Of a stretch of 64,000 bases of DNA, positions 1-64,000 are shown piece after piece (within the stretch, counting starts at the first letter, position 1; each line of letters starts with the position of its first letter). The position numbers and the translations under genes are program-made. This stretch comes from Polaribacter sp. Hel_I_88 (GTDB lineage: Bacteria; Bacteroidota; Bacteroidia; Flavobacteriales; Flavobacteriaceae). Under the pieces are notes generated by a model. The model was not told the DNA's origin. It saw nothing but the letters and a program-made list of their open reading frames with translations, and made no database searches. The stretch spans positions 1,364,001-1,428,000 of the forward strand of contig NZ_JHZZ01000001.1 of the NCBI RefSeq assembly GCF_000687935.1, read 5' to 3'.

Positions 1-53
1 AGTCCTAAAACAATAAAGTTCAGTATTATTTTTAATTTGATAAACTTTCTCAT
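1..53 (-). CDS. N-terminus of a gene running off the left edge
   Basis: Reading leftwards from an ATG at 53, the sequence encodes MRKFIKLKIILNFIVLG and stays open to the window edge. A short basic N-terminus followed by a hydrophobic run looks like a signal peptide or membrane anchor. Only 17 residues are visible, so the product cannot be named. It is divergent from the lipoprotein gene at 203, and the 149-bp gap between them must hold both promoters. The call rests on the start codon, the open frame and the hydrophobic profile. Confidence 0.45.
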   Translation of the reverse strand, partial: MRKFIKLKIILNFIVLG

Positions 54-202
54 AATTTTTCTTTTTCTGTCATCTTTCGCTAAAATAATCAATATTTATA
101 AGAGATAACTTATTTGATTATCAAAACTTTAACAAAAACCTTACCAAATAAATAAAATGTCGTTTAAAAGATTCTCTTATATTTACAAAAAAATCTATTC
201 TG

Positions 203-1129
203 ATGTTTAAAACACTTCTAAAAAATTCTATCGCAAGTTTATTAATTGTTTCTTTCTTGTTTTCATCTTGTGCAAGCCATAAAAGATCTAACATACAATC
301 TAACGAAAATTTTGTGGTTGAATTAACAAAACCAAAGGCAAGAGGAGGAATTACAACTGCTGCTTTAGAGGGACTTTTTATGGGTGCAAAATATTTGGTT
401 GATAATTCTACAAAAAAATTGATCAATACCTACACAAACTCTATTTCTATAAACGATTATTACAATAATTTTTCTGGTAAAATTGAAAAAACATATACAG
501 GAATTCAGCTTAAAAAGTATGCAAACCCAATAGAAAGTGAACAGAAAACGGAAATGAAATCTATAATGACTCGTGAAATTGATGTGAAACCGAAATCTAG
601 AGGTGCAAAAGCAACCACTGTTTTAGCGTTAGATGATTTTTTCCCGAAAGAAAATGATGATTTATTAAATTTTCATGCAGTTATCGATTTTGAAAGTGAT
701 GAAGGAAATCCTGGTGTAACGCGTTTAAGTTTTAGTGAATTGAGAGTCTTTTTCTCTAAAACAAAAGTTTTTACTGATGAAAACTTAAATGCGCGTGTAT
801 TAATTTCCATTGAAGGACAATGGAGAAGCACAGATGGTTCTCCGCAAACTGCTACTTTAATTGAGCAAGAATATGATTTTAAAAACATTAAATATGGTTA
901 CAAAAACCAGATTGATGAACCAATCTTAACAAAATGGTATTATGATATTCCTATTTTAGCTGAATTGGAAGAAAATGCAACGTATGGAGTTATAAAAGTA
1001 AACGTTCAGTTAGAGGAATATGAAGGAAATAAAAGTAAATACTTAAATAAATTGCCTTCTATTTTAAGTGATAACAAAAGTGCTATTATTAAAAATGGTT
1101 CTTCTACAATTAATAAAATTGTAGATTAG
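203..1129 (+). CDS. Secreted lipoprotein with two KPKxRG motifs (caspase locus)
   Basis: This 308-residue protein has a signal peptide ending in a lipobox (LFSSC, lipid Cys at 23), so it is probably an envelope lipoprotein. I do not recognise a family. Two short basic motifs stand out: KPKARGG at about 43-49 and KPKSRGAK at about 129-136. Both resemble the Arg-Gly processing loop of the caspase encoded at 5679-7667 and the SRGGKSRGTK motif of the protein at 7686-9095. The gene is convergent with the caspase operon, with about 120 bp between stops. Inference: it may be a substrate or partner of those proteases. The remainder looks like a mixed alpha/beta periplasmic domain. Confidence 0.75.
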   Translation: MFKTLLKNSIASLLIVSFLFSSCASHKRSNIQSNENFVVELTKPKARGGITTAALEGLFMGAKYLVDNSTKKLINTYTNSISINDYYNNFSGKIEKTYTGIQLKKYANPIESEQKTEMKSIMTREIDVKPKSRGAKATTVLALDDFFPKENDDLLNFHAVIDFESDEGNPGVTRLSFSELRVFFSKTKVFTDENLNARVLISIEGQWRSTDGSPQTATLIEQEYDFKNIKYGYKNQIDEPILTKWYYDIPILAELEENATYGVIKVNVQLEEYEGNKSKYLNKLPSILSDNKSAIIKNGSSTINKIVD

Positions 1130-1249
1130 TTATAGAAATCTGTAACTTTTATCAACCAAAATTTTTTGTTTTTACTTTAAAATTTTAAGAAAAATGAAGT
1201 GCCTTTTTATTCGAAACATGGCAAAAAATTTTAATATATAATTTAGTAA

Positions 1250-4200
1250 TTACCAAAGAATTGCTTTTGCCAATTTGTTAATTTCTCTCATATCCATTTT
1301 TTGTTTACCCTTTGTAATCGAGAGCAATAAAGTTTTCAAATTACTAGAAATTAAATCAAAATGTTTATCCTTATTAATAGAATATTCTAAGTTGAAGTTT
1401 TGTGTGGTTTGTTTGTTAATATGAGTGTCTAGCGCTTTCAAATAAGCACTGGTAAAGGCGCCATTATAAATATTATTAGACTCGAAAGCAACCTCTTGTC
1501 CTGAAGAAGCTGATAGTACAGTAATTCCGTTTTTACTATAAAAATTATCAAAAATCGAAGAGATGATGGCTGACGTTTTAATGTCTGTAGCATTTGTACT
1601 ATCTGCTGTAATTGTTCCTCTTTGTCCTGGTATTATTTTTTGTTCTTTCGTGTTATTTTTTACTAGGTCAAACGTATTTCCTGAATGGCAAGTATCTGTA
1701 ATTAATAGCTTTTGAATTGCTGGAGAATCAGACAAAATATTTACCAATGACGCATAAGAAACCCCTTTTTTATCGGGTTTATTAAAATCCATATCTTGAG
1801 GCGCATAATAATAATCTAGTTTTTTATTTAGGACTCCATGTCCAGCTAAAAATAAAATAATTTGATCTTCGGCCTTAGCATTTTTAAAAAATGAATTGGC
1901 TACTTCTACAATGTTTTTAGAAGAGGCTTCTTTGTTTGTTAATGTTTTTACATACGTGTTTTTATAGGAAAATGGTTTCGCTTTTAAAGAACTCAAAAAC
2001 TCATTAATACTTTTATGCTTTTCATATAACAAATCATTATTTTCTTTTACACCTGGCTTTAATAAAAGCGGAGTACCATAATTATTTCCTACTAATTGTA
2101 AATCATTAAAATTACTTATTTTGGTTACGTTAACAGTCATTTTCTTAGTAGGAATAACATATGTTAGTAAAGTAAGATATTCATCATATTTGTTAAAAGT
2201 TACAATTTTAGTATTGTCTTTACTTATAAAAGCCTCTTCAATATCGGTTTCAAAATTTATGGTTGTTGCAGAATAATTGCCATTTATCAGCCTAAATAAA
2301 CTATACTTAATTTCGTAATCTGAGTAGTGTTTTATCAACACTAAAGAGCCATCATTATTTACATCTAAAATGGATACCAAATCTGAAAGCTCAATATTTA
2401 ATACATGCTTTTTTTTGCTCCAAACCTTATTTTTCCTTGTATTTATTGATACACATAATCGAGTTTCTTCATCATCTTCTGAATTGGTTAATTCATAGTA
2501 AGATTCATTTGTAGTTAACCAATCATCATCATTTATTGGGTAAGATAACTCAATGTTAAAAGGGATATTTGTTTTTTTTGTTTCCTTCTTTTTATAGTCG
2601 TAAAAATAAACATCAGAAACCAATCCTTCGTTTTCGTTATAATTTCTAGCGCTATAATAAAAACCCAAATTATTAGCATGACTTTTAAAAGTTGGTATTT
2701 CCATATGTAAAGAAACACCATTTTCAAGTGGTATTTTATTTACAGAATTATTTTTAAAATCATATATGTTGATGGCTTTAACCTTATTATTTTCATCATT
2801 TACACCAAAAACTGCCTCGCCCCAAAAGGTTCCGTCTTTTGAAAGTTGAAAAGTATATGGGTAACCTCTTTCAAAAAAGTTAAAGACAGCATTAATATTT
2901 CCTAAAATACTATCTGTTTTTGAGTTGTCATCAATTTTGGAAATCGCCAAAGGATAAATAGCGTTTAAATAATTCGTAATACTTTTTGCGCCAACATCCC
3001 CATATCTTAAAGCCAAGTCCAATGCATCTTTATGCGCATAATTAAGTTTGTAATTTTTGTCTTTATAATTTGAAACTCCAACTGACAGAACATATAAATT
3101 TCTTGGAATTTTATATTCATACAGTATTTCTTTAACTACAGGAATTGATTTCTCCTTGTTATACAAACTAGTAATTTCTACCACATTTATATGTTGACTT
3201 AAATTTATGTCCGTTTCATAAATTGTTGGAGCAACTTTTTTAAAAGTCAAGTTGTTTTGAACTACATTATTAATTTTTATTATAAAATTATATGGTAAAT
3301 CTTGTGCTACTTCAATATGTATTTTGGTGCTTAAAGAATTGGTTTTTAAGGACGCTTTATGATCTGAAATATAAAAACTTTTAATGGCGAAACTTTTCTT
3401 AGGCGGTTCTCTTTTTAGTTGATTTCTTATGCTTAAAGCTTCTTCAATTTTGCTTTTTAATGGTGTATCAATTTTACTAAAATCTGACAGAATTGAAACA
3501 GGGTCATACAAAGAACTACCATATTCAATTAATAAATACCTCTTGTTATTTTTAGTTAAAAATAAATAATCATTTACATCCTCAAAATTACTATAATACT
3601 TCCCTTTTGTATTAAATATCAAGCTTTTATTATCTGGAAAATTAATGATTGTATTTAACCATGTAAACGTTTTAGTTTCTAATAACCTTGTTTTACCACT
3701 AGAAAAATTCACAAACATTTTTGATGCATCTGAATTTAAAGAAATTGATGTTGCAAAGCCATCAAGACTATTTATCTTGAAACTCTTACCATTAAAAACC
3801 ACCCCATCTTCAAATAACATTGCTAGTTGATTGTTTTTATAGTCGGCTGATAAAACCAAACCATCTTTTAGCTCCTTAATTTTAAAAGCACCATCTACTT
3901 CTGTTATAAAAAAAGAAACATTGCTTTGAGTTTCCTCATTTGTCCCAGAAACAATGAAGTTATTGTTATTGATTTGAAATATATTTTTATTATAATATGA
4001 AGTAAAATTATAGCTTAATAGCTGTTTCTTTTTTTTCCAATCTATGATTCTTATCACTTTATTTTTCATCAAACAGATATATGTTCCAGAATTAGAGAAT
4101 TTAACTTTATCTTCTTGCGTTAAAGTTGAATCGATAACAATACTGTTCTCTTTAGTAACAATTTTTAGTTTTGAATTTGGTTTATAGAGGTCATCTGATT

Positions 4201-5677
4201 CTTTATTGTATTCAACAATAAAAGCATCCACCTTAGCATTAAAAGCTAAAGGATTATCATCTTTATCCCTTTTAGAGATTTTTTGAATTTTATCATTTAA
4301 TAAATTATAACTATAATAAAAAGATTCTTGACTCACTGAATCCTTACTTATATAACCAATACTAGTTTCTTCTTTATCAATTAAATGTTCATTAAAATTT
4401 TCGTAATTCAATTTGAAATTTTTTCCAGAAGTTTTAAAAAAAGAGTTAGATTGTTTGTCTTTCTTTATAAAACTATTTGATAAATCTCCTTTTTTGTAGA
4501 AGTTAAAAACTTTGTCATTAGACTCTAAAGTGTTAAAGGAAATCCAATGATCATTAGAAATAAAGAGAGATTTTGATGCAATATATTCTTTAACAAACAG
4601 GTTTTTTTCTAAAAGATTATAGTCTGAATCAAGTACATTTATTTCTCCATTAATTTGAAAATAATTTTGTCCAGAAAAAAATACATATTCATTTTTAACT
4701 TTATTGAATGTTCCTATACTAGCTTTAAACTTTAAAGGAATCTCTTTTACAACATAAGAATTATCCTGTAAATTTAAGTCCATACAACTATTTGCTCCAA
4801 AACCTCCACTTTCTTGATCACTAAAAATAAGTACGTTATTTCTATTATTTGATATAATCTTTGTGCTTGCAAAACTTGTGTAAAAGGTATTTGTACCTAG
4901 TTTTTTAATTTTATAATCAGTTAAAGAAATTCTATTGAATTCAGATGAATTTCTTTGTTGATTTGAAGTAAGTAAAAAAAGGCTTTCTTTTTCAAAAACG
5001 ATGGCAGATGGTATTTTAGTTTTATCACTAAACTTTATATTATGTATCTTTTTTTTACGTTCAAGATCATAAAAATTTAATGTTTTTATTTCCAAAGAAT
5101 CATTTATTGCTTTGGGTCCAGGATTAATGTGTACTTCTTCTAAAACAGCTATACGCTTTTCATTAAAAGAAATTGTAGAAACAAGTACTGGTTTATTTGT
5201 AGTAATAGAATCTATTTTTTTAAAAGGAAACTTGTTGTATAAAATTAGGTTCGTATCATCTTTGGCAATCGCAATTAAAGACTCTCCATTAGGATTTGTA
5301 ATTTTATAATTTCCTGAGATGGTTTTATAAATGGTATCTTTATTTAAACTATAGAAACATAATTCTCCTTTTTTAGTGTCTTTATTATAGTAATTTATTA
5401 ATAAATCTTTGTTGTTATTAATGAGCCTAATGTTAAAAACTGACTTTCTTTTATCAGTATTTAAAGACCTTATAAATTTATAGTTTGAGGCATCATGAAC
5501 TAAAATATTTCCATAAGAATCCGCAGAAATAATTTCATTTAATTCTTCGTTTATAACAATATCATTTAATTCTCCCTTATGATATTTATGAATATTTAAT
5601 TCATATTCTATTTTTTCTTGACCTAATGAAGAATAAATTATAAAAAATAGAAAAAAATAATTTATTGGTTTTAACAT
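1250..5677 (-). CDS. Giant secreted beta-propeller/caspase-fold protein with interrupted p20 domain
   Basis: This 1475-residue protein begins with a signal peptide (about 1-19). Residues about 25-760 are beta-rich, WD40/propeller-like repeats, followed by a beta-sandwich-like stretch to about 855. The caspase p20 fold starts at about 857 (YVLSVGVSNYKD, then NYAHKDALDLA). It is then interrupted by about 330 residues of further propeller-like sequence and resumes near 1235. The catalytic dyad is visible: His1280 in FLAGHG and Cys1330 in DTCHSG. A GQRGT motif at about 1351-1355 lies in the p20-p10 linker, and p10 follows (ITVLSASSGQEVAFE). The start lies one base beyond the stop of the upstream caspase gene, so the two are probably co-transcribed. 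Family: peptidase C14. The substrate is unknown. Confidence 0.85.
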   Translation of the reverse strand: MLKPINYFFLFFIIYSSLGQEKIEYELNIHKYHKGELNDIVINEELNEIISADSYGNILVHDASNYKFIRSLNTDKRKSVFNIRLINNNKDLLINYYNKDTKKGELCFYSLNKDTIYKTISGNYKITNPNGESLIAIAKDDTNLILYNKFPFKKIDSITTNKPVLVSTISFNEKRIAVLEEVHINPGPKAINDSLEIKTLNFYDLERKKKIHNIKFSDKTKIPSAIVFEKESLFLLTSNQQRNSSEFNRISLTDYKIKKLGTNTFYTSFASTKIISNNRNNVLIFSDQESGGFGANSCMDLNLQDNSYVVKEIPLKFKASIGTFNKVKNEYVFFSGQNYFQINGEINVLDSDYNLLEKNLFVKEYIASKSLFISNDHWISFNTLESNDKVFNFYKKGDLSNSFIKKDKQSNSFFKTSGKNFKLNYENFNEHLIDKEETSIGYISKDSVSQESFYYSYNLLNDKIQKISKRDKDDNPLAFNAKVDAFIVEYNKESDDLYKPNSKLKIVTKENSIVIDSTLTQEDKVKFSNSGTYICLMKNKVIRIIDWKKKKQLLSYNFTSYYNKNIFQINNNNFIVSGTNEETQSNVSFFITEVDGAFKIKELKDGLVLSADYKNNQLAMLFEDGVVFNGKSFKINSLDGFATSISLNSDASKMFVNFSSGKTRLLETKTFTWLNTIINFPDNKSLIFNTKGKYYSNFEDVNDYLFLTKNNKRYLLIEYGSSLYDPVSILSDFSKIDTPLKSKIEEALSIRNQLKREPPKKSFAIKSFYISDHKASLKTNSLSTKIHIEVAQDLPYNFIIKINNVVQNNLTFKKVAPTIYETDINLSQHINVVEITSLYNKEKSIPVVKEILYEYKIPRNLYVLSVGVSNYKDKNYKLNYAHKDALDLALRYGDVGAKSITNYLNAIYPLAISKIDDNSKTDSILGNINAVFNFFERGYPYTFQLSKDGTFWGEAVFGVNDENNKVKAINIYDFKNNSVNKIPLENGVSLHMEIPTFKSHANNLGFYYSARNYNENEGLVSDVYFYDYKKKETKKTNIPFNIELSYPINDDDWLTTNESYYELTNSEDDEETRLCVSINTRKNKVWSKKKHVLNIELSDLVSILDVNNDGSLVLIKHYSDYEIKYSLFRLINGNYSATTINFETDIEEAFISKDNTKIVTFNKYDEYLTLLTYVIPTKKMTVNVTKISNFNDLQLVGNNYGTPLLLKPGVKENNDLLYEKHKSINEFLSSLKAKPFSYKNTYVKTLTNKEASSKNIVEVANSFFKNAKAEDQIILFLAGHGVLNKKLDYYYAPQDMDFNKPDKKGVSYASLVNILSDSPAIQKLLITDTCHSGNTFDLVKNNTKEQKIIPGQRGTITADSTNATDIKTSAIISSIFDNFYSKNGITVLSASSGQEVAFESNNIYNGAFTSAYLKALDTHINKQTTQNFNLEYSINKDKHFDLISSNLKTLLLSITKGKQKMDMREINKLAKAILW

Positions 5678-5678
5678 T

Positions 5679-7667
5679 TTACTCCTTTACAATCTCATAA
5701 ATAATTTCAGAAGTATACCCATCTACTTTGTCTGAAACTACAAGAACATCTCCTTGTCCTCTTGAATTTAAAAAACTATTATTTACAAAACTAGCTAAAG
5801 GATTTAAAGCACCTCTTTTACCTTCAATTTCTCCTCTATTTTTTATGGTGGATGCAATATTTATTGGATATGGAGATGCAATACATTTCATCACTAATTT
5901 CTCAAAAGGAGGACCGTAGTTCATAATTTTATCGCTAAAAAGAACCGTTTTTCCTTTTTCTATCAACCTTTCTTGGTCGTTCATTTTAAAGCGATCACTA
6001 GGAAAAATACTATTGATTTCTCCTTTAGAATTTACCTCAATAATCGTAAAATATAAATCTTGTTCTGAATGATTGGTAACTTCAAAAACTAACTTGTCTT
6101 TTCCTGGCACAATCGTTAAAACATTATTTCTCATAATGTCTTCTGGTTTGCCAATTTCATTTTCTTCTGTTAAAATATTTAATTTTACAGGCAAAGCTCT
6201 AAAAGTAAATTCGTATTTTTTGTTGTTGAAGTTCAGCTTTTTCATATAAGAACCATGTGCATAGGTAGACAATGTTTCCTTTAAACTTTTCAGATTTTCA
6301 GGATTCATGTTTTCTTCAATAACACTAAATCCGTTGGTTGCATAAACGTTCAATAGATTATTTTTCTCTGTAATTATAAGATCAGAACCTAACGAATCTA
6401 CAACTTTACCTAGTTTTGTTTCTTTTAAAAAATTTGTTACTTCACTTTTAACCTCTTTGTTTTTTACACTTTTATCAAAAGCGATATTTAAAGAGATTTC
6501 ACCAAAACTTTTCTTATCAATAAAAACAACATAATCTTTTTCATTTTTGCTCTTTAAATCATTGTTTAATAAAATATTACTTTCATTAAATTTTGCAAGC
6601 ACAACTTTTCCTTTTGCTATAATTTTAGTGGAATCTAATTGAGTTTCGCCAACTGGCATTAAAAAAACAGTTGTTCCTTTAAACATTCCTTGCAACTTTC
6701 CTGCTTGAATTTTTATAGCATTGCTTGCCAAAATATTTTTAATCTTAAAATATTCTTCTTGCTTAACATACTCATTTTTAAACAGCTTTATATCTTGATC
6801 TCCTTCTATTCCTGGGTTTTGATTTGGAGAAAATGTATTCATTTTAGAAGCAATCACATCAAATAATTGTCTATAAGAAAAATCTGAACCTAAATCGCTC
6901 ATGGCTTCAGAAAAAGCGTAGCTTAAAGCTCCATAACCTTCTGGATGTTCGTAGTTTAATTCGTCTGCAGAAGCTCCAGAAATTAAAACATAAGGGGCAG
7001 CATTTTCGTCTACTTTTACTTCATCAAACATATCACTTCCTTGCACTTTTGCATTTTTGCTTGGCTCCCACCCTTCAGGTGCAAATACATTTTTGGTACC
7101 TCTTGCTTTTCCTCCTCTTGCAGAAGAGCCTGAATGACAGCTATCTAACAACAATAATAATTGTCCGTTTTTACCTAATGTATTTCTTAAATTGGTGGTA
7201 ATTTTTGCCAATTCATCATCTCTAATATGGTTTTCGCCTTTATAATTATAAGTGTAAGAAGCCATTGCATCAACAGGTACTAAAGCTTCATCTTTATCAT
7301 CTGCTTCGTCTAAAGTGCCATCTTCACTGCTATCAAAAATAGGTTGTCCATGTCCTGAATAATGAATTACAACAACATCGCCTTCTTTTATTTTAGTTTC
7401 TTGTAATTCCTTAAAAGCATTTAAAATTCCTTTTTTAGTAGCTTCTCTATCAACTAAAGTCGTTATATTTTCAGGGTTGAAACCTTGTCTTTCTAACGTT
7501 TCTTTGATTAAAGGCACATCATTTGCAGAACTAATTGCACCCCAACCTGTGCTTCTTGGATACTCTCCAATCGCAATAATTAAAGCATGTTTTGTGGTTT
7601 TTGTTTCTTGAGAATATGCAAAACTACTTGCAAAAATGAACATCAATAGTATGTAAAAATTTTTCAT
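5679..7667 (-). CDS. Secreted metacaspase-like (C14) protease with DUF4384-like C-terminus
   Basis: The protein has 662 residues. A signal peptide (about 1-20) precedes a caspase domain: HALIIAIGEYP at 27-37, His106 in HYSGHG and Cys177 in LDSCHSG. Directly after the Cys is a basic loop, ARGGKARGTK (183-192), in the position where metacaspases and orthocaspases are known to autoprocess after Arg or Lys. The p10 part (YVLISGASADE) follows near 226. Residues about 525-605 resemble DUF4384. More RG sites occur near the C-terminus (611, 618, 636). It is the middle gene of a three-gene operon, 18 bp after the upstream gene. Arg/Lys specificity is family knowledge; the role here is inferred. Confidence 0.88.
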   Translation of the reverse strand: MKNFYILLMFIFASSFAYSQETKTTKHALIIAIGEYPRSTGWGAISSANDVPLIKETLERQGFNPENITTLVDREATKKGILNAFKELQETKIKEGDVVVIHYSGHGQPIFDSSEDGTLDEADDKDEALVPVDAMASYTYNYKGENHIRDDELAKITTNLRNTLGKNGQLLLLLDSCHSGSSARGGKARGTKNVFAPEGWEPSKNAKVQGSDMFDEVKVDENAAPYVLISGASADELNYEHPEGYGALSYAFSEAMSDLGSDFSYRQLFDVIASKMNTFSPNQNPGIEGDQDIKLFKNEYVKQEEYFKIKNILASNAIKIQAGKLQGMFKGTTVFLMPVGETQLDSTKIIAKGKVVLAKFNESNILLNNDLKSKNEKDYVVFIDKKSFGEISLNIAFDKSVKNKEVKSEVTNFLKETKLGKVVDSLGSDLIITEKNNLLNVYATNGFSVIEENMNPENLKSLKETLSTYAHGSYMKKLNFNNKKYEFTFRALPVKLNILTEENEIGKPEDIMRNNVLTIVPGKDKLVFEVTNHSEQDLYFTIIEVNSKGEINSIFPSDRFKMNDQERLIEKGKTVLFSDKIMNYGPPFEKLVMKCIASPYPINIASTIKNRGEIEGKRGALNPLASFVNNSFLNSRGQGDVLVVSDKVDGYTSEIIYEIVKE

Positions 7668-7685
7668 AATTTATATTTAAAAAAA

Positions 7686-9095
7686 TTATTTAATTTCAAA
7701 AAGACTAAATGAGATTCCGAAATAATATCCAAAATCATACACTGATTTATTAAAAGAATCTAAATCTGTAATGGTTGTTGCATCACCAACTTCTAATCCG
7801 TTTGTAAGTCTGTTTACAGTTCCATAAGCAACACCTCCAGATAAAGAGATTCTGCTTTTACTGCCTAAAAATATGGTTGGACCCAATAAAAAATTGATTC
7901 CTCTGGTTTCTCCAGTAATTGGGATTGAAACCCCAAAAGAACCACCTAAATTAAAGTTTTCGCTCATCACTGGATAAAAATTGATCATAGTACTGATGTT
8001 TGGAGTTGAACTATTCCCAACATCTTCGCCAATAATTCCATTTTCATCGATGTAAAAATCTTTTGCTTTTGTTCCAAAATTGTTTAATGTTAAAGCAATA
8101 CTCGAGTTTATTTTGAAACCACCTTTAGAAAATAATTTTAAACTTCTTGTTTTTATCAAGTTATCTTCTGTTTCTGTGCCATTTGCCGTTTCAGAAAACG
8201 CACTTTGTAAAAAGTTAAGTTCAATAGCAACTTTGTCAGATTCTATGGTATAATCATATGTTTGCTCAAAGTTTGAAGCCTCTAAACTTGTAAACAAATC
8301 TTTAATCTTATTTAAATTTTCGGCTGTGTTTAATTGGGTTGAATTAATGCTTTTCTTTAACGCTTCTAAATTTCTATACGTATTGCTTTTTTGAACCAAT
8401 TCTCCTCTAGACATTGGTTTTTCGCCATTCAAAGTACTGTCTATTTCTGTGGAAATATTTTCAATCTCGTTTGATAATTGAGTTGCGTCTTCTTGAACAG
8501 CATTGTTTAAGTTTGATAAAAACAAGTAATAATTATCATTAGGATTCGACAATCTACTATCTTTAAGTTGCGAAGATGCCTCTTTTAGGTTCTTCATAAT
8601 CTCTTTTTTATCAAAATTTGGGTTTAATAAATTTGATAAAAAAGACGTTTTCACAGCTTCAATATTGGTAGTTAATTTGTTTAAATCTGCAAATTGATTG
8701 CTAACTTTTGTTCCTCTAGATTTTCCTCCTCTGGATAAAAACGAACTTTCTTTGGCAACATTATCAATATTTAAATTTAAGCTTTCGCCAGAAAAAGAAT
8801 TCATACCACCCAGTAAAGAACTAAAGTTAAAGCCACCCATTTTTGGGTGAATAGCTTCTTCTTTAACATCCGTTTTTATAGCAACTGCAAAAGGATTTAC
8901 ATTGATAAGTTTTAATTCAATTAAACTATTTCTTTTAAATTTTGGCCCAGAAAGTGTGTCTGCAATATTGTTAAGTTTATCTAACTTATAATAATTAATT
9001 TCTTCAGTTTGGTAATTATAGGTAACTCTATATTTTTCTTGAGCAATAATAACAGTAACAAAAAATAAAAGGAAAAACGTAAGTAGCTTTTTCAT
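7686..9095 (-). CDS. Exported outer-membrane-like protein carrying an SRGGKSRGTK motif
   Basis: The protein has 469 residues and no family I can name. A signal peptide (about 1-18) is followed by a soluble half with coiled-coil-like helices (about 135-275). The C-terminal half (about 360-469) has alternating hydrophobic and aromatic strands, as expected for an outer-membrane beta-barrel. The motif SRGGKSRGTK (121-130) matches 8 of 10 residues of the basic loop after the catalytic Cys of the neighbouring caspase, and a further MSRGE lies near 228-232. It is the first gene of the caspase operon. Inference: it is cleaved by the protease in the linker between its N-terminal part and the helices or barrel. 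Confidence 0.75.
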   Translation of the reverse strand: MKKLLTFFLLFFVTVIIAQEKYRVTYNYQTEEINYYKLDKLNNIADTLSGPKFKRNSLIELKLINVNPFAVAIKTDVKEEAIHPKMGGFNFSSLLGGMNSFSGESLNLNIDNVAKESSFLSRGGKSRGTKVSNQFADLNKLTTNIEAVKTSFLSNLLNPNFDKKEIMKNLKEASSQLKDSRLSNPNDNYYLFLSNLNNAVQEDATQLSNEIENISTEIDSTLNGEKPMSRGELVQKSNTYRNLEALKKSINSTQLNTAENLNKIKDLFTSLEASNFEQTYDYTIESDKVAIELNFLQSAFSETANGTETEDNLIKTRSLKLFSKGGFKINSSIALTLNNFGTKAKDFYIDENGIIGEDVGNSSTPNISTMINFYPVMSENFNLGGSFGVSIPITGETRGINFLLGPTIFLGSKSRISLSGGVAYGTVNRLTNGLEVGDATTITDLDSFNKSVYDFGYYFGISFSLFEIK

Positions 9096-9153
9096 TGGTA
9101 AGGTTTATTGGATGGTTAAACTTTTTAAAATCTCTAAATTAGTATTTTTTATT

Positions 9154-9161
9154 TAAATGTA
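9154..9161 (-). promoter_or_regulatory. Candidate -7 box of the caspase operon
   Basis: On the minus strand this reads TACATTTA, one mismatch from the Bacteroidota -7 consensus TAnnTTTG. It lies about 60 bp before the first gene of the caspase operon and just downstream of the palindrome at 9164-9179. Confidence 0.35.
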
Positions 9162-9163
9162 AC

Positions 9164-9179
9164 TACCTAAAATTAGGTA
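9164..9179. promoter_or_regulatory. 16-bp palindromic operator candidate (7-2-7)
   Basis: TACCTAA-AA-TTAGGTA is a perfect inverted repeat in the divergent gap between the caspase operon and recX. The 7-2-7 layout with TACC/GGTA ends is like NarL-family (LuxR-type HTH) response-regulator sites, known as TACYYMT-N2-AKRRGTA. It sits two bases upstream of a candidate -7 box of the caspase operon. No regulator gene is visible in the window. Confidence 0.5.
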
Positions 9180-9249
9180 TATTAATTCCTAAAATAGAAT
9201 ACTATATTTTTTTAAAATCAAATACTCTGCCATTTTGTATTTTTACACA

Positions 9250-9720
9250 ATGACAAAAAAATCTTTTACAATCGATGAAGTAAAACGAAAACTCGAAAAC
9301 TACTGTGTGTATCAGGATCGATGTCATAAAGAAGTAGAGCAAAAAATGCGTGACTATTTTTTGATTCCTGAAGCCAAAGAAATGATTTTGTTAAGTTTGA
9401 TGAAAGACAACTTCTTAAACGAAGAACGTTTTGCTAAGAGTTTTGCTCGTGGAAAATTCCGAATTAAAAGTTGGGGAAAACAACGAATTATAAGAGAATT
9501 AAAATTTAAAGATATTTCTGCATACAACATAAAAACTGCCTTAAAAGAAATTGATGAAACAGATTATCTTGAAACCATTTACAAAATTACAGAAAACCGA
9601 AATGCCGTAATTTCTGAAGCTAACATTTACAAAAGAAAACAAAAACTGATTGGCTTTTTAATGCGAAAAGGTTTTGAAAATGAACTAATTTATAAGGTTG
9701 TAAATGAAGTGGTTTCGTAA
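9250..9720 (+). CDS. recX: RecX, regulator of RecA
   Basis: This 156-residue protein is the usual RecX size and is built of repeated three-helix units. Visible landmarks are YCVYQDRCHKEVEQKM near the N-terminus, the conserved FLNEERFAKSFARGKFRIKSWGKQRIIRELK block and the C-terminal helical repeat ending GFENELIYKVV. RecX binds RecA filaments and modulates recombination and the SOS response. I chose ATG 9250; an in-frame TTG at 9235 would add five residues without family support. recA is encoded far away at 58168. Confidence 0.9.
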   Translation: MTKKSFTIDEVKRKLENYCVYQDRCHKEVEQKMRDYFLIPEAKEMILLSLMKDNFLNEERFAKSFARGKFRIKSWGKQRIIRELKFKDISAYNIKTALKEIDETDYLETIYKITENRNAVISEANIYKRKQKLIGFLMRKGFENELIYKVVNEVVS

Positions 9721-9822
9721 GTAATTAATAAAAAAGCAAAACCAACAAAAATAACTGGAACTAAACATACTTAATGCTTTTTTTTAATTCGCAAATTCGT
9801 GGTATTTAAAATCCACAAATTA

Positions 9823-9830
9823 TATATTTG
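9823..9830 (+). promoter_or_regulatory. -7 promoter box for serS
   Basis: TATATTTG is a perfect match to the Bacteroidota TAnnTTTG box, 22 bp before the serS ATG. The preceding bases contain a short dyad (CGTGG ... CCAC). Confidence 0.6.
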
Positions 9831-9852
9831 CATTCTTAAATTTTGATGAAAA

Positions 9853-11127
9853 ATGTTACAGGTAAATTTTATTAGAGAAAACAAAGCAACTGTTTTACAA
9901 GGTTTGGCAAAACGTAATTTTGCGAATGCTGAAACAATTATTGAACAGGTTTTAACTGCGGATGAAAATAGAAGAGCAACGCAACTTGAGTTAGACAATA
10001 TCTTGGCTGAATCTAATAAAATATCCAAAGAAATTGGAGTTCTTTACAAAAGTGGACAAGCGCAAAAGGCAAACATTTTAAAAGAAAAAACAGGACAATT
10101 AAAAGAAAGTTCTAAAGATTTATCCGAAAAATTAAATGGTTTTTCTGATGAGTTAGATGCACTTTTATATCAAATACCAAATGTGCCTCATACTTCTGTA
10201 AAAGCAGGAAAATCTGAAGAAGATAATGAGAACATATTTAGCGAAGGCGCAATTCCTGATTTAGGAGAAAATGCACTTCCTCATTGGGAATTAGCAAAAA
10301 AATACGACATTATAGATTTTGAGTTAGGAACTAAAATTGCGGGTGCTGGTTTTCCTGTTTATAAAGGAAAAGGTGCAAGATTACAACGTGCATTAATCAA
10401 CTATTTTTTAGATAAAAATATTGAAGCTGGTTACACAGAAGTGCAAGTGCCACATTTAGTAAATACAGAATCTGCAACTGCAACTGGACAATTACCAGAT
10501 AAAGATGGACAAATGTATCATGCTACAGTGGATGATTTGTATTTGATTCCAACTGCAGAAGTGCCAATTACCAATATGTTTCGTGGAAATTTAATGCAGG
10601 AAACTGAATTCCCAATTTGCGTAACAGGTTACACACCTTGTTTTAGACGTGAAGCAGGAAGTTATGGTGCTCACGTTCGTGGTTTAAACAGATTGCATCA
10701 ATTTGATAAAGTAGAAATTGTACGAATTGAACATCCAGAAAATTCTTACAACGCTTTGAATGATATGGTTGAGCACATCAAAAATATTTTAGGAGAGTTA
10801 AAATTACCTTATAGAATTTTACGTTTGTGTGGAGGAGATACTGGTTTTACATCAGCATTAACATTCGATTTTGAATTATTTTCCACAGCTCAAGATCGAT
10901 GGTTGGAAATTAGTTCTGCATCAAATTTTGAAACGTTTCAAGCAAATAGATTGAAATTACGTTTTAAAAACAGCGAAGGGAAAAGCGAATTAGCACACAC
11001 TTTAAATGGAAGTTCTTTAGCTTTACCAAGAGTTTTAGCTGGAATTTTAGAAAACTATCAAACAGAAAAGGGCATTGTTATTCCAAAAGTTTTAGTGCCT
11101 TATTGTGGTTTTAGCTTAATAGATTAA
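9853..11127 (+). CDS. serS: Seryl-tRNA synthetase
   Basis: This class II synthetase of 424 residues charges tRNA-Ser in the cytoplasm. The N-terminal 100 residues form the long antiparallel helical arm that holds the tRNA. Visible signatures are IPTAEVPITN (TxE loop), motif 2 with CFRREAGSYG and motif 3 with LALPRVLAGILENYQ near the C-terminus. Length and motif order fit bacterial SerRS. It is preceded by a clear -7 box and followed by a CAGT-type repeat just after the stop. No oddities were seen. Confidence 0.97.
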   Translation: MLQVNFIRENKATVLQGLAKRNFANAETIIEQVLTADENRRATQLELDNILAESNKISKEIGVLYKSGQAQKANILKEKTGQLKESSKDLSEKLNGFSDELDALLYQIPNVPHTSVKAGKSEEDNENIFSEGAIPDLGENALPHWELAKKYDIIDFELGTKIAGAGFPVYKGKGARLQRALINYFLDKNIEAGYTEVQVPHLVNTESATATGQLPDKDGQMYHATVDDLYLIPTAEVPITNMFRGNLMQETEFPICVTGYTPCFRREAGSYGAHVRGLNRLHQFDKVEIVRIEHPENSYNALNDMVEHIKNILGELKLPYRILRLCGGDTGFTSALTFDFELFSTAQDRWLEISSASNFETFQANRLKLRFKNSEGKSELAHTLNGSSLALPRVLAGILENYQTEKGIVIPKVLVPYCGFSLID

Positions 11128-11132
11128 CTTTT

Positions 11133-11166
11133 TAGTAAACAGTATTCAGTCGCAGTTTTCAGTAAG
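11133..11166 (+). repeat. CAGT-type dispersed repeat, copy 1
   Basis: A tract with about 10-11-nt periodicity (AGTAAACAGTATTCAGT followed by CGCAGTTTTCAGTAAG) begins five bases after the serS stop. Related tracts lie just after the stops of the TPR gene (13415) and rnr (43460-43430, minus). All three are in the sense orientation of the upstream gene. Confidence 0.6.
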
Positions 11167-11259
11167 CAAGTTTGTGGGGATTTAATCTTTCAAAAAAAGA
11201 TAAAATTCACACAAAAGTTTCTAAAAAATATTTTTTTTTAGAAAAAGAGTGGAAATTTT

Positions 11260-11292
11260 CCCCTTTGGGGAAATGTCTGAAAGACAAAGGGG
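11260..11292. repeat. CCCCTTT/AAAGGGG hairpin, dispersed-repeat type
   Basis: CCCCTTT (11260-11266) pairs with AAAGGGG (11286-11292), with a further inner pairing GTC/GAC. It lies between the convergent ends of serS and the small minus-strand gene and could help terminate either transcript. A related GC-rich palindrome cluster is at 22828-22893. Confidence 0.5.
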
Positions 11293-11295
11293 CTT

Positions 11296-11439
11296 TTAAT
11301 TCGCAATTACAGCCACCATTAATCTTTTGTATTTGTTCATTTCTAAAAGAGCATTTAAGTACGCACTAATTTGTCCTTTTCGCATACACTCAATTGAACG
11401 TTGTTTTGCATTTTCGTATTTGTTCGTTAAATCGATCAT
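11296..11439 (-). CDS. Small 47-residue protein
   Basis: An ATG at 11439 opens a frame of 47 codons: MIDLTNKYENAKQRSIEC..., with MRKGQISAYLNALLEMNKYK and ending in VAVIAN. The composition is that of a real soluble helical protein rather than a random A+T-rich frame, with charged and hydrophobic residues in heptad-like spacing. I have an impression of similar short proteins in other Flavobacteriaceae but cannot confirm it here. It is convergent with serS and divergent from the TPR gene. Function unknown. Confidence 0.65.
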   Translation of the reverse strand: MIDLTNKYENAKQRSIECMRKGQISAYLNALLEMNKYKRLMVAVIAN

Positions 11440-11552
11440 AATAGTAGTTTTTGATTAGTTATTTTACACTATAGACAATTTCCATGCCAAATTGTTACAA
11501 GGAAATCATTTAAATAACATTGGTTTAATAATATTTTAACATATTTCTTAAT

Positions 11553-11560
11553 TATCTTTG
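11553..11560 (+). promoter_or_regulatory. -7 box immediately before the TPR gene
   Basis: TATCTTTG matches TAnnTTTG exactly and ends six bases before ATG 11567. If used, the transcript would start at or next to the initiation codon. Confidence 0.5.
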
Positions 11561-11566
11561 ATTCTT

Positions 11567-13417
11567 ATGAAGAATTTTTTTTTAATAATTTTTCTGATAA
11601 TTAGCAACTTTTCCTTTGCTCAAGAAGTTCAAATGGAAAATGATCAGAATACTTTTTTTTTAGCAGAAACTTACTATAGAGAAGGAGAATATGAAAAAGC
11701 TACTCAAATTTATAAAAAATTATACGATAAAAGTTCTTTTAACACAAGTTATTTAACGCGCTTAATTTCTTGCTATCAAGAAACCGATAAATTTTTAATA
11801 GCAGAAAATTTGCTAAAAGCACGTATTGAAAAAAATCCTTCTCAAACTTTTTTATATGTTTACTTAGGATATAATTTCGAAAAACAACAGCTAAATGAAC
11901 TTGCCAAAACAAACTACGAAAAAGCCATAAATTCTTTACATGAAAATGCTAGTTATGCTGGTATTATTGGGCGTCTTTTTAAAGAATACAATCTTTTAAG
12001 TTATGCTATTTTAGCTTACGAAAAAGCAATGGAAGCTAACGAAAATGCTGATTATAATTTTCAAATTGCACAGATTTATGGTGAGCAAGGTGAGTACAAA
12101 CAAATGTTTGAATCGTATATTAATTTGGTTGATAAAAACGAAAGCTACCTCAACTTAGTCCAAAGATACGCAAGCAGGTATATTACTGATGACCCAGAAA
12201 GTGAAACTAATATTTTGTTCAGAAAAACACTTTTAAGAAAGGCTGCAAGCAACCCAAAAAACGAATGGAATATTCTTTTAAGCTGGTTATTTGCACAACA
12301 AAAAGATTATGGAAAAGCTTTAATTCAAGAAAAAGCTTTGTATCAAAGAAATTCGGGTGATTTAGTAGAAATTTTTAGTTTAGGTAAGATTGCTTTCCAG
12401 AATAAAGACTATCAAACTGCAAAAGAATGTTTTACTTTTATTGATGAAAAATCTCTTTTAAAAGAAGAAAAAATTGATGCTAACTTGTATTTGGCAAAAA
12501 TTGCTGTTGCTACGAAAAACCCTGAAACAGAAACGCTTTTTCAAAATTTATTTACCAAATTTGGCAAAAGCCCGCAAACAATAGAGTTGCAAGTTGCATA
12601 CGCAGATTTTTTAACCTTTACCAAAAACGAACCTTTACAAGCAAGTAGTGTTTTAGAGGAAGCTTTAACCTATTCCCAATCTAAATTTGATGAAGGTAGG
12701 ATTAAATTAAAATTAGGCGAAGTTTTAGTTTTTAGAGGATTGTTTAACAAAGCATTGATTTATTTTTCGCAAATTCAAACACAATTAAAAGGCTCTGAAA
12801 TTGCACAACAAGCTCGTTTTAAAGTAGCACAAACTAGCTATTTTAAGGGCGATTTTGATTGGGCAAAAGCACAATTAAAAGTTTTAAAAGGTTCAACTAC
12901 ACAATTAATTGCTAATGATGCAGTCGATTTATTTTTAAGAATTACAGATAATGAACCTGTAGATTCCATTCCTTCTGGTTTAAAACAATTGGCAAAAGCA
13001 GAATTGTTTGCGTATCAAAATAAAAACGAAGATGCTTTAGAGGAACTTGCAAATCTTTTATCGCCTAAAAAACAAAATACAGAAGAATTTTTGACAGAAG
13101 GTTTAGCTGTTTCTGGAATAGCAATTCCTGGTGAAGTTATTTATGATGATGTTTTGTTTTTACAGGCAAAACTATTCATCAAACAAGAAAAATATGATGA
13201 TGCAATTACAAGCCTAGAGAAAATTATTGCAGCAGATAACCAAGGTTTTTTAACAGATGATGTTTATTATTTAATGGCAGAAACTTATAACGAAAACTTA
13301 AATGACATTGAAAAAGCAAAAGAGTATTATCAAAAAATAATTTTTGACCATCCATCAAGTATTTATTTGGTTGATGCTAGAAAAAAATTTAGAAAATTGA
13401 GAGGAGATAGTATTTAG
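11567..13417 (+). CDS. Periplasmic TPR-repeat protein
   Basis: A 616-residue protein starting MKNFFLIIFLIISNFSFAQ has a signal peptide with cleavage expected after about residue 19. The rest is a long series of helical pairs of TPR type (for example YYREGEYEKATQIYKKLY and KYDDAITSLEKIIAADNQ), so it is a scaffold for protein contacts in the periplasm. The last repeat, AKEYYQKIIFDHPSSIYLVDARKKFRKLRG, resembles the YfgC/BamD-like TPR found in envelope assembly proteins. No catalytic motif is seen. I prefer ATG 11567 over a TTG nine bases earlier because that TTG is part of the -7 box. Confidence 0.85.
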   Translation: MKNFFLIIFLIISNFSFAQEVQMENDQNTFFLAETYYREGEYEKATQIYKKLYDKSSFNTSYLTRLISCYQETDKFLIAENLLKARIEKNPSQTFLYVYLGYNFEKQQLNELAKTNYEKAINSLHENASYAGIIGRLFKEYNLLSYAILAYEKAMEANENADYNFQIAQIYGEQGEYKQMFESYINLVDKNESYLNLVQRYASRYITDDPESETNILFRKTLLRKAASNPKNEWNILLSWLFAQQKDYGKALIQEKALYQRNSGDLVEIFSLGKIAFQNKDYQTAKECFTFIDEKSLLKEEKIDANLYLAKIAVATKNPETETLFQNLFTKFGKSPQTIELQVAYADFLTFTKNEPLQASSVLEEALTYSQSKFDEGRIKLKLGEVLVFRGLFNKALIYFSQIQTQLKGSEIAQQARFKVAQTSYFKGDFDWAKAQLKVLKGSTTQLIANDAVDLFLRITDNEPVDSIPSGLKQLAKAELFAYQNKNEDALEELANLLSPKKQNTEEFLTEGLAVSGIAIPGEVIYDDVLFLQAKLFIKQEKYDDAITSLEKIIAADNQGFLTDDVYYLMAETYNENLNDIEKAKEYYQKIIFDHPSSIYLVDARKKFRKLRGDSI

Positions 13418-13446
13418 TAAACAGTTTTCAGTATCAGTTTCAGTAA
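13415..13446 (+). repeat. CAGT-type dispersed repeat, copy 2
   Basis: It begins with the stop codon of the TPR gene: TAGTAAACAGTTTTCAGT, then ATCAGTTTCAGTAA. It shares the AGTAAACAGTNTTCAGT core with the tract after serS. Confidence 0.6.
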
Positions 13447-13495
13447 AAATTGAAACAATTACACATTTAAACAAATAAACGATTACACAACATAA

Positions 13496-13825
13496 ATGTA
13501 CATATACAACGTAACAATTAATATAGACAATGCTGTTCATGATGAATGGTTAACATGGATGGAAACTCATATTTTAGAGGTTTTAAATACAGGGAAGTTT
13601 ATTTCGGCTAAATTCACACAAGTTTTGGTGGAAGAAGAAATGGGTGGCAAAACATATTCTGTGCAATACACAGCAAATACAAAAGAAGATTTGCAAGATT
13701 ATTATAAAGAAGATGCAGAAGGTTTAAGAGTAAAAAGCTTACAAAAATTCGGAGATAAAATGCTTGCTTTTAGAACAGAATTAAAACTGGTTAAAGAGTT
13801 CTACCCAACTGCAAATAACAATTAA
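13496..13825 (+). CDS. DUF4286 family protein
   Basis: This 109-residue soluble protein belongs to the DUF4286 family, which is widespread in Bacteroidota. It begins MYIYNVTINIDNAVHDEWLTW and contains the ISAKFTQVLVEEE strand region and the DLQDYYKEDAEGLRVKSLQKFGDKMLAFRTEL helix. The fold is probably a ferredoxin-like, monooxygenase-type alpha/beta barrel half (inference). Its biochemical role is unknown. A small membrane protein gene starts two bases after its stop, suggesting co-expression. Confidence 0.85.
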   Translation: MYIYNVTINIDNAVHDEWLTWMETHILEVLNTGKFISAKFTQVLVEEEMGGKTYSVQYTANTKEDLQDYYKEDAEGLRVKSLQKFGDKMLAFRTELKLVKEFYPTANNN

Positions 13826-13827
13826 AA

Positions 13828-14007
13828 ATGAAGAAATTTTTATACAGAAATAGAAATGTAGTTTTGGGTTTAGCACTCTTATTAATTATTTCTGGAGCCT
13901 ACACAGGATATCTTTTTTACGGAACAGAACCTCATGAAACCACTGGTGGTTTTCTTTGCGGAATTGGTTTTGGGATATTGCTTATTTATTTTTCTATAAA
14001 GAATTAA
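13828..14007 (+). CDS. Small two-helix membrane protein (59 aa)
   Basis: An ATG two bases after the DUF4286 stop starts a 59-residue frame: MKKFLYRNRNVVLGLALLL..., a polar loop GTEPHETTGG, then GFLCGIGFGILLIYFSIKN. Two hydrophobic segments (about 11-30 and 40-57) separated by a short polar loop indicate an inner-membrane hairpin with a basic N-terminus. The tight spacing supports translation coupled to the upstream gene. No family is recognised. Confidence 0.7.
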   Translation: MKKFLYRNRNVVLGLALLLIISGAYTGYLFYGTEPHETTGGFLCGIGFGILLIYFSIKN

Positions 14008-14096
14008 GTTCTTAAAAATCGCTTTTAAATCATCTTTTATAGCATTTGAGTTATTAAATATTTTCACATAATCGTTACTTTGTAAAAACGAAAAAA

Positions 14097-14558
14097 ATGA
14101 AAAATTTAATACTATTAATTCTTACAGCATTATTTTTAAGCTGTGGAGCAAAAAAACTAGTAACATCTAAAGAAAAAAGATTTGAAGGCAACTGGTATTT
14201 AGAAAAAATAACCTACAATATAGATGCTAATTATAATGTAACGTTGTTTGATGACGCCTCTAAATATTGTTTTGAAGGCAGTAGCTGGAAATTTTTAAGA
14301 GATAACAAATCTGGTAATTATGTAATTAACAAAACATCTTGCGAAACTCAGGTAAGAGATTTCAAATATATTATTGGTAATGAAGATGATGCAACAGGCT
14401 TTTATAATTTAACTTTAACTCCAATTAATGGGAATACAAGCAAATCTTATAACTTATTCTTAAAAGATTTAGACATGTCTTCTATGAAATGGCAAGAAAG
14501 CAGAACCATAGATGGTGTAGAATTTACGATAGAAATGAGATTCAAAAAGTTCGAATAA
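14097..14558 (+). CDS. Lipocalin-like lipoprotein
   Basis: This 153-residue protein has an N-terminal lipoprotein signal (LTALFLSCGAKK, Cys at 16). The mature part starts with FEGNWYLEKITYNID, a GxW motif on the first strand as in lipocalin-like domains, followed by short beta strands and a C-terminal strand EFTIEMRFKKF. Such Bacteroidota lipoproteins are predicted to form small beta-barrels on the envelope; ligands are unknown. It stands alone between the small membrane protein and rsmA. Confidence 0.75.
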   Translation: MKNLILLILTALFLSCGAKKLVTSKEKRFEGNWYLEKITYNIDANYNVTLFDDASKYCFEGSSWKFLRDNKSGNYVINKTSCETQVRDFKYIIGNEDDATGFYNLTLTPINGNTSKSYNLFLKDLDMSSMKWQESRTIDGVEFTIEMRFKKFE

Positions 14559-14693
14559 TGTAACTTTAAAAGAGTCCAGTATTTTACGACTATCTATAAT
14601 TTGTCAATTTTATATTTTAACCTCAAAAAAACTCATTATTTAAACTTCATTTTTAAATCTTGATGTCATTGGAAATTTGGATATTTTTAACTG

Positions 14694-14701
14694 TACATTT
14701 G
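14694..14701 (+). promoter_or_regulatory. -7 box for rsmA-mgtE
   Basis: TACATTTG is an exact TAnnTTTG match 27 bp before the rsmA start. A TTG 22 bp upstream of it (14669-14671) could be the -33 element. Confidence 0.55.
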
Positions 14702-14728
14702 TGCAAAATGTAACAAAAAGTAAATTCT

Positions 14729-15532
14729 ATGTCTGTAAAAGCAAAAAAACATTTAGGTCAACATTTTTTAACAGATGAAACCATTGCAAAAGATATTGCA
14801 GATGCTTTAACAGAAGTTGGTTATAATCATGTATTAGAAATTGGTCCTGGAATGGGTGTTTTGACAAAATACATCTTACAGAAAAAACCAAAAGTTACTG
14901 TTTTTGAGTTAGACAGAGAATCTGTAGCGTATTTAAAAGATGTGTTTCCCATTGAAAATATCAACCTAAATACATCCAAAGAAAAATTCGAAATTATTGA
15001 AGGCGACTTTTTAAAGAAAGATATTCAAGAAATTTTTAAGAAAGAACAAGTAGCCATTATTGGTAATTTTCCATATAATATTTCTACGCAAATTGTTTTT
15101 AAAGCGATAGAAAACAGAGAATTTGTTCCTGAATTTGCAGGTATGTTTCAAAAAGAAGTTGCGATGCGAATTGCTGAAAAAGAAGGCTCTAAAGTATATG
15201 GAATTTTATCTGTTTTAACACAAGCTTTTTTTGATGTAGAATACTTATTTACAGTACCACCAACTGTTTTTAATCCACCACCAAAAGTAGATTCTGGCGT
15301 AATTCGTTTCATCAGAAAAAAAGATTATTCGTTACCTGTAGATGAAAAACTATTTTTTAGAGTTGTAAAAACGGCCTTTAATCAACGTAGAAAAATGTTA
15401 CGTTCTAGTTTAAAATCTTTCAATCTTTCGGATTCTTTAAAGGAAGAACCTATCTTTGCAAAACGACCAGAACAATTATCAGTTCAAGAGTTTATTTCAC
15501 TCACGCAAAAACTAGCAAAAGATGCCATTTGA
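14729..15532 (+). CDS. rsmA: 16S rRNA dimethyladenosine transferase
   Basis: RsmA (KsgA) dimethylates the two adjacent adenosines in helix 45 of 16S rRNA during 30S maturation, using SAM. The 267-residue protein shows the family N-terminus [12 protein letters not shown] motif I LEIGPGMG (36-43), the acidic FELDRES motif, the active-site motif NFPY (113-116) and the basic C-terminal domain with [14 protein letters not shown]. Its last 11 bases overlap the start of mgtE, so the two are translationally coupled. Confidence 0.96.
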
Positions 15533-16874
15533 AATCACAGACGACTTTCTAGATAACCTTTCCATACTTATTGCCAAAGACCAATCAAAAGAGATTACAG
15601 CTTTATTTGAGGACGTTCATTTTGCTGATATTGCAGAGGTTTTAGACGAGTTAGATTTTGATGAAGCCATTTACATCATTAAACTTTTAGACAGCGAAAA
15701 AACATCTGAAATCCTAACAGAATTAGAAGATGATATTCGAGAGAAAATTCTTGACAATTTATCCGCTCAAGAAATTGCAGATGAAATTGGTGAAATGGAT
15801 TCTGATGATGCAGCAGATATTATTGGAGAACTTTCCATTGAGCGTCAAAAACGAGTTATAAATGCGTTAGAAGATGATACTCTTAAAGCAGATATAAAAG
15901 AACTTTTATCGTACGAAGATAATACTGCAGGTGCTTTAATGGCAAAAGAGCTTGTAAAAGTGTATGAAACTTGGACAGTTGCAGGTTGTATGCGTAGAAT
16001 TCGTGGGCAAGCAGCAGAAGTAACCAGAGTGCATTCCATTTACGTAGTTGACAAAGAAGATAAACTAGTTGGACGTTTGTCTTTAAAAGATTTAATAATC
16101 GCAAAATCCGATCAAAAAATAGCAGATATTTCTAAAGATTCTGTAGATTCCGTAAATGTAGATGAAGATGATGAAGAGATTGCCAAAATTATGGCAAAAT
16201 ACGATTTGGAAGCCATTCCTGTTGTAGATGATAACAACGTTTTAGTAGGTAGAATTACTATTGATGATATTGTTGATGTTATTAGAGATGAAGCTGATAA
16301 AGATTACCAAATGGCTGCAGGTTTCTCTCAAGATGTGGAAGTAAATGATACCATTTGGGAATTGACAAAAGCACGTTTACCTTGGCTAATTTTAGCACTT
16401 TTTGGTGGTTTTATTTCGGTTTCTGTACTGGGTAGTTTCGATTCTGCTATGGGTACTTATCCAGAACTTTTCTTTTTTACACCCTTAATTGCAGCAATGG
16501 CTGGTAATGTTGGTGTACAATCTTCTGCAATTATTGTGCAAGGTTTAGCAAACGATAGTTTGCGAGGTTCGCTTTTTAAACGACTTTTAAAAGAAATTTT
16601 ACAAGGATTGTTAAACGGATTTGTTTTAGCAGCGCTATTAATGTCTGCAGGAATGTTATTTCTAGGTTTTAAATTAGATTTAGGAATTACAGTCGCAGCT
16701 TCTTTGGTTTCTGTTATTGTAATTGCCTCAATTATTGGTACTTTTATTCCGATTATTTTGGCAAAAAGAGGTGTAGATCCTGCATTAGCAACTGGTCCAT
16801 TTATCACCACAAGCAACGATATTTTAGGAATTTTAATCTATTTTTCTATTGCTAAATTGGTGTTAGGTTTTTAG
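15522..16874 (+). CDS. mgtE: MgtE-type magnesium transporter
   Basis: The domain order in 450 residues is that of MgtE. A cytosolic superhelical N-domain (about 1-130, with repeats such as [25 protein letters not shown]) is followed by a CBS pair (about 130-255) and a five-helix membrane domain (about 280-450, with the conserved stretch [13 protein letters not shown]). The N and CBS domains sense cytosolic Mg2+ and gate the channel. It overlaps rsmA by 11 bases. No riboswitch leader is present, consistent with expression from the rsmA promoter. Confidence 0.95.
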
Positions 16875-16890
16875 GGTTTTTTGAATAAAA

Positions 16891-17193
16891 TTAATATTCT
16901 AAAGGTTCTTTTTTAGCATGCTTAACTCTTAAAATATAAACTTCTTTTTCTTCAACTAAATAAGAAATTCTATAAGAATGTTTTTGAAATGCCCTAACGT
17001 TCCCTTTATTATTAAGCTTTAAAGAATCTAATTTGTAAATTTCTGAATTTGTAGATAGTATTAAAACAGATTCATAAACTTCAGTAATCACTCTAGAGGT
17101 AATTTCTAAAGATTTAGACTCTTCTAAAAGTTCTAAAAAACAAGTGTGTAGATTTGCTTCTGCAAAATTAGTCCAAATTATTTTTTTGACCAT
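16891..17193 (-). CDS. ParE/RelE-family toxin
   Basis: This 100-residue protein has the compact alpha/beta RelE/ParE layout: an N-terminal strand IIWTNFAEANL, a pair of helices, then RAFQKHSYRISYLVEEKEVYILRVKHAKKEP. The final strand-basic pattern is typical of the ParE superfamily. ParE members poison gyrase and RelE members cleave mRNA; which applies here cannot be told. Its start overlaps the end of the antitoxin gene by 16 bases, the usual antitoxin-first order. Confidence 0.85.
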   Translation of the reverse strand: MVKKIIWTNFAEANLHTCFLELLEESKSLEITSRVITEVYESVLILSTNSEIYKLDSLKLNNKGNVRAFQKHSYRISYLVEEKEVYILRVKHAKKEPLEY

Positions 17194-17414
17194 TGCTTTA
17201 ATTTTTCTCCTAAATTTTCGTGAGAAATTACAGCTCCTTCTTCAACTTGTCTTAAAGATGTTTCAATTTCAGTATTATATTGTTTTACATCAATTCTATC
17301 TAAAGACGTTTTCTTTCTTTTTTCTAAAAGATCTTTTATCGATTTTATCAAATCTACATCTTTAACCTCCTCAAGTTCTTTATGTATCCATTTTAAATCT
17401 GCCTGTAAATCCAT
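17178..17414 (-). CDS. Antitoxin partner of the ParE/RelE toxin
   Basis: A 78-residue, highly charged and mostly helical protein (LKWIHKELEEVKDVDLIKSIKDLLEKRKK) ends in VEEGAVISHENLGEKLKQWSKK. That tail matches the short C-terminal stretch seen in many Bacteroidota antitoxins paired with ParE-like toxins. It precedes and overlaps the toxin gene. It probably neutralises the toxin by wrapping it and represses its own promoter (family knowledge). Confidence 0.8.
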   Translation of the reverse strand: MDLQADLKWIHKELEEVKDVDLIKSIKDLLEKRKKTSLDRIDVKQYNTEIETSLRQVEEGAVISHENLGEKLKQWSKK

Positions 17415-17453
17415 AAACCTTTATTTTTCAATCAAATATACAACTTATCAAAT

Positions 17454-17984
17454 TTAAATCTTCAACTTCACAAACAAATCCCAAATAACAACACCTGTAG
17501 TTACAGAAATATTCAAGGAATGTTTGGTGCCCAATTGCGGAATTTCAATACAAAAATCGCTTGCATTTACCACTGCTTGCTGCACACCTTTTACTTCATT
17601 TCCCATCACAACTGCATACTTTGTGTCTTTTTCTGGGTAAAAAGTATCTAATTTGGTCGAGTTTTCAGCTTGCTCAATAGCCAAAACTTTTACGTTATCT
17701 TTTTTTAATTTTTGAACTAATTCAAGCGTACTTTCAGCATATTCCCATTCCACAGATTCAGTTGCACCCAAAGCTGTTTTATGAATATCTTTATTGGGTG
17801 GAGTTGCACAAATGCCACATAAATAGATTTTTTCAATCAAAAAAGCATCCGAAGTTCTAAAGACAGAACCAATATTATTTAAACTTCTAACGTTATCTAA
17901 AACGATTATTAAAGGTGTTTTTTTAACAGCTTTAAATTCATCAACCGAAATTCTACCTAACTCGTTATTTTTTAATTTTCTCAT
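17454..17984 (-). CDS. SpoU/TrmH-family RNA methyltransferase
   Basis: This 176-residue SPOUT enzyme shows the three SpoU motifs: NNIGSVFRTSDAF (motif 1), VMGNEVKGV (motif 2) and IPQLGTKHSLNISVTTGVV (motif 3), which build the SAM-binding trefoil knot. Members 2'-O-methylate ribose in tRNA or rRNA. With no N-terminal extension, the target (tRNA or rRNA) cannot be assigned. It is divergent from mutS. Confidence 0.9.
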   Translation of the reverse strand: MRKLKNNELGRISVDEFKAVKKTPLIIVLDNVRSLNNIGSVFRTSDAFLIEKIYLCGICATPPNKDIHKTALGATESVEWEYAESTLELVQKLKKDNVKVLAIEQAENSTKLDTFYPEKDTKYAVVMGNEVKGVQQAVVNASDFCIEIPQLGTKHSLNISVTTGVVIWDLFVKLKI

Positions 17985-17985
17985 T

Positions 17986-18064
17986 TTTAGTCTTTAGCTT
18001 TTAGTCTTTAGACCTTAGAAAACTCAGTTGAAAACTAACAACTAAAAACTAACGACTAACAACT
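17986..18064. repeat. TTTAGTC / AACTAA repeat tract
   Basis: The gap between the SpoU gene and mutS holds tandem units of TTTTAGTCTTTAG followed by AACTAACAACTAAAAACTAA and ACGACTAACAAC. The second half is an approximate reverse complement of the first type (GTTAGT/ACTAAC), giving a large imperfect dyad. It lies directly before the mutS -7-like box. Confidence 0.5.
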
Positions 18065-18104
18065 TTTTTCTATCTTCGCAAAACTAATTGAAAAATTCCT
18101 AACC

Positions 18105-20714
18105 TTGGCAAAATCAAAAGTAAAAAAGGTAACTCCTTTAATGAAACAATACAATGCTATCAAGAAAAAATATCCTGATGCTATGTTGCTTTTTCGTGTG
18201 GGAGATTTCTATGAAACTTTTGGAGAAGATGCCAAAAAAGCGGCTGGAGTTTTAGGAATTACGCTTACAAAACGTGGAGCTGGTTCAGATTCTGAAACTG
18301 CTTTGGCTGGTTTTCCTCATCATTCTTTAAATACCTATTTGCCAAAGTTGGTAAAAGCTGGAATGCGTGTCGCGATTTGCGATCAGTTAGAAGATCCAAA
18401 AATGACAAAAACCATTGTAAAACGTGGTGTTACAGAATTGGTTACGCCTGGAGTTTCTTTAAACGACGAAGTTTTACAAAGCAAAACCAACAACTTTTTA
18501 GCAGCTGTTCATTTCGATAAAAAACAATTAGGAATTTCTTTTCTCGATGTTTCTACAGGCGAATATTTAGTGGCTCAAGGAAATGCAGAATACATAGATA
18601 AATTGTTGCAAAACTTCTCTCCAAGTGAAGTTTTAGTCCAAAAGCAACACAAACAGCAATTTTTAGAGCTTTTTGAAAATAGATATTATACATTTTATTT
18701 AGACGATTGGGTTTTTCAAAAGGAATATGCAAACGAAACATTACACAATCATTTTGAAGTAAAAAGTTTAAAAGGTTTTGGAATTCACGAAGTCAAAAAC
18801 GGAATTATTGCTGCTGGTGCTGTATTGTATTATTTATCAGAAACGCAACACAATCAGTTAAAACACATCCAAAATATTAGCAGAATTGCAGAAGACAATT
18901 ATGTTTGGATGGATAGGTTTACAGTAAGAAATTTGGAATTATACAACCCAAATTCTGTAAACGCTGTAACACTTTTAGATGTGATTGACAAAACCATTTC
19001 GCCTATGGGTGGGCGATTGTTAAAACGCTGGTTGGCTTTGCCTTTAAAGAATATTGATGAGATTCAAAATCGTCATGAATTGGTCAAATTTTTTATCAAT
19101 TCTAATGATTTTTCAAAGACAGTTACTTATCAACTAAAACAAATATCAGATTTAGAAAGATTGATTTCTAAAGTGGCAACTGGTAAAGCTTCGCCAAGAG
19201 AAATTGTATTGTTAAAAGATTCTTTAAAAGCAATTTTACCGATAAAAAGTGCATCAGAAAAAAGTAAAAACAAAACGGTTCAAGAACTTGGGAAACAATT
19301 ACATACTTGTGAAGTTTTAATCACAAAAATTACAGAAACATTATTTGATGATGCTCCTGTAAACATCAATAAAGGAAATGCAATTGCCAATAATGTACAT
19401 CAAGAATTAGACGATTTACGTGCAATTTCATCATCTGGAAAACAATATTTAGATGATATGCTAGCTCGTGAAACTGAAGCAACAGGAATTAGCAGTTTAA
19501 AAATAGCTTTCAACAACGTTTTTGGTTATTATATTGAAGTTCGAAATACACATAAAGATAAAGTTCCAACAGAATGGATTCGTAAACAAACTTTAGTTTC
19601 TGCTGAAAGATACATTACTGAAGAACTCAAAGAATACGAAACTAAAATTTTAGGTGCAGAAGAAAAAATTGCCAAATTAGAGCAAGAAATTTTCTCAAAA
19701 TTGTTGCAATATATCATTCAATTTGTAGATGTTGTGCAAGAAAATGCGCAAATTATTTCAAAAATTGATTGTTTATTATCCTTTTCTGTTTTAGCAATCG
19801 ACAACAATTATGTTCGTCCAATTATGGATGAAAGCACAGATTTGGACATCAAAAATGGAAGACATCCTGTTATAGAAAAGCAGCTTCCAATTGATCAAAC
19901 GTATATTGCAAACGATGTTGTATTGAATAGAAATCAACAACAAATTATTATGATTACTGGACCAAACATGTCTGGTAAATCTGCCATTTTAAGACAAACT
20001 GCTCTCATTGTTTTATTAGCACAAATGGGAAGTTATGTGCCTGCTCAAAATGCAAAAATTGGGATTGTAGACAAGATTTTTACAAGAGTTGGTGCCAGTG
20101 ATAATATTTCTATGGGCGAATCTACATTTATGGTAGAAATGAATGAAACAGCATCCATCTTAAATAATGTTTCTGAGCGCAGTTTAATTTTATTAGATGA
20201 AATTGGTAGAGGAACCTCTACTTATGATGGAATTTCGATTGCTTGGGCAATTTCTGAGTTCTTACACGAACACCCAACCAAAGCAAAAACATTATTTGCC
20301 ACTCATTATCACGAATTGAATGAAATGACAACCACTTTTGAGCGAATCAAAAACTTTAATGTATCTGTAAAGGAGTTAGAAGACAACATTATTTTCTTGC
20401 GTAAATTGGTTTCTGGAGGCTCAAATCATAGTTTTGGTATTCACGTTGCAAAATTAGCAGGAATGCCAAATATGGTGATTCATAGAGCGAATAAAATACT
20501 ATCACAATTAGAAAAAAATAATAAAAACGATGAAGTAAAGGACGTTTTAAAACAAACACAACACGAAGAAATGCAACTCAGTTTTTTTCAGTTAGATGAT
20601 CCTTTATTAGAAAATATTCGTGAAGAAATTTTAGCAACAAATATTGATACATTAACACCTATTGAAGCTTTGATGAAATTGAACGAAATTAAAAGGATGT
20701 TGTTGAAAAAGTAA
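18105..20714 (+). CDS. mutS: DNA mismatch repair protein MutS
   Basis: MutS recognises base mismatches and recruits MutL. The 869-residue protein has the mismatch-reading Phe-X-Glu motif (Phe35-Tyr36-Glu37 in RVGDFYETF), connector and lever/clamp domains, a Walker A at about 619 (GPNMSGKS), a Walker B at about 698 ([14 protein letters not shown]) and the helix-turn-helix dimer region near the C-terminus. I place the start at TTG 18105 because it gives [17 protein letters not shown], a typical N-terminus; the first ATG would cut off this segment. A TATCTTCG box (7 of 8) lies at 18071. Confidence 0.96.
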
Positions 20715-20720
20715 GGTTTG

Positions 20721-20850
20721 TGTATAACAAAAGTTACGTAGTTTAAGCACTAAAACTAGCAAATAAAAACCAACCAAAAATGTTCGTGAGGACCTTCGTA
20801 CGTTGGCTTTTATTAGTAATTTTTTTTATACATTGTTGTAGGCAGTTATT
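20721..20850. repeat. Long imperfect palindrome, attC-like
   Basis: After mutS lies a 130-bp structure with nested inverted repeats. TGTATAA (20722-20728) pairs with TTATACA (20827-20833), and inner arms AATAAAAACCAAC (20763-20775) and GTTGGCTTTTATT (20803-20815) match in 12 of 13 positions. The outer end reads AACTGCCTACAACA on the minus strand. Such folded, poorly conserved palindromes resemble integron attC sites or MITE remnants. No integrase is in the window, so this remains a structural description. Confidence 0.5.
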
Positions 20851-20993
20851 TATCAAACAAGCCTTTTTAAACACATAAGTGTAATACATTAATTTTTTAC
20901 AATAAAGATAAGAAAATCACTTATTTTTTTACTCTAAAACAAAGTTTACATTTATTGTCTAAATAACTTTAAAAACATCTATACAAAACAAAA

Positions 20994-21713
20994 TTAACTT
21001 TTTTGCTTGTATGGTAAGTGTTTAAGGATAATTTCGTATTCTCTTTTTGAATTTTTTACTTTTCTCATTTTAAATCTTGCCTTTGCGCCTTTTTTTAAAC
21101 CAAAATTTTCATTCAAATCAGTCCAAACTCTTACAAATAGAATATCAGGATTATTTTTTAATGAATTGTATATGTAATCCCAATCTTCTTTAATTTCTCC
21201 TTTTGAAATATCAGTATTCAAAAACACCAAAATCTTATACTTGTATTCATTTAAATCAATATTTTTTGTTAATTGAACTTTAGATATAATAGTATCAAAA
21301 CTTCCTAAAAGACTTTCTATTTGAATATCTGTATTACCCTGATTACATATTTCGTAATTATCTACAATGCTACTATTTTTTAAAGTATCTAGCTGATTGA
21401 TAGAGCAGTATTCTTCCCCATTGTAACAAAGAAGACTGTCTTTTTGATCATAAACATATGTTCGATATGCTATAGAAAAAGCAATAAAAGTTTTAATATC
21501 TTTATCAGTTAATGTGTTTTTTAATTGTGCATCAATTATATTTTCTTCCTTTGGTAAAACAGCAATATTATCCTCTATTTGACTTTGTGTATATACATTT
21601 AGATCAGGTAACCCAACCATTAATTTCATTACTGAACCACAAGAAATAAATAGAAAAATTGAGCTGTATAATAGAATACAGCTCAATAAATTAGAAGTTT
21701 TATTATTCATCAT
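20994..21713 (-). CDS. Lipoprotein of unknown function, second of a pair
   Basis: This 239-residue protein has an N-terminal hydrophobic segment ending in a lipobox (LFISCGS, Cys at about 25). The mature part is mixed, with TLTDKDIKTFIAFSIAYRTYVYDQKDS, and ends in a basic stretch KARFKMRKVKNSKREYEIILKHL. No family is recognised. The start ATG ATG overlaps the stop of the upstream gene by 11 bases, so they form one unit. The pair lies between two imperfect palindromes and is followed by no obvious terminator, which would fit a mobile or acquired cassette. Confidence 0.65.
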   Translation of the reverse strand: MMNNKTSNLLSCILLYSSIFLFISCGSVMKLMVGLPDLNVYTQSQIEDNIAVLPKEENIIDAQLKNTLTDKDIKTFIAFSIAYRTYVYDQKDSLLCYNGEEYCSINQLDTLKNSSIVDNYEICNQGNTDIQIESLLGSFDTIISKVQLTKNIDLNEYKYKILVFLNTDISKGEIKEDWDYIYNSLKNNPDILFVRVWTDLNENFGLKKGAKARFKMRKVKNSKREYEIILKHLPYKQKS

Positions 21714-22284
21714 TTAGTCTTTTCCAGTCGATTTTTGTAATAAATTCAAATATATAATAATTTTCTTTAGTATTAATGTATTGATTGGCAATGGCCTCTC
21801 GTGTATCGTAATTGAATTCATCATAATCATTATTGCTGCCTTTTGGGCTAACTTTAATTTTAACGGTTGCAGAACCACCACATCTAAAGCCTATACCGCA
21901 TTTACAATCTCCTTGACATTTTGCTGGATTTTCTCTTGGATTTAACCTTGCAATTTTAAATTTTACATTAACACTTACTTCTTTGATTTCTGGATCATCA
22001 TCAGATTTTAATAGTGCTTCATCTTCAAAACTATAACCAGGTAAAATTGGAACATAATATTTGTTTTCTTCGATGTCAATAAATGATTTACGAGAATCAT
22101 CAATTTTTAAATTTGAAACTCCCATTTTTCTTTCGAAATCCGAGTCAAATTCTATTGTTTGTTCCTTTGAAACTAAAATGGTATTGTTAATAATTTCGCT
22201 TTGTTTTAAATAATCTATAGGCCCAGACTTTTCACAAGATGTGAGGATGAACATTGTAATTACTAAAAGTTTAAATATTTTCAT
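21703..22284 (-). CDS. Cys-rich lipoprotein of unknown function
   Basis: A 193-residue protein starts MKIFKLLVITMFILTSCEKSG, a clear lipoprotein signal with Cys17. The mature part contains a tight cysteine cluster, CQGDCKCGIGFRCGG (about 139-153), unusual for an otherwise Cys-poor genome. The four cysteines could form disulphides or bind metal. The sequence around it (VNVKFKIARLN and ATVKIKVSPKGSNNDYDE) looks like beta strands. It is first in a two-gene unit with the lipoprotein at 20994. Function unknown. Confidence 0.65.
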   Translation of the reverse strand: MKIFKLLVITMFILTSCEKSGPIDYLKQSEIINNTILVSKEQTIEFDSDFERKMGVSNLKIDDSRKSFIDIEENKYYVPILPGYSFEDEALLKSDDDPEIKEVSVNVKFKIARLNPRENPAKCQGDCKCGIGFRCGGSATVKIKVSPKGSNNDYDEFNYDTREAIANQYINTKENYYIFEFITKIDWKRLNDE

Positions 22285-22523
22285 AAATAATAAATTTTAA
22301 CTTAAATACTTTTAGGTTGTTAATAAATAGCATTCAAAAAACGCTTGATTTGTTTTGATTTACTGTGAAGTGTTTTAATTATTTAAAACTTCTTCTGATT
22401 GGCTTCTTGTTTATTTACATAGGCAAAAGTTTTAGGTAATAAATTATTTGTTCGATTTTTATATTTTTAATTCAGTAAGCATAAGTTTTTCTTTTCTACT
22501 TTTTTCATTAAGATAATTACTTT

Positions 22524-22613
22524 CTAATTGCATACAACTCGTTATATAGTAACTTTTATTACGTATATCACCTATTAATTTTAGATAATAGGTTTTTATA
22601 AATTCGCTATATG
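22524..22613. repeat. Second imperfect palindrome flanking the lipoprotein pair
   Basis: AATTGCATACAAC near 22526 resembles AACTGCCTACAAC at the end of the element at 20721-20850 (minus strand). Inside are the perfect arms ACCTATTA (22570-22577) and TAATAGGT (22586-22593), and weaker outer arms ATATAG/CTATAT. It may be a degenerate relative of the first element in opposite orientation. Confidence 0.35.
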
Positions 22614-22827
22614 ATTATTTTAATTAATAATATTAGCAACAATTTTTTTAGGCTTTCAATTTTCTATAAATTCTGTTTTTCAGAATGTAAACTTGTCTAC
22701 CTATAATTAACGACTTTTTATAGCTTTCACATATTTTGACAACCAAGATAAATTGCTGTTTCTTTTACCTTTTAAATATTTACAATTTTTGCTTTTATAA
22801 ATTTAAAAGATAAAAACGCGCTTGTCA

Positions 22828-22893
22828 ATCCCCCTAAAGGGGGATATTTCACATCCCTCTTTAGGGGGTGACGTATCCTCCTTAAGGGGGAGA
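22828..22893. repeat. Three tandem GC-rich palindromes
   Basis: Three successive short palindromes read ATCCCCCTAAAGGGGGAT, TCCCTCTTTAGGGGGTGA and TCCTCCTTAAGGGGGAGA, separated by 6-9 bases. Against the A+T-rich background this is a distinct dispersed-repeat type, related to the hairpin at 11260. Confidence 0.65.
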
Positions 22894-23016
22894 TAAAAAA
22901 CATAAAATATTGGTTTATAGTTATTTAAAAAATTGATGGTTTTAGATGCCAAAAATATAGAAATGCGTTAATTTTTTTTGAAACATTAATTTTTAAAAAA
23001 CTTCTATAAAAAAATA

Positions 23017-23047
23017 AAACCTAAAAGCACAAGGCTTTTAGGTTTTA
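23017..23047 (-). terminator. Rho-independent terminator after the 23078 gene
   Basis: AAAACCTAAAAGC and GCTTTTAGGTTTT form a perfect 13-bp stem with a 5-base loop, followed on the minus strand by TTTTATTTTTTT. It lies 30 bp downstream of the stop of the minus-strand gene. Confidence 0.8.
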
Positions 23048-23077
23048 GATTCTAGGGGTAGTTGAATTGGTTTTCTT

Positions 23078-23575
23078 CTAAATAGTCCTTTTTAAATCTA
23101 ATAATTTGTTGGTAGCATTTAAATAAGCATTGTAAATAGCTTCGTACTTAATAAGTTCTTCAAAACTATAAGGTGCTTTTTCTAAACTTCCAATAATTTT
23201 GTCGCCATTTGCTATTTCAGAAGGTGTAAAACCATCTATAGCATCATGATGACCAATAGCAATAGAACCTTCAAATTTATTAATTTGTAAGTTTTCTACT
23301 GCCAATAAACTTTTATTTCCAGAAGCCCTATCTATAAGATATACTTTTGCATTAATGTTGTTAGCTCCTCTAACCTTTTTTACAATGTTTGTTTCTACAT
23401 AAAACATAACATCAGAAGAAGGTCTGCACTCAAACTGTTGTTTGGATAGCATGTCTACTACATTAATGGCTTCTAAATTTAAACTTGTTTTTGGTAAAGT
23501 TGTTGTTTTTGTGCTAAAAGCAAATATACCAATTAGCACCACAGCTAGCGCTGCGATTTTTTTAAGGGATTTCAT
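23078..23575 (-). CDS. Exported protein of unknown function
   Basis: This 165-residue protein has a basic start and a hydrophobic segment (KIAALAVVLIGIFAFS, about 6-21) that could be a signal peptide or membrane anchor. The remainder contains a strand-rich region (VMFYVETNIVKK, NAKVYLIDRASGNKSLLAVENLQI) and a C-terminal helix (FEELIKYEAIYNAYLNATNKLLDLK). No family is recognised. It is a single-gene unit, with its own terminator downstream and a divergent tatA-like gene upstream. Confidence 0.7.
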   Translation of the reverse strand: MKSLKKIAALAVVLIGIFAFSTKTTTLPKTSLNLEAINVVDMLSKQQFECRPSSDVMFYVETNIVKKVRGANNINAKVYLIDRASGNKSLLAVENLQINKFEGSIAIGHHDAIDGFTPSEIANGDKIIGSLEKAPYSFEELIKYEAIYNAYLNATNKLLDLKRTI

Positions 23576-23808
23576 TATGTGGGGTTTTTTAGGGTTATTA
23601 AAAGCAAAGTTAAACCTTTTTATGACATTTACAAGTTTCTTGAAATAAAAATTTAGTTATTAACAAAAAAAAAGTAAAATTATAAAAGACTTAAACACAA
23701 AAGACTACGCTTAAATATTTGTTATAACCTTTTTTTAAACTAAAAAAATAACATAAAAAAAGTACATTTTTTAGGATAATTTTTGAATACATTTACTAGA
23801 ATAACTAT

Positions 23809-23816
23809 TACCTTTG
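23809..23816 (+). promoter_or_regulatory. -7 box of the first tatA-like gene
   Basis: TACCTTTG is an exact TAnnTTTG match, eight bases before the ATG. TTTG at 23782-23785, 23 bp upstream, is a plausible -33 element. Confidence 0.6.
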
Positions 23817-23823
23817 TATTATT

Positions 23824-24105
23824 ATGAATACTACTATTTTATTTATTGGTGGCCCAGAGATTTTTATAATCATGTTAATTGTGGTGATGGTTTTTGGCGC
23901 GGATAAAATTCCTGAGATTGCAAGAGGTTTAGGAAAAGGAATGCGTCAAGTAAAAGATGCAACAAATGATATTAAAAGAGAAATTAACGATAGCTCTAAA
24001 AAGCATGGTTTAGAGACAGATATTAGTAAAGACATTAAAAAAGAAGTTGATAGTGTTAAAGATAAAATCGACGATTTAACTGGCCCAATTAAAAGACAGT
24101 TTTAA
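23824..24105 (+). CDS. TatA/TatB-family twin-arginine translocase subunit
   Basis: This 93-residue protein has the Tat A/B layout: a short periplasmic N-terminus, one transmembrane helix (about 8-22, GPEIFIIMLIVVMVFGADKIPE), then an amphipathic helix with ARGLGKGMRQVKDATNDI and a charged C-terminal tail. The polar residue before the helix is Glu (GGPE), a feature associated with TatB, and the longer tail also fits TatB. The second, shorter copy at 42014 is more TatA-like. No tatC is in the window. Confidence 0.88.
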   Translation: MNTTILFIGGPEIFIIMLIVVMVFGADKIPEIARGLGKGMRQVKDATNDIKREINDSSKKHGLETDISKDIKKEVDSVKDKIDDLTGPIKRQF

Positions 24106-24114
24106 TTTTTGTAT

Positions 24115-24759
24115 CTAAAATTTTACTCTACTTATTGTTAAACCATCTCTTATTGGCAGTAAAACTGTTTCTAAACGATTATCTGTATTTAAAAGCTTAT
24201 TATATTCCAGTAATACTTTTGTATCAATATCTTTTGGATCTAACTCCGCTACAATTTTACCACTCCAAAGTACATTATCAGATAAAATAATACCTCCTGG
24301 TTTCATTTTATCAATTATTTGATGAAAATAATTGATATAATTAGATTTATCTGCATCCATAAAAACCAAATCGAATTGCTCTTTTATGGTAGGAATAATT
24401 TCTAAAGCATTGCCAACTTTTTGTATAATTTGATGTCTGAATCCAGATTTCTCGAAATACTTATTTTGTAATGTTTCTAATTCTTCGTTTTTATCAATGG
24501 TAATTATTTTTCCTTCGGATGATAATCCTTCAGCAAAACACAATGCAGAATACCCTGTATAAGTGCCTATTTCTAAAATAACTTTCGGTTGTATTAATTT
24601 TGAAAGCATTGATAAAATTCTCCCTTGAAAAGCACCACTTAACATTCTTGGATTTAAAACTTTTTGCCAAGTTTCCTTGCTTAATTCCTGTAAAATTTTG
24701 GGCTCTTGTTGTGAATGTTCCACAACATAATCGTCTATTTTTTCTGGTAAAAAATGCAT
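24115..24759 (-). CDS. SAM-dependent O-methyltransferase (family 3)
   Basis: A 214-residue enzyme of the caffeoyl-CoA/catechol O-methyltransferase type. SAM motif I is ILEIGTYTGYSALCFAEGL, the acidic ribose-binding motif is IITIDKNEE, and FDLVFMDADKSNYINYF carries the metal-binding Asp pair typical of this family, which uses Mg2+. The substrate is not evident. It is convergent with the tatA-like gene, with only nine bases between the stops. Confidence 0.9.
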   Translation of the reverse strand: MHFLPEKIDDYVVEHSQQEPKILQELSKETWQKVLNPRMLSGAFQGRILSMLSKLIQPKVILEIGTYTGYSALCFAEGLSSEGKIITIDKNEELETLQNKYFEKSGFRHQIIQKVGNALEIIPTIKEQFDLVFMDADKSNYINYFHQIIDKMKPGGIILSDNVLWSGKIVAELDPKDIDTKVLLEYNKLLNTDNRLETVLLPIRDGLTISRVKF

Positions 24760-24762
24760 ATT

Positions 24763-24789
24763 CTGTCTGGTTGAGCGCAGTCGAAACCT
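24763..24789. repeat. TGGTTGAGCGCAGTCGAAAC dispersed repeat
   Basis: A 27-bp block just upstream of the O-methyltransferase start contains TGGTTGAGCGCAGTCGAAAC. Its base composition is unlike its surroundings. It resembles the GC-richer half of the palindromic repeat at 29350-29426 and looks like a single-arm copy. Confidence 0.45.
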
Positions 24790-24927
24790 ACTTCATAGTT
24801 TATAAATAAACTTGGACTACTATTAAGAAGGCAAAATTAAAATAAAAAAACAGAATTTACATTTCTATAAACGCTGTTTGTATATAAGAAAAATTAAAAA
24901 AATGTAGCTTTAAAAACTACTTAAATT

Positions 24928-25191
24928 TTATACTCTTATCTTTTTAAATTCCACAGCTAATTTTTCTTTGTCTGCTTCTGATAACTTTTTTTTATTTTTT
25001 TTGCAGTCGGCAGCTATTACTCTAAAAAAAAGCGACATTTTTTTATTGTGAATGGAATACAGCTTGCAAACTTTACATTGTAAAAAATGCCATTTTAACT
25101 TTAGAATTTCTGTAAATGAAGCTTCTTTATACTGACTTTTATCACAGATAGTTGTAGCTTCATCACAAGTAATGTTGAATTTTTTAAACAT
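24928..25191 (-). CDS. Zinc-binding anti-sigma factor (soluble)
   Basis: An 87-residue cytosolic protein lies three bases after the ECF sigma gene. It carries the anti-sigma zinc motif, Cys at about 9 and HFLQCKVC (His-X3-Cys-X2-Cys, about 35-42), as in zf-HC2/ZAS domains. No transmembrane segment is present. Such proteins bind and silence the partner sigma factor until an oxidising or other signal releases it (family knowledge). The C-terminal half is Lys-rich. Confidence 0.78.
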   Translation of the reverse strand: MFKKFNITCDEATTICDKSQYKEASFTEILKLKWHFLQCKVCKLYSIHNKKMSLFFRVIAADCKKNKKKLSEADKEKLAVEFKKIRV

Positions 25192-25194
25192 CTC

Positions 25195-25761
25195 TTAATT
25201 ATTAAACCAGTTATCTTCCATGCACTTTCTTAGTTGAGTTCTAGCTCTATGAATAATAACCCATAAATTGGACGAAGTTATATCTAACTCCTTACAAATT
25301 TCTTCAGTCTCAAATTCTTGAATGGTTTTCATTCTAAAAACCAATGCGTATTTTTCTGGTAAATTATCAATACAAATATCCAATTGAGTTTTTAATTCTT
25401 GGTTTTCTATATCTTTTTCGGTTTTATTAATCCAATTTTGTGGCACGCGTTCTTCAATCCAACTTCCTTCGTTTTCGCCATCATTATAAAAATTCATTCT
25501 TACTTCAGCCTTGCCTTTTTTAGAATTTATTTTTCTGTAATAGTCTATTACTTTTCTTTTTAAAATGGATACAAGCCATGTTCTTTCTGTAGATTTTCCT
25601 TGAAAATTTTTCGCAGATTTTAAGCCAGCAAAGAAAGTATCTTGCACTAAGTCTTTGGCAATGTCACTGTTATTAACTCGAACAACAGCATAATTAAATA
25701 GGTAATCTGCGTAATTATCAATCCAAGTATCAGGATTCAAAGTAATTTCTTCTTTAGGCAT
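25195..25761 (-). CDS. ECF-type RNA polymerase sigma factor
   Basis: A 188-residue sigma-70 family member with region 2 (YADYLFNYAVVRVNNSDIAK followed by DLVQDTFFAGLKS) for the -10 element and region 4 (YALVFRMKTIQEFETEEICK then ELDITSSNLWVIIHRARTQL) for the -35 element. It starts at ATG 25761; an upstream TTG adds seven residues without support. The anti-sigma gene follows immediately, a standard autoregulated pair. It resembles sigma factors of the TIGR02943 group (impression only). It is separate from the FecI-type sigma at 52605. Confidence 0.9.
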   Translation of the reverse strand: MPKEEITLNPDTWIDNYADYLFNYAVVRVNNSDIAKDLVQDTFFAGLKSAKNFQGKSTERTWLVSILKRKVIDYYRKINSKKGKAEVRMNFYNDGENEGSWIEERVPQNWINKTEKDIENQELKTQLDICIDNLPEKYALVFRMKTIQEFETEEICKELDITSSNLWVIIHRARTQLRKCMEDNWFNN

Positions 25762-25790
25762 TTTAGATTTTAAAGAAATCAAATATAACG

Positions 25791-26291
25791 TTAATTTTTT
25801 TCTTTTAATGCGTTACAACTGTCTCTTCTTCTCATGTCTACCAAAAAAATAATTTCCCATTCATTATTGTTATAAAATAATTGAAAAGAATTGGCTCCAC
25901 AATGACTAAAATTTCCATTTACATAAAACTCATAAGGTGTCCAAACTGATGCTAAATTGCCATCAACCTTAATATTATAAGAAAGTAATTTTTCAAAATA
26001 AATATTTTCTGGTTTTTTATTAGCAACAGAACTCAACAAGGTTGCTGCTGGTTCTGTTTTTAAAATTCTTAACCCCTTTTTATCTGTAGATGTTGTTTGA
26101 ATTTTTACTTCCTTGTGCAGTGTACTTTTCATTAATGTACTATCTCCTTTATGCAGTGCTTCAAAAAAAGTTTCAATTACTTTTTTAACTTTAAATTCAC
26201 TGGTTTTAATATCATATGCTTGCGTATTTTTTTGAGCCACTAATGTTACCGAAAACATAACCGAGCATAAAAGCAGTATAAATCTTATCAT
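25791..26291 (-). CDS. Exported SnoaL/NTF2-like protein
   Basis: From ATG 26291 (MIRFILLLCSVMFSVTLVAQK) the protein has 166 residues with a signal peptide. The mature part follows the DUF4440/SnoaL pattern: VKKVIETFFEALHKGDSTLMK helix, VKIQTTSTD strand, and a C-terminal sheet with SVWTPYEFYVNGNFSHCGAN and WEIIFLVDMRRRD. Many such exported proteins in Bacteroidota have unknown ligands. It is upstream of the ECF sigma gene with a 29-bp gap, so it may be co-transcribed. Confidence 0.8.
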   Translation of the reverse strand: MIRFILLLCSVMFSVTLVAQKNTQAYDIKTSEFKVKKVIETFFEALHKGDSTLMKSTLHKEVKIQTTSTDKKGLRILKTEPAATLLSSVANKKPENIYFEKLLSYNIKVDGNLASVWTPYEFYVNGNFSHCGANSFQLFYNNNEWEIIFLVDMRRRDSCNALKEKN

Positions 26292-26424
26292 AAAGTATGG
26301 TTTATAAAAGATAAAACTACAAAAAAGTAATGACTCCATAAATTTAAACCAAACTTACAATCTATGAATCAACAAAAAATCTATTGATATTTCTTACATT
26401 TACGTTCATAAAAAATAAAAAAAT

Positions 26425-27243
26425 ATGTCTGTAGCTAAAAAACAGTACAAAAGAGTTACTGTAAAATCTTTGGTAGAAATGAAAGCAAATGGAGAAAAAA
26501 TTTCCATGTTAACTGCTTACGATTATACCATGGCTAAAATATTAGATGGTGCAGGATTGGATGTACTTTTAGTGGGCGATTCTGCCTCGAATGTAATGGC
26601 TGGTCATGAAACTACCCTGCCAATTACTTTAGATCAAATGATTTATCATGCCAGTTCAGTTGTTAGAGCCATAGATCGTTCTTTGGTGGTGGTAGATTTA
26701 CCTTTTGGTAGTTACCAATCTGATCCTAAAGAAGCGTTGCGTTCTGCCATTAGAATCATGAAAGAAAGTGGTGGACACTCCATAAAATTAGAAGGTGGTA
26801 GAGAAATTAAAGAATCGATAAAACGTATTTTAAATGCAGGAATTCCTGTTATGGGTCATTTAGGTTTAACACCACAATCTATTTATAAGTTTGGTACTTA
26901 TACAGTTAGAGCAAAAGAAGAAGAGGAAGCAGAAAAATTAATGGACGATGCTTTATTACTAGAAAGATTGGGTTGTTTTGCCATCGTTTTAGAAAAAGTA
27001 CCTGCAAAATTGGCTAAAAAAGTGGCAGATGCTTTAACAATTCCTGTAATAGGAATTGGAGCAGGAAATGGTGTTGATGGGCAAGTTTTAGTAACCCATG
27101 ATATGATTGGAATGACGCATGAATTTAACCCTCGTTTTTTACGTAGATATTTAGATTTATATGCTGATATGACTGGTGCTTTTGAAAGTTATGTTGCTGA
27201 TGTAAAAAGTAAAGATTTCCCTAATGAAGAAGAACAATATTAA
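26425..27243 (+). CDS. panB: 3-methyl-2-oxobutanoate hydroxymethyltransferase
   Basis: PanB makes ketopantoate from 2-oxoisovalerate and 5,10-methylene-THF, the first step of pantothenate synthesis. The 272-residue TIM barrel shows the family signatures [31 protein letters not shown] (Mg2+ and substrate), [26 protein letters not shown] and [16 protein letters not shown]. It is the first gene of a compact operon; the next gene starts within its last 20 bases. Confidence 0.96.
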
Positions 27244-27463
27244 AATAGTCTTAAAATATATCTCTGATATTTCAATTGTTTCTTTTGGTATCTTGTATAT
27301 TATTGACAGACTTTTTGATGTGGAGATTAGCGAGAATGACGATGTAAAACATATTTTAATTTTAATCTATGTAGCCTCTACAATAATTTATCAAAAAATG
27401 GAACTTAAAGATAAAAATGCTAAAATTAAAAAGCTAGAAAGTGAACTCAAAAAAAACAAATGA
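27224..27463 (+). CDS. Small membrane protein in the panB operon
   Basis: This 79-residue protein has two hydrophobic segments (about 10-27, [17 protein letters not shown], and about 40-57, [17 protein letters not shown]) and a charged coiled-coil tail ([10 protein letters not shown]). No family is recognised. It overlaps panB by 20 bases at its start and the next gene by 4 bases at its end, evidence of a real, co-translated gene. Confidence 0.75.
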
Positions 27464-27915
27464 TAAAAGGATTATTTGAAACACATATTGAAGTTCAAAA
27501 TTTAGAAAATGCCATTGATTTTTATCAAAACACGCTTGGTTTAGAGCTATGCAGAACAAAAGATGATAGAAGACTAGCTTTTTTCTGGGTAGGAAACACA
27601 AAACAACAAATGTTAGGTTTGTGGGAAAAAGCTGATGGCGATATTGCTAAAAGACATTTTGCATTTGAATGCGAACCTGATTGGATTATAAATGAGTCCG
27701 TTAACTTTTTAAAAAGCAAAAATTTAAGTTGTAGAAATTTCTTAAATGATGGCTCAGAAAAACCTATGGTTTTTGCTTGGATGCCAGCAATTTCTATTTA
27801 TTTTGATGATCCTGATGGAAATTATCTAGAATTTATTGGGATTCTTAATGGAACTGCAAGACCCGAAAAAGGAATTATTTCTTACGATGAATTTATTGAA
27901 TTAGAAAAAAAATGA
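27460..27915 (+). CDS. VOC-family (glyoxalase-fold) protein
   Basis: A 151-residue protein with the vicinal-oxygen-chelate pattern: ETHIEVQNLENAIDFYQNTLGLEL at the N-terminus and ISIYFDDPDGNYLEFIGIL at the C-terminus. These two beta-alpha-beta modules place His (N-term) and Glu (C-term) for metal binding. Family members include glyoxalases, dioxygenases and resistance proteins; the substrate is not clear. It overlaps both neighbours by 4 bases (ATGA) in the panB operon. Confidence 0.85.
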   Translation: MIKGLFETHIEVQNLENAIDFYQNTLGLELCRTKDDRRLAFFWVGNTKQQMLGLWEKADGDIAKRHFAFECEPDWIINESVNFLKSKNLSCRNFLNDGSEKPMVFAWMPAISIYFDDPDGNYLEFIGILNGTARPEKGIISYDEFIELEKK

Positions 27916-28850
27916 AAATTCTACATTTAGATACAAATCACAAACTTTTAATAAATCAATTAGACGATTTAGGTTTTATAAATGATGAAGATTATACATC
28001 TTCAAAACAAGAAATTGAAGCCAAAATTCATAATTATGATGGTTTTATTATAAGAAGTCGTTTTAAGATTGATAAACATTTTTTGGACAAAGCAACCAAT
28101 TTAAAATTTATTGGAAGAGTTGGTGCTGGTTTAGAAAACATTGATTGTGAATATGCTACATCAAAAAAAATAGCATTAATTGCAGCTCCAGAAGGCAATA
28201 GAAACGCTGTTGGCGAACATTCTTTAGCCATGCTTTTATCGCTTTTTAACAAACTAAACAAAGCTGATAAGGAAGTTAGAAATGGAAAATGGTTACGTGA
28301 AGAAAACAGAGGTTTAGAATTAGATGGAAAAACTGTAGGTTTAATTGGTTATGGAAATATGGGAAAATCTTTTGCAAAAAAACTACATGGTTTTGATGTT
28401 AAAGTGCTTTGTTATGACATAAAACCCAATGTTGGTGATGAAAATTGTACTCAAGTATCTCTTAAAGAATTACAAGAAAAATGCGATGTTCTAAGCTTGC
28501 ATACTCCAGAAACCGAACTAACTATAAACATGATTAACTCAGCGTTTATAAACAGTTTTAAAGAGTCTTTCTGGTTGATAAATACTGCACGTGGAACATC
28601 TGTAGTTACCAAAGATTTGGTGGCAGCATTAAAATCGGATAAAATTTTAGGTGCTGGTTTAGACGTTTTAGAATATGAAAAATCATCTTTTGAAAACCTT
28701 TTTTCTGATAATAGTTTGCCAAAAGCTTTTGAATTTTTAATTCAATCTGAAAATGTAATTTTATCTCCACATGTTGCTGGTTGGACTTTAGAAAGTAAAG
28801 AAAAATTAGCACAAACGATTGTCGATAAAATAAAAGCAAAATTTTGTTAA
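27912..28850 (+). CDS. D-2-hydroxyacid dehydrogenase (phosphoglycerate dehydrogenase-like)
   Basis: A 312-residue NAD-dependent enzyme with the D-isomer fold. The Rossmann motif is VGLIGYGNMGKSF (GxGxxG), with substrate-binding Arg in NTARGTSV and the catalytic Glu/His pair in GLDVLEYE and LSPHVAGWT. No ACT domain is present, as in short SerA-type enzymes. Being in the panB operon suggests linked keto-acid chemistry, but pantothenate synthesis normally uses a different reductase (PanE), so serine synthesis or another 2-oxo acid is equally possible. Confidence 0.88.
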   Translation: MKILHLDTNHKLLINQLDDLGFINDEDYTSSKQEIEAKIHNYDGFIIRSRFKIDKHFLDKATNLKFIGRVGAGLENIDCEYATSKKIALIAAPEGNRNAVGEHSLAMLLSLFNKLNKADKEVRNGKWLREENRGLELDGKTVGLIGYGNMGKSFAKKLHGFDVKVLCYDIKPNVGDENCTQVSLKELQEKCDVLSLHTPETELTINMINSAFINSFKESFWLINTARGTSVVTKDLVAALKSDKILGAGLDVLEYEKSSFENLFSDNSLPKAFEFLIQSENVILSPHVAGWTLESKEKLAQTIVDKIKAKFC

Positions 28851-28888
28851 CTTACTGGTTTTAAAATAGCAACTAAAAAAGATATAAA

Positions 28889-29344
28889 ATGACTTACGAA
28901 GCAAATTCACCTGAAGAATATATAGCACAAATTCCTGAAGAAAGGCAACAGGCTTTTCAGAAATTGAGAAAAACAATTGCAGATAATTTACCTTCAGGTT
29001 TTGAAGAAGGTATGTTATATAAAATGATTGGTTATTATGTTCCATTAAACACTTATCCAGATGGTTATCATTGTCAACCAAATACACCTTTACCATTTAT
29101 AAATATAGCTTCACAAAAAAACTCTATAAATATTTATCATTCAGGTATTTATGCAAAAAAAGAATTGTTAGATTGGTTTGTGGCAACATACCCTAAACAT
29201 TGCAAACGCAAATTAGATATGGGTAAAAGTTGCATTCGTTTTAAAAAAATCGATGAAATTCCATACGGTTTAATTGCAGAACTTTGCTCTAAAATGAGTG
29301 TAGAAGAATGGATTGAAATTTATGAAACCAATACTAAAAAATAA
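28889..29344 (+). CDS. DUF1801-domain protein
   Basis: A 151-residue protein of the YdhG/DUF1801 type: EEYIAQIPEERQQAFQKLRKTI, then FEEGMLYKMIGYYVP and a C-terminal block with CKRKLDMGKSCIRFKKIDEIP. The fold is a small alpha/beta domain with unknown ligand, and it is found in many bacteria. It follows the dehydrogenase by 38 bp and is probably the last gene of the operon. Confidence 0.85.
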   Translation: MTYEANSPEEYIAQIPEERQQAFQKLRKTIADNLPSGFEEGMLYKMIGYYVPLNTYPDGYHCQPNTPLPFINIASQKNSINIYHSGIYAKKELLDWFVATYPKHCKRKLDMGKSCIRFKKIDEIPYGLIAELCSKMSVEEWIEIYETNTKK

Positions 29345-29349
29345 CAGTT

Positions 29350-29426
29350 TGTCATTTTGAGTGAAGCAAAGCGAAATCGAAAAATCTATAAGAATAATAA
29401 GATTTCTCCACAAGGTCGAAATGACA
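29350..29426. repeat. REP-like palindromic repeat
   Basis: The outer arms TGTCATTTTGA and TCGAAATGACA are near-complementary, and inner arms AAATCTATAAG and TAAGATTTCT add a long imperfect stem of about 77 bp. The motif (GTCATTT ... CGAAATGACA) has a different, more ordered base use than its surroundings. It lies between two genes and could stabilise the mRNA end or be a miniature mobile element. Confidence 0.6.
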
Positions 29427-29449
29427 GAAAAATATAAAATTTATAGAAT

Positions 29450-29836
29450 ATGAAAAAAAGAGTTACAGGAATTGGTGGTATTTTTTTTAAAAGTGATGAT
29501 CCAAAGGCATCAAAAGATTGGTACAAAAAACATTTAGGTTTTAATACAGATGATTATGGCTCTACCTTTTGGTGGAAAGACAAACAAGGAAATGATTGCT
29601 CTACTCAATGGAGTGCTTTTCCAGAAAAAACCGATTATTTTGAGCCTTCTAAAAAAGACTTTATGTTTAATTACAGAGTCGAAAATTTAGTGGAATTATT
29701 AGCTGAACTAAAAAAAGAAGGTGTTACTATTGTAGGAGAAATGCAAGAGTTTGAATACGGAAAATTCGGTTGGATTTTAGATAACGAAGGCAATAAAATT
29801 GAACTTTGGGAACCTATTGATGCAGCTTTTAATTAA
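29450..29836 (+). CDS. VOC-family protein
   Basis: A 128-residue single-domain VOC protein: RVTGIGGIFFKSDDPKASKD followed by WYKKHLGFNTD, and FGWILDNEGNKIELWEP at the C-terminus carrying the metal-binding Glu. It resembles short glyoxalase-like proteins of unknown substrate. It is distinct from the 151-residue VOC protein in the panB operon. A DoxX gene follows 21 bp later. Confidence 0.85.
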   Translation: MKKRVTGIGGIFFKSDDPKASKDWYKKHLGFNTDDYGSTFWWKDKQGNDCSTQWSAFPEKTDYFEPSKKDFMFNYRVENLVELLAELKKEGVTIVGEMQEFEYGKFGWILDNEGNKIELWEPIDAAFN

Positions 29837-29857
29837 ACACTAAACTTTTTTTAAATT

Positions 29858-30256
29858 ATGAAATTATTATCCAATTACCCAACAGAAGTATTAATTCTAC
29901 TTTTCTTAATCGTAACTTTTGTACAATCTGGAATCGACAAATTATTAGATTGGAAAGGAAACGTTTCTTTTATTTCAGATCATTTTAAAAACTCGCCTTT
30001 AAAAAATAGTGTTCCTTTACTATTAGGTATTATTTTAGTTTTAGAAATCCTTGCAGGAGGATTGATGATTTTTGGAGTATATCAATTATACACTTCAGGT
30101 GCAAAAGAAATTGCCTTATTAGGAATTGAGCTTTGTGCTGTCGTTTTAATTTTCTTATTGATTGGACAACGTCTTGCAAAAGATTATGCAGGAGCCATGT
30201 CCTTAGCTGTCTATTTTTTGATTACACTCTTTGGTGTTTATTTATTAAATAGCTAA
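29858..30256 (+). CDS. DoxX-family membrane protein
   Basis: A 132-residue inner-membrane protein with four predicted helices: LILLFLIVTFVQSGIDKLLDW, SVPLLLGIILVLEILAGGLMIF, ALLGIELCAVVLIFLLIGQ and AGAMSLAVYFLITLFGVYLL. The pattern Q-S-G-x-D-K-L near the first helix is typical of DoxX-like proteins. The function is poorly defined (often linked to redox or thiol stress). A strong terminator follows. Confidence 0.8.
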   Translation: MKLLSNYPTEVLILLFLIVTFVQSGIDKLLDWKGNVSFISDHFKNSPLKNSVPLLLGIILVLEILAGGLMIFGVYQLYTSGAKEIALLGIELCAVVLIFLLIGQRLAKDYAGAMSLAVYFLITLFGVYLLNS

Positions 30257-30297
30257 AAATTATTATTATATTTTTTATAATCAATTATATTGATAAA

Positions 30298-30331
30298 AAA
30301 AGCCCTTAAAACTTGCGTTTTAAGGGCTTTT
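30298..30331. terminator. Bidirectional Rho-independent terminator
   Basis: A perfect 15-bp stem (AAAAGCCCTTAAAAC and its complement) with TTGC loop lies between the DoxX gene and the convergent methyltransferase gene. A runs precede it and T runs follow, so it can stop transcription from both sides. Confidence 0.85.
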
Positions 30332-30399
30332 AAAATTTTAAGAAGGTAATTGTATTATATATAGATAAAAAATGAATCTATTCTTTTTAAAATCGATTT

Positions 30400-31257
30400 T
30401 TACTGCTTTTTTAGCACATAAATTAAAGAAGAATACTCATTTGTACTATTTGCGCTCAAATTTGAAGAAAAACCTCTCTGAAAAGATTTTATAGGATTCA
30501 TTTTTCCAGATTTATATTTTTCGCTTAAAAGAGAAACATAATACGAATCGAATTTCATTGGGAGCGTTTTTTCAACTATCATATCTACTTCAGAAAATAA
30601 TTTTGAAATTGATGTTTGCGAAAAATGCCACAAATGTCTTGGCACATCAAAAGCAGCCCAATGTTCTCTATAATATTTTGCATCATTACTTTTATAATTA
30701 GGAACTGCAATGATTAATCTTCCATTTTCAGAAAGTAAATTTTCTAACTCAGAAATGTATTCTTGTAAATTCTCTACATGTTCTAAAACATGCCAAAGCG
30801 TAATCACATCAAACTTACTATTTTTTATTTTTGATAAATTTTCCTGAAGCATTACTCCTTTTTTTGCTGCAATGTTTCTTGCATCAGTATTTGGTTCTGT
30901 TCCAAAAACAGTCCAAGAATTATTTTTACAAACGCTTAAAAAATCTCCTGTCCCTGCTCCAACATCTAAAATATTTTTTGTTGATGTTCCAAAAGAATTT
31001 ATCAACTTTAATTTTCTTTTTAAAGTGATGTTTTTTACAGCTTGGTATACTTTATCTAAAACAGATTTTTTAGAATCGGTATGAGAAATATAATCTTCAC
31101 TTTTATAATAATCTCCCAAATTTATTGGAACAGGAACTGTAACCAACATATCAAATTCAGTGTTCTTTTTTACTTGATAAACTTCTCCAGAAACTGTGTA
31201 ATCTTTACACTCTAAAAAAGGCTCTAAATTTTTATAAAAGTCTATTTTTTTATTCAT
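30400..31257 (-). CDS. Class I SAM methyltransferase
   Basis: A 285-residue enzyme with SAM motif I NILDVGAGTGDFLSVC, the acidic motif FGTEPNTDARN, and the post-motif block FDVITLWHVLEHVENLQEYISEL. The C-terminal part with HLWHFSQTSISKLFSEVDM is the usual substrate-binding cap of Bacteroidota methyltransferases that often act on glycans, lipids or small molecules. The substrate is unknown. It is an isolated gene. Confidence 0.85.
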   Translation of the reverse strand: MNKKIDFYKNLEPFLECKDYTVSGEVYQVKKNTEFDMLVTVPVPINLGDYYKSEDYISHTDSKKSVLDKVYQAVKNITLKRKLKLINSFGTSTKNILDVGAGTGDFLSVCKNNSWTVFGTEPNTDARNIAAKKGVMLQENLSKIKNSKFDVITLWHVLEHVENLQEYISELENLLSENGRLIIAVPNYKSNDAKYYREHWAAFDVPRHLWHFSQTSISKLFSEVDMIVEKTLPMKFDSYYVSLLSEKYKSGKMNPIKSFQRGFSSNLSANSTNEYSSLIYVLKKQ

Positions 31258-31353
31258 TTATAGTAATACTTAATATTGAATTTTTCTAATTTTTGAATCG
31301 ATAGAAACACAAATTAGAAAAATATTATTGAAAGAATTATACTTTTTTTGAGT

Positions 31354-31369
31354 TGTTCCACGAGGAACA
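31354..31369. promoter_or_regulatory. parS-like palindrome 1
   Basis: TGTTCCACGAGGAACA is one base from the perfect palindrome TGTTCCACGTGGAACA, and close to the ParB target TGTTTCACGTGAAACA. It lies in the gap downstream of mnmG. Confidence 0.5.
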
Positions 31370-31508
31370 TTACTATTTTTTTAATAAAATACACAGTCAA
31401 AAACTTAATAAAAAACGCAAAAAGAATATTTTTTTTGCGTCTCAAATTCATTTACAAATTAAATTGTTTAACTCTAAAAAACATATAATTTAAAAGAATT
31501 ATTAAGAA

Positions 31509-31524
31509 TGTTCCACAAGGAACA
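31509..31524. promoter_or_regulatory. parS-like palindrome 2
   Basis: TGTTCCACAAGGAACA keeps both outer halves of the palindrome with changes only in the centre. It lies 140 bp from the first copy. Confidence 0.4.
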
Positions 31525-31578
31525 ATTAATATTTTTAAAACAATTTCTTGCTTTTTTGAAGATTCATCTTGACTATAT

Positions 31579-33456
31579 TTACCTTCCCATATACACTAAC
31601 AACACAGAAATATCACTAGGAGAAACACCACTAATTCTGCTTGCTTGAGATATTGAAGTGGGTTGAATCTTAGTTAACTTCTCTCGTGCTTCAAAAGATA
31701 AAGATTGTAATTTTTGATAATTAAAAGCAGCTGGAATTTTTACATTCTCTAACCTATTTAACTTATCTGCATTGTTCTTTTCTTTATCAATATAACCAGA
31801 ATATTTTAAGTGTATTTCAGCTTGTTCAATCACTTCTTTATCGATAGCATTTTCCTCTAAAAAAGCACTTAATTTCTTAATGTTTTTGAAGTCAGAAAAA
31901 TCTAATTGAGGTCTTGCAGCAATCTTAAACAACTTCATAGATTGATTAATGAGTGCTAAATTCTTTGCCTCTAAAATAGGATTTATCTCATTTTCTTTAA
32001 CACTAGTTTCTTCTAAAAACTTAATTAATAAATCTGTTTTGCGTTGCTTTTCAAGAACCCTATCCAAACGTTCTTTAGATGCTAAACCTAATTCATATCC
32101 TTTAGGAGTTAGTCTTAAATCTGCATTATCTTGCCTTAATAACGTTCTGTATTCTGCTCTAGATGTAAACATTCTGTAAGGTTCTTCTGTACCTTTAGTA
32201 ATTAAATCATCTATTAAAACAGCAATGTAAGCTTCGTTTCTTTTTAAGATAAATGGTTCTTTTCCTTGTACTTTTAAAGCCGCATTTACACCAGCCATTA
32301 AACCTTGTGCAGCTGCCTCTTCATAACCTGTAGTTCCATTTATTTGTCCTGCAAAAAACAAGTTTTCAATCAACTTCGTTTCTAAAGAATGTTTTAATTG
32401 AGTAGGTTGAAAAAAGTCGTATTCAATAGCATATCCATATCTTAAAAACTTTACATTTTCAAAACCTTCTACTGCTCTTATAGCTTTGTCTTGAATGTCT
32501 TCTGGTAACGAAGTAGAAAACCCATTTACATACATTTCCACAGTTGACCAACCTTCTGGCTCAATAAACATTTGGTGCCTTTCTTTGGTTGCAAAACGAT
32601 CTACTTTATCCTCTACAGAAGGACAATATCTTGGTCCTGTAGATTTAATTCTACCATTAAACATTGGCGATCTATCAAAACCTTCACGCAATAAATCGTG
32701 TACTTTTTGATTGGTATATGTTAACCAACAAGAACGTTGTTCTGTTAAGTTTTTAGTGATTGGTAAATAAGAAAACTTTTCAGTAATTTCATCTCCTGGC
32801 TGCTCAATCATTTTAGAATAATCTAAAGAACGCCCATCCACTCTTGGAGGTGTTCCTGTTTTCATTCTACCAGCTTCAAAACCTTTCGCAACTAAATCTT
32901 CTGTAATTCCAGTAGACGCTCCTTCACCTGCTCTACCTCCACCAAAACTTTTATCACCAATATGAATTAATCCATTTAAAAAAGTACCAGCAGTTATGAT
33001 AACAGTCTTTGCTTTTATCTCTAAACCTAAAGCTGTTTTAACACCAATAATTTTATTTTCATCAAACAATAATCCGTTTACAGAATCTTGATAAAAATCT
33101 ACATTTTCAGTTTGCTCTAACATGGTTCGCCAACATTCTGCAAACTGCATTCTGTCAGATTGTGCTCTTGGACTCCACATTGCAGGTCCTTTAGACTTGT
33201 TTAGCATTTTAAACTGAATAGCTGTCTTATCAGTTACAATTCCACTATAACCTCCTAACGCATCAATTTCCCTTAAAATTTGTCCTTTTGCAATGCCACC
33301 CATTGCAGGATTACAACTCATTTGCGCAATATTTTGCAAATTCATTGTAATTAATAATGTGTGTGCACCCATATTTGCAGCAGCAGCAGCAGCCTCACTT
33401 CCTGCATGGCCTCCTCCTACTACAATTACGTCGTAAGTTGTTGTAAATAAACTCAT
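31579..33456 (-). CDS. mnmG: tRNA uridine-5-carboxymethylaminomethyl modification enzyme MnmG (GidA)
   Basis: MnmG with MnmE installs the cmnm5 group on U34 of certain tRNAs, using FAD and tetrahydrofolate. The 625-residue protein has the N-terminal FAD motif VIVVGGGHAGSEAA, the second flavin block AQMSCNPAMGG, the catalytic cysteine region CPSVEDKV and the C-terminal domain that binds MnmE (ISGVSPSDISVLLVY). It is flanked by parS-like palindromes, in keeping with gidA genes often lying near the replication origin. Confidence 0.97.
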   Translation of the reverse strand: MSLFTTTYDVIVVGGGHAGSEAAAAAANMGAHTLLITMNLQNIAQMSCNPAMGGIAKGQILREIDALGGYSGIVTDKTAIQFKMLNKSKGPAMWSPRAQSDRMQFAECWRTMLEQTENVDFYQDSVNGLLFDENKIIGVKTALGLEIKAKTVIITAGTFLNGLIHIGDKSFGGGRAGEGASTGITEDLVAKGFEAGRMKTGTPPRVDGRSLDYSKMIEQPGDEITEKFSYLPITKNLTEQRSCWLTYTNQKVHDLLREGFDRSPMFNGRIKSTGPRYCPSVEDKVDRFATKERHQMFIEPEGWSTVEMYVNGFSTSLPEDIQDKAIRAVEGFENVKFLRYGYAIEYDFFQPTQLKHSLETKLIENLFFAGQINGTTGYEEAAAQGLMAGVNAALKVQGKEPFILKRNEAYIAVLIDDLITKGTEEPYRMFTSRAEYRTLLRQDNADLRLTPKGYELGLASKERLDRVLEKQRKTDLLIKFLEETSVKENEINPILEAKNLALINQSMKLFKIAARPQLDFSDFKNIKKLSAFLEENAIDKEVIEQAEIHLKYSGYIDKEKNNADKLNRLENVKIPAAFNYQKLQSLSFEAREKLTKIQPTSISQASRISGVSPSDISVLLVYMGR

Positions 33457-33465
33457 TATCTTAAT

Positions 33466-33481
33466 AGTTCCACGTGAAACT
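33466..33481. promoter_or_regulatory. parS-like palindrome 3
   Basis: AGTTCCACGTGAAACT contains the CACGTG core and matches the ParB site consensus in most positions. It sits ten bases upstream of the mnmG start. Confidence 0.55.
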
Positions 33482-33502
33482 TTTATTTTATTAAACTGAT
33501 TA

Positions 33503-33916
33503 TCAAAACTTTAAAACCGATAAAGCTTTATTTTCTTCTTTTCTCATCACCATTTTTTCATCAGCAGATTTATCTTTTAAACCCATATAATGTAAAACTC
33601 CGTGAATCATAACTCTATGTAACTCTTCCTCAAAAGTTACGTTATATTCTTTAGCATTCTCATTAACTCTTTCTACAGATATAAAAATATCTCCATTAAT
33701 TAAATTCCCTAAAGAATTATCAAAACTGATGATATCTGTAAGTGTATCATGTTGTAAAAATTCAACATTTAGCTTCAATAAATATTCATCATCACAAAAA
33801 ATATAATTGATTTCACCAAGCTCAAAACCTTTTTCTGAAACTACTTTTTCAATCCAACTTTCTAGTTGAGTTTCATTTTCTAAAACGAACTCAGTTTCAT
33901 AATTATATGTGATCAT
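33503..33916 (-). CDS. ybeY: Endoribonuclease YbeY
   Basis: YbeY takes part in 16S rRNA 3'-end maturation and ribosome quality control. The 137-residue protein has the fold and the motif HGVLHYMGLKD. The usual zinc motif is HGxLHLxGYDH; here His105 and His109 are kept but the third His position is Asp115. A His to Asp/Lys change at this place may be common in Bacteroidota (impression), yet it alters a metal ligand. The gene lies between DUF4175 and mnmG, with only 2 bp to DUF4175. Confidence 0.9.
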   Translation of the reverse strand: MITYNYETEFVLENETQLESWIEKVVSEKGFELGEINYIFCDDEYLLKLNVEFLQHDTLTDIISFDNSLGNLINGDIFISVERVNENAKEYNVTFEEELHRVMIHGVLHYMGLKDKSADEKMVMRKEENKALSVLKF

Positions 33917-33918
33917 AA

Positions 33919-36900
33919 CTAACCTTTCTTAGTGTCAGAAAAGTATTCTCTGACCTTCTTTTTATAATTTTGCTGCAAAGGTAAGGATTGTCTGTTTAAT
34001 ATCTCTATTTGATTGTAAAACTGCTTTTTAAATTCTAGGGCTTTTGCTTTATTCCTTTGATTCTCTATTTGACTCGTGTTTGCATTACGTTTTTCATCTT
34101 TGCCTTGCTCTAAAGCAGCCTTTTCTAATTTTAATAATTCGTAGTTTAAATTTTGCATTTTTTGCAGTGTACCAGCATTAAACCCTTTTTCTAAAATTTC
34201 ATTTTCCAAATCTTCCATGGTTTTTAAAGCCTTTTTTGCATTGCCATTTCCATTCGGATTTCCGTTTTCACTTTCTTTAATCGCATTTTGCAATTCTTGC
34301 CTTAATTGCGATTGTTCTTTAAATATTTCATATAATTCTCCATCTAAATCATCATTAGATCCTTCTCCATTTCCTCCAGGTTTTCCATTTTCTCCAGACT
34401 TCCCTCCTTTTCCATCTTTTCCTTTCTCACCTTTTTCGCCTTCTTTTCCTTTTTCTCCAGGTTTCTGTCCTTTCTTGTCTCCTTCTTTTTCACCACCTTT
34501 TTGCATTCCATCTTTCATCTTTTTGGACAAACCTTGTTGTTTTTTAATTAAATCTGGTAAACTAAAACCGCCACTTTTTCCTTTTTTTCCTTTGCCCATT
34601 TTCATTGACATATTATTTTGCATATCATTTAAAATAGTACTTAAATAATCTGCTAAATTATTTGTGGATGTCATTACATAACGTTGATTTGAAAGTCCGT
34701 TATTAAATCTGTTTTCAGAAAAATTCTCTAAAGATTGATCTAAATTATAATGCACAGAAGATAAATCGTCTTGAATTTTGGTGGATATTTTTGGCAGACG
34801 CATTGCTAAAACATACAAACTATCATCTATATGTTCAAAATAGGTTTTGATTTCGTTTTGCTTTTTTAAATCATTACCAAAGTCAGGATGTGATGTTGAT
34901 GTTTCACCAAATTTGTCCATTAACTGTTCTTGTTGAAAAGAGAAAATAACTAGGTTTTCTAAAATTTTACGAAGATCCTCTATATTTTCTTCCATAGATT
35001 CCCCTTGCATTTCCATCATAGATTTTTGCATTTTTGCACTCATCTCCTTCATCTTTTTAGATGATTTCTTTTGACTACTTTTTGCTTCTTGTTTATTTTC
35101 ACTTTTTAAATTCTCTTCAGATTTCTTCAACTCTTCATTTACATCTTCTTTTTCTTGATCCACATCTGGCAATTCCATTGGTTCTTTTAACTTCTCATTA
35201 TCTTGATTTAATTCCTCAAGTTCTTTTGTAATAGCATCAAAATCTTTTTTAACATCTTCTTGTAATTTTAAAGGAACCTCCAAATCATCAGCTAATTTTT
35301 CTTGCTTTTTAGACAATTCCTCAATTTTGTTAGCAATTTGCATGGCTTTTTGCTCTACATAAAAACGTTTTACCATTTCTAACATTTTCTCTAAACTACG
35401 CTGTTGTTGCTTATTTTGTTGCGCTAATTCCTTGGCTTTTTGTACTAAATCTTCTTTATTTAATTTATCAGCCATTTTCTGAATTTCATCCAACAGCTTT
35501 TGTTGCTTATCTAATTTTTTAAGCTCTTTTATGCGTTCTTTTAAATCTTCTTTTTTCTCTTGTAACGTTTTATCTTTCTCCTCTTTTTCGTCTAAATTTT
35601 CTTGTAATTTATCCGTTTGTTTTTGCATCATTTCTTTGTATTGTTCTTGACGCTTTATAAAATTTTCTACTTTCTTTTTATCATTAAAATTAATACTCTT
35701 TTTATTCTGCAACTCTTGCTGAATATTTTCTAATTGCTCTTGTTGCTTTTGTTGTTTTTGAACAGAGTTTTCTAAATCGTTAATGGTATTTCTTTGTTCT
35801 TGCAACAACTCCTCCTCTACTTCATCTTCAGTTTTTTGTCGATAATTAAAAACTTTACTTTTTGCAGATTTATTTCCATTGACTCCATCATTGTCAAAAA
35901 CCTGAAAATACATTTCGTAATTAACACCTTTTTTTAAATTTAACCCCTCAGGAAATTGATAGAAGAAAGTTTGAATATTTTGTTTAGAAATTTGCAAATT
36001 GAATTGTTGCTTACCTTCAATATTTTCTTCATCATAATAAATCAATTTTAAAGAACGCAAACCATAATCATCTGAAATCTGTCCAGCAAATTGTGCAGTT
36101 CCACGTGAAATGCTATCAATATTCGAAGTCACAGAAATTATAGGAAACTCATCTTTTACAACATCAACAGAAAACTGTAAATTCTCATAATCTTGCAAAT
36201 TTTTGTTTGATGACGATATTTGATAGTTCAACGCATTTTTAATTTGCTTTTGATATTCAAAGTTTCCATTAGCTTTATTTGTAAAATTTTCTCTTTTATC
36301 ATTGTTGATAAACGCCAACTCATCTGTTTGAGAAGTTTGTACGTTCCATGTAATATTTGTGCCTTCAGGAACTGTTAGATTACCAGAATTCTGAATTGTT
36401 TCATTTGTTCGGACTAAATAACTAGGATACTTTAAATCCAAAGAAATGTTGTTGATTGTTGGTGTACCTATTATATTTATTTGATAATTTTGAGATTGAA
36501 CTCCATTGGCTTCAACATAAAAGTTAATGGTTTCTTGCACATCTAAAAACGTATAAGAAAATGAAGCATTACCATTATTTTGTAAAAAATATTGCTGATT
36601 ATTAAAAATGATTTTAGCTTCATTTGGAATTACTTCTCCAATAGTTTTTACATCAATTTTTATCGATTTTCCTTGAATTACTTGTAAGTTTTTATTGGTT
36701 AAAGTAAACAAAAATGGTGCTGGTGGATTATAAGCAGTTCTATGATTTACAACACGTTGTAAACTTTCAGACAAAGAAGCATTACTTACTGTAAATAAGC
36801 TTATTACATAAATTAAAATAGGCACAATTGCATATTTTAGATAGGTTGCATTCTCTTTAAAATCAACTGCTTTTACAAACGGAATGGGTTGTAATTCTGC

Positions 36901-37296
36901 AGATTTTTGGTTGATACTTGCCAGAATTAAGTCTGATTCATCTGCGTTTTCTTTTAACTGTAAAACGTTTAACAATTTGTCTTGAACTTCAGGAAAATGT
37001 GCACCAATAATTTTTGAAGATGCTGTAAAAGAAATTCCTTTTCTAAAACCTATCAATTTAAAAATAGGAATTGCTATAAACCTAATAAACAAGAAAACTT
37101 CAACAACTATAAAGAGCCAAAATAAAATAGTTCTTGCAGTAGGTTTTAACCATAAAAAATACTCTAAAAAAAGTATAAAAAATAAATACAAAAAGCCTAA
37201 TGAAAAGAATAAGATTGCTCCTTTTATCAACTCATTTGTATAGTATTTCTGGGTAAACTGATGTAGTTTTTTCTGTATATTTTCGAATTCGCTCAT
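33919..37296 (-). CDS. DUF4175-family giant membrane protein
   Basis: The protein has 1125 residues from ATG 37296. Three transmembrane segments lie at about 27-49, 56-76 and 150-168, followed by Ig-like beta domains (about 180-480). A long charged coiled coil rich in Gln, Lys and Glu (about 485-790) comes next, then a low-complexity Gly-rich stretch of GEKGKEGEKGEKGKDGK type (about 930-975), and a final helical part. The family is conserved in Bacteroidota; the function is unknown, but such architecture fits an envelope scaffold. The low-complexity part may be structured like a collagen strand, which is unusual. Confidence 0.85.
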   Translation of the reverse strand: MSEFENIQKKLHQFTQKYYTNELIKGAILFFSLGFLYLFFILFLEYFLWLKPTARTILFWLFIVVEVFLFIRFIAIPIFKLIGFRKGISFTASSKIIGAHFPEVQDKLLNVLQLKENADESDLILASINQKSAELQPIPFVKAVDFKENATYLKYAIVPILIYVISLFTVSNASLSESLQRVVNHRTAYNPPAPFLFTLTNKNLQVIQGKSIKIDVKTIGEVIPNEAKIIFNNQQYFLQNNGNASFSYTFLDVQETINFYVEANGVQSQNYQINIIGTPTINNISLDLKYPSYLVRTNETIQNSGNLTVPEGTNITWNVQTSQTDELAFINNDKRENFTNKANGNFEYQKQIKNALNYQISSSNKNLQDYENLQFSVDVVKDEFPIISVTSNIDSISRGTAQFAGQISDDYGLRSLKLIYYDEENIEGKQQFNLQISKQNIQTFFYQFPEGLNLKKGVNYEMYFQVFDNDGVNGNKSAKSKVFNYRQKTEDEVEEELLQEQRNTINDLENSVQKQQKQQEQLENIQQELQNKKSINFNDKKKVENFIKRQEQYKEMMQKQTDKLQENLDEKEEKDKTLQEKKEDLKERIKELKKLDKQQKLLDEIQKMADKLNKEDLVQKAKELAQQNKQQQRSLEKMLEMVKRFYVEQKAMQIANKIEELSKKQEKLADDLEVPLKLQEDVKKDFDAITKELEELNQDNEKLKEPMELPDVDQEKEDVNEELKKSEENLKSENKQEAKSSQKKSSKKMKEMSAKMQKSMMEMQGESMEENIEDLRKILENLVIFSFQQEQLMDKFGETSTSHPDFGNDLKKQNEIKTYFEHIDDSLYVLAMRLPKISTKIQDDLSSVHYNLDQSLENFSENRFNNGLSNQRYVMTSTNNLADYLSTILNDMQNNMSMKMGKGKKGKSGGFSLPDLIKKQQGLSKKMKDGMQKGGEKEGDKKGQKPGEKGKEGEKGEKGKDGKGGKSGENGKPGGNGEGSNDDLDGELYEIFKEQSQLRQELQNAIKESENGNPNGNGNAKKALKTMEDLENEILEKGFNAGTLQKMQNLNYELLKLEKAALEQGKDEKRNANTSQIENQRNKAKALEFKKQFYNQIEILNRQSLPLQQNYKKKVREYFSDTKKG
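36097..36112. promoter_or_regulatory. parS-like site inside the DUF4175 gene
   Basis: AGTTCCACGTGAAATG shares 14 leading bases (AGTTCCACGTGAAA) with the site at 33466. A second match within coding DNA is unlikely to come from an ordinary promoter role. Confidence 0.45.
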
Positions 37297-37406
37297 AATC
37301 AACAAATAAAAGTACTAATTTTGATAAGATTTTAAAGCAAATATTTGTTAAAACAATTTGTAAGTATTTAAGCCATTAAACAACTAAAAATATTTAAACT
37401 AAAAAT

Positions 37407-38252
37407 ATGAAATTTAGAACCTTACTATTTTCGCTATTTATAACCTCAACAATTTTCGCTCAAAGTCCTTGGACCAAAGAAAAAGGAGATTTGTTTGTAA
37501 ACTTTTCTTACACTACAATATCAGATTATAATGAAATTTTTGGAGATCCAGATTTTTTTACAAACGGAAATATAACTGATAATACCTATCAAATTTATAG
37601 TGAATATGGTTACTCTGATAAAACCACATTTATTGCAAGTATTCCATTAAAAAGTATTGCTGTTGATAATTTTGCTTATATAGATCCTGCAATAAATTGT
37701 GTTGGCGATTGTTCTGAGATTTTAAACTTTAAGGAAACAGCTTTTGGAAATATTTCTTTAGGTATTAAACATCAATTTTATAATAAAGGTTGGGTAATTT
37801 CTGGACAGTTTGTTACAGAATTAAATACAAGTACTTTTTATGAAAAATCTGGAATTAGAACTGGTTTTGATGCCTATACTTTTACACCTCAATTGTTAGC
37901 AGGAAAAAGTTTCGGAAAAACATTTTTTCAATCTCATATTGGTGTAGATGTAAGAACCAATGACTACAGTAACAATTTTAAAATTGGTGGCGAATTTGGT
38001 GGCAAAATTTTAAAAAATATCTGGCTAATTGGCTTTCTAGATGTTGTAGAATCTTTTGAAGATGGTAACAGAATAAATTATAATCCTTTAAATGGTTTGT
38101 ATCAAAATGATCAAGAATATGCTGCTTATGGTTTAAAAGCCATTTTACAATTGTGTGACCTTGGAGTTACAGCAAGTTTTGCAAATGCTTTTTCTGGAAA
38201 TAATGTTCCTAAACAAAGCGCTTTTTCTATTGGAATTTTTAATACTTTTTAG
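37407..38252 (+). CDS. Outer-membrane beta-barrel protein
   Basis: A 281-residue protein with a signal peptide (LLFSLFITSTIFAQ, cleavage about 19). The mature part alternates short turns with amphipathic strands (LFVNFSYTTISDYNEIF, QIYSEYGYSDKTTFIAS, GWVISGQFVTELNTS, ...). It ends in an aromatic residue (FSIGIFNTF), the classic outer-membrane barrel terminus. It may belong to the transporter/FadL-like group seen in Bacteroidota; substrate unknown. It is divergent from the DUF4175 operon. Confidence 0.78.
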   Translation: MKFRTLLFSLFITSTIFAQSPWTKEKGDLFVNFSYTTISDYNEIFGDPDFFTNGNITDNTYQIYSEYGYSDKTTFIASIPLKSIAVDNFAYIDPAINCVGDCSEILNFKETAFGNISLGIKHQFYNKGWVISGQFVTELNTSTFYEKSGIRTGFDAYTFTPQLLAGKSFGKTFFQSHIGVDVRTNDYSNNFKIGGEFGGKILKNIWLIGFLDVVESFEDGNRINYNPLNGLYQNDQEYAAYGLKAILQLCDLGVTASFANAFSGNNVPKQSAFSIGIFNTF

Positions 38253-38565
38253 GGGAAAATATAAATACCAATTTCAGCAAAAACTTTTTTGGCAAAATCC
38301 ACCCTCGTCAATTATCGCAATTTAAAGAATATTGTTTTTTTAAGTGATTTAAAAAATGGAACAAAAGCACGAATAAAAATTTAAATGAATTCTCGCAAGT
38401 TTAAAAAACCTGTGGAGTCTTTTAATATCAATTAATTTTATTGCTTCTAATTTCTATTATCTATTAGAAAAACTATCTTTGTAGCGTTAAAAAGTACCTT
38501 AAATACCTTTTAAGGTTCATAAAAAAATATTCCCTACAAAATTAGGACACTAAAAAATAAAGAAA
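38253..38565. other. Intergenic region before gltX
   Basis: In 313 bases I find no coding frame, repeat or RNA-like structure except the promoter box at 38474. The rest is unstructured, A+T-rich sequence. Confidence 0.4.
38474..38481 (+). promoter_or_regulatory. -7 box for gltX
   Basis: TATCTTTG is an exact match to TAnnTTTG, 84 bp before the gltX start, leaving a leader of about 80 bases. Confidence 0.5.
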
Positions 38566-40092
38566 ATGAAATCTAATGTTCGCGTACGTTTTGCTCCAAG
38601 TCCTACAGGACCTTTACATATTGGTGGTGTAAGAACAGCTTTATACAACTATTTATTCGCTAAAAAACACAATGGAACTTTTATTTTAAGAATAGAAGAT
38701 ACAGACCAAACACGTTATGTAGCTAATGCAGAACAATATATTATAGACGCTTTAAAATGGTGTAACATTCCTTTTGATGAAGGTCCAAATACCAACGAAA
38801 AATTTGGTCCATACAAACAATCTGAACGTAAACACATCTATAAAAAATATGCTGATATTTTATTAGAAAACGGTCATGCATATTATGCTTTTGATACTCC
38901 AGAGGAATTAACTGCACAGAGAGATTTTAATGCCTCTAAAGGAAAAATGTTTATCTATAACTGGCAAAATAGAGAAGAAGGAAAATTAACAAACTCTTTA
39001 GTTTTATCTGAAGAAGAAGTACAAAAGAAAATTGATGCTGGTGATAAATATGTAATTCGATTTAAAAACCCACAAAGCGAAATTTTGTACATGGAAGACG
39101 AAATTCGTGGCAGAATTACCATAAAAACAAATACATTAGATGATAAGGTTTTATTTAAATCTGATGGAATGCCAACCTATCATTTAGCAAATATTGTTGA
39201 TGACCATTTAATGGAAATTACACACGTAATTAGAGGTGAAGAATGGTTACCTTCTATGCCTTTACACGTTTTATTATACAAAGCTTTTGAATGGGATATT
39301 CCAAAATTTGCCCATTTACCGTTAATTCTAAAACCAGTTGGTAGAGGAAAATTAAGCAAAAGAGATGGAGATAAATTAGGGTTTCCAGTGTTTCCTTTAG
39401 CCTACACAAATGAAGAAACAGGAGAAGTTTCTAGAGGTTTTAAAGAAGATGGTTATTTTGCAGACGCCTTTATAAATATGTTAGCCTTTTTAGGTTGGAA
39501 TCCTGGAACAACACAAGAAATTTTTTCTTTAGAAGAATTAACACAAAAATTTGATTTTGAACGTGTTAATAAAGCAGGTGCAAAATTTGATTTGGATAAA
39601 ACAAAATGGTTTCAGCAACAATACATGCAAACCAAAGATGATGAAATGCTAACAGATTTATTTATGCCTACTTTAGAAAAGAAAGGGATACAGTTAGCTA
39701 AAAAAGATGTTCAAAAAATAGTTTCTTCTATTAAAGAAAGAGCGGTTTTTGTTGATGATTTCTGGGAATTGGCAGCTTACTTTTTTGAAACTCCAAAAGA
39801 ATACGATGCAAAAGCTGTAAAGAAAAGTTGGAAAGAAGGCACTAAGGAACTAATGGAAGAATTAATTCCTGTAATTTCAAATATTGAAGAGTTTTCATCA
39901 GAAAATACCGAAAAAGAAATCAAAAATTGGCTTTCTGGCAAGGAAATTGGTTTTGGTAAAGTTATGCAACCTTTGCGTTTGTGTTTGGTTGGTAAATTAG
40001 CTGGACCTCATTTATTTGATATTATTTATTTAGTTGGTAAAGAAGAAACCATTAAAAGAATACAAAACGCAATCGAAAAAATAGAATCATGA
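38566..40092 (+). CDS. gltX: Glutamyl-tRNA synthetase
   Basis: Class I synthetase of 508 residues that charges tRNA-Glu. The signatures are the HIGH-type motif HIGG (18-21) in APSPTGPLHIGG, the KMSKS-type motif KLSKRDGD (about 262-269) and the C-terminal anticodon-binding helical domain. An insertion of some residues in the catalytic domain (TGEVSRGF) is usual in Bacteroidota. The end overlaps the following gene by 4 bases (ATGA). Confidence 0.96.
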   Translation: MKSNVRVRFAPSPTGPLHIGGVRTALYNYLFAKKHNGTFILRIEDTDQTRYVANAEQYIIDALKWCNIPFDEGPNTNEKFGPYKQSERKHIYKKYADILLENGHAYYAFDTPEELTAQRDFNASKGKMFIYNWQNREEGKLTNSLVLSEEEVQKKIDAGDKYVIRFKNPQSEILYMEDEIRGRITIKTNTLDDKVLFKSDGMPTYHLANIVDDHLMEITHVIRGEEWLPSMPLHVLLYKAFEWDIPKFAHLPLILKPVGRGKLSKRDGDKLGFPVFPLAYTNEETGEVSRGFKEDGYFADAFINMLAFLGWNPGTTQEIFSLEELTQKFDFERVNKAGAKFDLDKTKWFQQQYMQTKDDEMLTDLFMPTLEKKGIQLAKKDVQKIVSSIKERAVFVDDFWELAAYFFETPKEYDAKAVKKSWKEGTKELMEELIPVISNIEEFSSENTEKEIKNWLSGKEIGFGKVMQPLRLCLVGKLAGPHLFDIIYLVGKEETIKRIQNAIEKIES

Positions 40093-40649
40093 AAAAATAC
40101 ATCCTTTTAGTTTTCGCTTTTACAAGTTTAATAGCTCATAGTCAGTTTAATAATGGAGGCATGAGAAATCAAGGTCTAGGTAGAATGAACCAAGCACCAA
40201 GACAAGCTCCAGAACCAAATTTTGAAATTGAAAAATATCTCGGTATTTTAATTTACGATATTGAAAAATTTGCAAAAAAATCAAGCATAAAATTATCTTC
40301 AGATGAAGGCAAAAAGTTTTCTGAAGTATTAACAAAGTTTAATAAAAAACTAAAAGATTTTAGAAGAATTAATAGTTTTACTTTAGACAGCACTAAAGAA
40401 ATGGTTGAAAACTTTCAGAAAAATGCTCAAAAATCAGGAGATTTTTCAGAACGTACAAACATCCAAAATAAAATGGCAGAAAATTTAAAGCCAATTTCTG
40501 AAACTTTAAGAGTTTATGATAAAGAGTTAGATACCACTATGAAAGAAATATTATCTGAAAAACAATATAAAAAGTGGATTAAATATAACAGAAAAAATTA
40601 TAAAGTTTTTCCAAAAAATGAAGTTGAAAATGAAGATAAGGAAAACTAA
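40089..40649 (+). CDS. Exported helical protein coupled to gltX
   Basis: A 186-residue protein with a signal peptide (ILLVFAFTSLIAHSQ). After a Gly/Asn/Met-rich linker (NNGGMRNQGLGRMNQAP) the rest is helical and charged (about 45-170), recalling periplasmic CpxP/Spy-like chaperones by its Met-rich linker and helix content, but no LTxxQ motif is seen. Its ATG overlaps the gltX stop, so it is translated from the same mRNA. Function unknown. Confidence 0.75.
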   Translation: MKKYILLVFAFTSLIAHSQFNNGGMRNQGLGRMNQAPRQAPEPNFEIEKYLGILIYDIEKFAKKSSIKLSSDEGKKFSEVLTKFNKKLKDFRRINSFTLDSTKEMVENFQKNAQKSGDFSERTNIQNKMAENLKPISETLRVYDKELDTTMKEILSEKQYKKWIKYNRKNYKVFPKNEVENEDKEN

Positions 40650-40668
40650 ATACCATTTATAAATTAAG

Positions 40669-40696
40669 AAACCTGAAATTTTTTCAGGTTTTTTTA
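40669..40696 (+). terminator. Terminator after gltX operon
   Basis: AAACCTGAAA pairs with TTTCAGGTTT around a 3-base loop, followed by TTTTT. It lies 20 bp after the stop of the second gene. Confidence 0.8.
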
Positions 40697-40797
40697 TGCC
40701 ATAAAATGTAACATTATAAAATTAAGACGTCTTATAAATTAGATGTTGAAAATCAGTATCTTTACCTAGAACAAAATTTTAATTAACAAAAAATAAC

Positions 40798-41724
40798 ATG
40801 AATCCAACTATCCTAATTATTATAGTCTTATCCGTTCTTATTCTTTTTGCCGCTTTTTTTATGGTAAAACAACAAACAGCTGCAATTATAGAACGTTTTG
40901 GAAAATTCCATAGCATTCGCCAATCTGGTTTGCATTTAAAAATTCCTTTAATTGATAAAGTTGCAGGAAGATTAAGTTTAAAAATTTTACAATTAGATGT
41001 TATTGTAGAAACTAAAACCTTAGATGATGTTTTTGTAAAGTTAAAAGTTTCTGTACAATACAAAGTTATCAACAACAAAGTATATGATGCTTTTTATAAA
41101 TTAGATTATCCTGCAGATCAAATAACTAGTTATGTTTTTGATGTAGTAAGAGCCGAAGTTCCTAAAATGAAATTAGATGATGTTTTTGTAAAAAAAGATG
41201 ATATTGCTTTAGCTGTAAAGGCAGAATTAAATGATGCCATGTCTGATTATGGTTTTGATATTATTAGAACATTAGTAACAGATATAGATCCAGATCCTCA
41301 AGTTAAAATTGCCATGAACAGAATTAATGCTTCTGAACGTGAAAAAATTGCAGCTCAATTTGAAGGAGATGCACAACGTATTTTAATTGTAGAGCGTGCA
41401 AAAGCAGAAGCAGAAAGCAAACGTTTACAAGGACAAGGTATTGCAGACCAAAGACGCGAAATTGCACGTGGTTTAGAAGAATCTGTAGAAGTTTTAAATA
41501 AAGTTGGTATCAATAGCCAAGAAGCGTCTGCATTAATTGTAGTTACACAACATTATGATACATTACAATCTATTGGACAAGAAACCAATAGCAACTTAAT
41601 TTTGTTACCAAATTCACCACAAGCAGGTAGTCAAATGCTAAATGATATGGTTGCAAGTTTTACAGCTAGTAATCAAATTGGAGAGGCAATGAAAAATCAG
41701 AAACCAAAAAAGAAAAACGATTAA
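40798..41724 (+). CDS. SPFH/band-7 (stomatin-like) membrane protein
   Basis: A 308-residue protein with an N-terminal membrane anchor (about 4-22, TILIIIVLSVLILFAAFFMV). The band-7 domain follows (VKQQTAAIIERFGKFHSIRQ then SGLHLKIPLIDKV), then a coiled coil (EREKIAAQFEGDAQRILIVE) and a small C-terminal domain. The pattern resembles stomatin/QmcA proteins that form oligomers in the membrane and interact with proteases. It has its own terminator. The C-terminus ends in KPKKKN. Confidence 0.9.
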   Translation: MNPTILIIIVLSVLILFAAFFMVKQQTAAIIERFGKFHSIRQSGLHLKIPLIDKVAGRLSLKILQLDVIVETKTLDDVFVKLKVSVQYKVINNKVYDAFYKLDYPADQITSYVFDVVRAEVPKMKLDDVFVKKDDIALAVKAELNDAMSDYGFDIIRTLVTDIDPDPQVKIAMNRINASEREKIAAQFEGDAQRILIVERAKAEAESKRLQGQGIADQRREIARGLEESVEVLNKVGINSQEASALIVVTQHYDTLQSIGQETNSNLILLPNSPQAGSQMLNDMVASFTASNQIGEAMKNQKPKKKND

Positions 41725-41779
41725 TTTTATAATAATTAGCTTTTTATCAATTTCTATTTAGTTTAATTTTATAACTATA

Positions 41780-41817
41780 AAACTGTTGCAAAAATTACTT
41801 TTTGCAACAGTTTTTGT
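41780..41817 (+). terminator. Terminator after the SPFH gene
   Basis: The 14-bp stem AACTGTTGCAAAAA/TTTTTGCAACAGTT with a 4-base loop is followed by T residues. Confidence 0.85.
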
Positions 41818-41901
41818 ATAAAGTCACTTACTTTATGAAAGTTATAATAATGCCAAATTTATTTTTTAAAAAAATACCCTATTTTTTAAAAAATGTTGTA
41901 G

Positions 41902-41909
41902 TATATTTG
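41902..41909 (+). promoter_or_regulatory. -7 box without a downstream gene on this strand
   Basis: TATATTTG, an exact TAnnTTTG box, is followed by about 50 bases without an ATG and then a terminator. See the ncRNA candidate at 41915. Confidence 0.5.
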
Positions 41910-41914
41910 TAGTA

Positions 41915-41995
41915 TTACTAAATTAAAATTTTGGGGGATTTTTTAATTTAAAACATAAAGCTCTATTTGTTTATCAAATAGAGCTTTTATTTTTT
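41915..41995 (+). ncRNA. Candidate small RNA
   Basis: From a start expected about five bases after the box, the transcript would be about 75-80 nt. Its 3' part is a perfect 13-bp stem AAAGCTCTATTTG/CAAATAGAGCTTT (41957-41987) with TTTAT loop, then a T-rich tail ATTTTTTAT. No initiation codon is present. Between it and the SPFH gene stands an independent terminator, so it is not simply a 3' UTR. It ends about 20 bp before the end of the convergent tatA gene. Confidence 0.45.
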
Positions 41996-42013
41996 ATCGA
42001 AATTTAAAAAAGA

Positions 42014-42202
42014 TTACTTCTTTTCTTCTATTTTTTCTCCTTCTTCGTCTTTAGAAGCCTTTTTAAACTCTTTTATACCACCACCTAAACCTTTCATTAG
42101 TTCAGGTATTTTCTTGCCACCAAATAACAATAAAACAACTACTACAATTAATATTATTGAGTATCCTCCTGGAATTGCTAAAAATGTATGTAAACTATTC
42201 AT
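42014..42202 (-). CDS. tatA: TatA-family twin-arginine translocase protein
   Basis: A 62-residue Tat[14 protein letters not shown], one membrane helix (about 14-27, [14 protein letters not shown]), the [23 protein letters not shown] amphipathic helix, and a short acidic tail ending EKK. Its length and FG hinge are typical of TatA. A longer paralogue is at 23824. The start ATG at 42202 has no strong Shine-Dalgarno, as usual here. Confidence 0.92.
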
Positions 42203-42247
42203 TTCTTCTTAAATTTAATGCTACAAAGATACAAAAAAAGGTTTTTA

Positions 42248-42937
42248 TTAATCTCTTTTTTGTATAATGCCACCAATTACTTTTTTATCTTTTAAAACTT
42301 CTGGGTTTCCTTTGTAAAAAATAGACCCTCCAAAACTTACCTTAGCATCTAAAGTTTCCTCTGCTAAAACTTCTGCTCTTGCTCCTGTACCTGCTTTTAC
42401 AGTAGAGTTTGAGTCTGCTTTTAAACCAAAACCATTGTAAATACCATATAAATCTACATCTACATTCTGGTTTTTTGTAGTTCCCGTTAATTTAATAATT
42501 CCTCCAGAAGTTGCTCTAACTTCTAAATGTTTTACTTTTAAAACTAGGTTGATAAACGCTCTTTCTTGCGAATTTACTTCTAATTTTTCTTGTTCTATTT
42601 CATTTCCTGTGATGGTAGCATTTTCATTAGCATCAATCACATCAATAATAGTATTGTAATATAATTTTACTAAAACCTGACCATTTGCAGCATTATCTTC
42701 TGGTTTTAAAGAAAAAGGTAACGATATTTTTAAAGTATTATCTACATTTTTAATCTTCACCATTTCAGACTTTTTGCCTGTAATTATAAGTTTAGCTTCG
42801 GTAGATTTTATCAACTCTAATTCTATACCATTATAAACTTTTAAGATTTTGTAATCTCCTAAATTTTTAGTGACTGTAGTTTGCGATTGTCCTAAAAAAG
42901 AACTCATTAACAAACAAATACAAATTATTTTTTTCAT
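42248..42937 (-). CDS. GIN-domain (DUF2807) exported protein
   Basis: A 229-residue protein starting MKKIICICLLMSSFLGQSQ (signal peptide). It is a beta-helix-like GIN domain: FIKVYNGIELELIKSTEAK-type strands, VKIKNVDNTLKISLP, then regular short strands through VLAEETLDAKVSFGGSIFYKG near the C-terminus. GIN domain proteins form head-to-tail sheets and are common in Bacteroidota envelopes; function unknown. The start at 42937 is preferred since the upstream extension lacks a signal peptide. Confidence 0.85.
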   Translation of the reverse strand: MKKIICICLLMSSFLGQSQTTVTKNLGDYKILKVYNGIELELIKSTEAKLIITGKKSEMVKIKNVDNTLKISLPFSLKPEDNAANGQVLVKLYYNTIIDVIDANENATITGNEIEQEKLEVNSQERAFINLVLKVKHLEVRATSGGIIKLTGTTKNQNVDVDLYGIYNGFGLKADSNSTVKAGTGARAEVLAEETLDAKVSFGGSIFYKGNPEVLKDKKVIGGIIQKRD

Positions 42938-43028
42938 AATTTTAATTTTGAAGCTACTCATAAAGCAACAAGTATACCACCTTTATAAAGTTAATTTTCA
43001 ACTTTTATTGTAAAAAAAAAGTATTTAT

Positions 43029-43352
43029 TTATTTTACTCTTACTGCAGTTCCTGTAATAGAAACTAGTAAAGTGTTATAATTAGTAAAGGGTTCTACATC
43101 TATTTGAATACCAACCACTGCATTTGCACCTAATTTTACAGCATTATCTTTTAAATCTTGAAAGGCTTTTTCCTTAATACTTTCTAAACCTAATGTGTAC
43201 ATTTCTTTGTATTTAGACATGCTAAACATATCTTTAAAAGACATACTTTTTCCGTTTGTAGAATAACTAGAATCGTAAGCTGTACCAGTTACAATGCCTA
43301 AATAATCTACTATTTGATGGTTTTCTATGTTGTTTGTTGTTGTTAAAATCAT
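43029..43352 (-). CDS. YbjQ-family heavy-metal-binding domain protein
   Basis: From ATG 43352 the protein has 107 residues: MILTTTNNIENHQIVDYLG, then VTGTAYDSS, FKDMFSMSKYKEMYTLGLES and NAVVGIQIDVEPFTNYNTLL. This is the YbjQ/UPF0145 fold, which forms a pentamer. Metal binding is an old annotation without proof. The in-frame upstream ATG is within a dispersed repeat and not used. Confidence 0.88.
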   Translation of the reverse strand: MILTTTNNIENHQIVDYLGIVTGTAYDSSYSTNGKSMSFKDMFSMSKYKEMYTLGLESIKEKAFQDLKDNAVKLGANAVVGIQIDVEPFTNYNTLLVSITGTAVRVK

Positions 43353-43370
43353 TGGTTTTCTTTTTATTTT

Positions 43371-43399
43371 TGTCATTCTGAATTTATTTCAGAATCTCG
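43371..43399. repeat. TCATTCTGAATTTATTTCAGAA repeat-type hairpin
   Basis: ATTCTGAA (43374-43381) and TTCAGAAT (43388-43395) form a short inverted repeat within TGTCATTCTGAA ... AATCTCG. The piece resembles a dispersed repeat and overlaps a false upstream start of the YbjQ gene. Confidence 0.5.
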
Positions 43400-43429
43400 T
43401 TCATTAATTTGAATTAGCTTATCAATTTA

Positions 43430-43460
43430 AAAACTGCATACTGAAACTGAAAACTGCGAC
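43430..43460 (-). repeat. CAGT-type dispersed repeat, copy 3
   Basis: On the minus strand it reads GTCGCAGTTTTCAGTTTCAG then TATGCAGTTTT. It starts five bases after the rnr stop in the sense direction of rnr, as do the copies after serS and the TPR gene. Confidence 0.6.
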
Positions 43461-43465
43461 TTTTT

Positions 43466-45685
43466 TTACTCTTCTATCAAATTAAAATCTAAATGTTTGC
43501 GTTCTAAATCTGTCTTTTTTACTTGCACTTTTACATCATCACCTAACTGATACATATTTTTTGTGGATTGCCCAACAATAGCATATTGCTCTTCATCAAA
43601 AATATAATAATCGCTTTTTATATCTCTAATTCTAACCATTCCTTCACATTTATTGGCAGTAATTTCTACATAAATTCCCCATTCTGTAACTCCTGTAATA
43701 ACACCCTCAAAAACTTCATCTTTATGATCTTGCATGTATTTAACTTGCATGTATTTTATAGAAGATCTTTCTGCTTTTGAAGCTAATTCCTCTCTATGTG
43801 AAGAATGTTTACATCGTTCTTCATAAGGAAGCGCTTTTGGCGATTCTCCTCCATCTAAATAATGTTGCAACAATCTATGTGTCATCACATCAGGATAACG
43901 TCTAATTGGCGATGTAAAATGGCTATAATAATCAAAAGCCAAACCATAATGCCCAATATTTTGAGTTGTATACACAGCTTTACTCATGGTTCTAATCGCT
44001 AAAGTTTCAATCATGTTAGATTCTGCTTTGCCTTGAACATCACTTAACAATTGATTTAAAGTGGCTGATGTACTTTCTTTGGTATCTGTATTTATTTTAT
44101 AACCAAACTTACTGATGATGTTTTGTAACGAAGCTAATTTCTCGTCATTTGGTTCATCATGTACTCTGTAAATAAATGTTTTGTTTGATGGTCTTCCTTT
44201 ATGACTTCCAATAAATTCTGCTACTTTTCTGTTGGCTAATAACATAAATTCTTCAATTAATTTATTAGCATCTTGGCTCGTTTTAAAGAAAACCCCAACA
44301 GGATTTGCATCTTCATCTAAATTGAACTTCACCTCTACTCTATCAAAAGAAATTGCACCTTGTTTCATTCGCTTTTTACGAAGAATTTTTGCCAATTCAT
44401 CTAATTTTAAAGTTGCTTCTACAACTGCTGGTTTTACTTCATAAGAAGTATCTGTAATCGAAATATCTGCAGGCATTGTGTAAGGCTGCACATCATCAGA
44501 TAAAGTTACATTTTCAATAATACTTTGAGCTTCTTCATAAGCAAAACGTTGGTCTGAATAAGTAACTGTTCTACCAAACCACTCCCCTACTATTTGTGCT
44601 TTTTCATTGATTTCAAACACAGCAGAAAATGTTAATTTCTCTTCATTTGGTCTTAAAGAACATACACCATTACTTAACATTTCTGGTAACATTGGTACTA
44701 CTCTATCCACCAAATAAACAGAAGTTGCTCTTGCATAGGCTTCATCATCTAAAACAGTATTGGGTTGTAAATAATGTGAAACATCTGCAATATGAATTCC
44801 AATTTCAAAATTGCCATTTTCTAATTTTTTGAATGACAATGCATCATCAAAATCTTTAGCATCTTTTGGATCGATGGTAAACGTTAAATCGCCTCTCATA
44901 TCTCTACGTTTGGCAATTTCCTCTTTGGTAATTTCTATGGGTAAACTTTCAGCTTCTTTTTCTACTTCTGGTTCAAATTCGTAAGGCAAATCATATTCTA
45001 ATAAAATAGAATGCATTTCTGTATCATGATCTCCTGGTTTTCCTAAAACTGTGGTTATTTTACCAAACGGATTTTTAGAATTTTCTGGCCAATCAATTAG
45101 TTTTGCTTGTACTTTATCTCCATGTTCTGCTCCATTCATTTTACTTTCAGAGATAAAAATATCTGCGTACATTTTATTGTTATCACAAATTACAAAACCA
45201 AAATTTTTACTTTTTTGTAAAACACCAACAAATTCGTTTTTAGAACGTTCTATAATTTCTACAACGTCTGCCTCTAATTTATTACTTCTTTTTCGTTTGT
45301 AAACATAGGCTTTTACAACATCTCCATGCAAACCTTTACCAAGATTATTGTTGGGTATAAAAATGTCATTTTCATAATCATCTGTCATAAAATATCCATT
45401 TCCATTAGAGGTAATATCTAAAGTACCAATGGAATATTTACGATCTTCGTTAATCTGAAATTTACCTCTGTCTATTTCTTTAATTTTCTTTGAACTTGTT
45501 AATTCCACTAATTTTTGAATAACTTGGTTTTTACCATCTGTATCTTCAATTTTTAATTTAGCAGCTATTTGTTTGTAATTAAAAGACTTACTACTATCTA
45601 CGTTTAATATTCTGAATATATTTTTAGTTAAATCTTTTACAATTTTTCCTTTCTTTTTATATATTTTTTTCTTCTTTTTTGTCAT
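43466..45685 (-). CDS. rnr: Ribonuclease R
   Basis: RNase R is a processive 3'-5' exoribonuclease able to unwind structured RNA, in the RNase II family. The 739-residue protein contains an N-terminal HTH, two cold-shock domains, the catalytic RNB domain with TIDPKDAKDFDDALS (Mg2+ Asp cluster), and a C-terminal S1 domain (GVITGVTEWGIYVEITANKC). Length is near the family norm. It is followed by a CAGT repeat and starts divergent to the lipid kinase. Confidence 0.96.
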   Translation of the reverse strand: MTKKKKKIYKKKGKIVKDLTKNIFRILNVDSSKSFNYKQIAAKLKIEDTDGKNQVIQKLVELTSSKKIKEIDRGKFQINEDRKYSIGTLDITSNGNGYFMTDDYENDIFIPNNNLGKGLHGDVVKAYVYKRKRSNKLEADVVEIIERSKNEFVGVLQKSKNFGFVICDNNKMYADIFISESKMNGAEHGDKVQAKLIDWPENSKNPFGKITTVLGKPGDHDTEMHSILLEYDLPYEFEPEVEKEAESLPIEITKEEIAKRRDMRGDLTFTIDPKDAKDFDDALSFKKLENGNFEIGIHIADVSHYLQPNTVLDDEAYARATSVYLVDRVVPMLPEMLSNGVCSLRPNEEKLTFSAVFEINEKAQIVGEWFGRTVTYSDQRFAYEEAQSIIENVTLSDDVQPYTMPADISITDTSYEVKPAVVEATLKLDELAKILRKKRMKQGAISFDRVEVKFNLDEDANPVGVFFKTSQDANKLIEEFMLLANRKVAEFIGSHKGRPSNKTFIYRVHDEPNDEKLASLQNIISKFGYKINTDTKESTSATLNQLLSDVQGKAESNMIETLAIRTMSKAVYTTQNIGHYGLAFDYYSHFTSPIRRYPDVMTHRLLQHYLDGGESPKALPYEERCKHSSHREELASKAERSSIKYMQVKYMQDHKDEVFEGVITGVTEWGIYVEITANKCEGMVRIRDIKSDYYIFDEEQYAIVGQSTKNMYQLGDDVKVQVKKTDLERKHLDFNLIEE

Positions 45686-45835
45686 TTATATTTTATTTTT
45701 TTTTCTATCAGTTTATACTTTTTATAAAGCTGATGTATATTGCAAATTACAAATATTTCAACTTATTTATAGTATAATAAAGTTATAAATCTATTTTGTA
45801 ATTTGGCTTCTTATTAATTTCATTTTATAGCACTA

Positions 45836-46786
45836 TTGAATAAACTACCTGTTGATAAAGTAAATTTTAGCGATACTAATGTTAATCGTTGGTTTATAGT
45901 TGCAAACCCCACTTCTGGCAATCGTAATTTTTCTAAAAAGTGGAAGCTAATTCAGCAATTATTACGAAATAAGAATATTGATTTTTCTTTTTCTATTACC
46001 CAATTTGCCAAACACGAAATTGAATTGGTACAAAACGCAGTTAAAAAAGGATATAGAAACTTTATTTCTGTAGGTGGAGATGGAACCCTACATCATGTAG
46101 TGAATGCAATAATGCTGCAAAGATATGTAAAAACTTCGGATATAACTATTGCAGTAATTCCTTTAGGAACTGGAAATGATTGGATAAAAACATATAATAT
46201 TCCTAATGATATTAAAAAAGCAATTGAAATCATCAACAAAAAAAAGACAATTCTACAAGATATTGGTGTTTTAGAAACTGCTGATAAAAAAATGACTTAT
46301 TTTAATAATGCAGCTGGTTTAGGGTATGATGCATACATTGTTAACAAACTAAAAAAACTAAAAAGTTTTGGTGCTGCATCGTATCTTTTAGCAGGGATTT
46401 ATGGTTTATTTTTTTATAAAAAATCCGTCTTTTCTATTTCTTTTGATGATAAAAAAATAGAAACAACTTGTTTAATGACGGTAATCGGACTTTGTAAATT
46501 TTCTGGAGGTGGCATGCAGTTTACCAAAGATGTAAATCCTTCTGATGGTTTTTTTGATATTTCCATTGCAAAAAACATTACTTTTTTAGATTTAGTATTG
46601 AATATCAATAAATTATATTCAGGGGAAATTGTGCATCATAAAAAGTTTGAAACGTATAAAACAAAAGAAATACATATACACCCTAAAAATAGTACACCCT
46701 TTATTCAAGCTGATGGAGAATTGATTGGGACTGGAAACGTAACTGCGAAAATTTTAGAAAGAGCGATTAATTTTGTTGTAAATTGA
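45836..46786 (+). CDS. Diacylglycerol/lipid kinase (YegS-like)
   Basis: A 316-residue enzyme of the DAGK catalytic family. VANPTSGN near residue 23, SVGGDGTLHHVVNA (about 78-91) with the catalytic GGDGT, and IPLGTGNDWIKTYNI (about 105) are typical. The C-terminal half forms the beta-sandwich with the FIQADGELI block. It uses ATP to phosphorylate a lipid such as diacylglycerol or a sphingoid base. The start is a TTG at 45836; no ATG lies close, so the start is uncertain. Confidence 0.87.
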   Translation: MNKLPVDKVNFSDTNVNRWFIVANPTSGNRNFSKKWKLIQQLLRNKNIDFSFSITQFAKHEIELVQNAVKKGYRNFISVGGDGTLHHVVNAIMLQRYVKTSDITIAVIPLGTGNDWIKTYNIPNDIKKAIEIINKKKTILQDIGVLETADKKMTYFNNAAGLGYDAYIVNKLKKLKSFGAASYLLAGIYGLFFYKKSVFSISFDDKKIETTCLMTVIGLCKFSGGGMQFTKDVNPSDGFFDISIAKNITFLDLVLNINKLYSGEIVHHKKFETYKTKEIHIHPKNSTPFIQADGELIGTGNVTAKILERAINFVVN

Positions 46787-46899
46787 TGTACATCCTTATT
46801 TTTGTTTGTGTTGAAATAATAATATGTTAAAAAAATCTTAATTTTCCTGTAACGTTTTGTTTATTTTTACGTCTATATAGAAAGGACATTGAAATTTAA

Positions 46900-47073
46900 A
46901 TGAAAAATCTTCGTAAAATTATAGCTTTATTCGTATTTATATTAGTTGCAGGCATTTTTGTTACTGTAATAACTATCAATACTTCTTTGAATAAAACCGA
47001 AGTTCCTAAAGAAACTGTAGAAGTTCAAAAAGATTCTGTATCACTTTTAAAAGCTGATAAGAAAAGGGTTTAA
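46900..47073 (+). CDS. Small single-pass membrane protein (57 aa)
   Basis: An ATG at 46900 opens a frame MKNLRKIIALFVFILVAGIF followed by VTVITINTS, then a charged tail EVPKETVEVQKDSVSLLKADKKRV. One transmembrane helix (about 7-26) with a basic N-terminus and an acidic/basic periplasmic tail. It is preceded by TTTTG and a TATTTTTA -7-like box at about 46861. It borders the candidate origin region. No family is recognised. Confidence 0.6.
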   Translation: MKNLRKIIALFVFILVAGIFVTVITINTSLNKTEVPKETVEVQKDSVSLLKADKKRV

Positions 47074-47856
47074 GTTATTAGCATTTCAGTTTTATCTACA
47101 TGCTTAATTTTTCTAACATTTACCTTAATTACATTTTAAATTTAATCTTTTTAAAAGAAGATTAATATTAAAAATAACAACTACTTTATATTTACTTTAT
47201 ATTACCAATTTTTCATTTTATTTTTTCTTTTAGAATTTTCATCAATCTATAAATTTAAAATTCTAACACTTATCAACATTCTATATTATAATTATTTTTC
47301 TTTTATAAATTTTTAAAAAACAATGATGTTTATAATAGTATGTGAATAGCTACTATAAAAAAAGTAATTTTTATTTTAATTTGTGAGTTATTAAAAACTA
47401 CTTACAACTTATGAGTTTTTAAAGGGTTTAAAATCAACTTAAAATTAGAGTTATTAACAAAACTTATAAACAGCAATTAACCTAAAATTCTTAATAGTTA
47501 ACAAACCTAGTTATGTAAATAAATTGTAAATTTTATGTTCATAAACTTTTATTAAAAACTCATAATAAAATTTGCATATATCAACCTAGTGCGTGTATTG
47601 TAATAATAAATAGATCTGGCAAATAAACTTACGAGTTTCTTATGACAACTTCTTAACATTCTCTTAAAATGGTAAGAAGTTTAAAATTAAAGAGTTATTA
47701 AAAATGTATAAATTAGTAATGTTTATAACTGTTGATAACCGTTAATTTCTATACTTTTGTAAATCTAACTACGTAATTACGAATAGAATGAACTAATCTT
47801 TTTGTTTATAAACAAGATTAGTTTAAAAATTCAATAATTACATTATAAATTATATT
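47074..47856. other. Candidate replication origin: gene-free AT-rich region with DnaA-box-like nonamers
   Basis: No gene occurs in 783 bases and the base composition is about 80% A+T by eye. Nine nonamers fit TTATNNACA on one strand or the other: 47092, 47270, 47451, 47464 and 47806 on plus; 47327, 47536, 47720 and 47730 on minus. The strict DnaA box is TTATCCACA; two sites read TTATCAACA and one TTATCTACA. A rough estimate for random sequence of this composition is below one site. parS-like sites occur 11-16 kb away. dnaA is not in the window. Confidence 0.4.
47752..47759 (+). promoter_or_regulatory. Promoter for rpiB
   Basis: TACTTTTG is an exact TAnnTTTG match, with TTG at 47732-47734 exactly 17 bp upstream. 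It starts a leader of about 95 bases before rpiB. Confidence 0.6.
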
Positions 47857-48291
47857 ATGACAATTGCCATAGGAAACGATCACGCAGGAACTGATTATAA
47901 GTTCGAAATTATAAAACATTTGGAGAACAAAGGACATAAAGTGATTAATTTTGGAACGGATACAAACAGTTCTATGGATTATCCTGATGCTATTCACCCA
48001 ACTGCGGATTGTGTAGAATCTGGTAAAGCTGAATTTGGAATTATTCTTTGTGGTTCTGGTAATGGAGCACAAATGACAGCTAACAAACACCAAGGAATTA
48101 GAGCTGCTTTATGTTGGAATAATGAATTAGTTGCATTAACAAGACAACATAATAACTCAAATATATTAACGATTCCTGCACGTTTTGTATCTCTTCAACA
48201 AGCTATTGGTTTTGTAGATATTTTTTTAACTACAGATTTTGAAGGTGGAAGACATGGAACAAGGGTTGATAAAATTTCTTGTGCTGGGTAA
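47857..48291 (+). CDS. rpiB: Ribose-5-phosphate isomerase B
   Basis: RpiB interconverts ribose 5-phosphate and ribulose 5-phosphate in the pentose phosphate pathway. The 144-residue protein starts MTIAIGNDHAGTDYK (DHAG motif) and has the active-site loop ILCGSGNGAQMTANKH, with Cys and GSGNG anion hole, and the C-terminal GGRHGTRV. Length and motifs are typical. Just upstream lies the candidate origin. Next gene: an acetyltransferase. Confidence 0.95.
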   Translation: MTIAIGNDHAGTDYKFEIIKHLENKGHKVINFGTDTNSSMDYPDAIHPTADCVESGKAEFGIILCGSGNGAQMTANKHQGIRAALCWNNELVALTRQHNNSNILTIPARFVSLQQAIGFVDIFLTTDFEGGRHGTRVDKISCAG

Positions 48292-48342
48292 ATTAATAAG
48301 AACTGTGTCTCTATAAAGGGCAGTCGAGATTTTTTTATAATT

Positions 48343-48783
48343 ATGAATTTTATTACTAAAAAGTTCCAAGAATTAACCACAACTGAACTCTATCAAATTT
48401 TACAATTACGCTCAGAAGTTTTTGTGGTGGAACAAGATTGTGTATATCAAGATATCGATTTTAAAGACCAAAAAGCGTTGCATATTATCGGTTTTAAAGA
48501 GGATAAAATTGTGGCATACACTCGTATTTTTAAACCTGGAGATTATTTTGAAAAGGCAAGCATTGGTAGAGTAGTGGTTGCAGCAAAAGAAAGAAAGTTT
48601 GGGTATGGACATTTAATTATGAAAGCATCAGTTTCTGCTATAGAAAACAATTTTAAAGTTGATGAAATTACAATTTCTGCTCAAAAATATTTAAAGAAAT
48701 TTTACGAAACACATCAATTTAAACAAGTAGGAGAGGAGTATTTAGAAGATGGTATTCCACATATTAAAATGGACAAAAAATAA
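48343..48783 (+). CDS. ElaA-like GNAT acetyltransferase
   Basis: A 146-residue GNAT protein in the ElaA group: LYQILQLRSEVFVVEQDCVY is typical of the N-terminal block, then KIVAYTRIF, ASIGRVVVAAKERKFGYGHLIMKA (acetyl-CoA-binding loop) and FYETHQFKQVGEEYLEDGIPH near the end. The acceptor is unknown. A 57-residue membrane protein gene follows after 7 bp. Confidence 0.88.
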   Translation: MNFITKKFQELTTTELYQILQLRSEVFVVEQDCVYQDIDFKDQKALHIIGFKEDKIVAYTRIFKPGDYFEKASIGRVVVAAKERKFGYGHLIMKASVSAIENNFKVDEITISAQKYLKKFYETHQFKQVGEEYLEDGIPHIKMDKK

Positions 48784-48790
48784 AAAATTT

Positions 48791-48964
48791 ATGAACAACA
48801 AAGTAAAATACATAGTGATTTTTATTGCATTTTTAGCGATAATTTTTTCTTTATACACGCTTATAAATGGCGAAAGAACATTCGATTCTTTTAGCGGACT
48901 TGTAGCAGGTTTTAGTTTGTTAATTGCTTTGTATATTCAGAAAAACTACAAAAAAGAGTCTTAA
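48791..48964 (+). CDS. Small two-helix membrane protein (57 aa)
   Basis: From ATG 48791: MNNKVKYIVIFIAFLAIIFS, then LYTLINGERTFDSF and GLVAGFSLLIALYIQKNYKKES. Two hydrophobic segments (about 6-22 and 35-50) and a basic tail. Only 7 bp after the acetyltransferase gene, so probably co-transcribed. Its stop overlaps the stop of the opposite-strand pseudogene remnant. No family is recognised. Confidence 0.65.
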   Translation: MNNKVKYIVIFIAFLAIIFSLYTLINGERTFDSFSGLVAGFSLLIALYIQKNYKKES

Positions 48965-49101
48965 AAATTAGTAAATTCTTTTACTTCACTTATTTTTAAA
49001 TTATTCAATTTAATCTTACAAATTCTAAGACCAAATAAACGTAAAGTAGGAAAACCTACCACAGCTGTCATTTTTCTGACTTGTCTAAATTTGCCTTCTT
49101 T
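48961..49101 (-). pseudogene. 3' remnant of a second RluE/RsuA-type pseudouridine synthase
   Basis: On the minus strand 46 codons read KEGKFRQVRKMTAVVGFPTL followed by RLFGLRICKIKLNNLK and a tail ending in a stop at 48961. The first 22 residues match the C-terminal part of the intact enzyme at 55835-56416 in 21 positions, and 30 of 42 aligned residues agree overall. Upstream of this the sequence runs directly into the end of the TonB receptor gene, so the catalytic domain is lost. It is the tail of a paralogue or a duplicated copy. Confidence 0.8.
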
Positions 49102-49122
49102 AAAAAAATTAAAATCATCATT

Positions 49123-51651
49123 TTAAAAATTGACTCTAAAACTTAAATTTGGTGTAAAAGGCAAAGAATAAGTATCAACTCTTTTTATATTATTTGCACT
49201 TGTTTCGTCTAAAACATAGTAAGAATCTATCGTATTTTTTCTATCTGTAATATTGGTAAAACCAACTCTTATTGTAGATTTTATAACATCTGTAAATTGA
49301 AAATTGTAACTAGTAGATAAATCAATTCTAAAAAAATTAGCTAATCTTTCTTGGTTTGGATTGGCGTAATTAACAATGGTTCTATTGCCAAATTGTATGG
49401 TTTCATTCCCAACAACAGGTTTTGTAAAAGGTCTTCCAGAGCGTAAAACACTTCCTATAGAAATTTTAAAATTTTTAGTAAAATTATAGTTAAAAGCTGC
49501 GCTTAAAGAGTGTGAAATATCTAAACTATTTGCAAAGGTTTCTGGATTAAAAATAGCAAAAGTATAGTTGTTTTCAGAAAAAGTATAACTTAACCAGGTA
49601 CTTATGTTTTCTGTTTGTTTATTTACTAAAAATTCTATTCCTTTTACTTCATAATTTCCGGTAGAAGAAAATGTTTGTGTGTTGTTATAAAATCCTTGGT
49701 TTGCAGCTGTAATTCCGTCAACTTTTTTATAAAATCCAGTAATATCAACATAAAAATTATGAAGTTTATAGGCAATACCAAAAGAAGCTTGTTTGCTTTT
49801 TATAATGGGTGTATTCCTTTCATCAGCTAAAATCCACCTGCGTTTTTCGATGCCTAAAAAATTGTCTTCAAAATCTATTTTTTGAGCTGTAGTTTGGTTT
49901 TTAAATTCTCCTTCTAATTTTAAAGAAAACTCATTATTAAGTTGTTGTCTGATGTTAATTCTAGGTTCTATTACAAATTTAGAAAATTTATGAAAATAGT
50001 TTGAACGAACACCAAATCTGGCAAAAGTATTCTTTTTTTTATATTCAATTTCTGAATAAAAAGCGCTTTTTAATAATACATCTTTAACGGTTTTAGAAAA
50101 AGTTGGTGCGTTTACTGTAGTTGTATTTCTGATACCAATTTCATTAAAAACCAACCCATTTTTAAAATGTAAAACATCTGTAAATTTGTATTTAGAATCT
50201 AATTTTATTTCAGTTTCTAATACGTTATTAAATTGTGTTTGAAACTGATCTGAATCCTTATTATAATCAGAAGAATTTATTTTATAATCTGATATAAAAG
50301 CAGAAATATTAGTAGAAAATTTGGAATTCCAATGGGCGTTCCAGCTTAAATTTGCACCCAAATTTTCTTGTTTCAAAGTACTATTTTCTTCAATTATTGT
50401 GTTATTAGAAGTGTATTTTTCTAAATAATCTAAGTTGTTTTTTATCTGAATAAAATTAGCTCTTATGGAGTGTTTATAATTAAGATCATATAAAACTTTA
50501 AACGAATAATCATAAAAGTAAAAGTCTGTTTCAGCATTATTGATGTTATTTGATGAGACAGTATTATCTTGAAAACTTCTAGAAAAATAATTGTTATAAG
50601 TTGGTGTATTTACCAAGTCTGTAAAAGATCTACGTCCAGAAATATGCAGTTCTAAATTTTCTTTGATGGGTACTTGTAAAAAAACATCTGCACTTAATAA
50701 ATTAAAACCTGCTCCACCAGAAAATTCATTGGTAATTTTGTTGTCAGTTTCCATATTTATGGTTGATGAAACACCGTCTGAAAAAGCACTACTAGTACCA
50801 TTTTTTGTAACAGCAATTTTTTTAGTTAAATAAGGATTATAGGCAGAAATCAACCCAAAAAAATGACCAGCATGATACATTTTAATTCCATCCCAAAGCA
50901 TTAAATTTTGATCGTTTGTACCACCTCTAACATTAATATTAGCTACACTTTCGTTCACACTTTCTATTCCTGGTAAAATTTTAATGGTTTGTAAAATATC
51001 TGGTTCTATTAATCCAGGTAAAATTCCAAATTTTTCTGTGTTTAAAACGGTACTTCCATCTACATTTTTTTGCAAACCAGAAGTTAGAAATCTCGGCATT
51101 GTAATTTCTGATAATTGTTCTGTTTCTTCTTCTAAAAATAATTGTTTACAAGAAGCAGAAAACAACTCTTTTGCACTAATTTCTAAAGTTTTATAACTGA
51201 TAAAAGAAATACTTAAAGTTGCATTTACAGGAATATCATTTAAATAAAAAACACCCTCTTGATTGGTAGTTGTACCAATTTTATAGTTATTTACTTGTAC
51301 AGAGGCCAAATTTAAAGGCGTTAAAGAATTGGCGTCTAAAATGGTTGCACAAATAGCAATTGATTTGTTTAAAAAGGAAACAGTAACATATCTATTATCT
51401 AAAGTTTTAAAGAGTAAAAACGTTTTTTCGTTTAAATAATTTAAGAGTTCATGTAAAGGAATACCAGGTTTTGGTGCTTCAATAAAAATGTTTTTTACAT
51501 CAGTATCAGAAAAAGCGAACTTTATATCGTAGTCTTTTTCTAAATGTATTAAAAGTGACGAAAGTGCAATTTTATCAGTAGAATTCTGAGCAAAAGTAAC
51601 ACTTGTTATCAATAAAAAACTTAGAATGAAACTTTGAATTTTATTTATCAT
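49123..51651 (-). CDS. TonB-dependent outer-membrane receptor with STN signalling domain
   Basis: An 842-residue protein from ATG 51651. After a signal peptide (MINKIQSFILSFLLITSVTFAQ-type) comes an STN domain (about 25-95, with DYDIKFAFSDTDVKN), a CarboxypepD_reg-like beta-sandwich (about 100-185), a plug (about 215-330, VNVRGGTNDQNLMLWDGI-like) and a 22-strand barrel ending LPFTPNLSFRVNF. The STN domain marks a transducer that signals to FecR and the ECF sigma. The start overlaps the fecR stop by 11 bases. The ligand (siderophore, glycan or peptide) is not visible. Confidence 0.93.
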   Translation of the reverse strand: MINKIQSFILSFLLITSVTFAQNSTDKIALSSLLIHLEKDYDIKFAFSDTDVKNIFIEAPKPGIPLHELLNYLNEKTFLLFKTLDNRYVTVSFLNKSIAICATILDANSLTPLNLASVQVNNYKIGTTTNQEGVFYLNDIPVNATLSISFISYKTLEISAKELFSASCKQLFLEEETEQLSEITMPRFLTSGLQKNVDGSTVLNTEKFGILPGLIEPDILQTIKILPGIESVNESVANINVRGGTNDQNLMLWDGIKMYHAGHFFGLISAYNPYLTKKIAVTKNGTSSAFSDGVSSTINMETDNKITNEFSGGAGFNLLSADVFLQVPIKENLELHISGRRSFTDLVNTPTYNNYFSRSFQDNTVSSNNINNAETDFYFYDYSFKVLYDLNYKHSIRANFIQIKNNLDYLEKYTSNNTIIEENSTLKQENLGANLSWNAHWNSKFSTNISAFISDYKINSSDYNKDSDQFQTQFNNVLETEIKLDSKYKFTDVLHFKNGLVFNEIGIRNTTTVNAPTFSKTVKDVLLKSAFYSEIEYKKKNTFARFGVRSNYFHKFSKFVIEPRINIRQQLNNEFSLKLEGEFKNQTTAQKIDFEDNFLGIEKRRWILADERNTPIIKSKQASFGIAYKLHNFYVDITGFYKKVDGITAANQGFYNNTQTFSSTGNYEVKGIEFLVNKQTENISTWLSYTFSENNYTFAIFNPETFANSLDISHSLSAAFNYNFTKNFKISIGSVLRSGRPFTKPVVGNETIQFGNRTIVNYANPNQERLANFFRIDLSTSYNFQFTDVIKSTIRVGFTNITDRKNTIDSYYVLDETSANNIKRVDTYSLPFTPNLSFRVNF

Positions 51652-52555
51652 AATTAAAAATGATAATTTTTCTTTCTTCAATTTTATAAGATAATTGCAA
51701 AGGAATTGTAACCGATTGCAGTGCAATATTTACATCTGTATGTGTAAAACCACCTGAATATAAAATGTCTACATCTACATCTTTAGTTTCAATAGTATAA
51801 CCAAACTGATTTTCTATTTCTTTTAGCACAAAACGCAAGGCTGTACTTTTAAAATTAGATTCTTTTTGCAACCAATAATTTTCGTTTATATCAAAAGTAT
51901 TGACAGCATCAATTTTACCATTTACCACTTTAAAAATGGTTCCTTTTGGTAATTTTACAAGGGTATCTTTATAGGCGACGCTTACCAAACCTTCATAGGT
52001 TTTTACCTCAAAATAGTTGGCTCTTTCTTTTACATTAAACTTTGTACCTAAAACAGTTACTTCTCCAATATTTGTATTTACCGTAAATTTTTTACCCTTT
52101 TGTACTTTAAAAAAAGCTTCTCCATGTAAGGTTAAATTCCGATCACTTTCCCACTCTTTTTTATCAAAAGTTACTTTAGAGTTCGAGTTTAAAATTACTT
52201 CGGAATTGTCTGGTAACTGAAAGGTTTTTGTTTGTGCAAATTCGGTTTTAAAACTAGTTTCAGTATTAAAAAATAAGAAGTAGGAAGTTGTAAACAATAC
52301 CACAATTGCAGCTGCATATTTATAGAGTTCTTTAAAATTAAAAGCAATAACTTTTTCTTTTTTAGCCGTTTTTTGTGTTCTTAATTTAAATTCTGAGAAT
52401 GCTTTATCAACCGCTACTTTTGGTGTTTCTATTTGAGAAGCATAATGTGCAATTTTCTCTAAGGTTTCAAAATCTTTAGATTCTTTTAAATCTGCTAATT
52501 CTTCATCAGAAATATCTCTGTTTAGCCATTTTAAGATGTCGTTTTTATCTTCCAT
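51641..52555 (-). CDS. FecR-family anti-sigma factor
   Basis: A 304-residue protein with a cytosolic N-domain (about 1-75), one membrane helix (about 79-96, KYAAAIVVLFTTSYFLFF), a FecR domain (about 105-200, with VTVLGTKFNVKERANYFEV) and a DUF4974 C-domain (VDVDILYSGGFTHTDVNIAL). It sits in the inner membrane, links the STN domain of the receptor to the sigma factor and releases the latter on ligand binding. It is preceded by a copy of the conserved promoter motif (52565-52602). Confidence 0.93.
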   Translation of the reverse strand: MEDKNDILKWLNRDISDEELADLKESKDFETLEKIAHYASQIETPKVAVDKAFSEFKLRTQKTAKKEKVIAFNFKELYKYAAAIVVLFTTSYFLFFNTETSFKTEFAQTKTFQLPDNSEVILNSNSKVTFDKKEWESDRNLTLHGEAFFKVQKGKKFTVNTNIGEVTVLGTKFNVKERANYFEVKTYEGLVSVAYKDTLVKLPKGTIFKVVNGKIDAVNTFDINENYWLQKESNFKSTALRFVLKEIENQFGYTIETKDVDVDILYSGGFTHTDVNIALQSVTIPLQLSYKIEERKIIIFNYDK

Positions 52556-52564
52556 TTTTCTATA

Positions 52565-52602
52565 CTTCTATATATGTAACAACTAAAAAGGTTTTTACCC
52601 TA
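52565..52602 (-). promoter_or_regulatory. ECF promoter motif copy 1 (before fecR)
   Basis: On the minus strand: TAGGGTAAAAACC then, starting exactly 19 bases after the first T, GTTGTTACATATATAGAAG. It lies between the sigma and fecR genes and matches the two copies at 53161 and 53231. Confidence 0.65.
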
Positions 52603-52604
52603 AT

Positions 52605-53114
52605 TTAAATTCCATTTATTTTACTTCTTAATTTTTTTAATGCTGATGACATTCGTTTTTCTACCGCTTTTTGTGATAGCGCTAGCATTTCTGCAATTTC
52701 TCTGTATTTTTTACCATCAATTCTATTCATTAAAAAAACCTCACGTTCACCTTCAGTTAAATCTGCAATAGCATTTTTTAGTTGTTTTTTAAACTCTTCT
52801 TCTTCTAATAAATACTCTGGATTTTGATTGTTTACATCTAAATAAGGACTGCTTTTTGCGTATTCAAAAACCACCTTTTCGTGTTTTACTTTATTCAAAA
52901 AAAGATTATTAACAACTGTAAATAAGTAAGACTTTGCTTTTGAAAAATCTATTTTTGCGCAATTTTCCCATATTTTTATAAAAGCTTCTTGCGCTAAATC
53001 TAAAGAAGTATTTTTATCACCAGATTTGTAGAATGCAAAGTTACTGGCAGACTGAATATGAGCAGTATAAAACTCATTAAAATAAATTTCATCACAAAGA
53101 GATTTATTTGCCAT
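52605..53114 (-). CDS. ECF sigma factor (FecI-like)
   Basis: A 169-residue sigma factor of the FecI group: region 2 with SLDLAQEAFIKIWENCAKIDF and region 4 with EREVFLMNRIDGKKYREIA and MLALSQKAVEKRMSSALKKL. It is first in the sigma-fecR-receptor unit on this strand. It should recognise the TAGGGTAAA/GTTGTT motif found three times next to it (inference). Confidence 0.94.
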   Translation of the reverse strand: MANKSLCDEIYFNEFYTAHIQSASNFAFYKSGDKNTSLDLAQEAFIKIWENCAKIDFSKAKSYLFTVVNNLFLNKVKHEKVVFEYAKSSPYLDVNNQNPEYLLEEEEFKKQLKNAIADLTEGEREVFLMNRIDGKKYREIAEMLALSQKAVEKRMSSALKKLRSKINGI

Positions 53115-53160
53115 AAATAACGTTTTAAACTATAAAAATAAAAAATTTCAGAAACAAAGG

Positions 53161-53198
53161 TAGGGTAAATTAATGTTTAGTTGTTTTACTAATAGAAG
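53161..53198 (+). promoter_or_regulatory. ECF promoter motif copy 2
   Basis: TAGGGTAAATTAATGTTTA is followed 19 bases after the first T by GTTGTTTTACTAATAGAAG. Same orientation as the lipoprotein gene at 53292. Confidence 0.65.
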
Positions 53199-53230
53199 GG
53201 CAATAAAAATAGTCTTTCAAAAAATAAAAG

Positions 53231-53268
53231 TAGGGTAAAATAAAACAAAGTTGTTTTACTTATAGAAA
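53231..53268 (+). promoter_or_regulatory. ECF promoter motif copy 3
   Basis: TAGGGTAAAATAAAACAAA is followed 19 bases after the first T by GTTGTTTTACTTATAGAAA. It is a near repeat of copy 2, offset by exactly 70 bases, and ends 23 bp before the lipoprotein start. Confidence 0.65.
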
Positions 53269-53291
53269 CATTAACCTTAAAATTAATTAAA

Positions 53292-54344
53292 ATGAAAACA
53301 TTAAAATTTATTTCGGCAATTGCACTAACAGCAATCATAGGATTTTCAGCTTGTCAATCTGAAGAAAGTACAGAAGTAGGTACAAATCCAAACGCAAATT
53401 CATCAACATCACCAACAGCTTCTAATTTTGAAAGAGCAGCAATGAACGATGGTTCTGATGACGATTTTTTAGACGGAAATTCATGTACAGAATTACTTTT
53501 TCCTTTATCAGCAACTGTAAATGGAAAACGAATAACATTATTAAGTAAGTTAGATTTTTCTGCAGTTTTAAATATTATGGGAGAATTTAATGATGATAAT
53601 GATACTGTTATTTTTGATTTTCCAATCAGTGTACAAACGAGCAATTACACAGAAGTTGTTGTAGAAAATCAAGCAGAATTTAACACACTAAAACAACAAT
53701 GTGAAGCTGCAGAACAACAAGGTAAAGACGCTATTTCTTGTATAGATATTCAATTTCCTGTAACCATGTTAACCTATAACGTTACTTTAGAACAAACAGG
53801 AAGTGTTTTTGTACAATCAAAAAAACAACTGTATACTTTTATGACAGGTTTACAGGGTGATGAATTATTTTCGGTAAATTATCCAATAAATGCAACGTTG
53901 AGTAATGGAACAACAATTGAAATTAAGAGCGATGCAGAATTTCAAAATGCAATTTCTGAATGTTTACAATTTGAAGATGAAAAAGATAATGCTGCAACTA
54001 CTGCTGCAGAAGTAGAAGCTATTTTAAGTGGTACAAAATTTAAAGTAGAAACTTTTGTAATTGCAGGTGTAAACAAAGCAAACGACTATGCAAATTGGTC
54101 TATAGAATTTACAAACGATTTAAAAATTGTAGCTAAAAACACCATAAACGCTACTCTTGGAGAAGTAGAAGGTACGTATACAGTAAGTTCAGAAACAGAA
54201 GCTTTTGTAAATATTAATTTTGCAAGTAATACTGCATTAAGTGCATTAAAAAACGATTGGATTGTAAGTACTTATAGCAATACTTTAGTTACATTTAAAA
54301 GTAAAACGGATGCTTCTGTAACATTAGCTTTTAAAAAGCTGTAA
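53292..54344 (+). CDS. Lipoprotein with four internal FP-type repeats
   Basis: A 350-residue lipoprotein (IIGFSACQSEE, Cys21). After a low-complexity Asn/Ser/Thr linker there are four related units that begin with an aromatic-Pro pair and strands: LLFPLSATVNGKRITLLS, FDFPISVQTSNYTEVVV, IQFPVTMLTYNVTLEQT and VNYPINATLSNGTTIEI. Each is followed by a helix such as AEFNTLKQQC or AEFQNAISEC. A C-terminal beta domain (about 250-350) resembles a lipocalin-like barrel. It is the likely first target of the ECF promoters. Function unknown. Confidence 0.8.
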   Translation: MKTLKFISAIALTAIIGFSACQSEESTEVGTNPNANSSTSPTASNFERAAMNDGSDDDFLDGNSCTELLFPLSATVNGKRITLLSKLDFSAVLNIMGEFNDDNDTVIFDFPISVQTSNYTEVVVENQAEFNTLKQQCEAAEQQGKDAISCIDIQFPVTMLTYNVTLEQTGSVFVQSKKQLYTFMTGLQGDELFSVNYPINATLSNGTTIEIKSDAEFQNAISECLQFEDEKDNAATTAAEVEAILSGTKFKVETFVIAGVNKANDYANWSIEFTNDLKIVAKNTINATLGEVEGTYTVSSETEAFVNINFASNTALSALKNDWIVSTYSNTLVTFKSKTDASVTLAFKKL

Positions 54345-54381
54345 TTAAATTAAAACAGAAAAAAAACAATAAATTAACATG

Positions 54382-54420
54382 CTTAACAACTGTTTTAAAC
54401 AGTTGTTAAGTTTTAAATTT
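54382..54420 (+). terminator. Terminator/attenuator between the two lipoprotein genes
   Basis: CTTAACAACTGTTT and AAACAGTTGTTAAG form a 14-bp inverted repeat with a one-base centre, followed by TTTTAAATTTTT. It lies between the genes at 53292 and 54426 and may reduce read-through. Confidence 0.7.
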
Positions 54421-54425
54421 TTAAG

Positions 54426-55202
54426 ATGAAAAATATTTTTAAATGTGTGCTATTTGTTTTTGCAGTTCTTATTTCCTGCACTTCAGAAACAGACGAAATG
54501 GTTGATAACAACCCTAATGTAAATACCTCCTTAAACAGGCAGGCAACTGGTTCATCTGCAAATAGTTTACTTGCTGATGATAGTTTTAAAAAGCTAATAG
54601 TAGAGGTTGGATATATACAAGGTTTTAAGCCAACTGAAAACGCTTTAAATAATTTTAAAAATTTTATAAATAATAGAGTAAATAAATCTCAAGGCATTGA
54701 ATTTATTACTAAAGAAATTCCGCCAACAGGAAAAGAGGTATATACTTTAGATGAAGTCGTAAATTTAGAAAAACAACATAGAACACAATATAACCTAGGC
54801 TCAACAATTGCAGTATGGGTTTTGTTTATAGATGGAAAATCTTCTAGCGATACCAATTCTGGAGCAGTTTTAGGATCTGCTTATTGGAACACATCTTTTG
54901 TAATTTATCAAGAAACCATTGTTGGTTTGAGTGATAGCCCTTTTGAACCGAATCGAAGCTTATTAGAAACTACAGTTATCAATCACGAGTTTGGTCATTT
55001 GCTAGGTTTAACCAATTTAGGAACAAATTTACAAAGTGATCACGAAGACTCAGCACATCCAAAACATTGTAATGTAGAAAGTTGTTTAATGTATTGGGCT
55101 GCAGAAACAAGTCAAGGAATAAGCAATATGCTTTCAGGTGGGCAAGCCCCAACATTAGATGCACAATGTTTAGCAGATTTAAAAGCCAATGGAGGTAAAT
55201 AA
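54426..55202 (+). CDS. Zinc metalloprotease lipoprotein
   Basis: A 258-residue lipoprotein (VLISCTSE, Cys18) with the zincin motif HEFGHLLGLTNLGT: His187, Glu188 and His191, then a downstream HxxH-rich block DHEDSAHPKHC (about 205-215) and CLMYW as a possible Met-turn. This layout is the membrane metalloprotease type of Bacteroidota. It lies after the repeat lipoprotein and before a porin, in the same direction, so it may be part of the ECF-controlled set. Confidence 0.87.
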   Translation: MKNIFKCVLFVFAVLISCTSETDEMVDNNPNVNTSLNRQATGSSANSLLADDSFKKLIVEVGYIQGFKPTENALNNFKNFINNRVNKSQGIEFITKEIPPTGKEVYTLDEVVNLEKQHRTQYNLGSTIAVWVLFIDGKSSSDTNSGAVLGSAYWNTSFVIYQETIVGLSDSPFEPNRSLLETTVINHEFGHLLGLTNLGTNLQSDHEDSAHPKHCNVESCLMYWAAETSQGISNMLSGGQAPTLDAQCLADLKANGGK

Positions 55203-55217
55203 ATAAAAAACTAAAAA

Positions 55218-55805
55218 ATGAAAACAATATATTTAACAATAGCTTTTGTAATTGCAAGTACATTGTCGTTAAAATCCCAAGATGCAGATACAAAAGCAAC
55301 AGCAGGTATAAAAGGAGGATATAATATTTCTTCCGTAAGTTTTGATGGAAATTCTGAAACTGAAAAATTACACGGATATCATATTGGTATTTATGGAGAA
55401 TCTTTTATAGGAAAATACTTTGCGATTCAACCCGAAATTTTATATTCAAAACAAGGATATAAAATAATAGACAATAGTGGAACGTATACGCAAAAGTTAG
55501 ATTATTTAAACATTCCTTTAATGCTAAAGCTATATCCTGTAAAAAGCTTTTTTTTAGAAGCAGGACCACAAATAGGTTTTTCAATTTCTCATAAAGAAAC
55601 CTTCGATTCAGGCTTTATTTTGTACGATTCATCAAAAGAATTTGAACCAAGCAATTTTGACTGGGGTATCAATTTAGGTGCAGGTTTTAAAAGTGATTCA
55701 GGAGTAAGTTTAGGAGCTAGATATCACATAGGACAAAATGATATTTATAACGAAGACAAACCCAAAAATAGGGTTTGGCAAATTTACGTAGGGTTTGATT
55801 TTTAA
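55218..55805 (+). CDS. Outer-membrane beta-barrel (PorT-like) protein
   Basis: A 195-residue protein with a signal peptide (YLTIAFVIASTLSLKSQ). The mature part has the eight-strand barrel pattern: AGIKGGYNISSVSF, LHGYHIGIYGESFIGKYFAI, QPEILYSKQGYKI, LDYLNIPLMLKLYPVKSFFL and a terminal strand VWQIYVGFDF ending in Phe. It is typical of PorT/OmpA-like barrels. It follows the metalloprotease by 15 bp. Confidence 0.85.
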   Translation: MKTIYLTIAFVIASTLSLKSQDADTKATAGIKGGYNISSVSFDGNSETEKLHGYHIGIYGESFIGKYFAIQPEILYSKQGYKIIDNSGTYTQKLDYLNIPLMLKLYPVKSFFLEAGPQIGFSISHKETFDSGFILYDSSKEFEPSNFDWGINLGAGFKSDSGVSLGARYHIGQNDIYNEDKPKNRVWQIYVGFDF

Positions 55806-55819
55806 GCATATTTTATTAA

Positions 55820-55850
55820 AAAAGGGAAGTATTTTTACTTCTCTTTTTTT
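55820..55850. terminator. Bidirectional terminator
   Basis: AAAAGGGAAGT and ACTTCTCTTTT pair (one G-U) around a short loop, with A and T tracts on both sides. It serves the porin gene and the convergent pseudouridine synthase gene. Confidence 0.7.
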
Positions 55851-56416
55851 ATGAATGCATCTACTTCTTTAATACCACCAACTTTTAAATTATCTAATTC
55901 AATTTCGCCAATTCTAACACGAATTAAACGTAAAGTAGGGAAACCAACTGCGGCTGTCATTTTTCTGACTTGTCTAAATTTACCTTCTTTTATAATGATT
56001 GCAACCCAACTTGTTGGGCCATGTCTTTCATCTCTAATTTTTTGACTTCTTAAATCAAAATTAGGATCTTCAATTAAAAAAGCTTTGCCAGGTTTTGTGA
56101 TGTATTTTTTACCATTAAAACCAATCTCTACACCCGTTTTTAATTTTTCTATAGCCTCTTGAGTAATTATTCCATCAACCTGAACATAATATTCTTTTTC
56201 GTATTTATTACTTCTAATTTCGTGCGATACTTTTCCATCTGTTGTTAAAAAAAGTAATCCTTCAGAGGCAACATCTAAACGTCCAATAGCCATAGTTCCT
56301 TCAGGAAAATCGTATAAATCTCCTAATAATTTCTTTTTCCTTTTTGCAGGATTTACAAACTGAGAAATCATTCCCCAAGGTTTATGAATAATAAAATGAC
56401 GATGTTTTTGAATCAA
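55835..56416 (-). CDS. Pseudouridine synthase, RluE/RsuA family
   Basis: A 193-residue enzyme with the active-site motif GRLDVASEGLLFLT (catalytic Asp48), an N-terminal strand FIIHKPWGMISQFV and the C-terminal KFRQVRKMTAAVGFPTLRL. It lacks an S4 domain, as RluE does. It isomerises a uridine in 23S rRNA, the precise target being unproven. A truncated relative lies at 48961-49101. It is downstream of the aldose-epimerase-like gene by one base. Confidence 0.92.
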   Translation of the reverse strand: MIQKHRHFIIHKPWGMISQFVNPAKRKKKLLGDLYDFPEGTMAIGRLDVASEGLLFLTTDGKVSHEIRSNKYEKEYYVQVDGIITQEAIEKLKTGVEIGFNGKKYITKPGKAFLIEDPNFDLRSQKIRDERHGPTSWVAIIIKEGKFRQVRKMTAAVGFPTLRLIRVRIGEIELDNLKVGGIKEVDAFIKKEK

Positions 56417-56417
56417 T

Positions 56418-57212
56418 CTAAATTATTTTTATACAGACAGAAAAGGTAACAATTCCGTTTAAAACACGCATATTTTTCTCTGAATATTTTTGGTTGGTGT
56501 AAGAAGTATAATGTGTAATTGGCTCTATACAAACCATATTATTTACCTCTGTCCAAAGCATAAAATTATTAAAACCTTTTGTGGTAATTTCTATATCCTT
56601 TTTATCAATATTTTTTAAGATGATTTTATCAGTCTCTAAAACTGGAAACGCATCAGAACCTGCATGTAAAATATTTTCTAAAGTATATTCTTTATGATTA
56701 GCTACAAAAGTTTCTTTACCAGAATCTGATAATAAAAAAGCAGGATGATAACCTAACATAAAAGGCATTTCTTCTTCTGAAATGATGGTAAATTCTATTT
56801 TTAAAATACCATTTTCTAGACTAAAACTTTTTTCGAAAGAAAAATCAAAAGGCCAAAAAAGAAATTTTTCAATAGATTTTTCCGGAAATTTACTATTCTT
56901 AATTTTGGTGTTTTTGGTGTATTTTTTAATAAAACTAGCTGTATTTTCATCCGAAGAAATTATTGCATATTCCATCTCACGCAACAAACCATGCTGATCT
57001 TGAATAGCATCACCATTTTTGGTGTGTACTTTAAAATCATTTTTGTCAATTGGGCCAATTATAGGAAACATTTCATCATCAGACTTTCGCCAACCTTTAT
57101 TGCCTTTTTGATGAATATATTCCTGATTTTCTTTTTTAAAACTAACTAATTCGCCTTTGTCAATAGTTACTGTTGATTTTTTATCATCAGAAATTAAAGT
57201 GATCGCATTCAT
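56418..57212 (-). CDS. Aldose 1-epimerase-like protein
   Basis: A 264-residue beta-sandwich protein of the mutarotase type: ITLISDDKKSTVTIDKGEL with GNKGWRKSDDEMFPIIGPID, FMLGYHPAFLL, and VCIEPITHYTSY for the catalytic Glu region. The domain shows the galactose mutarotase fold; the acceptor sugar is unknown. It lies upstream of the pseudouridine synthase gene with one base between, so they share an mRNA, and 4 bp after dinD. Confidence 0.87.
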   Translation of the reverse strand: MNAITLISDDKKSTVTIDKGELVSFKKENQEYIHQKGNKGWRKSDDEMFPIIGPIDKNDFKVHTKNGDAIQDQHGLLREMEYAIISSDENTASFIKKYTKNTKIKNSKFPEKSIEKFLFWPFDFSFEKSFSLENGILKIEFTIISEEEMPFMLGYHPAFLLSDSGKETFVANHKEYTLENILHAGSDAFPVLETDKIILKNIDKKDIEITTKGFNNFMLWTEVNNMVCIEPITHYTSYTNQKYSEKNMRVLNGIVTFSVCIKII

Positions 57213-57216
57213 TTTT

Positions 57217-58059
57217 TTAATTTAATTTTTTTGGATTCTTTCCAAGTTTTTTTGATTCAGAGTTTACTCTTCTTTCTAGTTTTTTAATATCTTCTTCTGG
57301 AGGTAAATTTTCTGGTTTAATACCTCTTTCAAGTAATATTTTTCTCACTGAACGATTATTTGTAATATGTTCAGCAGAAATACTTCTTTCATTTTTTAAA
57401 TCCTTTTCTTTAGTATTAAAAACAGTTATTTCTGTAGCAAAATCTTTTGCTTTTATAGTAATTGTAGGAAGATAATCAGCTAATGCTCTATTGTTTGGAA
57501 TTCCTAACTTTGTTTTCATTTGTTTAGTAGATCTTCCAAATAAAGCTTGGTCTCCTTTGCTTCTTATTAATCCAAAGTTTCTATCATTACCTGTTTTTTC
57601 AAATATTAATTCAGATAAATCTTTTTCTGAAATTGTTAATTTTTGTCTGGCTTGTAACCTTTCATAATCTTTAATTCTTTGTTCAATTAACTCAAATTTT
57701 CTAGTTTGCATTGCAAAATAATTTTGAGCAAAAGCAATACTTTCTTTTTTTGAATCTCCATTTTGAGCAATTAAGTAACAAGCATATCTTGTTAACATTA
57801 AATCATCTATTTCTCTTTTTGTATTGGATCCAATCTCGACCATTTTGTTGACGTCAACAAAATGGTCTGAAATTAAATTATCAGATGTTTCACATGTAAT
57901 TTTTGCCTTTACAATAACTTTCTGAAAATTTCTCCATTCAGCATATCCTAAAAGCTGTTGTAAATCTCTGGCAAACCAAAATTCTATATCATTTTCTGTA
58001 GTTTGAGAATGATCTTCGAAATTATAAGCTAAGTTTTTTATTATTTCCTTTTTCATCAA
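57217..58059 (-). CDS. dinD: DNA damage-inducible protein D (DinD)
   Basis: A 280-residue DinD: an N-terminal DUF1016/BRO-N-like block with FWFARDLQQLLGYAEWRNFQ, the family signature DLMLTRYACYLIAQNGDSKK, and a helical region IEQRIKDYERLQARQKLTIS. DinD is an SOS-regulated protein that in E. coli modulates RecA filaments. Its divergent neighbour here is recA itself, so a functional link is plausible. A 30-bp perfect palindrome lies inside the gene at 57838-57867. Confidence 0.93.
   Translation of the reverse strand: MMKKEIIKNLAYNFEDHSQTTENDIEFWFARDLQQLLGYAEWRNFQKVIVKAKITCETSDNLISDHFVDVNKMVEIGSNTKREIDDLMLTRYACYLIAQNGDSKKESIAFAQNYFAMQTRKFELIEQRIKDYERLQARQKLTISEKDLSELIFEKTGNDRNFGLIRSKGDQALFGRSTKQMKTKLGIPNNRALADYLPTITIKAKDFATEITVFNTKEKDLKNERSISAEHITNNRSVRKILLERGIKPENLPPEEDIKKLERRVNSESKKLGKNPKKLN
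57838..57867. repeat. 30-bp perfect palindrome inside dinD
   Basis: GACCATTTTGTTGAC is followed directly by its reverse complement, GTCAACAAAATGGTC. The centre is GACGTC. It encodes DHFVDVNKMV of DinD on the minus strand. Confidence 0.85.
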
Positions 58060-58167
58060 TTTATTTTATGTTGATAAATGTACAAAAATGAAATTAATTT
58101 ATTAGGAAAATCAACCTAGTTTTTCGTAACTTGTGCAACCGAATTTAATAGAATCTTAGACAAAAAT

Positions 58168-59175
58168 ATGGCAGTAAATAAAGAAAAAGAAGCAAAACTG
58201 AAAGCATTACAACTTACACTAGATAAGCTAGATAAAACGTATGGTAAAGGTTCTGTAATGAAGTTAGGGGATGTAGTTACTGAAGATATAGATGCAATTT
58301 CATCTGGTTCTTTAGGGCTAGATTTAGCTTTAGGAGTTGGAGGATATCCAAGAGGAAGAGTTATTGAAATTTATGGGCCAGAATCGTCTGGTAAAACAAC
58401 GTTAACATTGCACGCAATTGCAGAAGCTCAAAAATCTGGAGGAATTGCTGCTTTTATTGATGCAGAACACGCATTCGATAAATTTTACGCACAAAACTTA
58501 GGTGTTGATATCGATAATTTAATTATTTCTCAACCAGATCATGGAGAGCAAGCTTTAGAAATTGCAGAAAACTTAATACGTTCTGGTGCTATTGATATTG
58601 TTGTTATTGACTCTGTTGCAGCACTAACACCAAAATCTGAAATTGAAGGTGAAATGGGCGATTCTAAAATGGGGCTTCATGCACGTTTAATGAGCCAAGC
58701 TTTGCGTAAACTAACAGGTACAATTTCTAAAACAAAATGTACAGTTATATTTATCAATCAATTAAGAGAAAAAATTGGGGTAATGTTTGGAAATCCAGAA
58801 ACAACAACTGGTGGAAACGCATTAAAATTTTATGCTTCTGTACGTTTAGATATTAGAAGAAGAACACAAATTAAAGACGGAGACAGAGTTATTGGAAACA
58901 GTACCAAAGTTAAAGTTGTAAAAAATAAAGTTGCACCTCCTTTTCAAGTTGCAGAATTTGATATTATGTATGGAGAAGGAATATCAAAAGTTGGAGAAAT
59001 TTTAGATATTGGTGTAGAATTAGGCATTGTTAAAAAAAGTGGATCTTGGTTCAGTTATGGTGAAACAAAACTCGGGCAAGGTAGAGATTCTGTAAAAGGA
59101 TTAATCAAAGACAACCACGAATTAGCAGAAGAACTTGAAGGTAAAATTAAATTTGCTATTGAAAACCAAGAATAA
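58168..59175 (+). CDS. recA: Recombinase A
   Basis: RecA is the strand-exchange protein of homologous recombination and SOS induction. The 335-residue protein has Walker A GPESSGKT (70-77), the [10 protein letters not shown] block with Walker B, the conserved loop [20 protein letters not shown] and a short C-terminal domain. Length is typical. It is divergent from dinD with about 108 bp between; I could not recognise a LexA box there. Confidence 0.97.
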
Positions 59176-59202
59176 GTATTATTAAAAGTTCTAACTATTA
59201 TT

Positions 59203-59243
59203 AAAACTGCTGTAGAAGTAATCAATCTATAGCAGTTTTTTTA
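59203..59243 (+). terminator. Terminator after recA
   Basis: AAAACTGCTGTAG pairs with CTATAGCAGTTTT (one G-U) with an 11-base loop, followed by TTTATTTTT. Confidence 0.75.
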
Positions 59244-59249
59244 TTTTTA

Positions 59250-59792
59250 ATGATGATTGAAATCTCGGAAAACATACAATTAAAAACCATCACAAAAGAA
59301 GATTATAATTTTCTTTTTAGGTTGATGAATGAAATTTATCCAGCAGCTTATAGTAGTTTTTGGATTGATGAAGGAGATTGGTATCTAAATTCTCAATATT
59401 CAAAAGAGAATATCTTAAAAGAGCTTTTACAGCAAAATGCAGAGTATTATTTTGTAATTTATAAAGATGAAATAGTCGGAAATTTTAGAATTGTTTGGGA
59501 TGAAAAATTAGCAGGTTTATCGCCAGAAAAACAACTAAAATTGCACAGAATTTATTTGCATCAAAAAACCCAAGGAAAAGGAGTTGGCAAACAATTAATG
59601 CTTTGGTTAGAAGAAAAAGCCAGACAAAAAAAGTACCAAATTATTTGGTTAGATGCAATGGATGAAAAGCCGCAAGCATTTCAATTTTATAAAAAATTAG
59701 GATACAACTATCATTCTCATACTTTTTTACCTTTCGATTTAATGCTTGATGAGGTTCGAAAAATGAGTCAACTTTATAAAAAACTAAACTAA
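59250..59792 (+). CDS. GNAT-family acetyltransferase
   Basis: A 180-residue GNAT protein with RLHRIYLHQKTQGKGVGKQL (acetyl-CoA motif Q-x-x-G-K-G) and C-terminal IIWLDAMDEKPQAFQFYKKLGY, typical of N-acetyltransferases. The ATG at 59250 is followed at once by a second (MMIEIS); either may be used. It follows the recA terminator. The acceptor is unknown. Confidence 0.88.
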   Translation: MMIEISENIQLKTITKEDYNFLFRLMNEIYPAAYSSFWIDEGDWYLNSQYSKENILKELLQQNAEYYFVIYKDEIVGNFRIVWDEKLAGLSPEKQLKLHRIYLHQKTQGKGVGKQLMLWLEEKARQKKYQIIWLDAMDEKPQAFQFYKKLGYNYHSHTFLPFDLMLDEVRKMSQLYKKLN

Positions 59793-59793
59793 A

Positions 59794-59946
59794 CTATTCT
59801 TTCGATAATACTTTTACCAACCAAAGAATTAAATAAAAACCAATTCCTAGACCAGCAAATAAAACAAGTAAAACAAATAATATTCTAATATTTTTTGCAG
59901 TAAAATTTGTTTTTGTACTCAACCATTCACAAACACCTAAAATCAT
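59794..59946 (-). CDS. PspC-domain miniprotein (50 aa)
   Basis: An ATG at 59946 gives MILGVCEWLSTKTNFTAKNI and then RILFVLLVLFAGLGIGFYLI, ending LWLVKVLSKE. It has the PspC pattern (LGVCxxL... RxLFVLL... GxGxxxYLILWLV) in a single helix-rich domain of 50 residues. PspC domains sit in the inner membrane; in the phage-shock system they sense stress. A stand-alone version this short suggests a remnant or a mini PspC. It is convergent with the GNAT gene. Confidence 0.8.
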   Translation of the reverse strand: MILGVCEWLSTKTNFTAKNIRILFVLLVLFAGLGIGFYLILWLVKVLSKE

Positions 59947-59963
59947 AATTTCTTTATATTTAA

Positions 59964-60329
59964 TTAACCTTTAAATGGAGGTATTTCTCTTGTTAATCGC
60001 TCAATTTCTTTTACAATTTCAAGTCTATTTTTTGACTTTAATTCGAAGTATAAATTTTCCCAATCGCCATTGTAAGATACTTTTTTGGTTTTCGAATTGA
60101 TTTCTTCTGTAAGATTTATTACACGCAAATAAAAATATCCATTCACATCATTTTCTGGTCTAAAATCTAAATTTATAGCTCTCATTAAGCTATAATTATT
60201 TAAATGTACAAGAGAGCTAGAATCTAAATAATGCATGGTTTCTTCTGATGGATCAGCTTCATAAAATAAATTCCATTCTACATGCCAACCAGCAGAAATT
60301 CTTAAAGGTTGCAAATCTATATCATCCAT
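59964..60329 (-). CDS. Conserved-looking protein of unknown function
   Basis: A 121-residue soluble protein: MDDIDLQPLRISAGWHVEWN, then YFYLRVINLTEEI and a C-terminal helix LKSKNRLEIVKEIERLTREI ending in PPFKG. The Trp/Tyr-rich strands suggest a small alpha/beta domain. I do not recognise the family. It is the last of a compact run with dut and the esterase upstream (3 bp from dut). Confidence 0.7.
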   Translation of the reverse strand: MDDIDLQPLRISAGWHVEWNLFYEADPSEETMHYLDSSSLVHLNNYSLMRAINLDFRPENDVNGYFYLRVINLTEEINSKTKKVSYNGDWENLYFELKSKNRLEIVKEIERLTREIPPFKG

Positions 60330-60332
60330 AAC

Positions 60333-60764
60333 TTAAACTCCTGTACTTCCAAAACCACCTGAACCACGTTCAGTTTTATTTAAAACAGTAACTTCTTCCC
60401 AACTTACACGTTCATGCTTTGCAATAATTAACTGTGCAATTCTTTCACCATCATTTATCACAAAAGTATCATTTGATAAATTGACTAAAATTACACCAAT
60501 TTCTCCACGATAATCTGCATCAACAGTTCCAGGAGCATTTAAAACAGTAATTCCGTTTTTGGCAGCCAAACCACTTCTTGGTCTTACTTGTGCTTCAAAA
60601 CCAATAGGCAAAGCTATAAATAAACCCGTTTTTACAATGGTTCTTTCCAAAGGTTTTAAAGTGATGCTTTTTTCAATATTTGCTCTTAAATCCATTCCTG
60701 CAGCTCCTTCAGTTTCGTAAGTAGGAGTTGCATGTTTTGATTTGTTAATGATTTGTACGTTCAT
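60333..60764 (-). CDS. dut: Deoxyuridine triphosphatase
   Basis: dUTPase converts dUTP to dUMP, keeping uracil out of DNA and feeding thymidylate synthesis. The 143-residue protein shows all five motifs: [35 protein letters not shown] and the C-terminal [11 protein letters not shown] trimer is expected. Start ATG overlaps the esterase stop by one base. Confidence 0.97.
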
Positions 60765-61639
60765 TATTTTATGTTATATAAAAATTCAATTACTTCTAAA
60801 AATTCTACTTCCCAAAAAGACTCTGTATGTTTGCCTTCTTCAACAATTTTAGTTTTTATATGATCTTTTGGAAACCCTAAATCTGTTAATAACTTTGCCA
60901 TGTTTTCAGTATCAGGAATCATAGAATCGCCCTCTTTTCCACCCACTAAAAAGTAAATTTTTGAGTTTTGTTGATTGCCATTTTTTGTGGCAAAATCATT
61001 TATTTTATCAGAAGAAAACCAAAAAGAGGTTGATAATGCTCCAATTTTACCAAAAACAGTTGGATATTTTAAACCTCCGTAAAAAGAAATTAATCCACCT
61101 AAAGAACTTCCAATAATGGCTGTATTTTCTGAATTTGTTTCTGTTCTATAGTTTTTATCAATGTAAGGTTTTAATTCATTTGCCAAAAAATCGATATAAA
61201 TAGCGCCTTTTCCACCACCATATTTTTCGTTTTTATAAGGTGTGTATTCTTCAATTCTTTTTTCACCACCATTTTCTACACCCACAACAATAAAACCTTT
61301 TCCTGTTTTTTCGTAAAGTGCATTTAAAGTGCCATCAACATCCCATTCACCCACAAAAGAGGTTGCATCATCAAATAAATTTTGAGCATCGTGCATATAA
61401 ATTACAGGATATTTTTCTTCTGAAGAATCATAATTTGGTGGCAAATACAACCAAACTTTATGAGAAATATCATTTAACCCATCAATAACAAATTCTTTTT
61501 CTAAAATAGATACATTTTCAGATTTTGTAGAAACTTTTTGCTCGGTTTTTGCTGGTACATCCTCTTTTTTTTCGACTTTCTTTTTACAGGAAATCAGTAC
61601 TATTAAAAAAGCTAAAATAAGAATAACGGTTATTTTCAT
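60764..61639 (-). CDS. Esterase lipoprotein (esterase D-like, alpha/beta hydrolase)
   Basis: A 291-residue protein with a lipoprotein signal ([10 protein letters not shown], Cys18). The alpha/beta-hydrolase domain has [30 protein letters not shown], the nucleophile elbow GSSLGG in [14 protein letters not shown] and a C-terminal [10 protein letters not shown] carrying the catalytic His. It resembles the Fes/esterase D-type (DUF3327-like) family that may hydrolyse esters of siderophores or sugars. The substrate is unknown. dut follows in the same unit. Confidence 0.88.
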
Positions 61640-61706
61640 AGTTCAGGTTGATTTCCAACAAATATAATAAATCAGGGAACTTTTCATCAAAAGATAATAG
61701 TTTTCT

Positions 61707-61714
61707 TATTTTTG
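61707..61714 (+). promoter_or_regulatory. -7 box for gpsA
   Basis: TATTTTTG is an exact TAnnTTTG match, 18 bp before the ATG. Confidence 0.6.
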
Positions 61715-61732
61715 AGGTCAAAATAAGAGAAC

Positions 61733-62728
61733 ATGGATAAACATCAAAAAATTGCCGTTTTTGGAGGTGGAAGTTGGGCAACTGCGATTGTTAAAATGCT
61801 AATTGAGAATTTAGAAACTGTAGGTTGGTATATGCGAAATGAGCAAACTATCGAGCATATTAAAGAGAATGATCACAATCCAAAATATTTACGATCTGCA
61901 GAATTAGAAGCAAATCGTTTAGATTTATCAAGTGATATAAATTACATGGTTGCTACTTACGATGTGTTAATATTTGCAATTCCATCTGCTTTTTTAACAA
62001 GCGAATTATCAAAATTAAAGGAATCATTAAAAAATAAAACCATTTTTTCTGCAATTAAAGGAATTGTGCCAGAAACAGGTTTAATTGTTGGTGAACATTT
62101 TAATCAAAAATACAACATTTCATTAGATAATATTGGAGTAATCACAGGACCTTGTCATGCAGAAGAGGTTGCTATGGAGCGTTTATCGTACTTAACAATT
62201 GCTTGTCAAGATGAAGCTATTGCCAAAAAAATGGCAGAAGCTTTGCAAAGTTGGTACATCAATATAAAAACCACAGATGATATTATTGGAACAGAATATG
62301 CAGCAGTTTTAAAGAATATTTATGCTGTTGCTGCTGGTATTGCTCATGGTTTGGGTTATGGAGATAATTTTCAATCGGTTTTAATGAGTAATGCAATTCG
62401 CGAAATGAAACGTTTCATTAAAAAAGTACATAAAATGAAACGAAACATTAACGATTCTGCATATTTGGGCGATTTACTGGTAACAGGATATTCCACATTT
62501 AGTAGAAACAGAATGTTTGGTAATATGATTGGAAAAGGGTACACTGTAAAATCTGCACAACATGAAATGAGTATGATTGCAGAAGGCTATTATGCTACCA
62601 AAAGTGCTTATAAAATTAAAGAAGAAAAAGGAGCAAAAACTCCAATTATTGATGCTGTTTACAATGTTTTATATGATGATAAAGATCCAAAAAAAGAATT
62701 TAAAAAATTGACGAACAAATTAGATTAG
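61733..62728 (+). CDS. gpsA: Glycerol-3-phosphate dehydrogenase [NAD(P)+]
   Basis: GpsA makes sn-glycerol 3-phosphate from dihydroxyacetone phosphate for phospholipid synthesis. The 331-residue protein has the NAD motif VFGGGSWATAI, FSAIKGIVPETG, GPCHAEEVA and the catalytic Lys region EYAAVLKNIYAVAAG with AHGLGYGDNFQ. Length and motifs fit. It is followed by 0.7 kb of repeat-rich non-coding DNA. Confidence 0.96.
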   Translation: MDKHQKIAVFGGGSWATAIVKMLIENLETVGWYMRNEQTIEHIKENDHNPKYLRSAELEANRLDLSSDINYMVATYDVLIFAIPSAFLTSELSKLKESLKNKTIFSAIKGIVPETGLIVGEHFNQKYNISLDNIGVITGPCHAEEVAMERLSYLTIACQDEAIAKKMAEALQSWYINIKTTDDIIGTEYAAVLKNIYAVAAGIAHGLGYGDNFQSVLMSNAIREMKRFIKKVHKMKRNINDSAYLGDLLVTGYSTFSRNRMFGNMIGKGYTVKSAQHEMSMIAEGYYATKSAYKIKEEKGAKTPIIDAVYNVLYDDKDPKKEFKKLTNKLD

Positions 62729-63385
62729 ACTTTATGGGTCTCAAACTTTATTTAAAACTATGTACTTTGGTGCATTTCGCTTTGGTTTCTAAAAATTTCA
62801 GCCACGAATTCACGAATTTCACTCAAATAAATTAGCTGAGCTTTCGCATTTCACGAAGCAGACTTTTAGTCTGCAAACCAAACCTATAGACTTGAACTCA
62901 ATACTGGTTTAGTTTTATAAATAATAAAATTTCGCATTAATTACTTCGCATTAAATTTAAAATAAAAATCAAAGTAATGAATTCACGAATTTTAATTATT
63001 GTCAAATATTTTTATTTTATTGGTATAAAAATCCAAAGGATTTTAAAATTTGTGTTAATATAATAGATAAGATTTGTTGTATTTTAATTTGTGAATTCGT
63101 GGCAAAAATTTGATACGTTTGTCAAATGTAAAAAGTTAAAAGAGTATGAATAAGAGAATTTTAAATATGCGAATTATTTGTTTTCAAATCGTATAAAAAA
63201 GATTTTAAGTACTTAAAAAAAAAATCAAAGGGATGAAATATGAATAGCAAAGTTTTAAAATATTAAATTAAGTCTTAAAGAGGGGAAATATAAGTAATTT
63301 CTTAACTAGTTTTTTTTTGCGAATCTCCGTGTAAATTTTTTTAACTGTTATTTTTTTAAAAGTTAGTTGATGAATATAAATTGTT
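62729..63385. other. Repeat-rich gene-free region
   Basis: No coding frame was found. Besides the element at 62801-63103, there is a small stem GCAGAC/GTCTGC near 62860, a tandem TTCGCATTAA pair (62931 and 62945), and long A/T tracts up to the promoter at 63386. Confidence 0.45.
62801..63103. repeat. 303-bp element with 18-bp terminal inverted repeats
   Basis: GCCACGAATTCACGAATT (62801-62818) and its near-complement AATTTGTGAATTCGTGGC (63086-63103) match in 17 of 18 positions. A third partial copy GAATTCACGAATT is at 62979-62991. There is no frame inside. The ends look like a miniature inverted-repeat element or a repeat family; related AATTCGTGG bases occur before serS (9794-9802). Confidence 0.6.
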
Positions 63386-63393
63386 TATTTTTG
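63386..63393 (+). promoter_or_regulatory. Promoter for the last gene
   Basis: TATTTTTG is an exact -7 box, with TTG 16 bp upstream (63367-63369) as a -33 candidate. Confidence 0.55.
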
Positions 63394-63423
63394 AACATTC
63401 AAAACTATTTTTAAACTTTATCA

Positions 63424-64000
63424 ATGAAAACCATACAAGAAGTTGTAGAAAGTACCATTAGAAAAACACCTTTTATAGAAGAAGCTTTGCATGAAAAACT
63501 GATTAACGTTTCTTCTTTAGCTCGAATTATTTTACCAGAAGTTTCTGCTAGTTTAAAGAAAGATGTAAAAGTTGGTGCTGTAATGATGGCTATTAACAGA
63601 CTTTCGCCAGCGAGCGAATTGCGCATCAGAAAAAACATAAAACGTTTAGCGTTAGATTTAGGAAATGTAATTGTACGTTCTGATTTGTGTGATTTTACGT
63701 TTAAAAATACAACGTCGTTATTAAAAGAAGTTGCCAAAATCTTAAATAAATCATCTGAAAGTCAAGATTATTTTTTAACGGTTTCTCAAGGAATTTTTGA
63801 AACAAACATTGTTACCAGTAAAAATTTAAGACCTTTTGTAGAAGAGATTTTCGAAAACGAAACACTAACACATAATATGTTAGATTTGGCTTCTATCACC
63901 ATAAAATTACCAAAAGAAAATTTAGAACAATCAGGTATTTATTACTTTATTTTAAAGCAATTAGCTTGGGCAGATATTTCTCTTCAAGAAATTATTTCGA
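63424..64000 (+). CDS. Conserved protein (aspartate-kinase-linked, ACT-like), cut by the window edge
   Basis: From ATG 63424 the frame is open for 192 codons to the window end. It begins MKTIQEVVESTIRKTPFIEE and continues SSLARIILPEVSASL, DVKVGAVMMAINRLSP, and later VTSKNLRPFVEEIFENETL and ITIKLPKENLEQSGIYYFIL. The pattern recalls Bacteroidota proteins with ACT-like regulatory folds annotated near aspartate kinases, but the match is from memory. Its C-terminus is missing. It lies behind a promoter and an AT-rich leader. Confidence 0.7.
   Translation, partial: MKTIQEVVESTIRKTPFIEEALHEKLINVSSLARIILPEVSASLKKDVKVGAVMMAINRLSPASELRIRKNIKRLALDLGNVIVRSDLCDFTFKNTTSLLKEVAKILNKSSESQDYFLTVSQGIFETNIVTSKNLRPFVEEIFENETLTHNMLDLASITIKLPKENLEQSGIYYFILKQLAWADISLQEIIS

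Follow-up and report, generated by a model that had tools for sequence, protein, structure and literature searches.

The window analysed here, a 64,000-nucleotide stretch of the genome of Polaribacter sp. Hel_I_88, carries near its start genes for two caspases, an exported-like partner protein and a lipoprotein. The lipoprotein gene is convergent to the caspase operon and lies outside that operon in this genome. The genes and their principal features are as follows.

203..1129, plus strand: lipoprotein of 308 aa with lipobox Cys23, a predicted substrate
1250..5677, minus strand: giant exported-like caspase of 1475 aa with a C-terminal caspase domain, at a 1-base gap from the 662-aa caspase
5679..7667, minus strand: exported-like metacaspase-type caspase of 662 aa, the predicted cascade protease (Pfam C14, E 2.6e-22)
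7137..7139, minus strand: predicted catalytic Cys177 of this caspase (118 of 119 sequences, one gap)
7350..7352, minus strand: its predicted catalytic His106 (119 of 119)
7686..9095, minus strand: exported-like partner of 469 aa, 18 bases upstream of the caspase (from sequence and AF2 model)
7695..8267, minus strand: predicted outer-membrane-type beta barrel of the partner, residues 277-467 (AF2 strands)

The 662-aa caspase scores 80.1 bits against PF00656 (cut-off 21.4), and 10 of its 11 matches among solved sequences are named metacaspase, the best being 4f6o (Metacaspase-1, E 2e-18). In the predicted S1-pocket region, D50 and S104 are present in all 119 aligned sequences and D175 in 118, with one gap. 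The S1 residues of TbMCA2 are Asp95, Ser156 and Asp211 (PMC4357240, in part) and, by our reading, the dyad and S1 acids of the caspase correspond to TbMCA2 residues, via alignments to metacaspases other than TbMCA2 itself. By its C14 fold, its kinship to solved metacaspases, its His-Cys dyad and its S1 acids the protein is classed as metacaspase-like, and from the S1-pocket residues and this kinship we infer that it is specific for Arg. The caspase (29.3 bits), the giant caspase (62.3 bits) and two tandem caspases from the neighbourhood (58.3 and 50.9 bits) all fall below the NCBIfam cut-off of 140 for the EACC1-associated caspase NF047832. The N-terminal part of the giant caspase has weak beta-propeller matches, far below the Pfam cut-off. 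The partner is predicted to comprise an N-terminal beta domain, a disordered linker, a helical bundle and the C-terminal barrel, for which outer-membrane barrels fill 12 of the 15 top Foldseek rows, with a best E of 8.8e-4 and low TM. The lipoprotein matches no Pfam family above cut-off and has an AF2 mean pLDDT of 71; its Cys23 is invariant in 55 aligned sequences. Signal sequences, called by eye and with a crude hydropathy rule, suggest that the caspase, partner and lipoprotein are exported.

An earlier note on this DNA had drawn attention to Arg-Gly motifs in all four proteins, and each of its motif positions is correct. The caspase contains DSCHSGSSARGGKARGTK, with the first RG 7 residues beyond Cys177; its ARGGKARGTK and the SRGGKSRGTK of the partner are indeed identical at 8 of 10 residues, and the lipoprotein contains KPKARGG and KPKSRGAK. 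The motif is the sole similarity between caspase and partner in BLASTP (E 0.019); BLASTP finds none between caspase and lipoprotein (best E 2.2) or between partner and lipoprotein (best E 0.45), nor does a profile comparison of the latter pair (probability 1.9%). Searched as a degenerate DNA pattern, R-G-[GASTR]-K-x-R-G-T has two matches in the 4.0-Mb genome, which are the caspase and partner genes, and its reversed control has none across the same 4.0 Mb. The four proteins, 2914 aa in total, contain 13 RG, against 3 in the 3349 aa encoded by the window's 13 other exported-like ORFs. This last count, together with the low [STA]RG content of control families described below, rules out RG as a common trait of the exported proteins of this genome.

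Conservation was examined in alignments of the best 120 homologues per family, of at least 796 for the caspase, at least 273 for the partner and 205 for the lipoprotein at E<=1e-3; one caspase fragment (P0010, 524 aa) was left out before alignment, leaving 119 sequences. The conserved element is [S/T/A]-Arg-Gly, found at eight sites (four of the caspase and two each of the partner and the lipoprotein; 119-121 sequences per family), and these are listed here with the linker site of the giant caspase.

341..346, plus strand: lipoprotein site 1, R47-G48, with T/S/A at P2 (R 99%, G 96% of 121)
599..604, plus strand: lipoprotein site 2, R133-G134 (PK[ST]RG), in predicted disordered 132-139 (R 100%, G 98% of 121)
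1616..1621, minus strand: giant caspase site R1353-G1354 in the p20-p10 linker (IPGQRGTI; from sequence and homologue comparison)
5757..5762, minus strand: caspase C-terminal site R636-G637 (in 119 sequences R 100% and G 92%; first among the 1388 dipeptides as an isolated pair)
5832..5837, minus strand: caspase C-terminal site R611-G612 (R 92%, G 100% of 119)
7092..7121, minus strand: ARGGKARGTK, which follows the catalytic Cys of the caspase and holds two predicted sites of self-processing, R184 and R189 (kept in 99% and 100% of 119)
8403..8408, minus strand: partner site 2, R230-G231 ([ST]RGEL; R and G 100% of 120)
8706..8735, minus strand: SRGGKSRGTK of the partner, in which R127-G128 is the conserved site and closes disordered stretch 81-126 (in 120 sequences R 100% and G 99%; flanks 41%)

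The [S/T/A]-Arg-Gly is kept across distant relatives and most flanking residues are variable. Across all eight sites P2 is S, T or A in 88-99% of sequences and P1' is G in 92-100%. When 1388 dipeptides are ranked as conserved pairs in variable surroundings, the eight sites take ranks 1, 2, 3, 5, 18, 19, 74 and 204, and R133-G134 is the most isolated conserved pair of the 291 in the lipoprotein. Eight of the 11 RG pairs in the three reference proteins are conserved, at 92-100%, with six within the top 19 of 1388, and three are not; when 11 positions were drawn at random 100000 times the observed score was never reached, the set tested being taken from sequences in which RG had already been noticed by the earlier reader. 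Per 1000 aa, [STA]RG occurs 7.1, 5.0 and 6.5 times in the three families and 0.22 and 0.35 times in two exported families used as controls (30 and 10 sequences, drawn from 52 and 11 matching genomes). The control is not entirely clean, as the first control family has an overall RG density of 2.78 per 1000 aa and an LRGD at its extreme C-terminus, 97% conserved and beyond the range of the island test. The shared motif persists in orthologues as [S/T/A]-R-G, but the 10-mer itself is lineage-specific; its identity was rejected as the signal, being confined to one lineage, with partner R122 kept in only 12% of 120 sequences. The further RG sites that had been pointed out in the caspase and the partner likewise divide, with partner R230 and caspase R611 and R636 conserved, but not partner R398 (10%) or caspase R618 (53%).

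In the structure models of the partner and the lipoprotein, the conserved RG sites fall within or next to disordered stretches, or at a loop between two helices. R47 of the lipoprotein opens a predicted disordered stretch (46-73) directly past predicted strand 33-42, and R230 of the partner starts helix 230-273, after a loop behind helix 189-222 (both AF2). At the linker site of the giant caspase, other propeller-caspases carry RGTI, RGTV or YRGSS, and those of genomes G451 and G253, which belong to one genus, have KGS in place of RG; P2 in giant caspases is K, Q, I or Y, outside the S/T/A rule.

Co-occurrence, which the earlier note envisaged for four families, was searched genome by genome for three of them and holds: caspase, partner and lipoprotein were found in 7, 8 and 6 of 397 mutually related family genomes respectively, all inside one set of 8 (about 3-5 candidates scored per genome; E cut-offs unequal, at 1e-20 for the caspase, 1e-10 for the partner and lipoprotein and 1e-40 in another search). 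The giant caspase differs between the loci read and is an interchangeable member there. The three families also share contigs, where contigs were equated by equal size only, and the gene neighbourhood is conserved between loci; one genome (G093) has the caspase, with no 469-aa partner or lipoprotein within the 19 kb read. Neighbouring predicted-exported tandem caspase, caspase-TPR, CHAT and trypsin-like-ankyrin proteins have an RG either a short way ahead of the catalytic domain or close to the signal peptide. In all seven CHAT, tandem-caspase and caspase-TPR proteins measured it lies about 10-21 residues ahead of the Pfam start of the catalytic domain (for two G216 proteins the minus-strand reference starts a codon too late, so their Pfam positions are off by one), and all six trypsin-like-ankyrin proteins have RGV[FY]G.

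We consider it likely that the caspase cuts between the Arg and Gly of [S/T/A]-R-G, beginning with its own chain and going on to the partner and lipoprotein, and would thereby be a switch of an envelope protease network. The idea that the partners are cut gains from the RG sites shortly before the catalytic domains of other enzymes in the neighbourhood, and the earlier interpretation of these genes as an exported cascade is supported, with cleavage as a prediction from sequence; the proposed network reaches further than the four proteins of the earlier note. We infer further that the 662-aa caspase is the protease acting at all of the RG sites. An envelope signal, for which CHASE2 or propeller-type proteins are candidate sensors, would activate a caspase, which would process itself at R184/R189 and trim its own C-terminal part at R611/R636. 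A cut at R47 would then detach the body of the lipoprotein from the lipidated strand at its N-terminus, with a nick at R133, and cuts at R127 and R230 would split the beta domain and first helices of the partner from the barrel-linked helix; the caspase would also switch on the other zymogens.

The sites might instead be cut by another exported Arg-specific protease, whether clostripain-, gingipain- or trypsin-like or another caspase, with the 662-aa caspase merely a further zymogen substrate. The four such sites in the caspase itself are substrate-like, several further proteases are encoded in the same loci, and in Porphyromonas gingivalis one type, RgpA/B, processes the lipoproteins Mfa1, Mfa3 and Mfa4 at Arg (PMC5789003, in part). 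We nevertheless think this unlikely: the 662-aa caspase is present in seven of the eight partner genomes, the partner in the eighth being truncated by a contig end, whereas giant caspases vary between loci and the trypsin-like-ankyrin protein is absent from G000 (no match at 1e-10; a different protease gives a weak, partial one). That the sites are not cut at all, and are docking or inhibitory motifs for the caspase S1 pocket or conserved turns, is improbable. Binding alone can conserve a motif, but sites a short way ahead of catalytic domains, a pair of sites in each partner protein, disordered surroundings and a place in the p20-p10 linker are typical of cleavage, and the fungal metacaspase CgMCA-I is cut in its p20-p10 linker after K263 and R307 (PMC9622860, in part). 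The restriction of the 8/10 identity to this lineage speaks for chance, shared ancestry or recombination as its origin. For the [S/T/A]RG sites such an origin is refuted by the family alignments, since the pairs are conserved in isolation in three otherwise dissimilar families and no random draw reached their score, and we regard it as extremely improbable for the 10-mer likeness as a whole.

To our knowledge, it is mostly unknown what bacterial caspases cut in nature. Here conservation points by itself to a protease, to its substrates and to the precise bonds, so that one enzyme and two substrates suffice to test the function of an exported caspase. If the cascade from caspase to partner and lipoprotein is real, bacteria gain an envelope-located multi-protease zymogen cascade, and caspase-fold enzymes are tied to outer-membrane proteins. 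In the type III-B CRISPR SAVED-CHAT/prokaryotic caspase system, reportedly described by Steens in 2024, CHAT and caspase proteases are said to act in series in the cytoplasm, driven by a second messenger. The present system differs in being predicted to be exported and in its tie to an RG site, and no SAVED domain or protein of a CRISPR locus was seen among the 22 proteins scanned with Pfam, a minority of the neighbours. Conflict systems in which caspase, trypsin-like and alpha/beta-hydrolase genes occur together, with cascades proposed, have MoxR-vWA, GTPase or NucA-nuclease cores, and the accessible part of that paper mentions no shared cut site (Kaur et al., 2020; PMC7159879); none of these cores was found among the same 22 proteins. 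The caspase resembles metacaspases and orthocaspases (MEROPS C14B) in fold, HC dyad, S1 acids and Arg/Lys-type linker sites (PMC4357240, PMC9622860, both in part), but is predicted to be exported, has a long RG-bearing C-terminal part and is gene-linked to families with the same site. The exported clan-CD Arg protease RgpA/B cleaves envelope lipoproteins in the loop behind their first beta-strand, at Arg49 of Mfa1, Arg43 of Mfa3 and Arg54 of Mfa4 (PMC5789003, in part). Like such Mfa1/FimA-type precursors, the present lipoprotein has a lipobox Cys (Cys23) and an Arg, the near-invariant R47, after a predicted strand at 33-42; unlike in gingipain (C25) maturation, the protease is C14 metacaspase-like and its predicted targets extend to a barrel-type partner and further zymogens. 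Our searches of an open-access library brought up no such RG-linked exported caspase system.

A wider reading is possible, if doubtful: an envelope analogue of apoptosis or complement, in which one exported caspase would read a universal [S/T/A]-R-G activation site in at least nine exported families, fire caspase, CHAT and trypsin-like zymogens and unlatch the helical bundle from the barrel. CHASE2, propeller or ankyrin proteins would sense the envelope insult, and outer-membrane breach or surface remodelling would follow.

Among the neighbours, the CHASE2 membrane protein has no RG in three of three sequences, and two of three proteins of 240-262 aa have F at P2, outside the S/T/A rule. The G194 CHAT protein scores 29 bits against the Type III-E Craspase TPR-CHAT (Csx29) model NF041237, for a cut-off of 300, and the G216 TPR-CHAT protein is not among the NF041237 matches listed. 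A distant trypsin-like-ankyrin homologue lacks RG, and its genome has no match in the caspase search. The trypsin-like neighbour, which lies outside the window, is a chymotrypsin-fold peptidase nearest a solved glutamyl endopeptidase; among solved structures its protease part matches 1p3c best (E 3.4e-4 with a single sequence, 1.8e-5 with a profile), in an alignment that begins past the N-terminus.

An earlier note on this DNA described Arg-Gly (RG) motifs shared by four neighbouring proteins and read them as a possible secreted caspase/substrate cascade; when re-read from the window sequence, the proteins and motifs are present exactly as it claimed. Five further large genes lie just outside the window and directly upstream of it, at G000:C1:1347613-1364092 (L011 and L012; G000 is the 4.0-Mb genome that contains the window, at C1:1364001-1428000), the last of them reaching window base 92.

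Genes of the locus, in window coordinates or, for the upstream group, in those of G000
203-1129 (+), lipoprotein, 308 aa
1250-5677 (-), giant caspase, 1475 aa
5679-7667 (-), caspase, 662 aa
7686-9095 (-), exported-like partner protein, 469 aa
G000:C1:1347613-1350378, tandem caspase, 921 aa
G000:C1:1353410-1355119, DUF6531/YD/RHS-repeat protein, 569 aa
within G000:C1:1347613-1364092, caspase-TPR protein, 1010 aa
within G000:C1:1347613-1364092, two propeller-type caspases, 1505 and 1379 aa

The partner, caspase and giant caspase genes share the minus strand with gaps of only 18 and 1 bases and therefore likely form a single operon, with which the lipoprotein gene is convergent. Among the matches listed, the nearest named homologues of the caspase, partner and lipoprotein are from Polaribacter. 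The five upstream proteins are exported-like, with an N-terminal hydrophobic stretch as judged by eye, and each caspase among them has an RG site. In each of three Polaribacter-type loci, the 569-aa protein lies between the caspases and contains FTRGNQ.

The pattern R-G-[GASTR]-K-x-R-G-T occurs at only two places in the whole genome, the caspase and partner genes, and is the sole BLASTP match between their products (E 0.019). BLASTP detected no similarity of the lipoprotein to either, nor did profile comparison match it to the partner, so that the three proteins show no similarity beyond the motif. Homologues at E<=1e-3 number at least 796 for the caspase, at least 273 for the partner and 205 for the lipoprotein; the best 120 per family were aligned, leaving 119 caspases after omission of one fragment, and 121 lipoproteins with the window protein included. 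Conservation is 92-100% at caspase R184/G185, R189/G190, R611/G612 and R636/G637 (119 sequences), 99-100% at partner R127/G128 and R230/G231 (120 sequences) and 96-100% at lipoprotein R47/G48 and R133/G134 (121 sequences), and flanking residues vary widely at all but R184 and R189, which lie beside the catalytic Cys. When all 1388 dipeptides were scored for conservation minus that of their flanks, these eight sites ranked 1, 2, 3, 5, 18, 19, 74 and 204; the remaining three RG pairs of the reference sequences, which are not conserved, ranked 450, 702 and 1318, and sets of 11 positions drawn at random 100000 times never reached the RG score. The eight sites have in common Ser, Thr or Ala at P2 (88-99%), Arg at P1 and Gly at P1' (92-100%), and per 1000 aa the three families have 7.1, 5.0 and 6.5 occurrences of [STA]RG, as against 0.22 and 0.35 in two control exported families. 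A control TPR protein (window 11558-13417) has LRGD at its extreme C-terminus, kept in 97% of 30 sequences. The shared-motif observation is confirmed and strengthened, and sequence comparison lends good support to the hypothesis of cleavage at these RG sites.

Caspase R184 and R189 fall in the p20-p10 linker, C-terminal of the catalytic Cys. AlphaFold2 models the partner (from an alignment of 70 sequences; mean pLDDT 77) with a beta domain (21-79), a disordered segment (81-126) with R127 at its end, helices 128-156, 163-175 and 189-222, a loop (223-229), a helix opened by R230 (230-273) and strands (277-467). These strands resemble outer-membrane barrels, which make up 12 of the 15 best Foldseek rows (FadL, Ail, AlkL, OmpT and NanC among them; best E 8.8e-4, with low TM). 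In the lipoprotein model (55 sequences, mean pLDDT 71), 46-73 and 132-139 are disordered and contain R47 and R133 respectively. All four predicted substrate sites are therefore modelled within or adjoining flexible segments.

The caspase was matched in seven of 397 family genomes (G000, G194, G195, G208, G216, G253 and G451; E<=1e-20), the partner in these seven and G161, where a contig end interrupts it (E<=1e-10), and the lipoprotein in six, the partner genomes minus G161 and G208 (E<=1e-10), the G208 locus being confined to a 13-kb contig; no further match to any of the three was found in this set at these thresholds. When 395 genomes from across the order were searched, two, G000 and G093, gave a caspase match (E<=1e-40). 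Among homologues whose longest contig is at least 10 kb, and with contigs equated solely by equal length, caspase and partner share 19, partner and lipoprotein 18, and caspase and lipoprotein 10.

Within the searches made, no protease accompanies the predicted substrates as constantly as the 662-aa caspase, and we infer that this caspase cuts the RG sites. Ten of its 11 matches to solved structures, including the nearest, are metacaspases by name. Metacaspases cleave after Arg or Lys, and the S1 residues of TbMCA2 have been described (PMC4357240); as read from alignments to solved metacaspases, D50, S104 and D175 are their probable counterparts, and these are invariant in the family alignment together with the predicted dyad H106/C177. 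One fungal metacaspase matures through cuts in the p20-p10 linker (PMC9622860).

A CHAT-caspase cascade is reportedly part of CRISPR immunity. The closest precedent is Arg-gingipain, which processes Mfa1-type lipoproteins at Arg49, Arg43 or Arg54 in the loop that follows strand one (PMC5789003); lipoprotein R47 likewise follows a predicted first strand, although the protease here is of another family, and by analogy one step of the caspase network may work in this way. An earlier study noted possible signal peptides in prokaryotic metacaspases, as well as operons that encode several of these caspases (PMC3501461), and Kaur et al. describe caspase/trypsin/hydrolase conflict systems, with no shared cut site or envelope substrate in the sections consulted (PMC7159879). 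No published description of the present system was found in searches of an open-access library.

Neighbourhoods were read in 11 genomes or records. In all seven exported-looking neighbour enzymes measured, RG lies a short way ahead of the catalytic domain as delimited by Pfam (RG/domain start: CHAT proteins 721/731 and 140/160; tandem caspases 307/327 and 289/310; caspase-TPR proteins 24/40, 24/38 and 26/42). The presence of RG has an exception in a propeller-type caspase of 1487 aa, found in G451 and G253, which has KGS in its linker. RG also lies upstream of the hydrolase domain in a DUF900 hydrolase (two sequences) and mid-chain in a 240-262-aa protein (three sequences), and is lacking from a CHASE2 membrane protein (3/3). 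The neighbour families of these loci are all small, and in large proteins an RG can arise by chance. A trypsin-like protease with ankyrin repeats, whose closest solved relative is glutamyl endopeptidase 1p3c, carries [PST]RGV[FY]G[DEN]DDRK just past the signal peptide in 6/6, likely a propeptide junction.

Exported-like trypsin-ankyrin proteases
L024:9371-10912
L026:9813-11354
L028:2448-4004
L030:2264-3793
L031:15399-16967
L098:165-1700

Its protease domain, absent from G000 in this search, was matched in six of 140 family genomes (E<=1e-10), five of them caspase genomes; in the sixth, G219 (no caspase match at E<=1e-20), the match is weak and partial, to a protein without any RG that, by eye, retains Arg near the aligned place.

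The G093 cluster (L015, G093:C24:94417-98397) comprises three genes, for a caspase, a CHASE2-like membrane protein and an exported-like protein of 262 aa. In P. vadi (L016) and G194 (L048), too, CHASE2 stands next to a small protein resembling the latter; the grouping is possibly a sensor module. The tandem caspases (L050:1586-3295, L028:8884-10542 and the 921-aa protein of G000) are built of an N-terminal half that is caspase-like by eye, an RG linker and a C14 domain, with DVC[FY]GA in place of the CHSG of other caspases.
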